NCBI GenBank assembly: GCA_030765065.1
Contig: CM060975.1
Location: forward strand, 198,928,507-198,992,506
Source: Deroplatys truncata
Lineage: Eukaryota; Arthropoda; Insecta; Mantodea; Mantidae
DNA: 64,000 bases
Direction of reading: 5' to 3'
Of this stretch, positions 1-64,000 are shown one piece after another. The first letter of the stretch is position 1. Each line of letters starts with the position of its first letter. The translations under genes and the position numbers were made by a program. A model generated the notes under the pieces. That model was not told the origin of the DNA, ran no database searches, and saw only the letters and a program-made list of their open reading frames with translations.

Positions 1-436
1 TTAAGTTAACAATATAAGCTAACATTACTCTCAGTCATTATTTCCATCTGAAGAAAGAATAAATATGGACTATCCTAATCTATAGTGATCTGTAATCTAA
101 ATTTGAAGCATTTACATACATAAGCACTTTAATGCCAGGTACACCGTGAATGGTGACATGTATTTTAGTGATGGTCTAATAGATAGGATGCACGAGTTGC
201 ATTTTCTCGTAGCTTAAACTCTCCAGTGAACAGAATTAGATTCATAACCACAATGGATCCTAGATTCGGATTTCACAGTAAAGCTGCTTTAGTAATAGCT
301 TTAGATTGACACTAAAGAAGATCCGAGGAGAGGCGATAGCTATTTTTTAATATCCAGACTTATATTTCAAAACTTAAAAGCCATATAACTAGAACTGTAA
401 ACGAAATTCTTCTAGTAATTTTAGATTTTGTATGTA
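1..436. other. AT-rich DNA, nothing recognised
   Basis: Unassigned flank of the mariner element. No convincing coding frame, tRNA or repeat family is visible on either strand. Confidence 0.5.
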
Positions 437-1676
437 TAGGGTCTTTCAACAAGAGTGTCCTATCTTTGAACTTAAATAAAACACGTCTATAAATGATAGA
501 GGTTTATTTATTTTTTTATTTTGGAACATAATTAATGTCATTACGTGTGGAAGAGAACATCAGTTAAGTGACCGCCGCGACTTCGTTGGGTTGCGCGTAT
601 ACGATTGTCCCAATTTTCAATGACAGAAGAACGTAAGTTAGGTTCAACTTCACGAATAACACGCGTGATATTATTCATTAGATCATTTACTGTTTATGAC
701 TTGTTGACATAACCTCGAGATTTAACATAACCCCACAAGAAGTAATCCAACGACGTTAAATCACATGACCTCGGGAACCAGTTAACATCACCACCACGGG
801 AAATGATGAAACCTCTGAACTTCTCCTTCAAAAGATCGATTGTTTCGAGAACAGTATGACATGTGGCAACATCTTGATGGAGCCAGATGTTTCTGAGATC
901 CATACCATCCAATTGAGGCCAAAAATAGTCCCTATGAAATATGGACCAATGATTCCAACATATCAAAATCAACACCACGCAGTAACCTTTTGGGGATGAA
1001 GTGTCGTTCTTGAATCTGTATTGGATTGTGATTGTTCCAATAGCGGCTATTTTGTTTGTTAACGCAACCATCCATCCAAAAGTGAGCTTCGTCGCTGAAG
1101 ATGATTTTTCGACAAAAATCTGGGTCAGCTTCCAATTGCTCCATAGACCAGTTAGCGAATACACGGCGCAACCTGTGGTCGTTGGGCTTTAGTTCTTGAG
1201 TTAACACTATTTTGTTAGCGTGAAAGTTCGAGTCCGGATGCAGAATTCGCCAAGTTGTGGTCGACGAAAGCCCCAGTTCTTCGGCTCGAGAGAAATTGAT
1301 TTGTTTCCGTTCTCGCGTACACTCTCACGAACGGCGCCTATGTTTTCGTTGGAGCGCTTACGTCGATTATGTACAGGCATTCCTGGATTGCTGACAGAAC
1401 CACTTCTTTCAAATTTATCGATCAAACGCCGAATCGTTCTCTCGCAGGGACGATTATAAACACCGTAAACTTCACGCAATACACGGAAGGTTTGGCGAAC
1501 AGATGATCCATTTTGATAATAAATTTTCACAATTTCTGCGCGCTGCTGATTGCTGTAACGTTCCATGGCTGTTTGTCAATAACAACTGTAACCACATGAA
1601 AAAATGACTGCTATGACTCAATAATAACGGCAACTATCACATGTTAAGAATAGGACACTCTTGCTGAAATACCCTG
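437..1676 (-). mobile_element. mariner element (DD41D type), both ends present
   Basis: A DNA transposon of about 1.24 kb. The left end begins AGGGTCTTTCAACAAGAG (from 438) and the right end, read on the minus strand, begins CAGGGTATTTCAGCAAGAG, so the terminal inverted repeats match over about 30 bp with a few differences. A TA dinucleotide abuts each end (435-436 and 1677-1678), the normal target duplication of Tc1/mariner. A broken transposase gene on the minus strand fills most of the element. The ends are recognisable but the protein is dead, so this is a fossil copy that could at most be mobilised in trans. Confidence 0.85.
694..1566 (-). pseudogene. mariner transposase pseudogene, DD41D catalytic spacing
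   Basis: Cut-and-paste transposase read right to left from ATG at 1566. The first frame (1566-1207) has a paired helix-turn-helix N terminus (MERYSNQQRAEIVKIY...). About position 1293 the frame slips by one base; the rest of the DNA-binding domain and the first catalytic Asp (FSDEAHF, about 1099-1079) continue in another frame. After roughly 1000 the frame shifts again and part of the core is missing. The last frame carries HQD (879-871) and CDLTSLDYFLWG (about 765-730). Exactly 41 residues separate the HQD Asp from the Asp of SLD, so the triad spacing is DD41D rather than the common DD34D. The usual QDGATCH motif has become QDVATCH. The frameshifts and the internal loss make it non-functional. 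Confidence 0.85.
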
Positions 1677-2228
1677 TATAAGTGGAACTGACGTATATAA
1701 TGGGCTATTCTGAAATCACCTCTCTCTGACGCATTTATTTTTATCTGTGTGTGAATGTGTGTGTATGTGTGTTCGCACGCGTGTGTGTTGGGAAGATATG
1801 TTTTCATTGAAGAATGGTCGAAACAATTTTTCTTAAACTTGTTATTTAATATATCTTAGGTACCAATTAGAGAATAGACTGTATGCCATCTTAATTACTT
1901 CAAACAGATGCTTTACTGGGGCACAAAATACCTAAAAAGAAATTTAATATCTCATTTATTATTCCGTTGTTAAAATATTAAATATTAAAGGTTTATGAGG
2001 ATAATGCCTCTGACCAGTTAAATTATTTACTCAGTTTCGATAGAATAAATAATTTTAGTTGCACCAATGTTTTGGTATTATTATTGCTCTATGTAAATCA
2101 TTTTACGTAGCAAACAGTAAATAACGATCGCATTACAAAAGAAAGAACAGCCATGCGTTTGATTATGGTTATCTTTCATTTATATTCAAAAGTTTATCAC
2201 CGATTATCAAAACAGCAAGAAGTAGCGA

Positions 2229-2269
<41 letters not shown>

Positions 2270-2509
2270 GGATGGTAGTTGGGGGAGAGAGTAGGAAGGG
2301 TGAGATGGAGAGTGGTAAGCAAGGATGGAAATAAATGAGAGAGAAACAAAAAATGATGATTAGAGACTGATAAAGAATAAAATCTCCACAATGATCGCAA
2401 ATAGGCGAGGAAATCTGCGGGAATCTGCTAGTTATAATATATCACTATGCTGTATGTAATATGAAAGCATTTAAACTCCATGACGTAAGATCTATGACCC
2501 GAAGCGGGA
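1677..2509. other. AT-rich spacer with GT and GA microsatellites
   Basis: No gene seen. It holds a GT-rich run near 1745-1790 and a (GA)n tract at about 2226-2266. A 67-residue minus-strand frame over the GA tract is low-complexity Ser/Leu and is not supported as coding. Confidence 0.5.
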
Positions 2510-3345
2510 CATTGCATCTCGAGCTGAGGAGATTTGCGCCTAAGCCCCTAACAGGGCACCCCCGAAATTGACCTTTATTTATGGACGCTCTTTAACTGTT
2601 GTGGTCCTTAGCGTCCCATTCTATACTGGGCGTGAAAGACCGGTAGTTTTGCTCAGAGGCCTCTTTATCAGGCTTGAGGTTCTTTTACGTGCCGTAAATC
2701 TGTTACACGGGACCACCGGCTTTACTTCCCTTTCGAAGGAAGTCATGCTAAGGATTTTTACGCCCGAAAAAATCCATTGTCTTCCGCTGGATTTGAACCC
2801 GCGACCTCGGGAACTAGAGGCTAGCGCGGTAACCACTACACCACGGAGGACGACACAGAGGGGCGCCCCCGGGAGGGAGGGGTGAGGTGAAAGGAGACAG
2901 AGGACGACCGTATCACGAGGCACCAAAGCACATAGCAGAGGGCAGGGTTCCTACATTTTCTAGGTTGAAACTCTCCGGTAGCAGTGGTACAACCAGCTCC
3001 CCTCTCCCTTGCAGGCTACCGCATCCCACTCGGGGGCGCGGAAGGAGACCGCCTCCATTCTGGGGGACGAAGCGAGAGCTTCCTTTTGTCCTGCCATGCA
3101 ACGCTGAGACACCCGCCGATAATTGCAATCTTGAAACAACCAAGCAGATGAAAAATGAAGCAAAATGAGAAATGAGGTGAAATGAAGGGACAGGAAATTC
3201 GGGGATATCTAATCTTCCTATAATTTGCCCAGTGAACCAGGGAAATCCTGAATAAAACCTATGGGCCAAGAAGGTTGGCTGTGAATGAACCCGCGACCTC
3301 CCGAATGCGAGTCACACGCGCTACCACCTGCGCCACCTCGCTCGG
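2510..3345 (-). mobile_element. Long tRNA-headed SINE (family S1), minus orientation, split by another SINE
   Basis: On the minus strand the element starts with a tRNA-like head (3345 to about 3282) with an A-box-like GGTGGCGCAGGTGGTAG and a B-box-like GCGGGTTCATTC. The body contains a segment reading 'cctgtcccttcatttc', and a GC-rich tail ends near the phrase 'cctaagcccctaaca' (2540-2554). The same body phrases recur at 59290-59728 and 60480-61031. The tail is interrupted by a second, unrelated SINE at 2563-2865. Protein-like frames across this region are translations of the SINE. Confidence 0.7.
2563..2865 (-). mobile_element. tRNA-derived SINE (family S2) inserted in the S1 SINE
   Basis: The minus strand from about 2858 shows a clear pol III promoter: an A box in GTGGTGTAGTGGTTACC and a B box in GCGGGTTCAAATCC, then a ~200-bp body ending in an A-rich ATAAATAAAGG tail. 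The host SINE carries GGCaCCCCCG on one side (about 2554-2563) and GGCGCCCCCG on the other (about 2862-2871), which looks like a short target duplication with one mismatch. A 5'-truncated plus-strand copy of the same body lies at 16945-17095. Confidence 0.75.
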
Positions 3346-3559
3346 TATTTAATGCCAATCTTTGAATCTTAAATAAATCCTGTGCTTTGAATAATATGTA
3401 GGATGTTAAAAAATTATAACTATAGCTCGCAATATTAAAATTTTCTAACGTTTGAATATAATGAATCTCGAAATGAACAATCACAGTTTATATGATAATA
3501 AGTATACTACTGCCGTTTTTTAAATATATTTCTCTATATTGTCTCTATGCATTTAATGG

Positions 3560-3625
<66 letters not shown>

Positions 3626-4049
3626 GTGCAGAATTTTTGAAAGTATGTGTCTACTATGAGTACAGGGTATTAATAAAAGACTAACTATTCCAGATTAAAA
3701 TATTAAAAACAGTAATTAATTACTTGAACAAAATGAGTAAATCCAATCGTAGATATTCAAAGTAATTAACTATATTCAGTTGTGTAGCTACTATGATAAG
3801 TATATGCACGCCTTGTAACCCATTGAGTATCTATCTATTGCAGATATGACCTATCATGTAAGATTATAAATATTAAATAAGTTTTCTTTATCATATCGAT
3901 CCTACAGAGCTCATAATCTGGTATATTAATTTAGACATTTATCTTATGCTTCTAAAATATTGGATACCTTCGTTACTTTCTCTATAAGCAAGAGCAATTT
4001 CGTCGGATGTACACCCACGAGGTCCCCTTAATTAAAAAATCTAAACTAT
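3346..4049. other. AT-rich spacer with (ATT)n microsatellite
   Basis: A perfect (ATT)n array of about 65 bp lies at 3561-3625. The rest has no recognised feature. Confidence 0.6.
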
Positions 4050-4335
4050 TACATATGACAATCTCTACCTTCTATTGCTTATTAGTGGGTATACAAACAC
4101 TTCTTATTAAAGCTTATTTTTCTAGCTTTTACATTTTAATCAAATAAAGCTTAGCAGAAATAACTACGTTACACATTTCGTTATTGTTACAAAAGGAACA
4201 GCGATAGTCAAATGTTTAAGAACTGGACGCTACACGCTGACTTTAAAATTCAATACTGTTTCCATACAACCGCAAGAAACAACTGAATGTTGAAAGGACT
4301 TTAAAGAATGACCAAGTAATGAACAATTTGAACCA
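4050..4335 (-). repeat. Repeat A, divergent partial copy (minus)
   Basis: Shares the 'agtgggtatacaaac...cattttaatcaaat' and 'agcgatagtcaaatgttt' phrases with the copies at 6525-9505 and 26398-27260. Only one end of the unit is present. Confidence 0.6.
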
Positions 4336-4790
4336 AATTGCTTGGAACGACCTTTGACGAAAAGCTCACGTGGTGTGATCATATACGTTCCTTACGTGAA
4401 GAGTGCCTCCGGGGACTTAACACCTGAGATGCTTAGCGGCTCACAATTGGTGGGCAGATTACCAAGTCTTGCTGTCTTCCTATAGAGCCATCATACGCTC
4501 AAAGTTAGATTACGGTTCCATCATCTACGCATCGGCTAAACGTCTCTATATCAAGCGTTAGACTCCATCCAATGATCAGCATTACGCATAGCCCTCGGAG
4601 CATTTAGAAGCAAACTAACAGCAAGTCTCCAAATTGAAACCGATGAACCACTTCTGGCCTTTAGAAGGAAACAACTCATCATTACTTACGCACTTAAAGT
4701 AGCATCCAGACCAAAGTTACAGATACATGAAACTGTTTTTTCACCTACAACCTCATTTCCCAAATCCTCATCATTCCAATGGTTTCAACC
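4335..4790 (+). pseudogene. Jockey-like LINE ORF2 fragment, C-terminal reverse-transcriptase region
   Basis: Plus-strand translation in shifting frames reads LGTTFDEKLTWCDHIRSL, then LDYGSIIYASAKR, ALRIALGAFRSK and ETDEPLLAFRRKQLIITYALK. These are the order and wording of the region after the reverse-transcriptase palm in jockey-clade LINEs. Stops and frameshifts are frequent. A repeat B copy (4956-5849) and then the RNase H part and poly-A tail of what is probably the same LINE (6178-6522) follow downstream. Confidence 0.75.
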
Positions 4791-4955
4791 CCCCCCCCTC
4801 CAAAACTTCTGACAGTTTTATTTATTTAAACTCATAGTAAACCAACATGGAAAAATATTGCTAGATAACAGTAGGTCTATTGCTAGTAGCACATTTACAA
4901 GAAAAAGGGAAACTTTTAAGTAGGTCGTAATGAAGGAGATTTATTATAGTTCAAC

Positions 4956-5849
4956 TGTTGGGGAGCCGAACTTGAAGTAGTTGTAATCTCACGTATGGTA
5001 CCCGGTATCCGGTTGACTTCGTCCCAAATGTACTTTCAGGTGGCCTTTGCCCCAAGTTTAAAAAAAATATTAACTTTGTAATTTGACTGTTTCTTTAAAT
5101 ATTATATATTTATTTGCCTCGGCTGCGTCAGTATTGTTATTAGAGACACGTTTCTCTTAGCAGGGTTGTGGTGCAACTAAGAATGTAGGCTTACACAGAT
5201 TATAATTTTACTTCACTCCTTTTATTAATGTTTGACACGATATTAAATAACACTTCACTGATATATAGAGAGAGAGCTGTGAGATGTTTTTATTAATTAC
5301 TTGCACTTTTTAATACGCAAACTATTTTCGTTTCACACGAATACGTATTATACTTCTCGAGGATGTATCACGCGTCCGATTAGGAACACGGTCTACTAGT
5401 AACTGACTTCTGAATTTGTAAATGTTTCTGCTTTTCAGTTTCTGATTGGCTAATCCTACTCCAATAGTATACCTTCATTTAACTAAAGCTTTTTTGGTTG
5501 TTGATTGGCTAGTTTATAAACTGTTACTAAAATTACATTATTGCTTCCAAGAATCACAAGTAGTATTGTTAAACTCTCAAACTCATTATTGCCTCAAGGT
5601 TATCTCATTGTTACCTCATTGTTAGCAACGTTTAACTTATTATTCTCACAGCTCCTACATTATTAAATTACGTAATACATTCATATAACATTATTGCATA
5701 TGGATACAATAGTATAAACATATACATTGACTGTAATATACACTCTTTATATATTATTACATACACATATTGCTTTAAGGCAGGCTGTTATTGAATTTAT
5801 ATATTATATAATTAGACTGAAATCATGTGTGTTAAAAATACTGCCTCAA
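4956..5849 (-). repeat. Repeat B: LTR-like dispersed repeat
   Basis: Full-looking copy. In the minus orientation it starts TGAGGCAGTATTTTTAAC and ends GGCTCCCCAACA, so it has the TG...CA limits of an LTR. It contains CCAAT-type motifs (AGCCAATCA and TTAGCCAATCAG in that orientation), then TATA-like and AATAAA-like stretches, in the order expected for an LTR promoter and polyadenylation region. Related copies lie at 19569-20441, 29188-31028 and 51138-51909. No internal retrotransposon genes are attached, so solo LTRs are the simplest reading, but a clean short target duplication was not found. Confidence 0.55.
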
Positions 5850-6177
5850 CTTAATATCGTCGCCTTACATAGGTAAGGTGGCCATGCATTCCGTTTTTCG
5901 AAGCAGTCTCCATGTTTTGTGCTGTAAGGTGGAATATCCTCATTCTGGTGAGTTTTCTTGTCTATATAATGTCTCCAAGCAATTTTCTTATCCATGTAAC
6001 GTCTATATACTACGGAGTAGGAACATGGTAACTGTGTGGGATACTGTTAAGTTTAGATCTGCTTGTGGAAAACCCTCCCCGAAATTTTTTTCTGGGTACG
6101 GGCATGTCCAATGGAAATACCAGTTTATACTAAATGATATCGGGTTCACGATACCATCAATAAACTGGACCTAGATA
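5850..6177. other. Unassigned stretch between repeat B and LINE end
   Basis: A 98-residue plus-strand frame (5878-6174) has no recognisable motif. The stretch may be decayed LINE sequence. Confidence 0.3.
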
Positions 6178-6522
6178 TCCGCCATGGAGGATCAAAATAT
6201 CACAAATAAATATGGAACTCAGCAAAAACGAAAAATCCGTCACTAATAACGTTATTTGTGTTCAAATGTTCTGAGAGTTGACTTCACAATACGCACCAGG
6301 CAAGCATTATACACAGATGGCTCAAAAACGGATCACGTATGTGCATATGTAGTGAGTGACCGCAGACACCAATTCAGTCAATGCCATTCTCAATGTATCC
6401 AAAACGTAATTATGTAATCATAACTGTATAACATGCTACTTACTATAATATGTACTACCTTGTAAAAGTCGCTATAAGACCTAAGGTGTTTTAGCGACTG
6501 TAAATAAATAAATTTAAAAAAA
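6178..6522 (+). pseudogene. Jockey-like LINE RNase H start plus 3' end with poly-A tail
   Basis: From 6178 the translation reads PPW and then ELSKNEKSVTNN, the linker before RNase H in jockey-type ORF2. At about 6310 it reads LYTDGSKTDHVCAYVVSDRR, where the Asp of YTDGS is the first RNase H catalytic residue. The frame then breaks near 6398, and the sequence jumps to a typical 3' end: 'gtgttttagcgactgtaaataaataaa' followed by an A-run ending about 6522. RNase H is therefore cut short by an internal deletion. Together with 4335-4790 this is one degraded LINE copy interrupted by repeat B. Confidence 0.7.
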
Positions 6523-6524
6523 AG

Positions 6525-7035
6525 ATCGAACCTTTAATAACGGATATCTCACAAATGGCTGATGGCACAAAAAGGTTATTAGAAATAAATTATGTGTTTT
6601 AAAGGGATCTACGTTTCTTGCGTAGTATGTTTTCATCTATCCCTTAACGTTTACCAGTTATACAGGATTATACTAAATTCCTTCCGAATGAAGAGGACTT
6701 CAACGGCTATTCCCAGATAATTCAAGATAAACATTCTATTTGTCATGTAAACATCTTTAACATGTAAATGATGCTTTAATCAAAATCGTTAGAGCCACTT
6801 TTAGAAAATCAAAAATTTCAAAAAATGTTCCATATAAAGGATATTTTGGGGTAAGGGTATTTTCTTAAAAATCTTCGTGTCGCATCTTTTGAGGATACTG
6901 AACTGAAATAACAAGTTTAGTGTTGATCCGACTTTTCGTTATGCTGTTCACACACACACGCGCGCGGACCTTTTTCTAAAACAGTGATCTGACACACTTA
7001 CATGGTTTTCTCTACCCTCTATGTTTATAAGTGGG
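6525..7035 (-). repeat. Repeat A, divergent copy (minus)
   Basis: Carries the family landmarks in reverse order: 'aacggatatctcacaaatgg', 'atcaaaatcgttagagccac', 'ggatattttggggtaaggg' and a CA/CG-rich stretch at 6950-6965. It is a diverged subfamily relative to the neighbouring copy at 7064. Confidence 0.7.
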
Positions 7036-7063
7036 TATACAAGCTAAACTTACTAAAGCTTAT

Positions 7064-7985
7064 TACTTTCTCTACTACGTACAGTAAGTAGGGGAAGTAT
7101 TGTATTCCACCCAAAAATTCGATACCGGGATTTCACCGTCAATACATGTTTTGAGACCCCCTGAATCCCAAAAAAGCATTTTTGGAAACATGTCCGTGTG
7201 TGTGTCTGTGTGTATGTCTGTAGGTGTGTGTGTGTCTGTCTCTGAACAGCATAACTCACAAACGAACAGTCAGATAAACACCAAACTTGGTATTTAGGTT
7301 CAGTATCTTCTAAGGATGCCACACGAAGGTTTTCAAGAAAATCCCCCCACCCCAGATAACCCTTTACATGGAACATTTTTCGAAAATTTTTATTTTCTCT
7401 AACGATTTTGATTAAATTTCATATGTTTAAGATATTTTTATGGTAAATAAAATGCATATCTTGAATTTTCTGGGAATGTCTCCAAAAGTATTCTTCATTG
7501 TGAACGACTTTTGCATAACTGCTAAAGCATAAGGGATAGACAAAATTTTTCTCCACAAAAAATGTAGATCGCGTTAAAATACACAATTTATGTCATATGC
7601 ATTTTTGTTGTTGAGTGAACCATTTTCGAGATATTGCTTGTTATTCCCTTAATTTTTCAATATTTATTTTCTCAAATGGGAATTCGTTATTCATTTTTTG
7701 TCTTGGATATGCAAAGAGTATTAATCTGTGGGAAAGGGAATGGTGCTGCACCTAGCAACCAGCTATTAAGAGATATGTATGTGCTTAAAGGCTACTGTAT
7801 TTCCAAATTGCCCTTGTAAATATATTATCCCCTTACATCTACAAGAAAATTAGCAATAAGATAGACTCTGCAAATGTTTATCTCGATTAACATGAAGTAG
7901 ATGGAGAATAAGCGTTTGTAAAACTAGTTTGTACAAGAGTACAGAAAGTCATGTGAGTGTAACACATCAGATTTTTTTTCTATCT
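7064..7985 (+). repeat. Repeat A, near-complete copy (plus)
   Basis: About 0.92 kb, running from ACTTTCTCTACTACGTA to GAGTGTAACACATCAGA plus a T-run. The family has an inverted 12-mer near both ends (ACTTTCTCTACT inward; AGTAGAGAAAGT at the other side), a variable (GT)n stretch about 130 bp in, and a near-palindrome CTACTACGTATAGTAAGTAG at the start. Read on the minus strand from a conserved ATG, many copies give a frame beginning MFHVKG and running about 40-60 residues before the microsatellite. I do not recognise a protein family in it. Confidence 0.75.
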
Positions 7986-8605
7986 ACTACATTTTAATCC
8001 AAATGAACCTTTGCAGTGATAGCTACATTACACATTTCGTTATAGATACAAAGGGAATAGCAATAGTCAAATGTTTAAGTACTGGACGTTCTACGCTGGC
8101 CTTAAAATTCCATACTGTTTCCATGATATGGCGAGGAAACATGTGAATGTGGACAGGACTTTAAAAGAATGACCAATCAATGAACATTTCGAACCATTAA
8201 TAACGGATATCTCATAAATGGCTTATGCCACAAAAAAGTTATTTAACATAAATTGTGTGTTTTAAATTGGTCTACAATTTTTGTGCAGTACATTTTCATC
8301 TATCGCTTGACGTTTAGCAGTTATATAAGGTTATACAAAACTCCTTCCGAATGAAGAGCACTTCATTGGCTACTCGCAGAAAATTCAAGATATCCATTTT
8401 ATTTTTTATGTAAATATCTTTAATATATAGTATTTTAATCAAAATCGTTGGAGCCATTTTTAGAAAATCAAACATTTCGAAAATATTTCCAGTAAAGGAT
8501 AGTTGGGGTGGGGGGAATTTCTTGAAAATCTTCGTGTCGCATCTGTGGAAGGTACTGGACCTAAATAGGGTAATTTCGTGTGAATCGGATCAAAAAATGA
8601 ACAGT
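7986..8605 (-). repeat. Repeat A, divergent copy (minus)
   Basis: Abuts the plus-oriented copy at 7064-7985 and is followed by another plus copy at 8700, so three to four copies alternate in orientation between 6525 and 9505. Confidence 0.65.
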
Positions 8606-8699
8606 TCCAATTATTGGTTCCATTTTCAGCAGAACTTACATTTGTTCCATTTCATTATTTTACACAATCCCTTAGCAACAAATTGCAACGTAGTGTGTT

Positions 8700-9505
8700 T
8701 TTACTTTCTCTACTACGTATAGTAACTAGGGGAAGTATTGTATTCCACCCAAAAATTCGATACCGAGATTTCACCGGAAATACATGTTTTAAGACTACCT
8801 GAATCCAAAAAAAAGCATTTTTGGAAATATGTCCGTGTGTGTGTGTGTCTGTGTGTCTGTGTCTCAGAAACGAACAGTCGGATAAACACCAAACTTGGTA
8901 TTTAGGTTCAGTATCATCAAGAGATGCGACACGAAGGTTTTTAAGAAAATCCCCCACCCCCGATTACCCTTTATATGGAAACATTTTTTGAAAATTTTAA
9001 TTTTCTCAAAAAGGGTTCTAACGATTTTCATTAATATATCATATGTTTAAGATATTTTCATGACAAATGAAATGTATATCTCGAATTTTCTGGGAATGTC
9101 TCCAAAAGTATTCTTCATAGTGAACGACTTTTGCATAACTGGTAAACCAAAGAGATAGACAACATTTTACTACACAAAAAATGTAGATCGCATTAAAATA
9201 CACAATTTATGTCATATACATTTTTTGTTGTTGAGTGAACCATTTTCGAGATATTGCTTGTTATTCCCTTAAATTATCCAATACTTATACTTTCTCTCAA
9301 GTTCGTTATTCATTTTTTCTTGTCCTGGTAATGCAAAGAGAATGGAATACTCCACATAGCAACCAGCTCTTAAAATATTTGACTATCGCTTAAAGTCTAC
9401 CAATTCCCCTTGCATCTACAAGAAAATTAGCAATAAGATTAACATCTCGATTAACATGAAGCATATGGAGAGTAAGCGTTTGTAACACATCAGATTTTTC
9501 TAAAG
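8700..9505 (+). repeat. Repeat A copy (plus)
   Basis: Starts TTTACTTTCTCTACTACG and ends 'taacacatcagattttt'. It shares all family landmarks with 7064-7985. The minus-strand MFHVKG start is lost; the frame is open from about 8957. Confidence 0.75.
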
Positions 9506-11649
9506 ACATACATAGAGACATACATCGCCTTCTTAGCAGCCTTCAGACGATCAACTATCCGCAATAAGTCGCAACGACATAGCACACAACTGCTTACAAG
9601 TAGTCATTATTGCGTACAACCCTAAACGCCTCTTAGTTTGTACGTGTCACACAACTTCACCAGGAACTTGGACTACGCACTATCTCAGAACACATATTTG
9701 TTCTTGCTCACTCTTATCAGCAACTTCGTATTGTGCCCGTGGCAGTACATTTCTTACTTGCAAAAAGACCCACAACAGTCCCAAGGATTGAGTCACCTTC
9801 CGCAAGACCTACTGTTATCATCCGACGAAGACTCCAACACCGAAAACAACCAATTGTAAACTCATGCCATGATTTTCAATTGATACTTAACGTGAACCAG
9901 GGTCCTGATTTTATTGACTTCGATCTACCTGTTGTATTATTCCTTATTATTTTGTTGATCTGAGTCTGTATAGCAATGTAATGCTGATAGGCCTTTAAAT
10001 AAATGAACAAAATATATATAAATTTCGAGCAATTACGTGTAGCGGAGAAATGGTTGCTGGGCGTCCTTTGTGGCGGGAAATCGTCGGTCCTTGGGTTAAT
10101 GCTATCTGCTGCAGTGTTGTGCCTCGGCTATGGATGCTCGTCGACATTCCTATATGTATTTAACTCTTGGTTCTTCGGATTATCGTGGGTGAGGCAAATT
10201 AAAAATAAACTGCATTTCCCTTAATAAGTATAGTTTATTAACAATTTAAATATTTATGGGCGGCTAGCTTTTTCCATTATTCCAATCCCGCCACTTTAAA
10301 TAAGTCGGGAGCCTAACTATCTTCACACGCACTCCCACCCTTATGCACACACACGTGCATCTGTCGCTAAGAGACAGCACTTCGTACCGACGACAATTCT
10401 AGAAGAAAAGAGAGAGAGTGGGTTCTGGGGCCTTGTTTGCCCTTATATACCTGAGCCTAGTGACGCTCACCTCTGCGTTTCAAAATGTAACGACGTTTCT
10501 AATTGGTCCTCAGACCGCGTTACCTTAAGATGTATGAAAATATATTACTCCAAATCCGTGCGCTTACGCGTCACCCCGGCGCGTTGTAAAGCAGGTTCCA
10601 TATCTCCGTCTCTTTCTTTTCTCTATCTGTCTCTTTCTATTTCTCCTGACCGTTACCGGTTCCCTGCTCGTTGGCTTGGTGAAAGGTGTGCTCTACTTAG
10701 AATTTTGCTAGCTCGCCCGTTTCTTATAATTTGCTCTGTACAAATGGTGGATGTTGAATATTTTAACAAGTTTCTTGGTGAATTATACTCTTACTGCACA
10801 ATTCTTATATATGCATGGTATATCCCCTTTCATTATCCCAATGCACCATTTCCATCATGTTGCAGGCAGAGGAAGCTTGTGGGGAAGCTTTGGTTTCTGT
10901 TGGAGGAAAAAGGACACGTTGTTTCTGTTTTGCCAATGTTCATCCCATGTTATGCTCGCGTTTAAGTGATAGTGCCTTTTATATTTTGTTTCAGTAACTA
11001 ATTGAAAATGAAGGGAATTTTTTCATTTGTCTTGGAATGTCTATCAAATGGTTTAATGAACATCTTGGCAAACCAGAAATTTGGACAAACAAACTAGGAA
11101 TGTATAAATCAGATCAGAGCACACTTCCCTCCCAGCTTCTGTTATTAACCTTATTTGTGTACTCTGCCACTCGACAATCCCATAATGCCGGTTTACTTTC
11201 AAACAATAAATTAAGTCGGTCGATATCCATGTCATGTAGCTCTGCAATTGATGATGTCGTGTTGACCGTGTGAATGCCTTCACTCCTTCAAGTGGCGTGT
11301 CGTTGCAATCAATTGTACGGTTTCTGCTGATACGTTCAGTATAGCAACAGTTATTGAAGTTGTTCGTCTGAACTGTGTTATCTAACCCTGTGATTGGACG
11401 GTTGCAGTCGGTGCTCTGTTGCGTGCTGTTGAGAGTGGTTCATCGTCTGAAGGCTGCCTTACTATCAATTATGGCTCTTTATGTTGCAATCTGCAGAAAA
11501 CGAACCTACACAGGACGACGGTTGGTGATCTCCTGATACATAAAGTGCTGATACTAACCGTAAGATGTCACGGCTTCTTCACGCGCGGTTATTTTTAAGT
11601 ACAGAAAAGATTTCTCAAAATTGTCTCCATTCATCCCCTGTCCCAATTC
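9506..11649. other. No recognised gene or repeat
   Basis: A 2.1-kb stretch with several frames of 60-143 residues, the longest being plus 10534-10965. None shows a motif or conserved architecture, and they overlap in different frames. 'cctttaaataaatgaac' near 9990 could be a retroelement 3' end, but nothing supports it upstream. Confidence 0.4.
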
Positions 11650-11756
11650 ACCGATGTTACCCTGTCAAGTTTGGGTTTATCCGACTTTTCACCTTTGAGT
11701 AATGCTGTTCATAGGCACACATACGCACCACGTGCGAACCTTTTTCTAAAAATGCT
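11650..11756 (-). repeat. Repeat A fragment (minus)
   Basis: Contains 'aagtttgggtttatccgac' and 'cgtgcgaacctttttctaaa', matching the region of the microsatellite in diverged repeat A copies. Confidence 0.55.
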
Positions 11757-12605
11757 TCTTTTTACTTTCTCTACTACGTAGGGGAAGTGTTGTATTGCAC
11801 CCAAAAATTCGATACCGAGATTTCAACGGAAATATATGTTTTGAGGCCCCCTGAATCAAAAATAAATTTTTGGAAACATGTCCGTGTGTGTGTCTGTGTG
11901 TATGTCTGTGAACAGCATAACTCAGAAACGAACAGTCGGATAAACACCAAACTTGGTATTTAGGTTCAGTATCTTCCAGAGATGCGACACGAAGGTTTTC
12001 AAGAAAATCTCACCACCCCAGATTACCCTTTACATGGAACATTTTTAGAAAATTTTAATTTTCTCAAAAACGGCTGTAACGATTTTGATTAAAATACCAT
12101 ATTTTTACGATATTTTCATGACAAATAAAATTTATATCTCGAATTTTCTGGGAATGTCTCCAAAAGTATTCTTCATTGTGAAAAACTTTTGCATAACTGC
12201 TAAACCATAAGAGATAGACAAACGTTTACTGCACAAAAATGTAGATCGCGTTAAAATACACAATTTATGTCATATACATTTTTGTTGTTGAGTGGACCAT
12301 TTTCAAGATATTGCTTGTTATTCCCTTAAATTTTCCAATATTTATACTTCTTCTCAAATGGGAATTCGTTATTCAATTTTTTTGTCTGGTAATGCAAAGA
12401 GAATGGAATACTCCACATAGCAACCAGCTCTTAAAATATTTGACTATCGCTTTAAGCCTACCAATTCCCCTTGCAACTACAAGAAAATTAGCAATAAGAT
12501 TAACATCTCGATATCTCGATTAACATGAAGCATATGGAGAATAAGCGTTTGTAAAAATAGTTTGTACAAGAGTAGAGAAAGCCATGTGTGTGTAACACAT
12601 GAGAT
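11757..12605 (+). repeat. Repeat A copy (plus)
   Basis: Landmarks run from 'actttctctactacgtaggg' to 'taacacatgagat'. Slightly shorter than other copies because the CGTATAGTAAGTAG segment is shortened. Confidence 0.75.
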
Positions 12606-12838
12606 ATTTTTTTTATTCAGGAGGCGTCAAAATATGTATTTCCAGTGAAATCTCGGTATTGAATTTTTGGGTGGAATCCAAGCTTTCCCTGTCTACTATG
12701 TATGAAAGAGAAAGTAAAAATCTCTTTTTTAGATTCAGGGGGTCTTAAAACATGCATTTCTAGTGAAATCTCAGTATAGAATTATTGGGTGGAAAATAAT
12801 ACTTCCCCTACTTACTGTACGTAGTAGAGAAAGTAAAA
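12606..12838 (-). repeat. Two tandem repeat A end fragments (minus)
   Basis: Two successive pieces of the same terminal segment: 12615-12718 and 12730-12838. Both contain a version of 'gtgaaatctcggtat' and end in 'gagaaagtaaaaa'. They look like terminal truncations stacked behind the full copy at 11757. Confidence 0.6.
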
Positions 12839-12904
12839 AGGGCAAATTTCTGAAATTTAAAATTACAGAGATAGAAGTGCATAAAACCTCTTTAAAGTTT
12901 CTTA

Positions 12905-13290
12905 TATTGTCATGTTACTCTACAATGGATCCCAGCTCATGTCGGACTTTTGGGCAATTAACTTGCGGATCAATTAGCAAAGAAAGTGCAATACAACAAA
13001 TAAAACCTGTAGGAAAAATAGAAATAAATAAACAATTAAATATCTTTAAACAATATTTCAAAAGACAGCACAGACTTGATGAAAATAAATTAAAAGTTAA
13101 AGATTATAAGGATATTAAAGATAGATTTGATATACAAAAAATGCCAAGGAAAACTTCAGTGGCCTTATTTAGGATGGCAACTGCCCACGATTGCCTCGCA
13201 GAACATCTCTACAAGATACAATGACTACCTACACCCAAATGCACTGTATGTAAAGATGATATCATCCTGAAAAAAACAACATCTCGCCAA
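12905..13290 (+). pseudogene. LINE ORF2 C-terminal fragment (RNase H end)
   Basis: Open plus frame to the stop at 13222. The start (12924-12990) is a frameshifted version of the RNase H end of LINE ORF2: the 'WIPAHVG' region reads MDPSSCRTFG, followed by an Ala-Lys-Glu stretch (SKESAIQQ). The following ~70 residues end MPRKTSVALFRMATAHDCLAEHLYKIQ, the C-terminal segment that follows RNase H in these LINEs. The zinc-knuckle-like CTVCKDD continues past a stop at about 13235. A fragment only; no 5' part is present. Confidence 0.65.
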
Positions 13291-14746
13291 ATGTAGAGGC
13301 CTTAAAATGATAACGTACATACTTTATATTAGGAAGCTAGAGGGAAAATGATGCAGAACAATTAATCCTCAGTGCCATTGGTGAACAACAATAACAGTTT
13401 CTTATATTTTTACACTGTTTATGTGGCGTGTAGATGTATCGGTGAGCCGTAGGAAATGGGCAGGTGGGCTTTTTTAGGCACCCTGTATTTTACAAGGCAT
13501 GATACGAGAATTCAAAACGTCACGTCTCCCGTTCTCATTCTCCGGGGACAAAGGCAAGGTGTAGGGGAAGGGGGTGAAAATGTCGTTAAGTTGCAAAGTG
13601 AGTAAAATAGCATCAAGTTGAGTCCCCGAGGCACGGGGTGGGGGTAACACGTGATCTATATTCATTGCAAATACATAGCACCTTTGCATCAATACAACAC
13701 AGGCGATTTCCTCCCTTAACTTGCTTCTGCTTACATTCTCGTTGTTTTCTCTTCTTTCTTTGCGAGGTTCCTCCTTATAAGTAAAGGCAGGCAAAACATG
13801 AAGAAAAATCTTCCAAAGTATGAAACATTTTTGCCAAACTATGAAATAATGAAGAGGAAAATCCCAAAATAGTATTTTATATATTTTAAAGTCAGAATGT
13901 CCTAAACTTAAAAATTCTGTGGTAGATTTTGCTTTATAATTAATAATAAAGTATCAAGTGTAATACAACAAATTACTTGAAATTTATAGATTTTCGAAAT
14001 TGTGAAACCCTTAAAATTAGAAAATAAAATAAAAATAAGTTACTGGTTTGTTTATCCTGTTTAATACTAATTACAACACGGCACTAAGAGCAACTTCGCG
14101 AAAATAAAAACCCTTCAAGAATAGAGGATATTTAATTTTGCACGTGACGTTAGAGAGGAAATTACATTTGTCATCTGCTCTTGAGCTGTTGGAAAGCGTA
14201 ATTGGAGATTTTCCAGATGCATTTCCTAGAAAGAGTGGTTTGGGTTTTCTAAATGCGTTTCATAGAAAATTGCTTGAATAGAATATGTGAAAAGTCCGCT
14301 TCATTGCTAACAGAAATCAATTTAAAAGTGTAAAAAATGGCAAAGCTTACAAAAAATTAAGAAATATGAACGTTTTAACAAAATGTTATGAAATAAGAAA
14401 TGTTTTGTTATGTGCGTTGAATTCTATCTACCCAAAACTTAAAAATACTTGTTACAATAATGACAGCAAGGCTTAGAATATGACATTTTATACTGTGCCT
14501 GCCTCCGGTTGTAAGTGATTATGAAGGCAGAACTCTACCTAATAAGGACATTAATAAAGCCTATTTCAAAATGCTGTTTGAAATACTGAGCTGGAATGTA
14601 TGAAACAAATAATCAAAGTGTCTTAATCTCGACATTATAAGCCTGTTAATATCCCTCAGATTGTTAGTGCTAAAAGCATCGTCTTTGAAGCCATCTTTGT
14701 TATAGATAAGAAGAATAACATTTAGCACATAGTTCTCCGATATATA
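13291..14746. other. No recognised feature
   Basis: Unassigned 1.45 kb. A 106-residue minus frame (13794-13474) is unrecognised. The rest is AT-rich. Confidence 0.4.
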
Positions 14747-15403
14747 CAGAGTGCTTCAATAAGGTGGTTATAATTAATTATGTAAATTGACAAATACATA
14801 AAATTATGAAACACAATAAACTTAAAATTGTGTCCCTCAAATACCCTCAATTTCTGCAATGACAACTCCCCAATGTATGATGCATATCGTCAAGGGACAT
14901 TTTAACATTTCAACTGGAATAGAATTAATCTTTCTATGTATTTTGTGGTTAGGCTCTACAAGAGCTTATGCTCGTTTTGAATAAAACGCACTGTTCATCC
15001 GCCAGGTAAAGTAACCACAGACAGAGAAATCCGGAGATCTTGGAGCCCAATGTCTCCATTGATTCGCAAAGCTGCCAAGGGAATTCTACCCCTGAGTGCT
15101 GTGGTACCATCATCTGGAGCCATATTGGTTGCTCCCTTGTAAACCTTAAACACAGTTTTCGCAGAGAAATTAATGATGTTGAGTTGAAATGTTACAAAAG
15201 TAGTTTGTGTTGTACATCACAGATTGTCGTCGCAGAAATGGACGTCATTCGCGGGAGTTAATTTTCAAGAAATGGAATATTTTCATGGATGTTTAAAATG
15301 ACACATTAATTATATTAATCTTATATATTTAATAATGTACATGAATAATTAAATTAATATTTACTACGCAATTGTAAAAGTTTGATTTCATTGAATCACC
15401 CTA
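14747..15403 (-). mobile_element. Short Tc1/mariner-type remnant with TA flanks
   Basis: The left end CAGAGTGCTTCAATAAGG and the right end read inward TAGGGTGATTCAATGAAA form an imperfect terminal repeat, each with TA outside. On the minus strand around 15040-14940 the translation gives APRSPDFSVCGYFTWR, a decayed form of the segment around the third catalytic Asp of mariner-like transposases. Most of the gene is deleted, leaving a ~0.66-kb non-autonomous copy. Confidence 0.6.
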
Positions 15404-15586
15404 TATAATGCGTAAAATTCTTTACTTATTTTTCACAGGCAACCGTGAAAAGAATGTAAACAATCTTCAAAGATCACGGATATATCAGAGATTAAGAAGG
15501 CTCGGAAGATCTCAAAATATTAAATTCACGCATTCTTTTAAATGAGTTAATTTTAGTTTTATGAACAACTCTACATATGTGTGTTC

Positions 15587-15643
<57 letters not shown>

Positions 15644-16640
15644 TAGTGCATCAATGGCAGCTTTCGTTTTCAGAAATATTTACGGTGATAGTTTGGGCAA
15701 TTCATTTGACGTATTGCCTCTTTTTCCAGTTTTATATCTTAAGAATAAATTTAATGAAGTACTCACTTGCTTCTGCGTCCATGATTTCTGGACCCTTCGG
15801 ATAAAAAATAATGCCTTATTTGTGCATACATAGTAGAAGTGTATTTGAATAATAGGGACTTATAACCATCCTTAAATAACTAACTATTTGCTAGACACCA
15901 CTTTTAAGATGTCGTACTGAATGCTCAGTTCTGCATTTGGGCAGATATCTATGTTCTTTATGCAAGCCACGATTTGAGCAACAATCTGCAATGAAAGCAG
16001 TACGATGGGAAACAAACTCTTTGTGTTGTTTTGTCAACTTGTTTTTCCAGCTACGAGAGGCTACAAAAACAGTGGAAACCCCTTTTCGTTAATTATCTCA
16101 ACATAGAGGACAGAAAAAAAAACTGAAAAAAATCAGCTGTCGTAATTTGAGCTTCGGTACGTGTAGGTGGAATTGGAACATGGCGGGACTACGCAAGTAA
16201 AGAAAACAGTAGCTTTAGTTCTTGCTTCTGTCGCTAGAGGTGCTGACTGAATATCCTCTTCCTTACGCACTTTCTGATACTCAGCTTAATATCCATAGTA
16301 TAAAACTTGTTATTCAAAGTTATTAATTTCTTGAGAAATTTCATCTAAATATGGAAGAAATCACAACATGTAATGTAAAACAAAGAATGTTAGTCCTTAT
16401 AGTACTATATCGTTTCGTAAAACTTCTTTTTGTGCTCGGGAATGCAACGATTTTAAATTTTGTTGGATATATTTTGTAATTTTCAACTTATTGAGTTTAA
16501 AAAATGAAATACATTGTCCTATATCTAATGTTCCACACAATGACGCTTTAAAAATAACCCTTCTTTCAAACATCCGTATTATTTATCTGATGATAGCGCA
16601 AAAGCCTGTTGTATAACCTTTTTCTGCTAGCTTTATTTCA
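15404..16640. other. Spacer with (GA)n microsatellite
   Basis: A (GA)n tract lies at about 15589-15639. Frames across it are low-complexity Arg-Glu repeats and not genes. Nothing else recognised. Confidence 0.5.
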
Positions 16641-16644
16641 AAAC

Positions 16645-16686
16645 AAACTATATATATTCTAAATATATTTAGAATATATATAGTTT
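16645..16686. repeat. Perfect 42-bp AT palindrome
   Basis: The 21-bp arms (16645-16665 and 16666-16686) are exact reverse complements with no spacer. Such a sequence can extrude as a cruciform. No terminal repeat or target duplication ties it to a known element. Confidence 0.85.
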
Positions 16687-16944
16687 TCGAAATATTCCAA
16701 GTTGCATATTCTTTATTTTAAGCATCTCATCTGAAGGAAGATTCTTGAAATTTTTCGATTCTTCATTTTTGTTTGTTTGTTTCCTTTTTTCGGCTTGCTA
16801 AAGCTCGTTAATATGTGTAATGATGTGTTGTAATGTGTGTAATCTGTTAACGGTTCTCATAAAGAAGTAATTTATTCCTGCATGACCACTACTTCCGACT
16901 TTATTCCTGCACTGATGGTTTTCTATAAGGTCATAATTTGTGGT

Positions 16945-17095
16945 CAACACCGAGAGTCCCGCGTCGTAGATTTAGGGCACGTAAAAATCCTCAAGCCTAA
17001 TAAAGAGGTCTCCGAGCAAAGTTTTAGGACTTTCACGCCCAATATAGAATGGCACGCTAAGAATCATAGTTTAAAGAGCTTCCATAAATAAAACC
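16945..17095 (+). mobile_element. S2 SINE, 5'-truncated copy
   Basis: Matches the body of the SINE at 2563-2865: 'gggcacgtaaaaatcctcaagcctaataaagaggtc' region, 'ctttcacgcccaatatagaatgg' and the end 'ttccataaataaaa'. The tRNA-like head is missing. Confidence 0.7.
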
Positions 17096-17308
17096 CAATT
17101 TAATATTTTACACCGAGAAAGCCTCAAGTCTTTAATTATTATACTGCCGTGCTTCCCATTAACGTATGAACGTTTTTTCTGCAAGTTGTAGGTAACTAAG
17201 TGCTTATTGCTTAGTTCGAAATCATTTATTACCGAGAATATATTACAAATAATGTCATGCGTGTAGAAGAAACACATTTTAATGATTGCTACAGTACGAG
17301 GCGCATTT

Positions 17309-18245
17309 TTACTTTCTCTACTACGTATAGTAAGTAGGGGAAGTATTGTATTCCACCCAAAAATTCGATACCGAGATTTCACCAGGAAATACATGTTTTG
17401 AGATCCCCTGAATCCAAAAATAAGCATTTTTGGAAACATATCCGTGTGTGTGTGTGTGTGTGTGTCTGTGTGTGTGTCTGTCTGTGTGTGTCTGTGAACA
17501 GCATAACTCAGAAACGAACAGTCGGATAAACACCAAACTTGGTATTTAGGTTCAGTATCTTCCAGAGATGCGACACGAAGGTTTTCAAGAAAATCCCCCT
17601 CACCACAGAGTACCTTTACATGGAACATTTTTCAAAAATTTTAATTTTCTCAAAAATGGGTCTAACGATTTTGATTAAAATATCATATGTTTAAGATATT
17701 GTCATGACAAATAAAATGTAAATCTTGAATTTTCTGGGAATGTCTCCAAAAGTATTCTTCAGCGTGAGCGACTTTTGCATAACTGGTAAACCATAAGAGA
17801 TAGACAAAATTTTACTACACAAAAAATGTAGATCGCGTTAAAATACACAATTTATGTCATATGCATTGTATTTTTGAGTGAACCATTTTCGAGATATTGC
17901 TTGTTATTCCCTTAAATTTTTCAATACTTATTTTCTCAAATGGGAATTCGTTATTCATTTTTTTGTCTTCGATATGCAAAGAGTATTAATCTGTGGGAAA
18001 GGGAATGGTGCTGCACCTAGCAACCAGCTATTAAGAGATATGTATGTGCTTAAAGGCTACTGTATTTCTATATTGCCCTTGTAAATATATATTCCCCTTA
18101 CATCTACAAGAAAATTAGCAATAAGATAGAGTCTGCAAATGTTTATCTCGATTAACATGAAGTAGATGGAGAATAAGCGTTTGTAAAAATAGTTTCTACA
18201 AGAGTAGAGAAAGTCGTATGAGTGTAACACATCAGATTTTTTAAT
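17309..18245 (+). repeat. Repeat A, near-complete copy (plus)
   Basis: Runs from TTTACTTTCTCTACTACG to 'taacacatcagatttttt'. It carries a long (GT)n at 17442-17500. The minus-strand frame beginning MFHVKVLCGEGDFLENL runs unbroken from 17628 to 17071, i.e. beyond the repeat into flanking DNA; this is a chance extension and not a gene. Confidence 0.8.
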
Positions 18246-18317
18246 TAAGTAATAATAGCTTTTCAAAAAATAATATAACACTATTATTCAAATACTTTAT
18301 TATCGTTCATTATCTTA

Positions 18318-18733
18318 CATTACTGATCCACATAGTCACCGCGTATTCAGCACTTGTCGTAACGGGAAACCGTTTTTGTATGCTTTCGTCAAAGAATGAT
18401 GCCGCCTGTGATGAAAGCCAAGTATGCACACTTCTTGTCTCACATCATCGTCGTTGAAATGTTTTACACCAAGGAATTTCTTCAGATGAAGCAATACGTG
18501 AAAATCGCTTGGTGCCAAAACTGGACTGTAGAGAGGGTGGTGGAATTGTTCCCAACCAAATGATGTGACCAGATTTTTTAATTTGTTTGGCTGTGTGTGG
18601 CCGGGCATTGTCACTCATTATTGTTTCACCATAAACCTCACACAATGTTTGTTGGTATAATATATCTCGCATTCAAAAAACGAATCACAGATCTGACTTC
18701 ACAGTCGTCGGGTCGTTCGATAGTTTTGAACAT
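18318..18733 (-). pseudogene. mariner transposase pseudogene (DD34D), internally deleted
   Basis: The minus strand from ATG at 18733 reads MFKTIERPDDCEVRSVIRFL and then LCEVYGETIMS, a mariner N terminus. It joins directly to SDNARPHTAKQ (the second catalytic Asp), so well over 100 residues containing the first Asp are deleted. A one-base shift follows, then SFGWEQFHHPLYSPVLAPSDF, where the Asp of PSD is the third catalytic residue. Across the shift the spacing is 34 residues, the classic mariner value. The C terminus ends near 18318. Terminal repeats were not found with confidence, although 'aaaaacacgcctcgta' at 18947-18962 resembles a mariner end. Confidence 0.75.
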
Positions 18734-19204
18734 TTTAAAACGCTCTAACAACAGGAAAAAACAAAGTAACGATCGCTCACAGCTGCTGGCTTCCTAATGA
18801 ATGGAGGAAGTAATCGCGCAGGCTCAAAATCGGGACTACAGAGGCAAAATATTAAAACGGATATTCGTCCAATGTGATTAATTGATGAAGATTACAGATT
18901 TTTCGTAGAGAGATTTGATTGAGATCACCAATAGCACCAATAAATTAAAAACACGCCTCGTATTTAAGCTATGTATTTGAATTTATGTTGGTTAACTGAT
19001 CCATATCAAACTTCTGTTCTTCTCTTGCTCAACATATTTCAGAACAATAAATTAATTGTTCTCTTTCCCTCCAAAACCTGCAATCCATGTTCACTGAATG
19101 GGTTAAATACCGTAAGATATGTAGGAGTGCAAATACTGTTTTACGAATCAATGCAATCACATTTACTTCAAGAATAACTTTAATGGTTACCATATAGTTC
19201 AGAA
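18734..19204. other. Flank of the mariner remnant
   Basis: May include the 5' non-coding part of the mariner up to about 18962. Nothing else recognised. Confidence 0.35.
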
Positions 19205-21068
19205 TAAAATAAAACTGTGTTGCACTCGCATGACTTTCTCTATCTTCTCTTGTAAAAACTATCTTACAAACGCATATTCTTATATTTACTTATGTTCATT
19301 GAGATGAACATTTGCAGAATACATTGGGAGAAGACAGTAGGCTTTAAGCAATAGTATAATCTTTTAAGAGAGGGTCGCTATATAATGGCTTTGAAATTCC
19401 GTTCTCTTTGCAGGCCAAAGAGAGAGAGAGAAAGAGAGAGCGAGAGAGAACGGATAACGACTTCCCATTTTAGAAGATTATAAGTATTGGAAAATTCAAA
19501 ATAATAACACCATGATAAGTAATATTTCGAAAATGGTTAACTAAAAAAACTGACATAAGAAGTATCCTTTGAGGCAGTATTTTTAACACTTAAATAATTG
19601 CAGTCTAATTATATAATATATAAATTCAATAACAGCCCGCCTTAGAGCAATATGTGTATGTTACAATATATAAAAAGATGTATGTAACAGTCATTGTGTA
19701 TGTTTATATTATTGTATCCATGTTCAATAATGTTATATGAATGTATTACGTAATTTAATAACGGGTTGAAAGTTGCTAACAATGAGGTAACAATGAGGTA
19801 ACCTTGAGGCAATAATGAGTAAGAATGTTTAATAATGCTACTTGTGATTCTTGGAAGCAATAATGTAATTTTTGTGACAGTTTATAAAATAGCCAATCAA
19901 CAACCAGAAAAATCTTTAGTTAAATGAAGGTATTCTATTGGAGTAGGATTAGCCAATCAGAAACTGAAAAGGAGAAACATTTATAAACTCAGAAGTCAGT
20001 TGCCTGCAGACAGCGTTACTTACCAGACGCAAAAAGTGTCCTCGAGAAATTTAATACGTATTCGTGTGAGACGAAAATAGTTTACGTGTTAAAAAAGTGC
20101 AAGTAATTCATGAAAGAATCTCACAACTCTCTATATCAGTGAAGTGTTATTTAAATCGTGTCAAGCATTAATAAAAGGAGTGAAGTAAAATTATAATCTG
20201 TATAAGCCTACATTCTTGTCGCACCATAACCCTACAAAGAGAAACATGTCTCTAACAATAATACTGACGCAGCCGACGCAAACATAAAATATATAATATT
20301 TAAAGAAACAATCAAATTACAAAGTTAATATTTTTTTTAAACTTGGGGCAAAGGCCACCTGAAAGTACATTTGGGGCGAAGGCCACCGGAAACTGTTTAC
20401 TATACGTGCGGTTGCAACTACTACAAGTTCGGCTCCCAACAGTCGAAATACAATACAAACTACTTCAAATTGACGCCCAAAGCGTTGTAAAAATAACGTA
20501 ACAAATCATCTTCTCAGATTGGCTTCCATACGTGGGGCTAATGAAATACTTCTTCACCTTTAACGAGACCTATATTTTTTGTGTACTAACACTTTGAGTA
20601 TCTCTCACGGTTTAACAGTTATGCAAAAGTTATTCAGAATAAAGGGGACTTTAGAAGCTATTCCCACGAAATTCAAGTTATACATTTCATTTGTCATGAA
20701 AACATCTTAAATATATTGTATTTTAACCCAAATCGTTAAAGCCATTTTTGAGAAAATCAAAATTTTCAAAAAGATTTTCCACGTAAAGGGTAGTTTGGGG
20801 CAGCGGATTTTCTTGAAAATCTTTGTATCATATCCTTTGAATATGCTGAACTTAAATACCAATTTTGGTATTTAACCGACTTTGAATTTTTGAGTTATGC
20901 TTTTAACAGAATACACATGGATTCTAACGTGGACCTATTTGTTAAACTGCTCTTTTTAGGTTCAAGGGGCCTCAAAACATATACATTTTCGTAAAATTTC
21001 GACATCGAACTTTTTGGAGGAATACTATTCTTCCCATACTTACTATACGTAATAAAGAAAGTAAAAAT
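19205..21068 (-). repeat. Repeat A copy (minus) split by repeat B
   Basis: The first part (19205-19562) reads from 'gcactcgcatgactttctct' to 'tcgaaaatggttaact'. The unit resumes about 20560 with 'ctatattttttgtgt' and runs to 'aagaaagtaaaaatg' at 21068. Repeat B (19569-20441) occupies the gap, so repeat B inserted after repeat A here. A (GA)-rich run at 19420-19450 lies within the first half. Confidence 0.7.
19569..20441 (+). repeat. Repeat B, LTR-like (reverse of the 4956 copy)
   Basis: Begins TTGAGGCAGTATTTTTAAC and ends GGCTCCCAACA. Two CCAAT motifs (about 19890 and 19951) precede a TATA-like region. About 110 bp more at the right (to about 20550) is also not repeat A and may be internal retroelement sequence. 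Confidence 0.6.
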
Positions 21069-21199
21069 GTGCACTACTATAGGCTATCTCTATGCGTTAT
21101 GAATTCACAGGTATTGCAATGTTCTTATGAAAAGTTATTCTTCTTAACATCCTAAAGTTAATAAGCTAAACTGTGACTATAAATAGTTACATAGGCTTT

Positions 21200-21895
21200 A
21201 AGCGATAGTCAAATCTTTTAAGAGCTGGTTGCTATGTGGAGCATTCCATTCTCTTTGCATGTCCAGGGCATAAAAAAAAGAATAACGAATTCTCATTTGA
21301 GAAAAAATTATAAGTATTGGAAAATTCAAATAATAACAAGGAATATCTCGTAAATGGTTCACTCGACAAAAAAAACGTTTGTAACATAAACTGTGTGCTT
21401 TAACAAGATCTACATTTTCTGTGTAGTAAAATTTTGTCTATCTTCTACGTTCTACGATTTACCAGTTATGCAAAAGTCATTCAGAATGAAGAGGACTTTT
21501 GGGGACATTCCCATAAAATTCAGGTATACATTTAATTTGCCATAAAAATATCTTAAACATATGATATTTTAAGCAAAATCATTACAGCCATTTTTTAGAA
21601 AATCAAAAAGTTTCCAAGTAAAGGGTAGTCTGGGGCTAGGGGTTTTTCTTGAATATCTTCGTGTCGCATCTTTTGAAGGCACTGAACTTAACAATGGCAA
21701 GTTTAGTGTTGATCCGAATTTTCGTTTTTGATTTATGGTGTTCACAGACACGCAGATTCGGACACAGACAGACAGAAGAATGTTTTTTTGTATTCAGAGC
21801 ACCTCAAAACATGTACTTACGGTGAAATCTCGATATCGAGTTTTTGGGTGGAGTACAACACTTCCCCTACTTATTATGCGTAGTAGAGAAAGTAA
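21200..21895 (-). repeat. Repeat A copy (minus)
   Basis: From 'taggctttaagcgatagtc' to 'gcgtagtagagaaagtaat'. The distal ~130 bp are missing and the microsatellite is reduced. Confidence 0.7.
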
Positions 21896-22711
21896 TAGCA
21901 ACTTTTCTATCTATAGCAGAGTTCGCCAAATCAATTTTAAGTGACGTAACACTTGAGTATTCATTAATAAGGAGTGCAGAGAGAAGGGGGAAGAGGCTTT
22001 GTATCTTACAAGTATGTAGGTATGTACAAAGTACAATAAAGTACAACATACATTCCTCCTAACCCGTTGGTCGTTCGCTAACAGTAGCTTCACCTTTCCC
22101 CTTGGTTTACCTGTAAACCCCTTATAGCCTGGTCTACCATATTTAAGACAAAGGTGTTCTACTAAGATTTTAGCATTTTTAATGTTGTTTTACTAGTTTT
22201 ATATTATATTAACCTTCAACAACAAACTACACGTATTTATAGCTGTTTCAAAGCGTAGAAACATTAAAGTGTTTGGGTAAAACTGTAGTGTTCTTTTTAA
22301 ACAATGAGAACTAAAATCCATGCAGCTGCAGTCAAATGTAACTCCGTCAGCAACCAACGTGCCATCACACCGGTTGTTTTACTTGGGCCCTCCCCGTCCT
22401 TTACCACACGCACAGATTTCATCACAGCTATTCAAATTTCTTCGGTTGTGGTGACTGAAAGTCATATGAAAGCCGGTTTAGGAATTATAGGAAGAGTAGT
22501 ATATGTAAATAATCAATTCTGCATTAAGGGGTTAACTTTGAGTTCCTGACTCAGCGCCGGGAGCAAGAAGAGACTTACAGAGCTTTCAGTTGGATGACAC
22601 TGATCTAAAGTGATGTTCGGGATGGTATAAATTCATTATACTATGGAATCTGGTTTTCATCCAAATATTCGTTTTTTAGTTACGATGTTCGTAAGCACTC
22701 GTCTATACATT
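21896..22711. other. No recognised feature
   Basis: About 0.8 kb with short overlapping frames on both strands. A weak resemblance around 22300-22400 to 28190-28260 ('cagc.accaacgtgccatcacaccg') hints at another low-copy repeat. Confidence 0.4.
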
Positions 22712-23577
22712 TTATTTTTACTTTCTCTACTACGTATAGTAAGTAGGGGAAGTATTGTATTACACCGATATTGTATATTGTATTCGATACCGAGATTTCG
22801 CCGAAAATACATGTTTTGAGACACCCTGAATCCAAAAAAAAGCATTTTTGGAAACATGTCCGTGTGTGTGTCTGTGAACAGCATAACTCAGGAACGAACA
22901 GTCGGATAAACACCAAACTTGGTATTTAGGTTCAGTATCTTCCAGAGGTGCGACACGAAGGTTTTCAAGAAAATTCCCCCACCCCAGACTACCCTTTACA
23001 TGGAACATTTTTCGAAAATTTTAATTTTCTCAAAAATGGCTCTAACGATTTTGATTAAAATATCATATGTTTAAGATATTTTCATGACAAATGAAAAAAC
23101 GTATATCTCGAATTTTCTGGGAATGTCTCCAAAAGTATTCTTCATTGAGAACGACTTTTGCATAACTGGTAAACCATAAGAGATGGACAAAATTTTATTA
23201 CACAAAAAATGTAGATCGCGTTAAAATACACAATTTATGTCATATACATTTTTTTGTTGAGTGAACCATTTTCGGGATGTTGCTTGTTATTCCCTTAAAT
23301 TTTCCAATACTAACACTTTTTCTCAAATTCGTTATTCATTTTTTTATGTCCTGGACATGCAAAGAGAATGGAATGCGCCACATAGCAACCAGCGCTTAAA
23401 AGATCTGACTATCGCTTATAACCTACCAATTCCCCTTGCATCTACAAGAAAATTAGCAATAAGATTGACATCTCGATATTTCGATTAACATGAAGCATAT
23501 GGAGAATAAGCGTTTGTAAAAATAGTTTATACAAGAGTAGAGAAAGTCATGTGAGTGTAACACATCAGATTTTTTCC
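22712..23577 (+). repeat. Repeat A, near-complete copy (plus)
   Basis: From TTTTTACTTTCTCTACTACG to 'taacacatcagatttttt'. The minus-strand MFHVKG frame (23008-22760) reads without a stop up to the near-palindromic start of the unit. The GT microsatellite is only about 16 bp here. Confidence 0.8.
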
Positions 23578-26397
23578 AGGTATTTCTAATGAAATCTCGA
23601 AATCGAGGTTATGAATCGTATTTGGTTCCTCCTCACTAGAAAACTAAGCGGTCTCCCGGGTTAGGTATTTAGGGGAATACATGGCACGTCACCTAGCCAC
23701 CGAAACCTTAATATTAACGTGCATCCACGAGATCCAGCAAAGAGCAAGAGAAATAGGGTATCAGTTTTGAGGATTGCTTCTTACAAGAAAAGGGAAGGAA
23801 GGGAAGTGAAAAGTTGGTAGACTGCTGAATATTCAGAAAGCGAGCCGTCTTTCAACAACATGGAAATGTGGAGAAGAGAAGTTGTAAGTGTATTATGTGC
23901 TGCAGAAGACAGGGGAAGTTTGAAACGGCGCTGTCGCCTGGAATCTTAGTGAGAACCTGCTACCGTTCTAATAATAAGATTTCCCTTAACTGCCTGAATT
24001 TGCAACAATTTCCTTCCAATTTCTTTTCCTGCTTCTGCCATGTTTAACATAATGAATTCTGAAAGGCAGCATCTGCTATGCAGCATTTCCCTTTGCACGT
24101 GATTCAGTGATCCAGTTCGAATCTTGCAGAGTTACTACACTTTTAGGTTGGTTTAGTTTAGATAAAATGGTAAATGTGTGAATAGCTTCAGATTTAAGGC
24201 ATGCTAGTTTTATGGCGGGAACAAGGCTCAGTGCTCCTCCTTTCAGGAATTACTGAATTTGCCAGTTTCGGTCGTGGTCTCTCCTTAGTTCGTTGAACGT
24301 TGGTTTCTATTTAGCTGCAGTCGAGTGCATGGAAAAGTGCCGATGCTTTTGGTTTCCTATAGTATTTTTCTTTATTTAAAGTTGGCAGAAACTACTTTTC
24401 TCACCAGCCCTGGGTTTGCAAATCTCTTATTTGTATGAATTCAAATCCGACACATACCCATTAACCTAAGAATAAAGGTCAGGCCTAGATGAACGGTAAA
24501 AGGGGAGGAATACGGAAATATTTCACCTGAGTGACTGCAAGGCATGCTTCGCAACGACGGTCCACACCAGCCCCTGGATAAGAACGTCTCGTATTGGTTT
24601 TAGTGTCAAGAATCTGGCACTAAAACATTAACGTACAAACACTCAAGTTCAGGAGTGAAGTAAAGGGGCGGAATATAATACGAACATTTGGTGAGTGTAC
24701 TAGAACCAGGTAAGCACAGGAAACGATACGTTTGAATCGTGAACTTCCAAAACTCCATGTTTCCATTCAAAAATGGTTTTTCAGGAGTTTTAAATAATTA
24801 TTTCATTTCCAAAGAATATTTATTTTGCCATACATAATATATTCTAAGAAATGTAACATGAGGTTATTTCTGAAACTAAAAAAACCTTTTCTCAATATTT
24901 GTCATTTTAGGCTACAGTAAATACATTAACATGTACTAAAGTAAATCTATAGGGAAATTATATACCAAAGATTATTTTACATCAATTCTCAAACTTTTCA
25001 TTCTTAGTAATGGTAGACCAAAAACATATTTCATCATAAAAAGCATTTTTTTCAACCTTTATAAAGTCTTAATTTGACGGTACCGTTTATTTTCTATGAA
25101 TTGTTTGGCAGTCTTTTTTAGAATAAGCTTTGTTCAGAGGTGGAGTAGCCTGTTTTTTTAGGGAGGGCGATTCTGTCAGAACAAAGTGGTGATCTTCTAA
25201 ACCATCAATACACTTTTTAGCTTTTACAGTTCCAACATGAACTACTGAATATGTGAATTCCATAAAAATCTCTAATGTTGAAGTGTTGTTTCTTGTATTG
25301 TCTACGCTTGCTGCTTGCTTCAAAGAAACTGCATTTTTTTCGATAGAAAATTGGTCATTAATTATTCTTGAAGTCATGTTTGGTATTATTTGAACGAACA
25401 TTCACCTTGAAACTGTTGTTAGTGCTTGAGTGTACTATCAGTTCTACATATTTCACAAATTTATAATGTTCACTACTTTTATTCAGAACACACTCTGATA
25501 GAATTTCAGAAATCCTACGTGCCCTGGACGTGTGGGGCTTCTGCACTACACCCAAAATCCAATACTGCATAAAACCAACATGTATTCATAGATATATTGG
25601 ATTATCTGCTAAAAATATATGTATTAAAGATAAATTCAGTTTTAACAAAAAGTAATTTTGTGAAAAAAGTGGACATGTGGGGATTCTGAAATTCACCATT
25701 AATTTATAAAGTCCTACAGACAACCTGCTCAGAAAATATGGGTTAGTAATAATTTTAAATATTAGTAATAATAAGTCATTAACAATAATAGCTTTGATAC
25801 AAAGGAAATTACAGGAAATATTCTAATAAAAATTACTACAAGAATATGCTGCTTTCTGGTGTATTTAATCACATTAAATTAGTTTAGGGATGCATATTAA
25901 TTCTAATTACACTGAATTGAATACTTACCAATAGAAAAGGCTATTACATATCAAGAAGGCTAACTCTACAGGAGTTTCTAAACAGCTTAGGGAATAATTA
26001 TCCAAGAGGTTTGTATTCTCGATGTATTGGCGGATGATTTGAATGCAGTAATTATGGAATCTAAAAGAACCAGCCGAAATTTCACAAACAACGGAAAGAG
26101 TGACATCAGAATTGCTGCCAAAAAGTCAAGAAAACTGTATAAATAGCATATGATAGGTTTCCTCAATGGTGCAAGGAAAAAACGTACACATTAACTATAG
26201 TAAAAATGTGCTATTAGCATATTTTGAAGAGAAAGCCAAAACATGGATGTCTTCAGCATTGTGAGCAAATTAGTCTATGATCAAACTGTGCCTCAATGTC
26301 AAGGACAACAAATACATTAATAAATACTGCAAACCAATAGCATTCTGAAACGGATGTTTGAAGGTTACCAGCCGAATTTTCATATTCTTCTTTATGC
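23578..26397. other. No recognised gene; two unexplained minus-strand frames
   Basis: The largest repeat-poor stretch of the window. At 25570-25087 two adjacent minus-strand frames of 70 and 104 residues overlap slightly and could be one decayed reading frame, but I recognise no motif. 23578-23615 is a scrap of repeat A. Confidence 0.35.
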
Positions 26398-27260
26398 ATA
26401 ATGTTTTTATTTTCCCTACCACGTAATTAGAGAAGGTGTTGCATTTCACCCAAAAATTGGATATTGAGATTTCATCGGAAATAGGTACATGTTTTAAGTT
26501 CCCTAAATGAAAAAAACATTTTTAGAAAAGGTCCATGTATATGCCTGGGAACAGCATAACTCGGAAACGAAAAGTCGGATACGTACCAAACTTGGTATTT
26601 AAGTTCAGTATTTTCAAAGGATGTGGCACGAAAATTTTCAAGAAAACCATCCATACCCAACTACCCTTTGCATGGAGAATTTGTCGAAAATTTGGATTTT
26701 CTAAAAAAATGGCTCTAATGATTTTGATTGATATATCATATATTAAATATATTTACATGACAAATAAAACGTATATCTTGAACTTTCTGAGAATAGCCTG
26801 TGAAGTCCTCTTCTTTCGGAAGAAGTTTTGTATAATCTTGGTAAACGTTGAGGGATAGACGAAAACGCATTACAAAAAAACATGTAGATCTCTTTAAAAC
26901 CCACAATTTATTTAGAATAAGTTTTTTTGTGGCATAAGCCATTTCTGAGATATGCGTTATTAATGGTTCTAATTACTTGGTCATTCTCTTCAAGGCCTGT
27001 CAGCATTCAGTTGTTTCTCGCGGTTGCATGGAAACAGCATACAATTTTAAGACAGCGTATAGCGTCCAGATTTTAAACATTTGACTATCGCTGTTCTCTT
27101 TGTATCTATAACGAAATGTGTAATGTAGCTATTTCTGCAAAGGTTTATTTGGATTAAAATGTAATAGACAGAAAAATAAGCTTTAGTAAGACTGGTTTGT
27201 ATAACCACTAATAAACGATAGGGAGTAGAGAAAGTCACGTGAATGTATCCCATTATATTT
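26398..27260 (+). repeat. Repeat A, divergent subfamily copy (plus)
   Basis: Keeps the order of landmarks but with many differences and a second-subfamily end ('cgaaatgtgtaatgtagct', 'gtataaccactaataaacg'), the same end as in 4050-4335 and 6525-7035. It shows that at least two subfamilies coexist. Confidence 0.65.
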
Positions 27261-27889
27261 TTTATTATATTTATAACCTGTACTTTCATGCTACAATTTG
27301 GTTTTTCAATATCAACAATTTTAAAGTCACAAGTGAATAATTAATTCATCCTGTACCATTTAGGTAAAGCACTGCATTGAACATTAAGCCCCGGAATTGC
27401 AGATTTAAAAATTGTTGTGATTAGTTAAAGGTATTGAATAGTTCAGTTTTAATTAATTATTTTCCCTAAATCACATTGAAAAAGTTGAAACTTTCAACAA
27501 CATTTATACAAATAAATTGTTTCTCTTAAACTAATTAAAATTAAGAAATGCCTGCACAACAATTTCTTCATGATTGTATACTAATTGCTCAAATTATAAA
27601 TTTTGGAGCAATACAATAAATTGTAGGGTCCAAGGAGCATTTCGTATTATCTTATCAAAAAGTGATTAATTATGAATAAAAAAATTAATATCTTATCAAC
27701 GGTTTAACGTAGCTGGTTAAAATGTTGTGTCCACTATTATTAATTCCTGAGTATAGGGCAAAAAAGTCAAAGCAAACTGAAAAAAAAAGAAAAAAAACTG
27801 TAGAGTTTTTTTTTGATTCTCATAGATGCATTGGCTTAAACAGTATGTGAGGCAAATATGAAATTTTGCACTTATTCAACTTTTCGTTT
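27261..27889. other. AT-rich, no recognised feature
   Basis: Contains poly-A/T runs (about 27780-27815). No coding or structural RNA signal seen. Confidence 0.45.
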
Positions 27890-28290
27890 TTACATCTTTT
27901 CAATTTTGGTATGTGGGCTGGACTAACTAAAGATTTCGCTGAAATCTCTTAATTTCATTTCTGGGTAAAATACAGTGTTTCCTTTGCCATAGACAAGCGG
28001 CAGAGAAAGCAAAAATAAATATTTTGCACCGAGTGTTACAATAATATGCAAATGAGGTAGATGTAAAAGATTAAAAAGCCTTTTATCGTTTTCTCACAGC
28101 TGTCGCCGTCTGGATTTTCCTCCTCACGATCTACTCTTTCTGCTGCTGCTTCTTCTTTTTTAAATAAAATGGCAACAATGCATGTTTCTGCATTCAATCG
28201 AAATCCGTCAGCATCCAACCATGTTGTCACACCGCTTGCTTTAGTTGGAGCTGGCATGTTCCGAAAAAAACAGTAAAGGAGCATAAACTA
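27890..28290. repeat. Low-copy repeat A', copy 1
   Basis: Shares with 28860-29165 a ~230-bp block including 'catagacaagcg.ca.agaaa.caaaaataaatatttt' and 'tggattttcctcctcacg'. Its first part ('gctgaaatctcttaatttc...gcagagaaagcaaaaat') resembles the terminal segment of repeat A at low identity. The minus strand gives a short frame with REEENPDGDSCEK that is matched by REEENPGGDSCGK in copy 2. Confidence 0.55.
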
Positions 28291-28859
28291 CACTTTCAAG
28301 TTTCATCTCAATTTCGCGTAACTTTATTTTTTACACTTCAGGTACACTTTTCGCAAAGAATATTAAATCTATTGTCATAAAAAATTTACTGTACATGTAT
28401 GGTTACATAGTTTATTTAGTGAACAAACTTTTTTGGGAATATTAAGTTTAATGCGAATAGCAAAAATAAATAATGTGTAAAAAAGAATAGGTTATTTGTG
28501 TCATTAGATGTGCGACATTTTCCTTTCCTTCTAATTTTTATGGTATCTAAATTTAATTTAGTTCCAGATCACAAATTATATGTTAAGTACCAAGGAAAAA
28601 AACAGGTGACTGTACTATCAACACTTAGGGAGAAAAGTGCACCAGAAGTATGAGGTAGAAACGCTTTTTTGTCAGAAAACATGGTCTGCCTTATGTCACT
28701 TTCCCATAAGACCTTTCAAATTTATCCTAAATATTACCACTTACTAAAGGCAGGAACACTTGTTCTCTAAAACACGCAAATTTTATTTTAATCAAGCAAA
28801 TTTTGACGACAAAATCTGAAATTTAATTGTATACATAAATTAGGTATGACAGAAATGCA

Positions 28860-29165
28860 ATCACTTCCTGGTGTCCTTAATTGCATTTCTGTGTAACATA
28901 CAGTACTTCCTTTATCATAGACAAGCGTCAAAGAAAACAAAAATAAATATTTTCCACCGAGTAATGCAATAATGTATAAATGAGGTACATAGAAGCTTAA
29001 AAAGCTTTTCCCACAACTGTCACCGCCTGGATTTTCCTCCTCACGCTCTTTTACTCTTCCTGCTTCTTCTCGGTTCTGTGGCTGCCAGGAGATCAGGAGA
29101 GTTGAAGAGGTGGTCGACGCATCAACGGAGTATATACGGCCAGACACAACCTGTGCCATTTGCGG
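28860..29165. repeat. Low-copy repeat A', copy 2
   Basis: Second copy of the block at 27890-28290, in the same orientation about 0.9 kb away. The intervening 28291-28859 is AT-rich and unassigned. Confidence 0.55.
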
Positions 29166-29187
29166 AGTAGGAACTGTGCCTGTTTAG

Positions 29188-31028
29188 TTTGAAGTTGGTT
29201 GTAATCCCACGTATGGTACAAAGTTCCGGTGGCTTTCGCCCCAATGTTTTAGGAATCAACTCTGTATTTTAATGTTTTCTTTAAATATTATATATATTTA
29301 TGTTTGCCTCGGCTGCGTCAGTATTAATTTGTAGAAACATGTATCTCTTTGCAGGGGGTAGTGCAACTGAAGAATGTAGGCTTACACAAATTATGTTTAC
29401 TTCACTCCTTTTATTAATCCTTCACACGATTAAATAACACTTCACTTTTATAGAGAGCTGTGTGATTATTTATTAATTGCACTTTTAAACACGTAAACTT
29501 TATAATATTCTCGCCGTAATGAATTTTCGTCTCATACTGAATACGTATTAAACTTCTCGAGGACGTGTCTCACGTCCGGTTAGGAACGCTGTCTACTAGC
29601 AACTGGCGCCTGAATTTGTACAATTTGCTCTATTTTAGTTTTTGATTGGCTAATCCTACTCCAATAGAATACTTTTATTTAACTTAAGCTTTTTTCTGGT
29701 TGTTGATTGGCTATTTATAAACTGTCTCAAAAATTACATTATTGTTGCTCCAAGAATTGCTAGTAGCATTATTACTTTTCAATTCATTATTGCCTCAAGG
29801 TTACCTCATTGTTACCTCATTGTTAGCAACTATTCTCTTAACTCTGAGACAGTAACTATGGTTATATATGCCATATATATAATAATGTGAATTATAATGT
29901 GAAATTGTATTAATAAGAAAAATACTTGTATAAATAGGAGTTAAGGCATAAGTTTTATGTATGTGCAAGTGTAGCTGGAGCTGTGGAATTCTTGTTAAAA
30001 GCCGACAAACATATCTTTGTGTTAAAATTAGGGCCCAGGCAAAAAGGACTTTATGGGAAGGTCATAAAAGCCAGACCTTGAGCCTTTGTGAAACAGAAAA
30101 AGGCGACAAGCGAAAATAACATATGTTTGTAGAGAGGCCACATGCTTGCAAACGTAGAACAATAGCCGGGTAAGTCTTCTGGAAGGTTCCAAGCTGAACG
30201 AAGACAGACAATGAAATTTTAAGGAAGAGTATGTTTAAAATCTTCAAGGGAAGAAAGGTTAGTTCTAACGTCTCCATCAGCCAGAGCGGTTGGGTATAAA
30301 GTGCTGCGATGTGAATAAGATACATGTAAGCTCTCAGAAGCAGGCGATATTATTTACTTCTTATAATGTAGTAGGAAAGGTGAAAGGTTATCGATTTAAA
30401 GGTCTATAGGAACGTGTGATAAATACTACAATTATTTCTAGAGCACGTATAAAATACTTCATTGCTCAGCGACCGCAAGTTTGGCTTACGAACGTGGTAG
30501 GGCTAGACCGTTCTACAGCTCCAACTAACTTAAGAACTGTGTAGATTATTACTAAGACATTCAATGCGTGTGCCATTAAAGCATAGTGTTCTTCAATAAC
30601 TTAATCTATTGTTACAGTTGTTACTTTTTACCTTCCTTCCCGTATCACACCCTGCTAAGTTATACAAGCTTTACCAGAAACCCAAATAACAGCAGCCGTG
30701 GCAAGAAATAAAGATAAACTTTAAGAGTAACAACTAAAACACAAGATAATTATCAGTATCACCAGAGTTCATATATTAAATCATATATTAATATATCGGA
30801 CATACTGCGAGTTATGCTCTCCCTCCACGAGTAAACCCCAACTCCTACATTATGAAATTGCATAATACATTCACATAACATTATTAAACATGTTCACAAT
30901 AGTATAAACATTAATACAATGACTATTACATATATTTTATACACATATTGCTTTAAGGCGGGCTGTTATTATATTTTATATTATATAATTAGATTGAACT
31001 CATTTAAGTGTTAAAAATACTGCCTCAA
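29188..31028 (-). repeat. Repeat B copy, 5'-truncated and split by a ~1-kb insertion
   Basis: Repeat B sequence runs 29188-29838 and resumes at about 30840 ('aactcctacattatgaaatt') to the end 'tactgcctcaa' at 31028. The break falls in the 'cctattattctcacagctcc' part of the unit. The intervening ~1 kb is listed separately. Confidence 0.65.
29839..30839. mobile_element. Unidentified ~1-kb insertion inside repeat B
   Basis: The sequence between the two parts of repeat B has no recognised coding frame. It contains 'gtgccattaaagcatag' and 'caagaaataaagataaac', which could be polyadenylation-type signals, so another solo LTR or a non-autonomous element is possible. Clear inverted or direct ends were not established. 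Confidence 0.4.
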
Positions 31029-31156
31029 GTTTTATTCAGATAAATACTAGGCATTTGGCTAAAGGAATGAAAGGCATTGTGTATTTATTGATTTTGAAAA
31101 GGCATGAGTCACTCCTCATAACTAAGCTTTGGAATTCCCTGAACAGATTCGGAATT

Positions 31157-32182
31157 CTAGAATTCCATTTCATTTCATTTATTTCATCCATAATTAACAA
31201 ATACATGTTGTCGGATATGTCAAAACAAATTGAATAAACAAACATAAAATACATGTCAGAATAAAATTCAATATAAAATTCCGATGTATAAGATAACTAT
31301 GTACAATTTTACAGCATTAAAAATGTTAACAATTAACCTAAAAATGCAGAAATTCATCAACTGAATAGTAAACAATTTGTCATAAGGAAGTATCGTAAGC
31401 ATTTCTTGAAACACTGAAAAGATTTCATGTTCTTTAATTTAGCAGATAATTTATCATACAAATGCATACCTTTATAGTAAAAACCATTCTCAATCAATTT
31501 AGAGTTATGAGGTGTATGTGTAATTTTGACTTATTCCTTGTATCATTCTTGTGAAAGTTGAATTAGCAGCAAGTGTTTCAATGCGCATTTGCACTTTTAC
31601 AATAACCTGGAAAGCTACATGCACGGTAGTGGCAAATTGTTTAATTCCATGAAGTATGTTTTACAACTAGTGGTATAGGGTATATTCAGCATGATTCTAA
31701 TTACTTTCTTCTTGTAATTTAAATAATTTATTGCCTGGCTGCTAGATCCCCATGGAACTACCCCATATGACAAAAGGGAATGAAAATTTGAGTAATACGC
31801 TATCTTAAGTGTATGCTTACTTATTGACTGGCTGAGCATTTTAATTTGGAAACATATCTGATTAAGTCGCTTTACTAATTCATTAATGAGGAATCCAGCT
31901 TAAATTCTTATCAACCCAAACTCCAAGAAATTTTGTTTTATCAGCATATTCTATAGTTTCGTCCTCAAATTGTATAGTTGGGCAATGTAATTGTTTGTTG
32001 CTTTTTTATGGAAATCAACAGCTATGCATTTTCCCTTATTTACTGAGAAACAATTTTCTTTAAACCAAGAGAGAGTATAGGACATTCCAGAACTAATATT
32101 TGTTTTTAGCTTCTCTACGTTATTATCAGAAATTAAAATACTGGTGTCATCTGCAAATAAATAGAAGGACATTTCACACACA
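31157..32182 (-). pseudogene. CR1/L2-like LINE, 3' half of reverse transcriptase and 3' tail
   Basis: Minus strand. From 32182 the frame reads MCEMSFYLFADDTSILIS, where FADD is the catalytic palm motif, then SYTLSWFKENCFSVNKGKC. A shift leads to the ~74-residue frame at 31839-31615 (LLSYGVVPWGSSSQ...), the thumb region. The end KLKNMKSFQCFKKCLRYFL lies near 31440. The 3' end is a short ATAAATGAAATGAAATGG microsatellite-like tail (about 31190-31157), the tail type of L2/CR1-like elements rather than a poly-A tract. Frameshifts make it dead. Confidence 0.75.
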
Positions 32183-32415
32183 ATTTATAAAGCGGTTATA
32201 TGATTGTACTGTCTATATAAAAATGGGAAATAAATTATCCGAAATGTTCTGTGTAACTAATGGACTGAGGCAAAGTTGTGGTATGTCACCAACATTATTC
32301 AAAATATATTTGGAAGATGTGTTAAGAAAGTGGAACAGTCCATGCTGCAAAATGGGTATTGAAATTAATGACAAAACGATCTGTAATTTATTATTTGCAA
32401 ACATAAGTAGTCCAG
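32170..32415 (+). pseudogene. LINE reverse-transcriptase palm fragment
   Basis: Plus-strand frame reading VTNGLRQSCGMSPTLFKIYL. This is the 'GLRQGC-SP-LF-IYL' palm motif of endonuclease-type LINEs. A short segment before NLLFAN follows, where the FADD box should be and has been lost (FAN). It abuts the minus-strand LINE at 32182, so one inserted next to or into the other. It belongs to the same clade as 48850-50830 and 54210-58005. Confidence 0.65.
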
Positions 32416-33530
32416 AAAACAAATTAGAAATTCCCGCTTTCGCTTGCAGCGGTGCATTCAACAAATCCTGCAGCGAAGGTATCAAGCGCTGCTACAGTGC
32501 TTGACTGCCTTTACAAGCTGCTTTAACCTCAAATGTGTCACTTAATGTTGATTCCATTATACAACAATCACAGCACAGAGAACTTACCAAGGTATTTTAT
32601 TTTAACACGAATAATAATCCTAGAAAAACATAAATATACTTTAGATTCCTTTTTAAGTATCATAACATAGCTACATTTCGTACTTAATCAATAACTTTAA
32701 CAACTGCGTAGACATATCAATGGCAAGTTTTTCCACTTTAGGGTGTGATCGAGCGATCTTAGCGGCAGTAAGTGCAAACACGTCCAGGGACCCGATCAGG
32801 TACGAGAATACGCAGCTTGTAATATCTAGTAAGCAGTGGGTTACATATACATATCAGGGGCGGTTCCGGGGTAGTGCTCCCGTGCCATGCACTTTAAATT
32901 ATTTGTATACTCCACCATTACATCAAGAATACTGTTGTGTTTATTATTCTTAAAAACTTGTCTAGAAAACCATAGAAGCTGAAGGAGGCGAATGTAAATT
33001 GTGAGTTTGCAACTTCGGATATTTAGGTTTTTACCTATTGTTTTCCTTTACAGTCTATTGAGTCTAACATAGATAATTACACATATAATTGACCCAAAAA
33101 AGCTATTAACCAACTTTTATAGTCCCTATAGGCACCTATTTCAACATAAAAACCTATTTCTGCCTTTTGGTGCTTATAAATGTATTTTTAGTAAATTTCC
33201 AATGAATTTATTCGCTTCACTGTTGTATCCAATCCATAACTATTTAATCAACAACAAACCTTTCATTGATGGATACTTATTTGAGTTGATAAAATGCGGC
33301 ATGGCGTCGTTTTTAAAAGGCTTAGCGCAACAATAAATAAAGCAACAATTAATGAAATCTTAAGGTGCCGCATGCGAAATCGGAACATCGGTAATGGAAT
33401 ACAATAACAACAATTGGCCCACGTCTGGTTCTCAGAAACAGTTATTTGAAAATAAGGCAAAGTGTCGGTTCGTGTTCATAATATAACTATATTAAATTTG
33501 CTGTGATAATTTTTCTGCTAGTGCTGCTCA
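32416..33530. other. Probable 5' part of the hAT element, otherwise unassigned
   Basis: CAGGGGCGGTTCCGGGG at 32866-32882 has the look of an hAT terminus. 33100-33200 contains 'aggcacctatttcaac' and 'aaaacctatttctgcc', similar in style to 'aagacctatttccctacc' and 'ttaggacctaaagatcc' at 46130-46200 beyond the other end of the transposase. No left/right terminal repeat pair was proven. Confidence 0.35.
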
Positions 33531-34741
33531 ATGCCTAAGAACAAATCTACCAAAAGTGCATTAATAAGAACATAAATTTCGAATAACCAGTCTTATACAA
33601 CAGATGGGAAAATAATCCTCAGGTCTGCAGTAAAGACATAAGCTTTTTACCGTATTTTATGTCCTACCATGTATGTTAACTACCGCGATTAATTTTACCG
33701 TATGACTTTTTATTCTATCTGAAAATAATCTCTAATATGTTTGATGCATTTACTTTACTTACATAGCCCATGCCCTCAAAAAGAGAATCCCAGTTTGGAA
33801 TGTACTTGAAAATACAACAATGAAGTCATTTTTAAAAAAAGTATTGCAGAGAAAGAATACCCTCCGAATCGACACTTAGAAACACTTTTCTTGAGATGGT
33901 GTATGAATCACAGTTGAATGAAATAAGGTCAGAAATAGGAGATTCCTACATCTGGATTTCCGTAGATGAAACCACAGACGCCCTGGGGCAAAATATAGCA
34001 AATTTAATTGTAACGAAATTAGATGAAGAAAATTATGGAAATTCACATTTGACTTGTTCGAAGGTGTTGGAGAAAACTAATGCACTTGCATACTTCGTAA
34101 ACTCCGGACTAAAGTACTGTATCCGAATGGTATAAAGAATGAAAGGGTGTTGTTACTGTACACTGATGCAGCACCATATATGATAGCAGTTGGGAAGCTT
34201 TTGAAGGTATTTTTTTTAGCATTTAACACGCGTTACTTGTCTGGCTCATGCACTTCATCGAGTAGCAGAGGAGGTTCAAAACCAGTTCCCCAAAATCAAT
34301 GATTTAATATACTCCATAAAGCAAGTATTTTTAAAGTCAAATTGTAGAATTGCAGCTTTCAAAGAAAGATGTACCAATCTGCATTTGCCACCAGCACCTA
34401 TTTTGACAAGATGAGGTACGTGACTGCAGGCTGTGAAGTATTACAGTGAGAACGTTGACAGTGTTGAAGAGGTTGTAAATAGGTTTTCGGAAGAAGAATC
34501 GTAGTGTCATATATTCGCGCTAATTTCACATTTTTGGAAGATACTATAGAGCAATTAGAATCATCAAAGCTCAATCTCACGCAATCAATCATATTATGTA
34601 CAAGAGTAGAAAGTCAGTTAACCAAAGCTGTTGGGAAAATTGTTTCCAAAAACTGGTGCTCGCCAAAAATCCTAGATATACGGTTCTGAAAGGAGTATCA
34701 GATATTTTAAGCGAACGTGAGACAGATCTTCCTACAGGATT
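33531..34741 (+). pseudogene. hAT-family transposase pseudogene, 5' part (interrupted by the palindromic element)
   Basis: From ATG at 33531 the translation starts MPKNKSTKSALIRT, with stops soon after. The RNase H-like core starts around 33890 (SYIWISVDETTDALGQNIAN: the Asp-Glu of SVDETTD is the first catalytic region). It continues in shifted frames with TCLAHALHRVAEEVQNQFPK (about 34240, the CxxH-type motif of hAT) and ends in frame at 34741 just at the insertion point. Several stops and shifts are independent of the insertion. The C terminus is at 45727-45898. Confidence 0.8.
34736..34741 (+). repeat. 6-bp target site duplication, left copy
   Basis: AGGATT directly precedes the left terminus of the palindromic element. 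The identical AGGATT follows the right terminus at 45721-45726. Confidence 0.9.
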
Positions 34742-37700
34742 AGTAGGTAAATATAGAGAGAGCTGGCGCAGTTTTTTGCGTTTATATGGGAAACGATAGG
34801 GAAAACGAGAGTAGATGCGACGGTTCAAGGAGGAAAATGCGTTTATATGGGCGAAATAGGGAATACGAGGGTTGATGCTAGGCTAGACAGTGGTAGAAGG
34901 AGGGGGAATGCGGTTTATATGAGACAGATAGGGAATACGTGGAGAGGTGCTAGGCTAGACGGAGGCTGAGGAGTAGAGTATGGTTTATATGAAAGGTATA
35001 GGAAAACGAGGAGGGGTGTTAGGCTAGACAGAGTTGAAGGGTAGAGCATGTCTTGTATATGAGAGGGGTAGGGAACAGGAGCAGGGGTGTTAGGCTAGGC
35101 AGAGGTCAAGAAGTAGAGTATGGTTTATATGAAAGGTATAGGAAAACGAGGAGGGGTGTTAGGCTAGACAGAGTTGAAGGGCAGAGCATGTCTTGTATAT
35201 GAGAGAGGTAGGGAACAGGAGCAGGGGTGTTAGGCTAGGCAGAGGTCAAGAAGTAGAGTATGGTTTATATGAAAGGTATAGGAAAACGAGGAGGGGTGTT
35301 AGGCTAGACAGATTTGAAGGGCAGAGCATGTCTTGTATATGAGAGAGGTAGGGAACAGGAGCAGGGGTGTTAGGCTAGGCAGAGGTCAAGAAGTAGAGTA
35401 TGGTTTATATGAAAGGTATAGGAAAACGAGGAGGGGTGTTAGGCTAGACAGAGTTGAAGGGCAGAGCATGTCTTGTATATGAGAGAGGTAGGGAACAGGA
35501 GCAGGGGTGTTAGGCTAGGCAAAGGTCAAGAAGTAGAGTAGGGTTTATATGAAAGGTATAGGAAAACGAGGAGGGGTGTTAGGCTACACAGAGTTGAAGG
35601 GCAGAGAATGTCTTGTATATGAGAGAGGTAGGGAACAGGAGCAGTGGTGTTAGGCCAGGCAGAGGTCAAGAAGTAGAGTATGGTTTATATGAAAGGTATA
35701 GGAAAACGAGGAGGGGTGTTAGGCTAGACAGAGTTGAAGGGCAGAGCATGTCTTGTATATGAGAGAGGTAGGGAACAGGAGCAGGGGTGTTAGGCTAGGC
35801 AGAGGTCAAGAAGTAGAGTATGGTTTATATGAAAGGTATAGGAAAACGAGGAGGGGTGTTAGGCTTGACAGAGTTGAAGGGCAGAGCATGTCTTGTATAT
35901 GAGAGAGGTAGGGAACAGGAGCAGGGGTGTTAGGCTAGATAGAGGTCAAGAAGTAGAGTATGGTTTATATGAATGGTATAGGAAAACGAGGTGGACTGTT
36001 AGGCTAGACAGGTAGTAGGTAACTATAGAGAGAGCTGGCGCAGTTTTTTGCGTTTATATGGGAAAGCATAGGGAAAACGAGGGTAGATGCGACGGTTCAA
36101 GGAGGAAAATGCGTTTATATGGACGAAATAGGGAATATGAGTGTTGATGCTAGGCTAGACAGTGGTAGAAGGAGGGTGAATGCGGTTTATATGAGACAGA
36201 TAGGGAATACGTGGAGAGGTGCTAGGCTACACGGAGGCTGAGGAGTAGAGTATGGTTTATATGAAAGGTATAGGAAAACGAGGAGGGGTGTTAGGCTAGA
36301 CAGAGTTGAAGGGTAGAGCATGTCTTGTATATGAGAGGGGTAGGGAACAGGAGCAGGGGTGTTAGGCTAGGCAGAGGTCAAGAAGTAAAGTATGGTTTAT
36401 ATGAAAGGTATAGGAAAACGAGGAGGGGTGTTAGGCTAGACAGAGTTGAAGGGCAGAGCATGTCTTGTATATGAGAGAGGTAGGGAACAGGAGCAGGGGT
36501 GTTAGGCTAGGCAGAGGTCAAGAAGTAGAGTATGGTTTATATGAAAGGTATAGGAAAACGAGGAGGGGTGTTAGGCTAGACAGAGTTGAAGGGCAGAGCA
36601 TGTCTTGTATATGAGAGAGGTAGGAAACAGGAGCAGGGGTGTTAGGCTAGGCAGAGGTCAAGAAGTAGAGTATGGTTTATATGAAAGGTATAGGAAAACG
36701 AGCAGGGGTGTTAGGCTAGACAGAGTTGAAGGGCAGAGCATGTCTTGTATATGAGAGAGGTAGGGAACAGGAGCAGGGGTGTTAGGCTAGGCAGAGGTCA
36801 AGAAGTAGAGTAGGGTTTATATGAAAGGTATAGGAAAACGAGGAGGGGTGTTAGGCTAGACAGAGTTGAAGGGCAGAGAATGTCTTGTATATGAGAGAGG
36901 TAGGGAACAGGAGCAGTGGTGTTAGGCTAGGCAGAGGTCAAGAAGTAGAGTATGGTTTATATGAAAGTTATAGGAAAACGAGGAGGGGTGTTAGGCTAGA
37001 CAGAGTTGAAGGGCAGAGCATGTCTTGTATATGAGAGAGGTAGGGAACAGGAGCAGGGGTGTTAGGCTAGGCAGAGGTCAAGAAGTAGAGTATGGTTTAT
37101 ATGAAAGGTATAGGAAAACGAGGAGGGGTGTTAGGCTAGACAGAGTTGAAGGGCAGAGCATGTCTTGTATATGAGAGAGGTAGGGAACAGGAGCAGGGGT
37201 GTTAGGCTAGGCAGAGGTCAAGAAGTAGAGTATGGTTTATATGAAAGGTATAGGAAAACGAGGAGGGGTGTTAGGCTAGACAGAGTTGAAGGGCAGAGCA
37301 TGTCTTGTATATGAGAGAGGTAGGGAACAGGAGCAGGGGTGTTAGGCTAGATAGAGGTCAAGAAGTAGAGTATGGTTTATATGAATGGTATAGGAAAACG
37401 AGGTGGACTCTTAGGCTAGACAGGTAGTAGGTAAATATAGAGAGAGCTGGCGCAGTTTTTTGCGTTTATATGGGAAAGGATAGGGAAAACGAGGGTAGAT
37501 GCGACGGTTCAAGGAGGAAAATGCGTTTATATGGACGAAATAGGGAATACGAGTGTTGATGCTAGGCTAGACAGTGGTAGAAGGAGGGTGAATGCGGTTT
37601 ATATGAGACAGATAGGGAATACGTGGAGAGGTGCTAGGCTAGACGGAGGCTGAGGAGTAGAGTATGGTTTATATGAAAGGTATAGGAAAACGAGGAGGGG

Positions 37701-39470
37701 TGTTAGGCTAGACAGAGTTGAAGGGTAGAGCATGTCTTGTATATGAGAGGGGTAGGGAACAGGAGCAGGGGTGTTTGGCTAGACAGAGGTCAAGAAGTAG
37801 AGTAGGGTTTATATGAAGGGTATAGGAAAACGAGGAGGGGTGTTAGGCTAGACAGAGTTGAAGGGCAGAGCATGTCTTGTATATGAGAGAGGTAGGGAAC
37901 AGGAGCAGGGGTGTTAGGCTAGGCAGAGGTCAAGAAGTAGAGTATGGTTTATATGATAGGTATAGGAAAACGAGGAGGGGTGTTAGGCTAGACAGAGTTG
38001 AAGGGCAGAGCATGTCTTGTATATGAGAGAGGTAGGGAACAGGAGCAGGGGTGTTAGGCTAGGCAGAGGTCAAGAAGTAGAGTAGGGTTTATATGAAAGG
38101 TATAGGAAAACGAGGAGGTGTGTTAGGCTAGACAGAGTTGAAGGGCAGAGCATGTCTTGTATATGAGAGAGGTAGGGAACAGGAGCAGGGGTATTAGGCT
38201 AGGCAGAGGTCAAGAAGTAGTGTATGGTTTATATGAAAGGTATAGGAAAACGAGGAGGGGTGTTAGGCTAGACAGAGTTGAAGGGCAGAGCATGTCTTGT
38301 ATATGAGAGAGGTAGGGAACAGGAGCAGGGGTGTTAGGCTAGGCAGAGGTCAAGAAGGAGAGTATGGTTTATATGAAAGGTATAGGAAAACGAGGAGGGG
38401 TGTTAGGCTAGACAGAGTTGAAGGGCAGAGTATGTCTTGTATATGAGAGAGGTAGGGAACAGGAGCAGGGGTGTTAGGCTAGGCAGAGGTCAAGAGGTAG
38501 AGTATGGTTTATATGAAAGGTATAGGAAAACGAGGTGGACTGTTAGGCTAGACAGAGTTGAAGGGTAGAGTATGTCCTTTATATGAGAGAGGTTGGGAAC
38601 AGGAGGAGGGGTGTTAGGTTAGGAGAATTGAGTATGTGTTTATATAGAGAGACGAGAAAACGGAGAGAGATCCTATGCTAGAATAGACAGGTGTTAAAGT
38701 TAGGTTAGATAGGAAACCAAGGAGTGATACTCAGCTAGAGGGGGGGCAGGGGGAATGCGCTTTATGAGAGGTAGGGGATACGGGTAGTGGTGTTAGGCTA
38801 GACAGAGATTGAGAGTAGAGTAGGCGTTTATATGTATGAGAAGTATAGAACAGGAGGAGGGGTGTTAGGCTAGACACAGGCTGAGAGTAGAGTATGCGTT
38901 TATATGTATGAGAGGTATAGGAGCAGGAGGAGAGGCGCTAGGCTAGACAGAGGTTGAGTAGAGTATGGGTTATATGAGAGAGGTAGGGAACAAGAGGAGA
39001 GGTGTTAGGCTAGACAGAGGGTTAGGAGTAGAGTATGGTTTATATGAGAAATATAGGAAAAACGAGGCGAGGTTTTAGGCTAGACAGAGGTCGAGGAGTA
39101 GAGTATGGCTTATATGAGAGGTATAGGAAAACGCGGGAGCTATTAGCTTAGGAGAATTGAGTATGTGTTTATAAGGAGAGATGAGAAAACGGAAAGAGAT
39201 CCTATGCTAGGATAGACAGGTGTTAAAGTTAGGTTAGATAGCAAACCAAGGAGTGATACTCAGCAAGAGAAGGGCAGTAGGGAATGCGCTTTATGAGAGG
39301 TAGGGGATACGGGGAGCGGTGTTAGGCTAGACAGAGGTAGAGGGGTAGAGTATGGTTTATATGAGAGGTATAGGGAAACGAGGAGAGTCGGTAGGCTAGA
39401 CAGATAGTGAAGCAGTAGGAATATGGACTTATATACAGTAGATATAGGGAATAGGAGGGGAGGGGCTAGA
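34742..39470 (+). repeat. Left-arm satellite, 140-bp dimer units in three higher-order blocks
   Basis: The core (about 34950-38640) is a head-to-tail array with a 140-bp period (for example 'aagtagagta' at 35111, 35251 and 35391). Each unit is a dimer of ~70-bp halves sharing 'gtgttaggctag'. The element terminus itself ('gtaggtaa.tatagagagagctggcgcag') recurs at about 36014 and 37424, so the array is organised as three higher-order blocks of about 1.27 and 1.41 kb plus a distal part. Inner, more diverged units run to 39470. Confidence 0.9.
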
Positions 39471-39559
39471 CTTTGAAAGCGACTTTAGACGTGAACTTAG
39501 TGGCAAACTGTTTCATGTTAATGTTCTAGACATGCCCATCACGTAACCCATTCAGGGAA

Positions 39560-40004
39560 AAGGTGGCTGCTCAGGGAAAAATGTGACCAGCAAAGGGAAA
39601 AAGGTGACCAGCAAAGGGAAAAATGTGACCAGCAAAGGAAAAAGGTGACCAGCAAAGGAAAAAAGGTGACCAGCAAAGGGAAAAAGGTGACCAGCAAAGG
39701 GAAAAACGTGGCCAGCAAAGGGAAAAAGGTGACCAGCAAAGGGAAAAATGTGACCAGCAAAGGGAAAAATGTGACCAGCAAAGGAAAAAACGTGACCAGC
39801 AAAGGGAAAAAAGGTGACCAGTAAAGGGAAAAAGGTGACCAGCAAAGGGAAAAAGGTGACCAGTAAAGGGAAAAATGTGATCAGCAACGGGAAAAAAGGT
39901 GACCAGCAAAGGGAAAAAGGTGACCAGCAAAGGGAAAAAAGGTGATCAGCAAAGGGAAAAATGTGACCAGCAACGGGAAAAAGGTGACCAGCAAAGGGAA
40001 AAGC
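39560..40004 (-). repeat. 21-bp minisatellite, left arm
   Basis: About 21 head-to-tail copies of a 20-22-bp unit, consensus GTGACCAGCAAAGGGAAAAA, with small length variation in the A-run. It is the reverse complement of the array at 43138-43575. Because 21 is a multiple of three it is open in all minus-strand frames, giving repetitive 'LLVTFFP' translations that I do not regard as a protein. Confidence 0.9.
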
Positions 40005-40683
40005 TAACACACTCACACTAGCAGGTAAGTAATTCAGTTAGTATCATAGGGTAGGACAGATCCTGGGAAGCGGATATAGCATTGTTCCGTATGATGTTAC
40101 AGGTAATTCAGAGAGTGTCGTAGGTATTTAGGATATTGCAAGTAACATAGGTGTTTAGAGTCATTCAGCTAGTATCACAAGAGGCTAGTTTCCAGGGGCA
40201 GAACGTATCATAGATACATATTTTTCACAGGCAATTCAGCTAGTATCACAGGTATTTAAGTCATTTTAACAAGTAATTCAACTAGTATCACAGCTACTCA
40301 TGGTAATATAGAGAGTAATTAGATTATAAACATTTCTCATCCAACGTTACAACAATTTATATACTTTTTCTAAATCTTACAAACTTATTATATGTTAAAC
40401 AGTTATTGTACGATGCGGAGAGGGATAAACTGCATATTGGTTCACAAATTGAAAATCTTTACCTCAACATACCTTTATTTTAGTTCGTTGTAGATGTCTC
40501 TCCCCTTTTATCTAGGCTTGAGACTAGCACTAGGATTGCTCCTAATGGCAGGGTTACCACCTTCCCTTCCATCTTCTTCTTTCTTCATCAGACGTCTGCT
40601 AGTTGCATACACAGCACACGGATAAACTTCATTTTTAAGATTGTAGACTCACGAGAAAATCTTCATCTTCGACTTACATTCTC
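40005..40683. other. Non-coding block of left arm
   Basis: Unique-looking sequence with several 'cagctagtatcacag'-type short repeats (40090-40310). It is mirrored at 42499-43137 in the right arm at very high identity. Confidence 0.8.
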
Positions 40684-41786
40684 TTAAGCACTGTTTATAA
40701 TACTGTAATGTCCATATGCATAGGTAGTTATTCCATCCTCAGCAATAATTCTTTTATCATCAAAGGGATTCAATGCAATTTTATTCACTTGCACTGTGGT
40801 AACAGCATGCTTTCGTGATAGGATTAGATTCATGGGCGTTCTGATGATTTCACAGGTTTTAAGACAGTCTGTATAGCTGTCAAACGAAATGTACTGCTTA
40901 ATAGCGCTACGTTTTATACCTTTAATCTTTTTTATCATTGAGCCTTGAATATCTAAGACATACATCTTAGGCCGTAGTCCAACAAAGCGTAGGATGATTT
41001 TGCTATTAGCCTCATCTTTAAATTTTCCCAATACCTTCTTGTTCTGAGTAGAGTGGCATATATGATTGACAGATGCTCAAGAAAACGTAGCTTGTCCTGG
41101 TACACATCTTCAGTTGTTACACGATGAATGAATGAATCAGTGTCCATATACATAAGCTTCTGGTTTTCAGTTCCATAATAAGGCAACAACACGTCGTAAT
41201 AGTAGTTATACATTAATGTCTTGGAGATGTCCAACACACTCATTCCAATGTATATAGGCTTGTTGAACACAATCTGACGAGAGGCCATATGTACAGCAGC
41301 TGGATTAGCAGCATATATCGTCGTGTCGATAAACGTAGGCTTGGCGATCAACTTTTCTAGAGTCTTCTCATTGGTCACCAGTCGTATATCCACAGGGCTG
41401 CGCAGGTTCTCCGTAGTTTTTCCAAACATAGCGTTGTTAAAGAGCTTATAGAGATCCTTCTCGAAGTCATTTGCAGCTTGTTGTCGTAGCCTGTTGTTAA
41501 ATTCCACATAAGGTTTCAACCACCGAGACTGTCGGAATTGTAGCACACGATGGATTTTTGTTAGTCGTAGTCCATGACTAAGAGCCTGCTTCAAAGCCAT
41601 GTAATGCACTACATACTTCTTTCGAGGTCCAAGATGAGGTATCAGTTTCTTTGTAGATGCTTCCAATGGCTTCATACACTCAGGCAGGAAAGGTAGATCG
41701 TTGTGTAGATCGTGAAGTTCTGCAGGATATTCGATATCAACTTCTAATATGTACCCATGAGGATCATGAGAAAAGTTGATCGCCAA
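40684..41786 (-). pseudogene. Type B DNA polymerase (protein-primed class), 3' half, left copy, frameshifted
   Basis: Minus-strand coding from the loop outward. 41786-41359 (loop) encodes the segment GYILEVDIEYP...LHDLHNDLPFLPE onward through KYVVHYMALKQALSHGL, then motif B (KLFNNAMFGKTTEN, about 41460-41420). In the arm it gives motif C (YMDTDS, about 41150). The exonuclease domain and motif A are absent, so no complete polymerase is encoded. Relative to the right copy a 19-bp deletion near 41075, flanked by CTG, shifts the frame, and a single-base loss near 40710 spoils the last residues. The family is the protein-primed polymerase of Polintons and related linear elements. Confidence 0.85.
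41359..41768 (-). other. Single-copy loop at the centre of the palindrome
   Basis: These ~410 bp have no mirror copy. They encode the polymerase segment that precedes the arms, including motif B. At the right edge the sequence turns round at 'agaaaagttgatcgccaa' (41769-41786), the exact reverse complement of 41341-41358. An in-frame TGA (41767-41769) at the turn closes the frame of the right copy. Confidence 0.85.
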
Positions 41787-42498
41787 GCCTACGTTTATCG
41801 ACAGGACGATATATGCTGCTAATCCAGCTGCTGTACATATGGCCTCTCGTCAGATTGTGTTCAACAAGCCTATATACATTGGAATGAGTGTGTTGGACAT
41901 CTCCAAGACATTAATGTATAACTACTATTACGACGTGTTGTTGCCTTATTATGGAACTGAAAACCAGAAGCTTATGTATATGGACACTGATTCATTCATT
42001 CATCGTGTAACAACTGAAGATGTGTACCAGGACAAGCTACGTTTTCTTGAGCATCTGGATACAGCTAATTACCCTGTCAATCATATATGCCACTCTACTC
42101 AGAACAAGAAGGTATTGGGAAAATTTAAAGATGAGGCTAATAGCAAAATCATCCTACGCTTTGTTGGACTACGGCCTAAGATGTATGCCTTAGATATTCT
42201 AGGCTCAATGATAAAAAAGATTAAAGGTATAAAACGTAGCGCTATTAAGCAGTACATTTCGTTTGACAGCTATACAGACTGTCTTAAAACCTGTGAAATC
42301 ATCAGAACGCCCATGAATCTAATCCTATCACGAAAGCATGCTGTTACCACAGTGCAAGTGAATAAAATTGCATTGAATCCCTTTGATGATAAAAGAATTA
42401 TTGCTGAGGATGGAATAACTACCTATGCATATGGATATTTACAGTATTACAAACAGTGCTTAAGAGAATTTAAGTCGAAGATGAAGATTTTCTCGTGA
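41770..42498 (+). pseudogene. Type B DNA polymerase 3' fragment, right copy, uninterrupted to its stop
   Basis: Plus-strand frame of about 240 residues. It starts at the turn of the palindrome (no natural start codon) at LIAKPTFID. It contains the thumb-proximal segment FNKPIYIGMSVLDISKTLMY, motif C YMDTDS (about 41980), a KVLGKFKDE block and the C terminus ending KMKIFS before TGA. It lacks the exonuclease domain, motif A and motif B, so it cannot be an active polymerase by itself. Unlike the left copy it has no frameshift. Confidence 0.85.
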
Positions 42499-43137
42499 GT
42501 CTACAATCTTAAAAATGAAGTTTATCCGTGTGCTGTGTATGCAACTAGCAGACGTCTGATGAAGAAAGAAGAAGATGGAAGGGAAGGTGGTAACCCTGCC
42601 ATTAGGAGCAATCCTAGTGCTAGTCTCAAGCCTAGATAAAAGGGGAGAGACATCTACAACGAACTAAAATAAAGGTATGTTGAGGTAAAGATTTTCAATT
42701 TGTGAACCAATATGCAGTTTATCCCTCTCCGCATTGTACAATAACTGTTTAACATATAATAAGTTTGTAAGATTTAGAAAAAGTATATAAATTGTTGTAA
42801 CGTTGGATGAGAAATGTTTATAATCTAATTACTCTCTATATTACCATGAGTAGCTGTGATACTAGTTGAATTACTTGTTAAAATGACTTAAATACCTGTG
42901 ATACTAGCTGAATTGCCTGTGAAAAATATGTATCTATGATACGTTCTGCCCCTGGAAATTAGCCTCTTGTGATACTAGCTGAGTGACTCTAAACACCTAT
43001 GTTACTTGCATTATCCTAAATACCTACGACACTCTCTGAATTACCTGTAACATCATACGGAACTATGCTATATCCGCTTCCCAGGATCTGTCCTACCCTA
43101 TGATACTAACTAAATTACTTACCTGCTAGTGTGAGTG
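42499..43137. other. Non-coding block of right arm
   Basis: Mirror of 40005-40683, differing by scattered substitutions. Confidence 0.8.
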
Positions 43138-43575
43138 GGTTAGCTTTTCCCTTTGCTGGTCACCTTTTTCCCGTTGCTGGTCACATTTTTCCCTTTGCTG
43201 ATCACCTTTTTTCCCTTTGCTGGTCACCTTTTTTCCTTTGCTGGTCACCTTTTTCCCTTTGCTGGTCACCTTTTTTCCCGTTGCTGATCACATTTTTCCC
43301 TTTACTGGTCACCTTTTTCCCTTTGCTGGTCACCTTTTTCCCTTTGCTGGTCACCTTTTTTCCCTTTGCTGGTCACCTTTTTCCCTTTGCTGGTCACGTT
43401 TTTCCCTTTACTGGTCACATTTTTCCCTTTGCTGGTCACCTTTTTCCCTTTGCTGGTCACGTTTTTCCCTTTGCTGATCACCTTTTTCCCTTTGCTGGTC
43501 ACCTTTTTTCCTTTGCTGGTCACCTTTTTCCTTTGCTGGTCACATTTTTCCCTTTGCTGGTCACATTTTTCCCTG
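43138..43575 (+). repeat. 21-bp minisatellite, right arm
   Basis: Inverted counterpart of 39560-40004 (unit TTTTTCCCTTTGCTGGTCAC), with a slightly different number and order of unit variants. Frames through it are repetitive artefacts. Confidence 0.9.
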
Positions 43576-43679
43576 AGCAGCCACCTTTTCCCTGAATGGG
43601 TTACGTGATGGGCATGTCTAGAACATTAACATGAAACAGTTTGCCACTAAGTTCACGTCTAAAGTCGCTTTCAAAGTCT

Positions 43680-45720
43680 AGCCCCTTCCCTCCTATTCCC
43701 TATCTCTCCTGTATATAAGTCCATATTCCTACTGCTTCACTATCTGTCTAGCCTACCGACTCTCCTCGTTTCCCTATACCTCTCATATAAACCATACTCT
43801 ACCCCTCTACCTCTGTCTAGCCTAACACCGCTCCCCGTATCCCCTACCTCTCATAAAGCGCATTCCCTCCTGCCCTTCTCTTACTGAGTATCACTCCTTG
43901 GTTTGCTATCTAACCTAACCTTAACACCTGTCTATCCTAGCATAGGATCTCTTTCCGTTTTCTCATCTCTCCTTATAAACACATACTCAATTCTCCTAAG
44001 CTAATAGATCCCCGCGTTTTCCTATACCTCTCATATAAGCCATACTCTACTCCTCGACCTCTGTCTAGCCTAAAACCTCGCCTCGTTTTTCCTATATTTC
44101 TCATATAAACCTTACTCTACTCCTAACCCTCTGTCTAGCCTAAAACCTCTCCTCCTGTTCCCTACCTCTCTCATATAACCCATACTCTACTCAACCTCTG
44201 TCTAGCCTAGCGCCTCTCCTCCTGATCCTATACCTCTCATACATATAAACCCATACTCTACACTCAGCCTGTCTAGCCTAACACCCCTCCTCCTGTTCTA
44301 TACTTCTCATACATATAAACGCCTACTCTACTCTCAACCTCTGTCTAGCCTAACACCACTGCCAGTATCCCCTACCTCTCATAAAGCGCATTCCTCCTGC
44401 CCCCCCTCTAGCTGAGTATCACTCCTTGGTTTCCTATCTAACCTAACTTTAACACCTGTCTATTCTAGCATAGGATCTCTCTCCGTTTTCTCGTCTCTCC
44501 TTATAAACACATACTCAATTCTCCTAACCTAACACCCCTCCTCCTGTTCCCAACCTCTCTCATATAAAGGACATACTCTACCCTTCAACTCTGTCTAACC
44601 TAACAGTCCACCTCGTTTTCCTATACCATTCATATAAACCATACTCTAGTTCTTGACCTCTATCTAGCCTAACACCCCTGCTCCTGTTCCCTACCTCTCT
44701 CATATACAAGACATGCTCTGCCCTTCAACTATGTCTAGCCTAACACCCCTCCTCGTTTTCCTATACCTTTCATATAAACCATACTCTACTTCTTGACCTC
44801 TGCCTAGCCTAACACCCCTGCTCCTGTTCCCTACCTCTTTCATATACAAGACATGCTCTGCCCTTCAACTCTGTCTAGCCTAACACCCCTCCTCGTTTTC
44901 CTATACCTTTCATATAAACCATACTCTACTTCTTGACCTCTGCCTAGCCTAACACCCCTGCTCCTGTTCCCTACCTCTCTCATATACAAGACATGCTCTG
45001 CCCTTCAACTCTGTCTAGCCTAACACCCCTCCTCGTTTTCCTATACCTTTCATATAAACCCTACTCTACTTCTTGACCTCTGCCTAGCCTAACACCCCTG
45101 CTCCTGTTCCCTACCTCTCTCATATACAAGACATGCTCTGCCCTTCAACTCTGTCTAGCCTAACACCCCTCCTCGTTTTCCTATACCTTTCATATAAACC
45201 ATACTCTACTTCTTGACCTCTGCCTAGCCTAACACCCCTGCTCCTGTTCCCTACCTCTCTCATATACAAGACATGCTCTGCCCTTCAACTCTGTCTAGCC
45301 TAACACCCCTCCTCGTTTTCCTATACCTTTCATATAAACCCTACTCTACTTCTTGACCTCTGTCTAGCCTAACACCCCTGCTCCTGTTCCCTACCCCTCT
45401 CATATACAAGACATGCTCTACCCTTCAACTCTGTCTAGCCTAACACCCCTCCTCGTTTTCCTATACCTTTCATATAAACCATACTCTACTCCTCAGCCTC
45501 CGTCTAGCCTAGCACCTCTCCACGTATTCCCTATCTGTCTCATATAAACCGCATTCACCCTCCTTCTACCACTGTCTAGCCTAGCATTAACCCTCGTATT
45601 CCCTATTTCGCCCATATAAACGCATTTTCCTCCTTGAACCGTCGCATCTACCCTGGTTTTCCCTATCCTTTCCCATATAAACGCAAAAAACTGCGCCAGC
45701 TCTCTCTATATTTACCTACT
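43680..45720 (-). repeat. Right-arm satellite and right terminus
   Basis: Reverse-complement counterpart of the left satellite, with about six to seven 140-bp units (44540-45480) and only one copy of the terminus. The outermost ~240 bp correspond base for base to the left outermost block, apart from scattered changes. Confidence 0.9.
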
Positions 45721-45726
45721 AGGATT
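45721..45726 (+). repeat. 6-bp target site duplication, right copy
   Basis: AGGATT, identical to 34736-34741. Confidence 0.9.
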
Positions 45727-45898
45727 TAATCACCATATGGTTTCTCTTTTCAAATATGTTCCAGTCACCACCACAGACTTTGAGAGATCTTTTTCAGCAT
45801 TTAAGCTAATTCTGACCGACAGAAGGCATAAAATTACCCTACATCGTCTTGAAATGTTTCTTGTTATTCATTGTGGAGAAAATTACGGCCAAAAGTGA
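45727..45898 (+). pseudogene. hAT transposase pseudogene, C-terminal dimerisation domain
   Basis: Continues the hAT reading frame exactly where it was cut: with the element and one AGGATT removed, the codon phase matches. The segment reads FERSFSAFKLILTDRRHKIT, the signature of the hAT C-terminal dimerisation region, followed by a LEMFLVIHCGE-type end and a stop at 45896-45898. Confidence 0.85.
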
Positions 45899-47390
45899 AA
45901 TTGAAGAATCTGTCATTTAAAAAATAGCAATGTTGCATTAATACATGTAAGACATAATTCTATCCTTTACATTATAATGATCTGGACACAGATTTTTTAT
46001 AGAATGATTGTTCAATTACTATATTATCTTATGTATCCTACTGTATTTAAGTGCGTTTTGAAATAAAACATTAATCACTGTGTTTTGCGTGGCATGATGC
46101 ATAAAATTTGTTTATTTATCGTGCCCATTAAAGACCTATTTCCCTACCTTTAAGGACCTTTTTAGACACCTAAAATCACATTTTTAGGACCTAAAGATCC
46201 GAAGTCTACTTATTATATTATTACACTATGCATCCGTGCCATATTTGTCCTGGCCCGGATTCATAGAACTCTGAGCTGTCACTCTAGATTCTAGCGGGGA
46301 TTGGAGGGGTAAGAGGATAGCCCATATTTGTGCCAGTTAGTTTCTGTCAAGGCTTATCTTGGCAGCACATGCGAATCAGAACTTTATCGTACACCTACCA
46401 GTCCTGTGACAAAGTGTGCTATACTGAGAAGTGAGAAATAAGATACTAGTCATTTGCAGTGTATGAAGCTTAGAAGAAAATCGTCCTTTGGTACATCATA
46501 TTTCGTCATTAATTTACCATTGTTTATACTTAATTTTAAATTAATCATTCTTTATAATGCTGCCTGCGCTGCCAGCAGTCCAGCAGATGATTGAAAAAGA
46601 AGTTAAACTCTATAATCAGTACCTGCATCCGTCTAGCTGTGAGTTTGCGCACGTGATTTGAACGGGAACGGGTGTTTGGCTTAGTTTTGTTAGTGTGTGT
46701 GTACCTGCGCTCTGCAATAGTGCCTCTAAAATTAAGCGCGTGTATTACTAACTCCGGTTAAGGTTCCGGTTAGATATTAACTGCGAGTAAGGGCAAACTT
46801 TCGTATTTCGGTTAACCAGGAGTTAATCTTGACGAATAACTAACCACCATCTCGGGAAGCGGTTAGGGTACTAACTTGTAGGTAAACATAAAATGGCGTG
46901 GTGGTGTATTTATTGCATCATATAAGGATTTTGGGGAGGTATTCCTGGCACTACCACTGCATTCATGCTTCAACCGAAACTGATACATATGTAGCAAAGC
47001 AGATAATTAATAGGCGTTTTTCTGCCAGATCGTACATTAAATCGACAATGGCACTCACAATCTCTTACGAAGGAGATAAATACTGTGTAACGAGTTGAGG
47101 TAACTGGTTCTTGATAAGCGATATCAATGCGCAGTGAATTATGTTACCAGACTCGGTAACCGTTTACGGAATAACTATACTCATTACGTCGTAAGAAATA
47201 CACTTATATCAGCAATACCGAGAAACAGCTCCACGCACGTGACCACAGTGAATGCTCTCATTGGTTTGAGAACGATGCACTCGGCTTAAGGAGAGAAAAT
47301 AGATCCACCTTTTTTTAATGTTATTGCTTGTAAAATGCGTTAATGGATACGTTTAATTGTAGCATTACAATGCGCTGTATTTTTACAGCT
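45899..47390. other. 3' flank of hAT remnant and unassigned DNA
   Basis: AATAAA at about 46060 and hAT-like subterminal phrases to about 46200. Beyond that, 46740-47300 is rich in 'ggtaac/gttacc' motifs resembling the terminal region of another hAT element (compare 48240-48344). No gene. Confidence 0.35.
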
Positions 47391-47392
47391 TT

Positions 47393-47873
47393 TTGGAAAT
47401 AGAAATATGTCCGTTCACAAGAAATAAGTGGTTACTGTGGCGGGAGAAAAACAAGGGGAATATCAGTGAGGAGTATGGCGGCAAGCTTGCGGCTGGTGTA
47501 AATTCGGTAGTGGCAAAAATGAGTGTTCACGGTTATAAAAAGCACTCCAAAGGTAAACTACTAAAACGTGGTGAGAAACAGATTGTTTTAAATGTTTCAT
47601 AAGATAAAGAAGTATAATCCGGATATTCTAGTGAATGAATTGGTTAAAATAACGGTATATGCCGGCGTGTCAGAAACCAGTGTTGTTCATCTTCGCAAAG
47701 AACCTAAAGAAACTGGTGGTGTTAAAGCACCGTGCAAAAAGAGGAAGAGATCTAAAGCAGTTACTCACCAAGTAGAAACAAAAGTGATATCAACAGTGAC
47801 CCTGATTTACGAAATTTGTGAGCTTCCATACATTGCTAATAGAAATGGGGTTTTCGTTTATGAAAGGAAATAA
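47393..47873 (+). pseudogene. Probable transposase N-terminal fragment in two frames
   Basis: Frame 1 (47393-47602) ends with KRGEKQIVLNV. Frame 2 (47592-47873) continues KYNPDILVNELVKITVYAGVSE, then SVVHLRKEP and APCKKRKRS. The order 'KRG-K--VLNV ... NP--- V ... TGVSE-TV--- KE ... KKRKR' is a helix-turn-helix N terminus common in insect DNA-transposon proteins. A one-base shift separates the frames and nothing of a catalytic core follows. I cannot name the superfamily with certainty. Confidence 0.45.
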
Positions 47874-48431
47874 TGTTAATATAATTGTTGTCCTTTTCGA
47901 GGAGTAAATATCTGGGAAACATTCGCCGCTATAGTAGGAAAAATAGAAGGGTGACGGCTGTGAGTCTGACAAATGTGAGTACAAAGTGCGTTAAAATCAT
48001 GTGTTCGTTTGAGCGCATTTACTTTGATATATTTCTCGATATTCGTATTAATAGGAACAGTTGACTTGTTGAAACAAAACCTACCGATAAGCTACTCTTG
48101 AACATGCAGTTTGTTTTGAATGTAATATGGCGTAACACATGAAGGTATACTAATATCTATCACATACGCTTGTGCACGTGGGCGCGAAGTAATACCAAAA
48201 GTGTGCTTCTTACTACGGATCCACGTAGTTGCTATATTCCTTACTTTGGTAACCGTTATTGGGTAACTAGTTACTGTCTGTCTCCATTGCTTCAGTAACC
48301 GTTACATTAAGGTAACCGTTACGTTATTCTGCGCCCATCCCTGCTTTATTTGCACGTGGAATGTTGGCTTCCCCCTTCTCCCTTACGCTCATCTCTGCTA
48401 ACAGCAGCTGATGTGCCAACTGATACCCACA
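47874..48431. other. Spacer, possible hAT terminus
   Basis: 48331-48344 reads GCGCCCATCCCTG, i.e. CAGGGATGGGCGC on the minus strand, a common hAT terminus. It is preceded by several gtaaccgttac motifs (48249-48325). It may be the right end of the element that contained 47393-47873. Confidence 0.4.
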
Positions 48432-48513
48432 GCTGCGGTGTCCGAGTGGTTAAGGAGTTGGACTTGAAATCCAATGGGTTCTACCCGCACAGGTTCGAAT
48501 CCTGTCCGCAGCG
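48432..48513 (+). tRNA. tRNA-Ser(UGA)
   Basis: 82 nt, type II. The acceptor stem GCTGCGG pairs with CCGCAGC with discriminator G. The D arm is TCCGAGTGGTTAAGGA, the anticodon stem-loop TTGGA-CTTGAAA-TCCAA has anticodon TGA, the long variable arm is TGGGTTCTACCCG, and the T arm is CAGGTTCGAATCCTG. A and B boxes are intact, and a TTTT terminator lies within 10 nt downstream. No intron and no encoded CCA, as expected for a eukaryotic nuclear gene. It decodes UCA/UCN serine codons. Confidence 0.95.
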
Positions 48514-48849
48514 CAAAAATTTTAATCTACGTCCTTCGTTTCGATAGAAATTCTACTTACCTCCAGTGTTAAAACGAGAACATTCAATGTGAAACTATTG
48601 TAAATAGAGGCTTCGTGGCACATTCAACTATATCCGAATACAACTCGAAGAAAAGCTGTTTTTATTGTACAATCAATTACTAATTTTTTTTAATAAATAT
48701 GTTTTCCTTTCAGTTTTAAATGTGCTATTTAATCAAAGTAAATTTCAGAAACTTAGTATTCTGTGAAATGCAAGTAAAAGGTTTACAAAAATCTGATGTG
48801 TAATAATCAAACGACTTTCTCTGCCCATAAGGTTTATTAACATACCTAA
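48514..48849. other. Spacer
   Basis: AT-rich. Includes a scrap resembling the repeat A end ('aaaatctgatgtgtaataatc', about 48789). Nothing else. Confidence 0.4.
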
Positions 48850-49483
48850 GCTTATTTTTCTGCTTTCTGTTCTTCATCTTCTTCTTTCACCTGTTCCGGT
48901 CTCTATCCATCTCTTGTGGTCTTCCTAAACTCTCCTCCCTGTCGCTTGGTAATTCATTACCTTTTTTGGTATTCTAGCATCTGCCATTCTATCAACAATT
49001 TATTTTATTTTCATCAATCTTATCTTTTACTGATACAATATTCAAATCTGATCTTATTGATTCATTTCTTATTTTGTTAGCTCTAGTGCTCCCCTTACAT
49101 ACCTCAAAATTTTTATTTCGGCGGACTGAATAATGCGTGATCTCTCTTTGTTATTGTCCACGACTCGAAACCATGCAATACAGTATGTAAAGCCATAATC
49201 TTATAGAACTTAATTTATGTTTCTTTTCTAGTTTTTCTTCCTAGAGTTCTTCTGGTCGTTCCACAAATGGTTTGAAACCTATTAAGTTTCATCTCAATGT
49301 CTTTGTCAAATTTAAAACTAATGTCGCATCCTAGATAATTGAAGTGGGATACCTGTTCTAACATTTTACCACGTATTAGTATCATTGATCTAAAGGGATT
49401 CTTCCCTTTAAAAGCCATTGTCCTTGGTTTATTTGTAGTTATAGTTAAGTTGTAATGCATTGCATTTTGGCTTAATCTATATA

Positions 49484-50613
49484 GGGAAAAGGTCCCTGAT
49501 TTGAACCGCCTCTTCAACTGAACCATTTCGACATTCTCTAAAGTATTCGACAGATGTCACCACAATCCTTGCAGAAGCGTGGCGTGTACAGCTATGAATG
49601 CTTGGAGTTGTTGACTTTGCATTCTGAGCTGTGGTTTCAGTTCTATGAAATGTTGTGGTTTTTTGGTGCTTCAGAAGTAATATTTGACTCATCTAGCTAA
49701 GCTTATACGACCAATTAGGCAAGTTTGAGATGAGCTATACATATTGCATGTTATGAAGTGTTTATTTAGCAACAATAGTCATGCATACGTTTTTTCAAGC
49801 AGCGTCTCTCCTAGTCACATGGATGCTAAAGCTTCCAAAATGGCGTGGCTCGTATTGAACCACTGTTTGAACCCTATATTGAACTGGTCCAATTTAGGAA
49901 ACTTATTGAAGTTCTAGGATTGTTCAACTGTGAATAGTATATTTTGTGAATAAATATCGATATAATATGTTAAGTTAAAAAATCATTAAAAACAGTGGCT
50001 GACATGAATATGTGAATGTGAATTGTTTGAAATTATGGACATGATCCAGTGTATGAGTTGTAGGATAAGGTTTCACCAAAAGTGTGCAAAGGTTAGTGCT
50101 AAGAAGAAAGTGTTTTGTTGTGAAGACTGTGTGTAATTGGACTCTTTTGTATGAGAGTGAAAATTAGTAAAAACTCCATAATTGCAAATAATACCTATTC
50201 CAAAATCCAAGTTATTGTCATTATATAAAAATTCAAAATGTTCAAGGAAATTGCAATTCTTATCAAATTTTGGACTCTATTTTTGTTGCTGATAGCACAT
50301 TTGTTTTGAATGTACAATAAAATGTGTGTATTTTGTATTAATAAGAATACTTTTAAACTTAGAAGTATGTGGTTCATTTTAAGACACGGGTGGTTCAATT
50401 TAAAGACCACGTTCCTAATTTGAGCCGATTTACACCACCTCACTTTTTAAATGCTATTTAATTGATAATTGTATTAATTTTAAATTGTGTTGAGGATATT
50501 GATAGTGCAAGGATTTGTCAATTTAACGCTTGTGTTTCTGAAAATGTTGATTTGAAATTATAATTATTATTTACTATTTAGTCTCAAGTGGTTCAATATA
50601 GGGACCTTTCCCC
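49484..50613 (+). mobile_element. Pogo-like non-autonomous transposon, TA flanked
   Basis: Terminal repeats: left GGGAAAAGGTCCCTGATTTG; right, read inward, GGGGAAAGGTCCCTATATTG. TA lies outside each end (49482-49483 and 50614-50615). Excising it makes the LINE continuous. The interior is mostly AT-rich non-coding DNA with repeated 'ggttcaa/ttgaacc' near both ends, plus a short zinc-finger coding remnant near 50008-50136. The TA duplication fits the Tc1/mariner/pogo superfamily. Confidence 0.8.
50008..50136 (+). pseudogene. PHD-like zinc-finger C terminus of a lost transposase
   Basis: A plus frame after a TGA reads ICECELFEIMDMIQC, then MSCRIRFHQKCAKVSAKKK and VFCCEDCV, ending at TAA. The Cys/His pattern is CxC...CxxC...HxxC...CxxC. 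Several pogo-like transposases end in a PHD-type finger of the form 'WIQC-xx-C ... H-xx-C ... C-xx-C', and this fragment sits inside a TA-flanked element, so it is probably the tail of the original transposase. The catalytic domain is gone. Confidence 0.55.
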
Positions 50614-50830
50614 TACTGCTCTTTGCAGATCGTCTTCTGTTTCTTGTATAACTATTTGATCATTAGCATATAGTAAAGTGCTTAAAGGAGTGTTTAATTC
50701 TATTTTGATCCCGAACTGCATTTTCATCTTTCCACTTGAAAACTAGACCGTCAATATATAAATTAAATAAAGTGGGCGATATGGTACACCCTTGTCGAAC
50801 GCCTTGATTTGTTAAGATTTCAGATTACAT

Positions 50831-51137
50831 TTAATTTAATTTCTTTTAATCAGGTTAAATAAACATTGCAAATGATTCCAGTTCACATTTTGTTATAGGT
50901 ACAAAGGATGAGACTGTGCATTCGTTGCCTCACACTCTGAAGACAGTCAAGGGTATACAAGGGACGGATGGGAGGTAGCAACGGGTTATTTGATTTCGAG
51001 GTTTGTTTAGATTTGCCTGAGATCTCTTTCTGAATGTTTTAAGGCGTGGGTGCTTCCTGGATCTGTGATGGCTGTCCAAATTTAAATGAATGCACTGTGA
51101 AGTAGGTTAATTTTTAGGAGTTGTATTGTAGTTCGAC
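50831..51137. other. Spacer, nothing recognised
   Basis: Short unassigned stretch between the LINE and repeat B. Confidence 0.4.
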
Positions 51138-51909
51138 TGTTGGGGAGCCGAACTTGAAGTAGTTGTAACCGCACGTATGGTAAAAAGTTTCCGGTAGCCT
51201 TCGCCCCAAGTTTAAAAATATTAACTTTATAATTTGACTGTGTCTGTAAATATTATATATTTATGTTTGCCTCGGCTGCGTCAGTATTAATTTGTAGAGA
51301 CATGAATTTTTTAACAAGGTGTGGTGCTGCTGAAGAATGTAGGCTTACACAAATTATAATTTTGACTTCACTCCTTTTATTAATTCTTTACACGATTTAA
51401 ATAACACTTCACTGTTATAAAGAGCTATGAGATTATTTATTAATTACTTGCACTTTTTAACACGTAAACTATTTTTTGTCTTACACTGAATACGTATTAA
51501 ACTTCGAGGACGCGTCTCGCGTCCAGTTAGGAACACTGTCTACTAGCAACTGACTTCTGAATTTGTACAATTTACTCTATTTCAGTTTCTGATTGGCTAA
51601 TCCTACTCCAATAGAATAATTTTATTCAACTTAAGCTTTTTCTGGTTGTTGATTGGCTATTTATAAACTGCCTGAAAAATTACATTATTGTTGCTCCAAG
51701 AATTACTAGTAGTATTATGAACTTTCTAATTCATTATTGCCTCAAGGTTACCTCATTGTAAGCAATTTTGACCTATTATTCTCACAGCTCCTACATTATT
51801 AAATTACGTAATACATTCACATAACATTATTGAATATGTACGTAATAATATAAACATTAATACAATGACTGCTACATACATTTTATAAGTGTTAAAAATA
51901 CTGCCTCAA
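51138..51909 (-). repeat. Repeat B, LTR-like, internally shortened copy
   Basis: From TGTTGGGGAGCCGAACTTG to TACTGCCTCAA; TG...CA limits when read on the minus strand. It lacks about 100 bp near the right end, around 'acattttataagtgttaaa'. Confidence 0.6.
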
Positions 51910-52482
51910 CTGTAAGTTCGTTGTACTAAACAAATTTATTATTAATGCTCGTTATCTCACTTGACACCGCGTGAATGCAGTTAAAATGGTCTGACTGTCT
52001 TAATTAATGAAATGTTCACTCTTGGTCGTAACCCTATCCGACGGATATAAAATTTACAAAATCTAAACTGTATCTTGAATAGTATATATTATCTGATCGC
52101 GACCTCTTTGACTTCGGAGCCGAGGTCCTCCCCCTGTTGCACGACGTCTAGACTCGCAAAGGTGTTTTAGCGGAGTGATGTGTCCAAGAAAAACTTATTT
52201 CGGCCGTGGTGTAAATTTCTCCTTTGCTAACTTTTTCTACTAACGTGACATTTTCCTGCTCATTTTATTTGCTTCTCAAAATCATTAAATTTGTTCTAAT
52301 CGGACAGTTTATATTTTATTATAGCCCACGTACAGTTGAATTTCTCACTCTGGCATTTCAGATCTGAGATATGGCACGTAGGCTTCGAACCCGAGCTGAT
52401 CTGTGGACGTTTTGTTCGTGTCAAGTAGGGGTGCTGTGCAAAGGAACTGTGTCCAGACATACTGATGCCGTGGTAACCCTAA
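51910..52482. other. Spacer, nothing recognised
   Basis: Short frames only. Confidence 0.4.
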
Positions 52483-53211
52483 AGGCTGGTTCACAACCAC
52501 CCGGTAACGGTAACCAGAACGGAAACGAGAACGGGAATGCATATCAATCACAAAGTGGAAGTCGATTTTGCGCATTGGGATTTCATTTGTTTTTAACTGA
52601 CCAATGACATTTTTTCACCTACTTCCAATTTAGCCAAGCCAACGTCAAAATTCGATAGAGTAAACATTATCTAAATGCATATTCATTACATTTCCGATTC
52701 CTCTACTTATGCCAAACTTTCATTCCTTTATTTAATGGTATACATTAAAATTGTTTATTGTTCTTTTATCATTTCCACCGGTTTTAGCTGTTCTTTATAG
52801 CTTTTGCCATTGTTTTTTTAGGTAATAGCAGTTTTGAGTTGCATATAAACAAACTACAAATGATCCCTTCACCAGAGGAATCAACGCTGTTTAGATTTGC
52901 GGGTGTCGGAATGAGGTTAGGAAGCACATTTACTAGTAATTCCTTCCAGTTTCATGTTTGCAGCTTGCGACTATAGAGAGCACTACTGGCTGTTTCACGG
53001 CCGCTTAGAATAACCTGTAGAGTGAAGAGTCTAATATGCACAATAGGGATCCAATATGACGTGCCCGGGAACGAGAACGAGAAAGTTAAAAGTTGGGCAA
53101 CTCTTCTTTCCCGTTCCCGGGGCCCGGGAAGGCTTCCCGTCGGTTGTGAACATTCCCATTTGAATACATGTATTTTAACTTTCTCGTTCTCGTTGATTGT
53201 GAACCAGCCTT
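52483..53211. mobile_element. MITE with AGGCTGGTTCACAA termini
   Basis: Left end AGGCTGGTTCACAACCACC; right end, read inward, AGGCTGGTTCACAATCAACG. Both ends are followed inward by multiple 'aacgagaacg/ggaacgg' motifs, with an internal copy of the same motif block at 53061-53155. No coding capacity. The superfamily is uncertain because no clean target duplication is seen; the outer bases are 'cccta' and 'taaggg'. Confidence 0.7.
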
Positions 53212-53644
53212 AAGGGAAGATGTCCCTTTACCTGCCGTCCGATGGCTTATAGTATTCTGGAAACTGACCCATGTCTCCCCCTTGCTATTTCATATATGAT
53301 TTAACAAACGTACATTATTTTAAAATACGTCAAAACTTCTTTTCCGTTCATTGTTTTAATTCTATTCCTTCTAATTATATTAGTTTCATATGTAATGATG
53401 CAGGTTAACAGATAAAACAGACAGTCGTATGGAGCACGCAAGAATTTGCAGCTACAGTTGACATTTTGTACTGTTTTTAAGCTCCCATGAGAAACTAAGG
53501 AGCGGATATTAAAGATTTCAATGTGTACTGGCCAACATTTAAACGAAAAGCATAATACTTTGGAAACGTTTTATACAACAAACATTTTTGTGTGTTGTAA
53601 GCTGTATATTTTAACAATATCCACATTTCCCCTGCAAAATACAT
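53212..53644. other. Spacer, nothing recognised
   Basis: AT-rich, no motif. Confidence 0.4.
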
Positions 53645-54060
53645 TTTACTTTCTATACCACGCACATAGTAGGTAGAAAGGCATGTGTGTGTGTGTCACA
53701 TAACTTAAAAATCGCATGAATACCAAAATACCAAACTTGGCATTTAATTTCAGTACCTTCCAAAGATATTACATCAAAATTTCAAGAAAATACCCACCCC
53801 AACTACTCTACATTGGAACTTTTTCAAATTTTTTCTCTCAAACATGGTTCTAACGAATACCTCATTTTAATATATTTACATCACAACTAAAATGTATACC
53901 ATGTTAAATTTTCTGGGCATAGCATGTGAATCCTCTGCATTTGGAAGGAATTTTGAATATTTTTTGTATAATCTTGTATAACTGGTAAACGTTAAGCGAC
54001 AGACTACACAAGAAATCTAGATCTCTTCAAGACACACAATTTATTTCGAATTTGCAACGT
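53645..54060 (+). repeat. Repeat A, old divergent copy (plus)
   Basis: From 'ttactttctataccacg' through 'accaaacttggcatttaatttcagtaccttcca' to 'acacacaatttatttcgaat'. The distal third is missing. Confidence 0.6.
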
Positions 54061-55127
54061 TTAATACATTGAAAATAACAAATAGTTTCTTAGACATAAA
54101 GAAATGCATAAATATACATGGAACGTGAGAGGTTCGAAGTCAATATTGGATTATGTATTAGCAAATAAAAATTAGCTGTACAAATAAAAAACACAAGGTT
54201 ACACAGAATCTGAGGTGTAAAGCCAGATCATTTGTTTAATAAGATCAACAATAAATATCCCAATGCGTTGGAAGAAATTACAAAGGAAATATAATGTAAA
54301 TCCGAGGAAATATAAAATAAACTTGCTGCAGCAAGAGGGTATAAAGAGATTATACCATAACACGACTAACAAATTACATAGATGAAAGAGCAATAAGTAA
54401 ACATATAAATCGGAATGCAATGACCTCAAAAATACAATATTAAAAGCAGCAGAAGAAGCAATTGAGAAAAAAAAGTACACAAGTGTAGAAAGGGCTTGGG
54501 AAATTGGAATGAAGAGATACAAGAAATGGTAAAAGAAAGAATTATTTAATTATTTAAAAACAAAATTAGATGCGGATAAAATAGAGTATAAACTTCAAGT
54601 GAAAAGAGAAGGTTGAGATAAATATGGAAATGAATTAAAACAACACATTCATGGCTTACAGAATAAAGTTTATAAAATTATGAAGCATTTGAATAAAAAT
54701 GAAAGTGATATAATAAAGCTAAGTAATATAAAAGAAGAAGAAAGGCAGCAATACTTAGGAATCTATGGAAGAATAGTGAACTTAATAAAATTAATAAAAT
54801 GTTAAAAATTGACACTTCACTCATAATATTGTCCCAATTTTAAAATTGATAAATAATGAACATAGTTGCCCAAACCCTTATTCTGGGACACTTGGAACGA
54901 TAGATGAAATAGAGCAAAAAAATCCCAAAAAATCTTAACAAGTTTTGAAAATAAAAAATCACCAAGTGAAAATAATATAAATATAGAACTTAAAAAATGT
55001 GTTAAGTTAAAAATAGACTTTTAAATATTTTTAATATGTGTTGGAAAATACGCCGAGTACCAGAAGATTGGCTAACAGGAGTGATCTGTCCAATTTTTAT
55101 ATAAGGGAGTAGATATAACTCGAATAA

Positions 55128-55285
55128 TTTATAATTAAAAGAAGCTTTATAAACTGTGATATTAGACTCATTATAAAATAACTTGAGTCGGTTGGTTTTT
55201 AATCACATCACATCGCTTGGATTTTCTTGCTCTGAAGAGACTGCTCCAACCGACTCAACTTATTTTATAAACACATGAATAATTA
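55128..55285. mobile_element. Small hairpin MITE
   Basis: Inverted arms TTATAAAATAACTTGAGTCG (left, 55171-55195 in full) and their complement (55246-55270) match over 25 bp with one mismatch, around a 50-bp loop. The LINE coding phase is broken only across this block. Confidence 0.6.
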
Positions 55286-55627
55286 TAGAACCATAAGCTT
55301 TCTTCGAAACCTGTATAAAATATATGGACAAATAATTTCAGGAAGATAAATGTTATTAGTGAAACATTACTACAGGAAGAACAATGGTATTATTGTGCTG
55401 ATTGTATATTTGCAGTGGAACAATTAATACAAAACAGAAGGGAATATAAATTGCCTAGTTTTATTTATTATTTATTTATGAAAAAGCTTTGATAGGGTTC
55501 TCCAAAACAAACTATGGAATATAATGCGAGAAAATGTATATCCAGAGTCATCTGATAAAGATAATTCTAGTCTATCTAATAATCTAATTACAGTCAATAT
55601 ATAGCAGTCTAATTTATAATAGTCCAT

Positions 55628-56317
55628 ATAAACAAATCTGATGTGTTACACTCACATGACTTTCTCTACTCTTGTACAAACTATTTTTACAAACGCTTAT
55701 TCTCCATATGCTTCGTGTTAATCGAGATATCGAGATGTCGATCTTATTGCTAATTTTCTTGTAGATGCAAGGGGAATATGGTAGGTTTTAAGCGCTGGTT
55801 GCTATGTGACGCATTCCATTCTCTTTGCATGTCCAGAACATAAAAAAAATGAATAACGAATTTGAGAAAAAGTATAAGTTTTGGAAAATTTAAGGGAATA
55901 ACAAGCAATATCTCGAAAATGGTTCACTAAACAAAAAAAATGTATATTACATAAATTGTGTATTTTAACGCGATCTACATTTTTTGTGCAGTAAAATTTT
56001 GTCTATCTCTTATGGTTTATTAGTTATGCAAAAGTCGTTCACAATGAAGAATACTTTTGGAGATTCCCAGGAAATTCAATATATACATTTTTTTGTCATA
56101 AAATATCTTAAACATATGATATGATAAAATCGTTAGAGCCATTTTTGAGAAAATTAAAATTTTCGAAAAATCTCCCATGTAAAGGGTAATCTGGGGTGGG
56201 GGGATTTTCTTGAAAACCTTCATGTCGCATCCTTAGAAGATACTGAATCTAAATACCAAGTTTGATGTTTATCCGACTGTTCGTTTCTGAGTTATGCTGT
56301 TCACAGACAGACAGACA

Positions 56318-56363
<46 letters not shown>

Positions 56364-56533
56364 CACACACAGACACAGACACACGCACAGACACACACAC
56401 GGACATGTTTCCAAAAATGTTTTTTTTGGATTCAGGGGGTCTGAAAACATGTATTTCCAGTGAAATCTCGGTATCGAATTTTGGGTGGAATACAATACTT
56501 CCCCTACTTACTATACGTAGTAGAGAAAGTAAT
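55628..56533 (-). repeat. Repeat A, near-complete copy (minus) inside the LINE
   Basis: From 'aaatctgatgtgttacactc' to 'cgtagtagagaaagtaa'. It carries a (CA)n array at 56310-56402. The flanking LINE frame is interrupted exactly by this unit, which defines its ends. Confidence 0.8.
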
Positions 56534-56670
56534 ACAATAATTAAGATTGACAATGGTGTTAAAATTGGAAACAGAGTTGAAGAAATAAACCATGGTCTCA
56601 AACAGGGATGCCCTTTATTGCCGAGCATTATTAAATATATATTAATTACTTAATATATATTCTATATATA

Positions 56671-57231
56671 TAGGGTGGACCATTAAAATTGACACTGTAA
56701 ATATCTCCAAAACTAAGCGTTGTAGAAAGAAATGTCTTTAATAAAATGGGGTGAATTTATTTTTTTTTAAACGGGAACCTGCCTTTTTTGTGTTGTCTTC
56801 TTACTCCTCATAAAAAAACTAAACAAAATTTGTATAAAATACTTTGCGATTGTTCTTACACCAACAAACAACAAGAAAATTCTGAATGGCTGTGTACGGA
56901 GAGCATAATGAAAGGTTGGACCATCCATGGATGGTCATTTGAGAGTCAAGTTACGTTTCGTAATAGGGAACCAATGTTTTTTTATTTTGTTTCCTTATTT
57001 CTCAAAGCTCTTCATAGATCATTTTTAATGATAAAATAACATACAAAGTGTAGGTTCCCATTTAAAAAAAATTAAATTGACCCTAAAATGGCCATCACAA
57101 CGTCTTCCAAGCAATATACGACTAATAGCATTTACTTTCCTCCATAATATCAAGCAACGTTTATTAGACATTTCTTTCTATAACGCTTAGTTTTGGAGAT
57201 TTTATAGTCTTATCTTAATTGGTCCACCCTG
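56671..57231. mobile_element. MITE with long imperfect terminal inverted repeats
   Basis: Left AGGGTGGACCATTAAAATTG; right, read inward, AGGGTGGACCAATTAAGATA. Both are followed by 'atctccaaaactaagcgtt.tagaaagaaatgtct'. Complementarity resumes deeper ('ttttttttaaa.gggaacct'), so the arms exceed 100 bp. It interrupts the LINE between the palm motif and the FTDD box. Confidence 0.75.
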
Positions 57232-58017
57232 TTTATTTATATGAAGCACTTAAGGAGTGGAGAAACTGTCCTACTTGGTGTATTCGAATAAACAGATATA
57301 AACTGGAAACAATTTTATTTACTGACGATCAGGTTATTTTTGAGGAAACGGAAGATGGTTTACAGAGAAGTTTAAATAACTTGAAACATATTTTGGAGAC
57401 ATATAATTTAAAGAATTCAACAACCAAACGAAATCAATGGCTTTCAAAGTGAAAAAACGTGTAATATATAAGATAGTTATTAATGAAGAAATAATAGAGT
57501 AAGTCTCTAGTTTTAACTAACTAGGTTTTAGTTTATCATACAGTAAAAATAAAGACTTGAGTATAAAACTATAGGTAAATAAATTAAGAGAAATGGCTGG
57601 AACAATAAGGACAACATTAAAGAAGAAGACGTCAAAAGCAACATAAATGAACTTTTTTAAATACTGACGGTGTCAATGGCAACGCATTGAAGTGAAAACT
57701 GGACTACGAACAAGAAAGATAGCAAAATAATAGAAACAACAGAAGTGAAATTCCTAAGAGCAGTAGTTAGGTATACCTTCTAGATAAACACAGAAATGAA
57801 GAAATAAAAAGAGAAACAGTTAAGTACATATAATCTAAATGAAAAAATTATGAAATAAAAATAATTGGTACCAACATATATTAAGGATCAATGAGGAACG
57901 AATACCAAATATTTTATTTAATTTTAAAGCTTGAGGATATCGCCAAGTACGAAGACCGAGAATACGATGGATTGATATGAGGGGGAACAGGTCCACTAAC
58001 CTGTATCGCATACTCCA

Positions 58018-58090
58018 TGGTGTCCGAGAGGAGTTGGACTTAAAGAGTCCAAGAATTCTCTACGCACAGGTTCGAATCCTGTCCGCAGCG
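58018..58090 (+). pseudogene. tRNA-Ser pseudogene
   Basis: The T arm and 3' acceptor strand (CAGGTTCGAATCCTGTCCGCAGCG region) are perfect, but the 5' acceptor strand reads CCATGGT in place of GCTGCGG. The D arm has lost several bases and the anticodon arm is TTGGACTTAAAGAGTCCAA. It is not expected to be a working tRNA. Confidence 0.75.
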
Positions 58091-58208
58091 TGAGGGTGGT
58101 TGTTGTTGTTTTTTTATTTATTTATTGTTATATGTATATATAATTTATTTAAACCTGTGCCCTCTAGAAAACCTTCTTGACAGTTTGCACTGGAAGCTTT
58201 TAAGAGTA

Positions 58209-58290
58209 GCTGCGGTGTACGAGAGGTTAAGGAGTTGGACTCGAAATCCAATGGGTTCTACCCGCACAGGTTCGAATCCTGTCCGCAGCG
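58209..58290 (+). tRNA. tRNA-Ser(CGA)
   Basis: 82 nt, same scaffold as 48432-48513 with the anticodon loop CTCGAAA (anticodon CGA). The D arm reads GTACGAGAGGTTA, i.e. C-to-A and T-to-A changes against the canonical copy, which alter the A box. A TTTT lies about 5 nt downstream. First full member of the 155-bp tandem array. Confidence 0.88.
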
Positions 58291-58362
58291 TGACGTTTTC
58301 TTAACCTATGCTCTCTTGGAAAGTGTTGTTGAATAGCGTTGCTTTGCGGTCTTGTTCACACA

Positions 58363-58444
58363 GCTGCGGTGTCCGAGAGGTTAAGGAGTTGGACTCGAAA
58401 TCCAATGGGTTCTACCCGCACAGGTTCGAGTCCTGTCCGCAGCG
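58363..58444 (+). tRNA. tRNA-Ser(CGA)
   Basis: 82 nt with an intact cloverleaf and long variable arm, anticodon CGA. The T loop reads TTCGAGT rather than TTCGAAT, a permitted variant. TTTTT terminator just downstream. Second unit of the array. Confidence 0.92.
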
Positions 58445-58517
58445 TAATGTTTTTCTTAACCTATGCTCTCTTGGAAAGCGTTGTTGAATAGCGTTGCTTT
58501 GCGATCTTGTTCACACA

Positions 58518-58599
58518 GCTGCGGTGTCCGAGTGGTTAAGGAGTTGGACTTGAAATCCAATGGGTTCTACCCGCACAGGTTCGAATCCTGTCCGCAGCG
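58518..58599 (+). tRNA. tRNA-Ser(UGA)
   Basis: Identical over the 82 nt to the gene at 48432-48513, anticodon TGA. TTTTT terminator downstream. Third unit of the array. Confidence 0.94.
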
Positions 58600-58672
58600 T
58601 GACGTTTTTCTTAACCTATGCTCTCTTGGAAGGCGCTTTTGAATAACGTTGCTTTGCGATCTTGCTCAATAA

Positions 58673-58707
58673 GTTGCGGTGTCCGAGAGGTTGAGGAGTT
58701 CCAAATT
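58673..58707 (+). pseudogene. Truncated tRNA-Ser, 5' part only
   Basis: Starts GTTGCGGTGTCCGAGAGG and stops after the D arm and first bases of the anticodon stem. It marks the broken edge of the tandem array. Confidence 0.8.
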
Positions 58708-59289
58708 GTTTCAAGTATGCTGTGAAATAATAACTACATTTTCGTTTGAAAATATTATATATAATACACATTTATCCTTATCTACTTACTATTTAGTGTA
58801 TTTGTTTAATATATACACATAGTATTAATATACAAAGTAATTATTCTTTCTACTTAAAGTTACTCATGATTAAGGTTTGCCTAGAGATGTTTTCAAATTA
58901 GGGAATACGAATTTGCTTGCAAAAACAAAGTTCCGCTGTTGTTTGTTTCTAAAGTAATTTTGCTACTAATAAACCCTTGCGGAAAGGAAGAGGAATCGCA
59001 CATTTTGAGATTTTTTGACGTCCTTACCTTGTGAAATATTCGCACATAACATTTGTTAACGCTACGAAAATGTTTACATATTTCGTATACTTTAATGTCT
59101 TTATATGTTTTCTTTAATTAGTTTGCGTTTATATTTTATGGTTTTCAAATTATATGAAATTCAAGGAGCGAGAAGAGAACTTCTCAGCTTATCCACTGAT
59201 AATTTAAACTATGCGTTTTTTCGTTATGCTAATATCTCAAAGATACGGCAGATTAACAGGCATTTGGATTAAAATAAAGTACTAGTTTA
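58708..59289. other. AT-rich spacer, nothing recognised
   Basis: No motif or frame of interest. Confidence 0.45.
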
Positions 59290-59728
59290 GAGTGGCATAG
59301 GACTAGGTACGGAGGGTGGCTTAGCACCGACTACGCAGATATTCTGTTCCTATGCCCCTGATGGGGCGCCCCCGGGAGGGAGGGAAGACGTGAGAGGAGA
59401 CAAAGGGCACGACAGGCAAAGTGCAGGGTTTCTACCATTTAGTACAGATTTGCGCTCCACGGGTGCGGCTGGTGCAGCCAGCCCCTTCCCCCCCTTAGGA
59501 TTACACGACCCCTGGGGGGTCCGTGATCCGGAGACCGCCAGTAGTACGGAGGACGAAGGTTTCCTTAGAGCATCCTTTTCCGCTGCCATGCATACACCGA
59601 GACCTCTCGCCGACACTTGCAACCCTGAAAGAGACCTACCTATCGGTCAGGAAGGTAGCCACGGAAATCGAACCCACGATCTCCCGAATGCGGGCCACAG
59701 ATGTAACCGCCTGAGCCATCCCGCTTTG
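59290..59728 (-). mobile_element. S1-family SINE, minus orientation
   Basis: The tRNA-like head is on the minus strand at 59728-59655 (GCGGGATGGCTCAGGCGGTTA..., B box GTGGGTTCGATTTCC). The GC-rich tail runs to about 59290, and 'cccctgatggggcgcccccg' at 59357-59376 matches the tail of the copy at 2510-3345. The overlapping 90- and 113-residue frames are SINE translations. Confidence 0.7.
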
Positions 59729-60478
59729 TAAAATAAAGTACTAACGAATATTTTCCTATATAAAGGGTTTTGAGGCCTGCGAATTCCTTGAAATACATTT
59801 AATCTTATGTCGTTGGTTATTTATATAACTTTTCCTTTTTGAGTTTTGATGTTGGCTACTTTACTCTCTCTCTCTCTCTCTCTCTCTTTCTCATACACAC
59901 ACTTATTCTACCTGCTATAAGTAATCGGTGGAGAAAGCAAAAATATAAAAGACTTTCTGGTTTAAAATTAACCTTCTTACATGATCGTGTATTTTCAACA
60001 TCTTCCCAATGATATGTTCGCAAAAGGACATTTAGAATACAACAAATGAATTCGTTTCCAGGAAAAACTATGTCTACCATTATAAATTCTATGGCTGTAG
60101 TGACAAACAATATGTATACATTAGGGCGAGAAGTAAAACATTACCTAAAGCCTTAATTTACATCTTTTCATTAATCAGTAATAGCACTTTACAGTGATTG
60201 GTAAACTTCGAACAAAATATTTATATTATTTAAAACATTATTGAAAGATAATTAACTGTAATTAAAGGTGAATTAACATCTCATATCTCACTCTAGATTT
60301 CCATACCTCTTCAATATCTGAGCCTTCATAATCCACGTTTCCGACCTAAAATTCTTCCTGAACTGCTGTTATCTATAAGGGTTCATATTATTATTTTCAA
60401 ACAAGCCGTTTTGCTTCACGGTATCAATCATCAAACTCAAAGTCTCCTAAATTATTATATCTCTAAGCCATCGTATTA
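59729..60478. other. Spacer with (TC)n microsatellite
   Basis: (TC)n at 59862-59889. 'ggtggagaaagcaaaaatat' near 59930-59948 resembles the end of repeat A'. No gene. Confidence 0.45.
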
Positions 60479-61031
60479 ATTACCGACGGGATGGCTCAGG
60501 CGTTAACGTTTGTAGCCCGCATTTGAGGACCCGGGCTCGATTCCCGTCACCGACCTTCCTGACCCATAGGTTTTTTCGGGTTTTCCCCGCGTCGTCGGGC
60601 GAATGCTGGGAAGGATCATTACATCAGCCGAATTTCCTGTCCCTCCATTTCGTATCCATTCTCATTTCACTTAATCCTTCCTCTGCTTGGTCTATTTCAG
60701 GATTGCAAGTGTTGGCGGGAGGTCTCGGCGCGTACATGATAGAGGAAAAGGATGCTCTGAGGAAACCTTTGTTCACCGGAGTGTGAGCGGTCTTCAGGTC
60801 CTGACCCCCTCCCCCAGGGGATGTGTAAGTCCACAGGGTGAGGGAGGCCGGCTGCATCAGCCAGCACCCGGTAAGTTCAAATCTGGAAATTGTAGGAACC
60901 CTGCCCTCTGCCTGTCTTGCCTCCTGCTCCGGCCGCCCTGCGTCTCCTCTCACCTCTTCCCTCCCTCTCGGGAACGCCCCGTCAGGGGCTTAGGCACAAA
61001 AGATCTGCCTAGGTCGAGGTGCTAAGCCCCC
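60479..61031 (+). mobile_element. S1-family SINE, plus orientation, near full length
   Basis: tRNA-like head ACGGGATGGCTCAGGCGTTA with B box GGGCTCGATTCCC (60483-60547). The body follows with 'ccttcctgacccataggttttttcggg' and 'gcttggtctatttcaggattgcaagtg', and the tail with 'cccgtcaggggcttaggc'. About 550 bp, so long for a SINE. Confidence 0.75.
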
Positions 61032-61507
61032 CTCCGCTTCTAGTTCTATCGTATAGCTGTTGAATTGGCAGCATTGCATTACCGGAAATTCGTGATGAGA
61101 TGCGTAAGTTCATAGAAATTGTTTGTAATATTAATAATTTATTCCAAATAATAAAACATGTGATCACGCAAAAAATAGTCTAATACATGTGCGTGAAGTA
61201 GGATCTCGGAAATAGAAAACACTTTCCTCGCCTGTCTTCTTTTGTTACCTATAGTATCCCAGGGTACAAATATATAAATATTACAAGCACAATTTGTAAC
61301 AACATTTAAAAGTATTTACAATAATTTAAAACCCTCAGGAGAACTAACCAGATTACTTAACGGTCGTGTTACTCATATTAATATACATGACCGAATTACA
61401 GTTATACAAGATTAAGGGAAAAAAGCAAATCTCGACTCTGGCTCCGTCAAATTTCTCCATCTATAACGGACGGCAGGCAGCAAAACGCAACGGTCAAGAC
61501 CGATGAA
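61032..61507. other. Spacer, nothing recognised
   Basis: No motif. Confidence 0.4.
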
Positions 61508-62368
61508 AAAAATCTGATGTATTACACTCGCATGACTTTCTCTACTCTTGTACAAACAATTTTTACAAACGCTAATTCTCCATATGCTTCATGTTAATCG
61601 AGATATTGAGATGTTAATCTTATTGCTAATTTTCTTGTAGATGCAAGGGGAATTGGTAGGTTTTAAGCGATAGTCAAATATTTTAAGAGCTGGTTGCTAT
61701 GTGGAGTATTCCATTCTCTTTGCATTACCTGGACAAAAAAATAAATAACGAATTTGAGAAAAAGTATAGTATTGGAAAATTTAAGGTAATAACAAGCAAT
61801 ATCTCGAAAATTGTTCACTCAATAAAAAAAATGTATACGACATAAATTGTGTATTTTAACGCGATCTACATTTTTTTGTGTAGTAAAATTTTGTCCATCT
61901 CTTATGGTTTACCAGTTATGCAAAAGTCGTTCACAATGAAGAATACTTTTGGAGACATTCCCAGAAAATTCAAGATATACATTTCATTTGTCATGAAAAT
62001 ATCTTAAACATATGATATTTTAATCAAAATCGTTAGAGCCATTTTTGAAAAAATTAAAATTTTCGAAAAATGTTCCATGTAAAGGGTAATCTGGGGTGGG
62101 GGGATTTTCTTGAAAACCTTCGTGTCGCATCTCTGGAAGATACTGAACCTAAATACCAAGTTTGGTGTTTATCCGACTGTTCGTTTCTGAGTTATGCTGT
62201 TCACAGAACACAGACACACAGACACACACTCGGACATGTTTCTAAAAATGCTTTTTAAGGATTTAGGGGGTCTCAAAACATGTATTTCCGGTGAAATCTC
62301 GGTATCGAATTTTTGGGTTAATACAATACTTCCCCTACTTACTATACGTAGTAGAGAAAGTAAAAATA
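61508..62368 (-). repeat. Repeat A, near-complete copy (minus)
   Basis: From 'aaaatctgatgtattacac' to 'gtagtagagaaagtaaaaa'. The MFHVKG frame is on the plus strand here (62070-62258). The microsatellite is short. Confidence 0.8.
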
Positions 62369-62966
62369 TGCTGGTCAGAAAATTCTAGACAAAAAGCAAA
62401 TGTCGTTCACCAGCTGTTTGGAAAACTCACCAAAGTTGCAGATGTAAAGAAAGGCTGGCACAGGTAAAGAAAGACTCCTCGCCCAACGTGAAGCGCCAGG
62501 CGAGGCAACCGAAGCACAACCCGCGGAGAAATATAAATTACCAAGAGCGTAAGGCCACCTGACGTAATCTAAAGACATTACCATTCACGATTTGCGTCAT
62601 CAGCAGATATTGTTAAATAATATGCAGCCTAACTTAGTATTACTAATGAAACATTTGTATAATACATAAGTTGGTATAATACATAAGTTGCAGAATAGCT
62701 TCTGATATTTAAGATTATTTCTCACACCGTCACATACTACACAAACCTAAAACACGTATGCAATTTAAAAGCGGTCATCTTATCTTTATGGAGCAGTCCT
62801 GTCCACCTACCGAATAAAACAACTAAGACAAAGCTTATGAAGTGGCGAGAGGCAAGCGATCGCGCATTGTTTCACGTTGCTTCAGAAAGAAATCCCCAAG
62901 TGTAACCATTGTGCTACTACACTATAATATTAATTCTGTAACACATGCATTTAATAAGCCACTGGC
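62369..62966. other. Spacer, nothing recognised
   Basis: Unassigned, with a short direct repeat 'gtataatacataagttg' at about 62655-62690. Confidence 0.4.
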
Positions 62967-63510
62967 AATGTCTTAAGGTAAAGATAAAGGTATGTATCAT
63001 GGAGGAGCACCTGGAACCGGGGCAGAGCACCGCATGCATACCAGTTGGCCCCTTGTGCTTCCAACGTGGTCCCTCGGAGGGAAGGCAGAGGGGAGAGATC
63101 CGAATGCTGATGGGCGCGAGCATGGACGCGCCCGTCCAGATTTCCAGATAGAACGCATCCGACGCCATACGGCCCCAGCCCACACCACCATTCTCCAGCG
63201 TCCTCCGGAGCGTAGCCCCACGCTAAGGAGATAACTAACTGAGCGGTACCGCAGCGACGCCAGGGAAGAACTTTTACAGAGCGCAAGGCACCGCCCAGCC
63301 GCAACCCGACGAACACCGTCGCCTGGTACTACAACCCTGAAACAAATGACAAGGAGGATGATTGGTACAGGAAATGAGGAGCAGGAGAGTAGTGGTAGAA
63401 GATGAACCACCCCAGCATTCGCCTGGAGACCCGGGAAAATCACGAAAAACACATGGGTCAGGTGGGCGGTCGCCGGGGAGGGGCGCAGGACCGAAGCCTC
63501 CCGTACCCAG
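62967..63510. mobile_element. GC-rich SINE-like sequence
   Basis: 'aaggtaaagataaaggtatg' at 62975-62994 has the look of a common arthropod SINE head. 63400-63500 read on the minus strand ('cctgacccatgtgtttttcg', 'caggcgaatgctgggg') matches the S1 body at 60560-60615. It is probably two SINE fragments side by side. The many overlapping GC-rich frames here are not supported as genes. Confidence 0.45.
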
Positions 63511-63615
63511 GTAAGCTTAGCAGGTAACAACCCCCAAGCCTCCCGCGAAACGGTGTAATTAGCCAGCAGGTGAGGTGAAATAGATATGCGTAATTTTTTC
63601 CTTGATTTCTTTCAG
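63511..63615 (+). other. Possible 105-bp intron
   Basis: CCCAG|GTAAGC at 63510/63511 is a good splice donor. 'ttttttccttgatttctttcag' ending at 63615 is a strong polypyrimidine tract and acceptor immediately before the transposase-like open frame. The donor lies at the edge of SINE-like sequence, so the upstream exon may be a SINE exon or the true one may lie elsewhere. Confidence 0.4.
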
Positions 63616-64000
63616 TGTCGAAAATTCAGAGACAGAAAGTACTTTGTGATCTGAAGATAACAGCTACGGAAGATATATGTGAAAGGCCATCAAAACTAAT
63701 ATACCAGCAACTGAAGAGAGAAAACACGGAAGAAGTAACCACTGGAGTTGTCCACAGTTTACGTAAGTCCATATACAAAGCTAGGCGGAAAATTCTGCCA
63801 AAATTACCCACAAGTATAGAGGAAGTTCATGATGGCCTGAACACATTAAATGTGAAAACTGTAGATGCAGCCGAGTTGTTGCTACACAACGATGCTGCGA
63901 AGAACGTTGTAATATTTTGTGAATCCGGAAACCTCAGAGTACTCAGTCAGTGTGACAAAATATATGTTGATGGAACTTTCAAATATTCCACAAGGTTTTT
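63616..64000 (+). CDS. MULE-type transposase-like protein, partial exon running off the window
   Basis: An open frame of 128 codons with no stop, beginning just after a splice acceptor; in-frame TGA lies 12 nt upstream of the acceptor, so translation must enter by splicing or from an alternative start. The frame reads SKIQRQKVLCDLKITATEDI and continues with SIYKARRKILPKLPTSIEEV and NVVIFCESGNLRVLSQCDKI. It ends with YVDGTFKYSTRFF at 63963-64000. 'YVDGTFK' preceded by a 'NL-VL---D-I' strand is the start of the MULE/FLYWCH-associated transposase RNase H fold; the Asp is the first catalytic residue. The core continues beyond 64000. Unlike every other coding relic here it has no lesion in view. 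It may be an active Mutator-like element or a domesticated derivative. Confidence 0.65.

What the first reader, a model, noticed from the sequence alone, without database searches (positions are those of the whole stretch)
34742..45720. Integrated snap-back (palindromic) Polinton-like element
Seen: an 11-kb element with AG...CT ends and a perfect 6-bp AGGATT duplication. Its two halves are reverse complements except for satellite copy number and a ~410-bp central loop, and each half carries the same 3' polymerase fragment. Known: Polintons/Mavericks make 6-bp duplications, start with AG and encode a protein-primed type B polymerase, normally with short terminal repeats and about ten genes. Inference: this is a fold-back genome formed when the replicating linear strand switched onto its own displaced strand, like the snap-back defective genomes of other linear replicons. 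It was then integrated as a complete unit because both its ends are authentic termini. Fold-back derivatives of this kind would be a distinct class of non-autonomous Polinton.
Basis: partly seen in the sequence, partly recalled or inferred. Interest (0 to 1): 0.92.

Follow-up and report, generated by a model that had tools for sequence, protein, structure and literature searches.

The report
Palindromic two-polymerase Polinton family
A mirror-image jumping DNA element interrupts an old gene here, and it belongs to a family of dozens of copies in the same animal genome, most of those examined also mirror images, which may show how such elements copy themselves by folding back into hairpins.

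Summary
Confirmed: 34742-45720 is a 10,979-bp near-palindrome with AG...CT ends, a perfect AGGATT duplication, a 410-bp loop and the 3' part of a Polinton-type PolB gene in both arms. Joining the flanks restores a colinear hAT/DUF659 frame, so it entered as one unit.

The host genome holds 28 loci of the family by DNA and 23 more by protein search. Of 17 loci examined by sequence for a second arm, 16 are palindromic (window included); 12 more show inverted PolB pairs by coordinates; 22 were not examined. Ten of 11 copies checked have perfect, different 6-bp duplications. Longer copies are 15-18 kb inverted dimers with two PolB genes; I found no integrase, ATPase or capsid gene. The two arms group together on a tree in 12 of 12 elements. 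PolB shows purifying selection.

His origin for this copy is less likely: relatives are palindromes with a deeper centre, so this loop looks like an uneven central deletion. I infer a self-complementary genome copied by protein priming through hairpins and integrated by an integrase supplied in trans. Hairpin replication is not demonstrated; arm-to-arm gene conversion is the main rival.

The parts
34736..34741 (+). left target-site duplication AGGATT
34742..41358 (+). left arm of the palindrome (6,617 bp)
34742..34762 (+). left terminus AGTAGGTAAATATAGAGAGAG; tandem copies at 36014-36034 and 37426-37446
34916..38623 (+). 140-bp subterminal satellite, left arm (includes the repeated terminal blocks)
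38789..39129 (+). 70-bp satellite, left arm
39573..40002 (+). 21-bp array, left arm
40953..41849 (-). PolB fragment frame running from the right-arm edge through the loop (motifs A, B) into the left arm (motif C), ending after the 19-bp gap
41359..41768 (.). 410-bp unpaired loop, PolB sequence; base 41768 does not match the four relatives read on through the junction
41769..45720 (+). right arm of the palindrome (3,952 bp)
41770..42498 (+). PolB C-terminal fragment, open to its stop (242 aa), right arm
43145..43574 (+). 21-bp array, right arm
44523..45546 (+). 140-bp satellite, right arm
45700..45720 (-). right terminus
45721..45726 (+). right target-site duplication AGGATT
33838..34741 (+). 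left part of the interrupted hAT-like (DUF659, PF04937) pseudogene; start approximate
45727..45898 (+). right part (C-terminus) of the same pseudogene

Best explanation
The window holds a shortened member of a multi-copy family of palindromic, Polinton-derived elements. The standard form is an inverted dimer with an authentic terminus at each end: terminus, satellite, PolB reading outward, non-coding spacer, short central loop, then the mirror image. Shown: the palindromes, the 6-bp duplications, two PolB genes per element, no other recognised gene in the pieces read, arms that group together, selection on PolB, and varied centres. Inferred: the free element replicates by protein-primed strand displacement; each displaced strand is self-complementary and folds into a hairpin whose open end is a complete duplex origin; copying round the tip restores the palindrome, and repair of mismatches in the hairpin keeps the arms alike. 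An rve-type integrase supplied in trans inserts the finished duplex at its two ends, making the 6-bp duplication. Centres are sometimes reset by snap-back or central deletion; the window copy is most simply an uneven central deletion.
For: Window anatomy and empty site. 28 family loci in the own genome by DNA (my count); 23 further loci with 1225-aa open PolB frames and near-equal scores, one of which, sampled, is 95% identical in DNA to the window PolB over 238 bp. Palindromes by sequence: 12 sister copies, 3 more partly read, plus the window; 12 more inverted PolB pairs, 11 of the 12 with equal scores in both mates, with recurrent gaps of about 8.7 kb, 4.19 kb and 2.9 kb. Perfect, different 6-bp duplications in 9 of 10 sister copies. 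Arms group together on a tree in 12 of 12 elements, 11 label changes being the minimum and 0 of 200 shuffles as low; inner arm differences 0.02-1.08%. Mirrored lesions in both arms of C7_179 and C3_138 and one mirrored stop in C2_237; the same mosaic in both arms of C12_119. PolB dN/dS 0.12-0.31 in all 21 of 28 pairs with dS of at least 0.09. DNA_pol_B_2 E=7.8e-24. Two of 8 non-canonical centres have arm ends within 24 bp; simulated chance 0.003 if ends were uniform over 4.9 kb.
Against: Hairpin replication is not observed. Like arms could come from gene conversion after integration. By raw distance one arm of C6_64 (L) and one of C4_157 (R) is nearer to another copy than to its mate, and there are ties in C6_64 (R) and C3_159 (L); several pair supports on the tree are below 90. 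Five copies turn at about one canonical depth, four with the same centre sequence, so a fresh fold-back is not needed each cycle. Window arms are only a little closer to each other than to C4_157 (6/644 against 8/644 and 8/650), and C2_237 and C16_451 arms are identical in that region. One of 17 loci examined (C9:59.4M) stops after a 72-bp inverted stub. One of 10 sister copies (C16:79.0M) has inverted host flanks instead of a duplication. The helper integrase is not identified: own-genome rve frames are only up to 33% identical to the query. The 7 low-divergence pairs give dN/dS from 0.23 to 1.18.
Confidence: 0.62

Rival explanations
1. One reading: this copy was born by one snap-back of a conventional Polinton, the strand switching inside PolB at the present 410-bp loop.
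For: Left arm plus loop is continuous PolB and the right arm is a reverse-complement copy. Two other copies with arm ends 18 and 24 bp apart look like snap-backs.
Against: Sister copies read are palindromes with deeper centres. No conventional parent seen in capped searches. Junction has no microhomology and one inserted base. Uneven loops occur in five other copies, two of which keep one arm to about the canonical depth, as a deletion would leave.
Confidence: 0.2
2. The arms are kept alike by gene conversion between them in the chromosome after integration, as recalled for Y-chromosome palindromes, and not by hairpin replication.
For: Grouped arms and shared lesions fit equally. Window arms differ less near the centre (6/877) than further out (34/1906), Fisher p=0.025.
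Against: Window arms keep different satellite copy numbers and a one-sided terminal triplication. A nested insertion sits in one arm only of C7_153.
Confidence: 0.3
3. A long-TIR Polinton: the ancestor had kilobase-long terminal repeats that swallowed PolB, and the central genes were then lost.
For: The canonical form can be described as terminal repeats reaching the centre. A distant relative keeps PolB with integrase and ATPase genes.
Against: No intermediate with unique central genes among the 12 inner regions and 3 partial ones read. The two distant relatives show no large inverted repeat in the parts held.
Confidence: 0.15
4. Assembly artefact or fold-back read.
For: One copy (C16:79.0M) has inverted flanks, as a strand switch in assembly would give.
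Against: Different flanks with perfect 6-bp duplications in 10 of 11 copies; arms differ by 0.02-1.4% and, in the window, in satellite number; colinear empty site.
Confidence: 0.02
5. Chance juxtaposition of two one-armed insertions or a host inverted duplication.
For: Inverted arrangement alone would allow it.
Against: Single clean empty site and matching duplication; the same design at many unlinked loci.
Confidence: 0.01

Closest known systems
Polinton/Maverick elements (class Polintoviricetes)
   Same: Type B polymerase of the DNA_pol_B_2 family, AG...CT termini, 6-bp duplications
   Different: Palindromic, two PolB genes; no integrase, ATPase or capsid gene found in the pieces read
Polinton-like contigs in IMG/VR (L002, L003)
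   Same: Relatives of this PolB at 41-45% identity in the best segments
   Different: One PolB each, other genes present (rve integrase and A32-like ATPase on the contig of L002), no large inverted repeat in the parts held
Snap-back or inverted-dimer defective genomes of protein-primed linear replicons such as adenovirus and yeast killer plasmids (recalled; searches listed no paper that I used)
   Same: Fold-back of a linear genome with two equal authentic ends
   Different: Here the palindrome is multi-copy and integrated, is the standard form among copies read, and encodes its polymerase under selection
Self-complementary genomes such as scAAV (recalled)
   Same: A strand that folds into a duplex on itself
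   Different: Protein-primed PolB (inferred) instead of rolling-hairpin Rep

Membership tests
Polinton/Maverick | type B DNA polymerase of the Polinton kind | tested here: met
   PF03175 E=7.8e-24 in a sister copy; that 987-aa piece aligns over its whole length with a 1230-aa protein of unnamed source at 53%; window fragment up to 59% to relatives, some of them PF03175, itself no Pfam PolB hit
Polinton/Maverick | protein priming | not testable with these tools
   needs biochemistry
Polinton/Maverick | 6-bp target-site duplication | tested here: met
   window and 9 of 10 sister copies
Polinton/Maverick | terminal inverted repeats starting AG | tested here: met
   vertebrate end motifs in PMC8097293 (passages seen)
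Polinton/Maverick | encodes an rve integrase | tested here: not met
   by frame length: besides PolB only 172-aa antisense frames in three of 12 inner pieces; outer pieces of 10 copies hold repeat frames and one nested transposase-like insertion. None of the 129 scored rve matches lies in a mapped element
Polinton/Maverick | capsid, packaging ATPase and protease genes | tested here: not met
   same frame surveys; shorter or broken genes would be missed
Polinton/Maverick | 15-20 kb size (PMC4028283, passage seen) | tested here: inconclusive
   10.8-17.7 kb
Snap-back defective genome | derived from a coexisting non-palindromic parent | tested here: inconclusive
   none found among 17 loci examined by sequence; 22 of 51 loci not examined for a second arm
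Snap-back defective genome | two authentic identical ends and small central loop | tested here: inconclusive
   ends met; central loops range from under 100 bp to 2,765 bp, the window's is 410 bp

The most novel reading that the evidence does not exclude
A self-complementary class of Polinton: PolB-only palindromes that live as protein-primed hairpin replicons, keep both arms alike through the hairpin stage, borrow an integrase in trans and spread as their own lineages, including lineages with reset centres (five loci share one 4.19-kb inner gap).
Probability: 0.45. Interest if true: 0.9.

Novelty: new variant of a known kind. Interest (0 to 1): 0.8.

Why it matters
If true, the palindromes record replication intermediates of Polintons that I know of no direct view of. 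Their centres, arm identity and duplications let the protein-primed, strand-displacement model be tested from genome sequence, and they show that a Polinton can shed every recognised gene but its polymerase and still multiply. In ten full-text searches (most lists cut at 12-20 titles) no listed title describes palindromic Polintons; the two most specific returned no paper.

Tried and rejected
Pfam and PHROGs on the window fragments gave no PolB hit; the family was settled with sister copies. PDB searches gave nothing useful (none; one weak ribosomal-protein hit, taken as chance). The exact terminus is absent from IMG/VR. Similarity between the two sides of the window junction was tested and is not above chance (P=0.54). 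The idea that C9:59.4M is a further small-loop palindrome failed on reading it; one chance figure in that call (0.002, 3 of 9) counted it and is not used. The idea that one search shows a second, unrelated family failed for the one locus sampled: it is 95% identical to the window PolB. The integrase search (129 of 9,144 candidates scored) gave many rve frames of about 309 aa, none inside a mapped element; one inverted pair at C72:159931-165772 was not followed. The count of exact termini in the genome did not complete. In the outer-arm comparison the right arm of C7_153 was dropped (match under 350 bp).
Full report
The observation. The element at 34742-45720 is real. It has AG...CT ends, a perfect AGGATT duplication, arms of 6,617 and 3,952 bp and a 410-bp loop at 41359-41768. 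Over 38526-41359 and its partner the arms differ by 40 of 2,783 aligned bases. The length difference comes mainly from a threefold terminal block in the left arm (terminus copies at 34742, 36014, 37426). The three block copies differ from each other by 1.5-3.5%, unlike block ends included.

Single insertion. The flanks lie in a decayed hAT-like (DUF659) gene. With the element and one AGGATT removed, the frame runs on (frame J1), and the five relatives aligned run straight through the junction, the nearest at 62%. This excludes two separate insertions and makes an assembly fold very unlikely at this locus.

What it encodes. The only gene recognised is the 3' part of a type B polymerase. The loop carries motifs A and B, both arms motif C (motif names recalled). 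Relatives at up to 59% include proteins labelled Rhodnius, Halyomorpha, Lycorma and ant. The left copy has lost its frame through gaps of 19 bp and 1 bp; the right copy is open to its stop. A distant relative in IMG/VR has PolB beside an rve integrase and an A32-like ATPase gene, which ties this PolB kind to Polintons.

The family in the host genome. The genome search answered (4.29 Gb): 40 of 4,099 candidates scored, giving 28 loci by my count. Thirteen, the window included, show both arms. I read inner pieces of the other 12: all are palindromes, six of them in one match over their inner 7-9 kb. Three of the remaining 15 loci were sampled and also turn round at about 4.4-4.6 kb depth. One (C9:59.4M) does not: in the 1.2 kb read it ends in a 72-bp inverted stub and unrelated sequence. 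Eleven were not examined. A protein search with a dragonfly PolB-like protein (35 of 27,992 candidates scored) gave 23 more loci with 1225-aa open frames. Twelve show inverted pairs, 11 of them with equal scores in both mates, with recurrent inner gaps of about 8.7 kb (6 loci), 4.19 kb (5) and 2.9 kb (1). A 240-bp sample of one is 95% identical to the window PolB. If all 23 belong, as their near-equal scores suggest, the family has at least 51 loci; 28 are palindromic by sequence (16) or by paired coordinates (12), one is not, and 22 were not examined.

Ends and duplications. Nine have perfect and different duplications: GTTATG, AATGGG, CAAGGT, CAGTAT, GACGTG, AACGTA, CACAGT, CACATG, CACGAT. 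The tenth (C16:79.0M) has host flanks that are reverse complements of each other for at least 3.2 kb: either a chromosomal fold-back or a strand switch in the assembly. Lengths are 10.8-17.7 kb. There are two terminus types, AGTAGGTAAATATAG and AGTAGGTTATTTAGA.

Gene content. Inner pieces hold PolB frames and otherwise only 172-aa antisense frames inside PolB in three copies (frames of 150 aa or more). Outer pieces of 10 copies hold no other recognised gene (frames of 100 aa or more): longer frames in two copies are 21-bp-array translations or, in C7_153, a nested insertion whose frames look transposase-like by a recalled motif, not by a family search. PolB begins with zinc-finger-like sequence (by eye), then an endonuclease-VII-like stretch, then DNA_pol_B_2. 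No integrase was seen.

Arms evolve together. On a tree of 24 arms from 12 elements (about 1 kb each), the two arms of every element group together: 11 changes, the minimum, against a shuffled mean of 19.7 and 0 of 200 as low; four pairs are identical and several supports are below 90. By raw distance, one arm each of C6_64 and C4_157 is nearer to another copy than to its mate. Inner arms differ by 0.02-1.08%. Lesions lie at mirrored places in both arms of C7_179 and C3_138, and one stop does in C2_237, whose left arm has a further frameshift. The outer part of both arms of C12_119 is nearest to one subfamily and the inner part to another. In the outer region the window arms are nearest to each other (6/644) but only just (8/644 and 8/650 to C4_157), and C2_237 arms are identical to C16_451 arms there.

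Centres. Of 13 elements, five turn at about 4.5 kb depth, four of them with recognisably the same centre sequence. C2_237 and C3_138 turn at other depths with arm ends 18 and 24 bp apart; two or more of eight within 24 bp has a simulated chance of 0.003 if ends are uniform over 4.9 kb. Six, the window included, are uneven. In two of those, C16_451 and C4_157, one arm keeps about the canonical depth, as a one-sided deletion would leave. Junctions carry 3- or 7-bp overlaps (three copies) or insertions of 1, 4 and 7 bases, and gaps of 23 or more whose size depends on the reference. The window junction has no overlap and one extra base.

Selection. Among 28 pairs of eight open-frame arms, all 21 with dS of at least 0.09 have dN/dS 0.12-0.31 (simple counting method, no test). 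The other seven, with dS below 0.05, range from 0.23 to 1.18. PolB has therefore been kept working in the lineages that spread, unless part of that history ran through unseen non-palindromic forms.

Interpretation. Among the copies examined the palindrome is the standard form of this family, not a rare by-product. Protein-primed replication explains it well: a strand displaced from a palindrome folds into a complete hairpin whose open end is a ready origin, copying round the tip restores the duplex palindrome, and hairpin mismatch repair keeps the arms alike. This chain is inferred from Polinton biology and the anatomy. The facts shown are the palindromes, ends, duplications, grouped arms and selection. 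Gene conversion in the chromosome could also keep arms alike. For the window copy I prefer an uneven central deletion in a palindromic parent over a fresh snap-back.

Limits. Only the best-scoring candidates of each genome search are listed, so counts are lower bounds and a conventional parent may have been missed. No reads were seen. Papers: PMC8097293, PMC6431247, PMC11071308, PMC4028283 and PMC4409740 were seen as passages only; the rest only in search listings.

Noticed in passing
G000 C16:79.0M (L036, L037): Host flanks of this palindromic copy are inverted repeats of each other for at least 3.2 kb (99.2% then 97.9%), with no duplication: chromosomal fold-back or misassembly.
   Followed up: partly
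G000 C7:153.8M right arm (L033): Nested insertion of about 1.8 kb with frames of 251 and 173 aa that look transposase-like by eye.
   Followed up: partly
G000 C9:59.4M (L049): PolB arm ends in a 72-bp inverted stub followed by unrelated sequence in the 1.2 kb read.
   Followed up: yes
G000 C72:159931-165772: Two rve integrase frames in inverted orientation about 4.7 kb apart; rve frames of about 309 aa are abundant in the genome.
   Followed up: no
window 34742-37446: Three tandem copies of the element terminus in the left arm only; the second and third are both preceded by the same bases (GACAGGT).
   Followed up: partly
window 48432-48514 and 58209-58599: Four tRNA-Ser genes, three of them in a 155-bp tandem array.
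   Followed up: no
window 34742-39572 and 43575-45720: Strong strand asymmetry: the strand running inward from each terminus is about 70% purine.
   Followed up: partly
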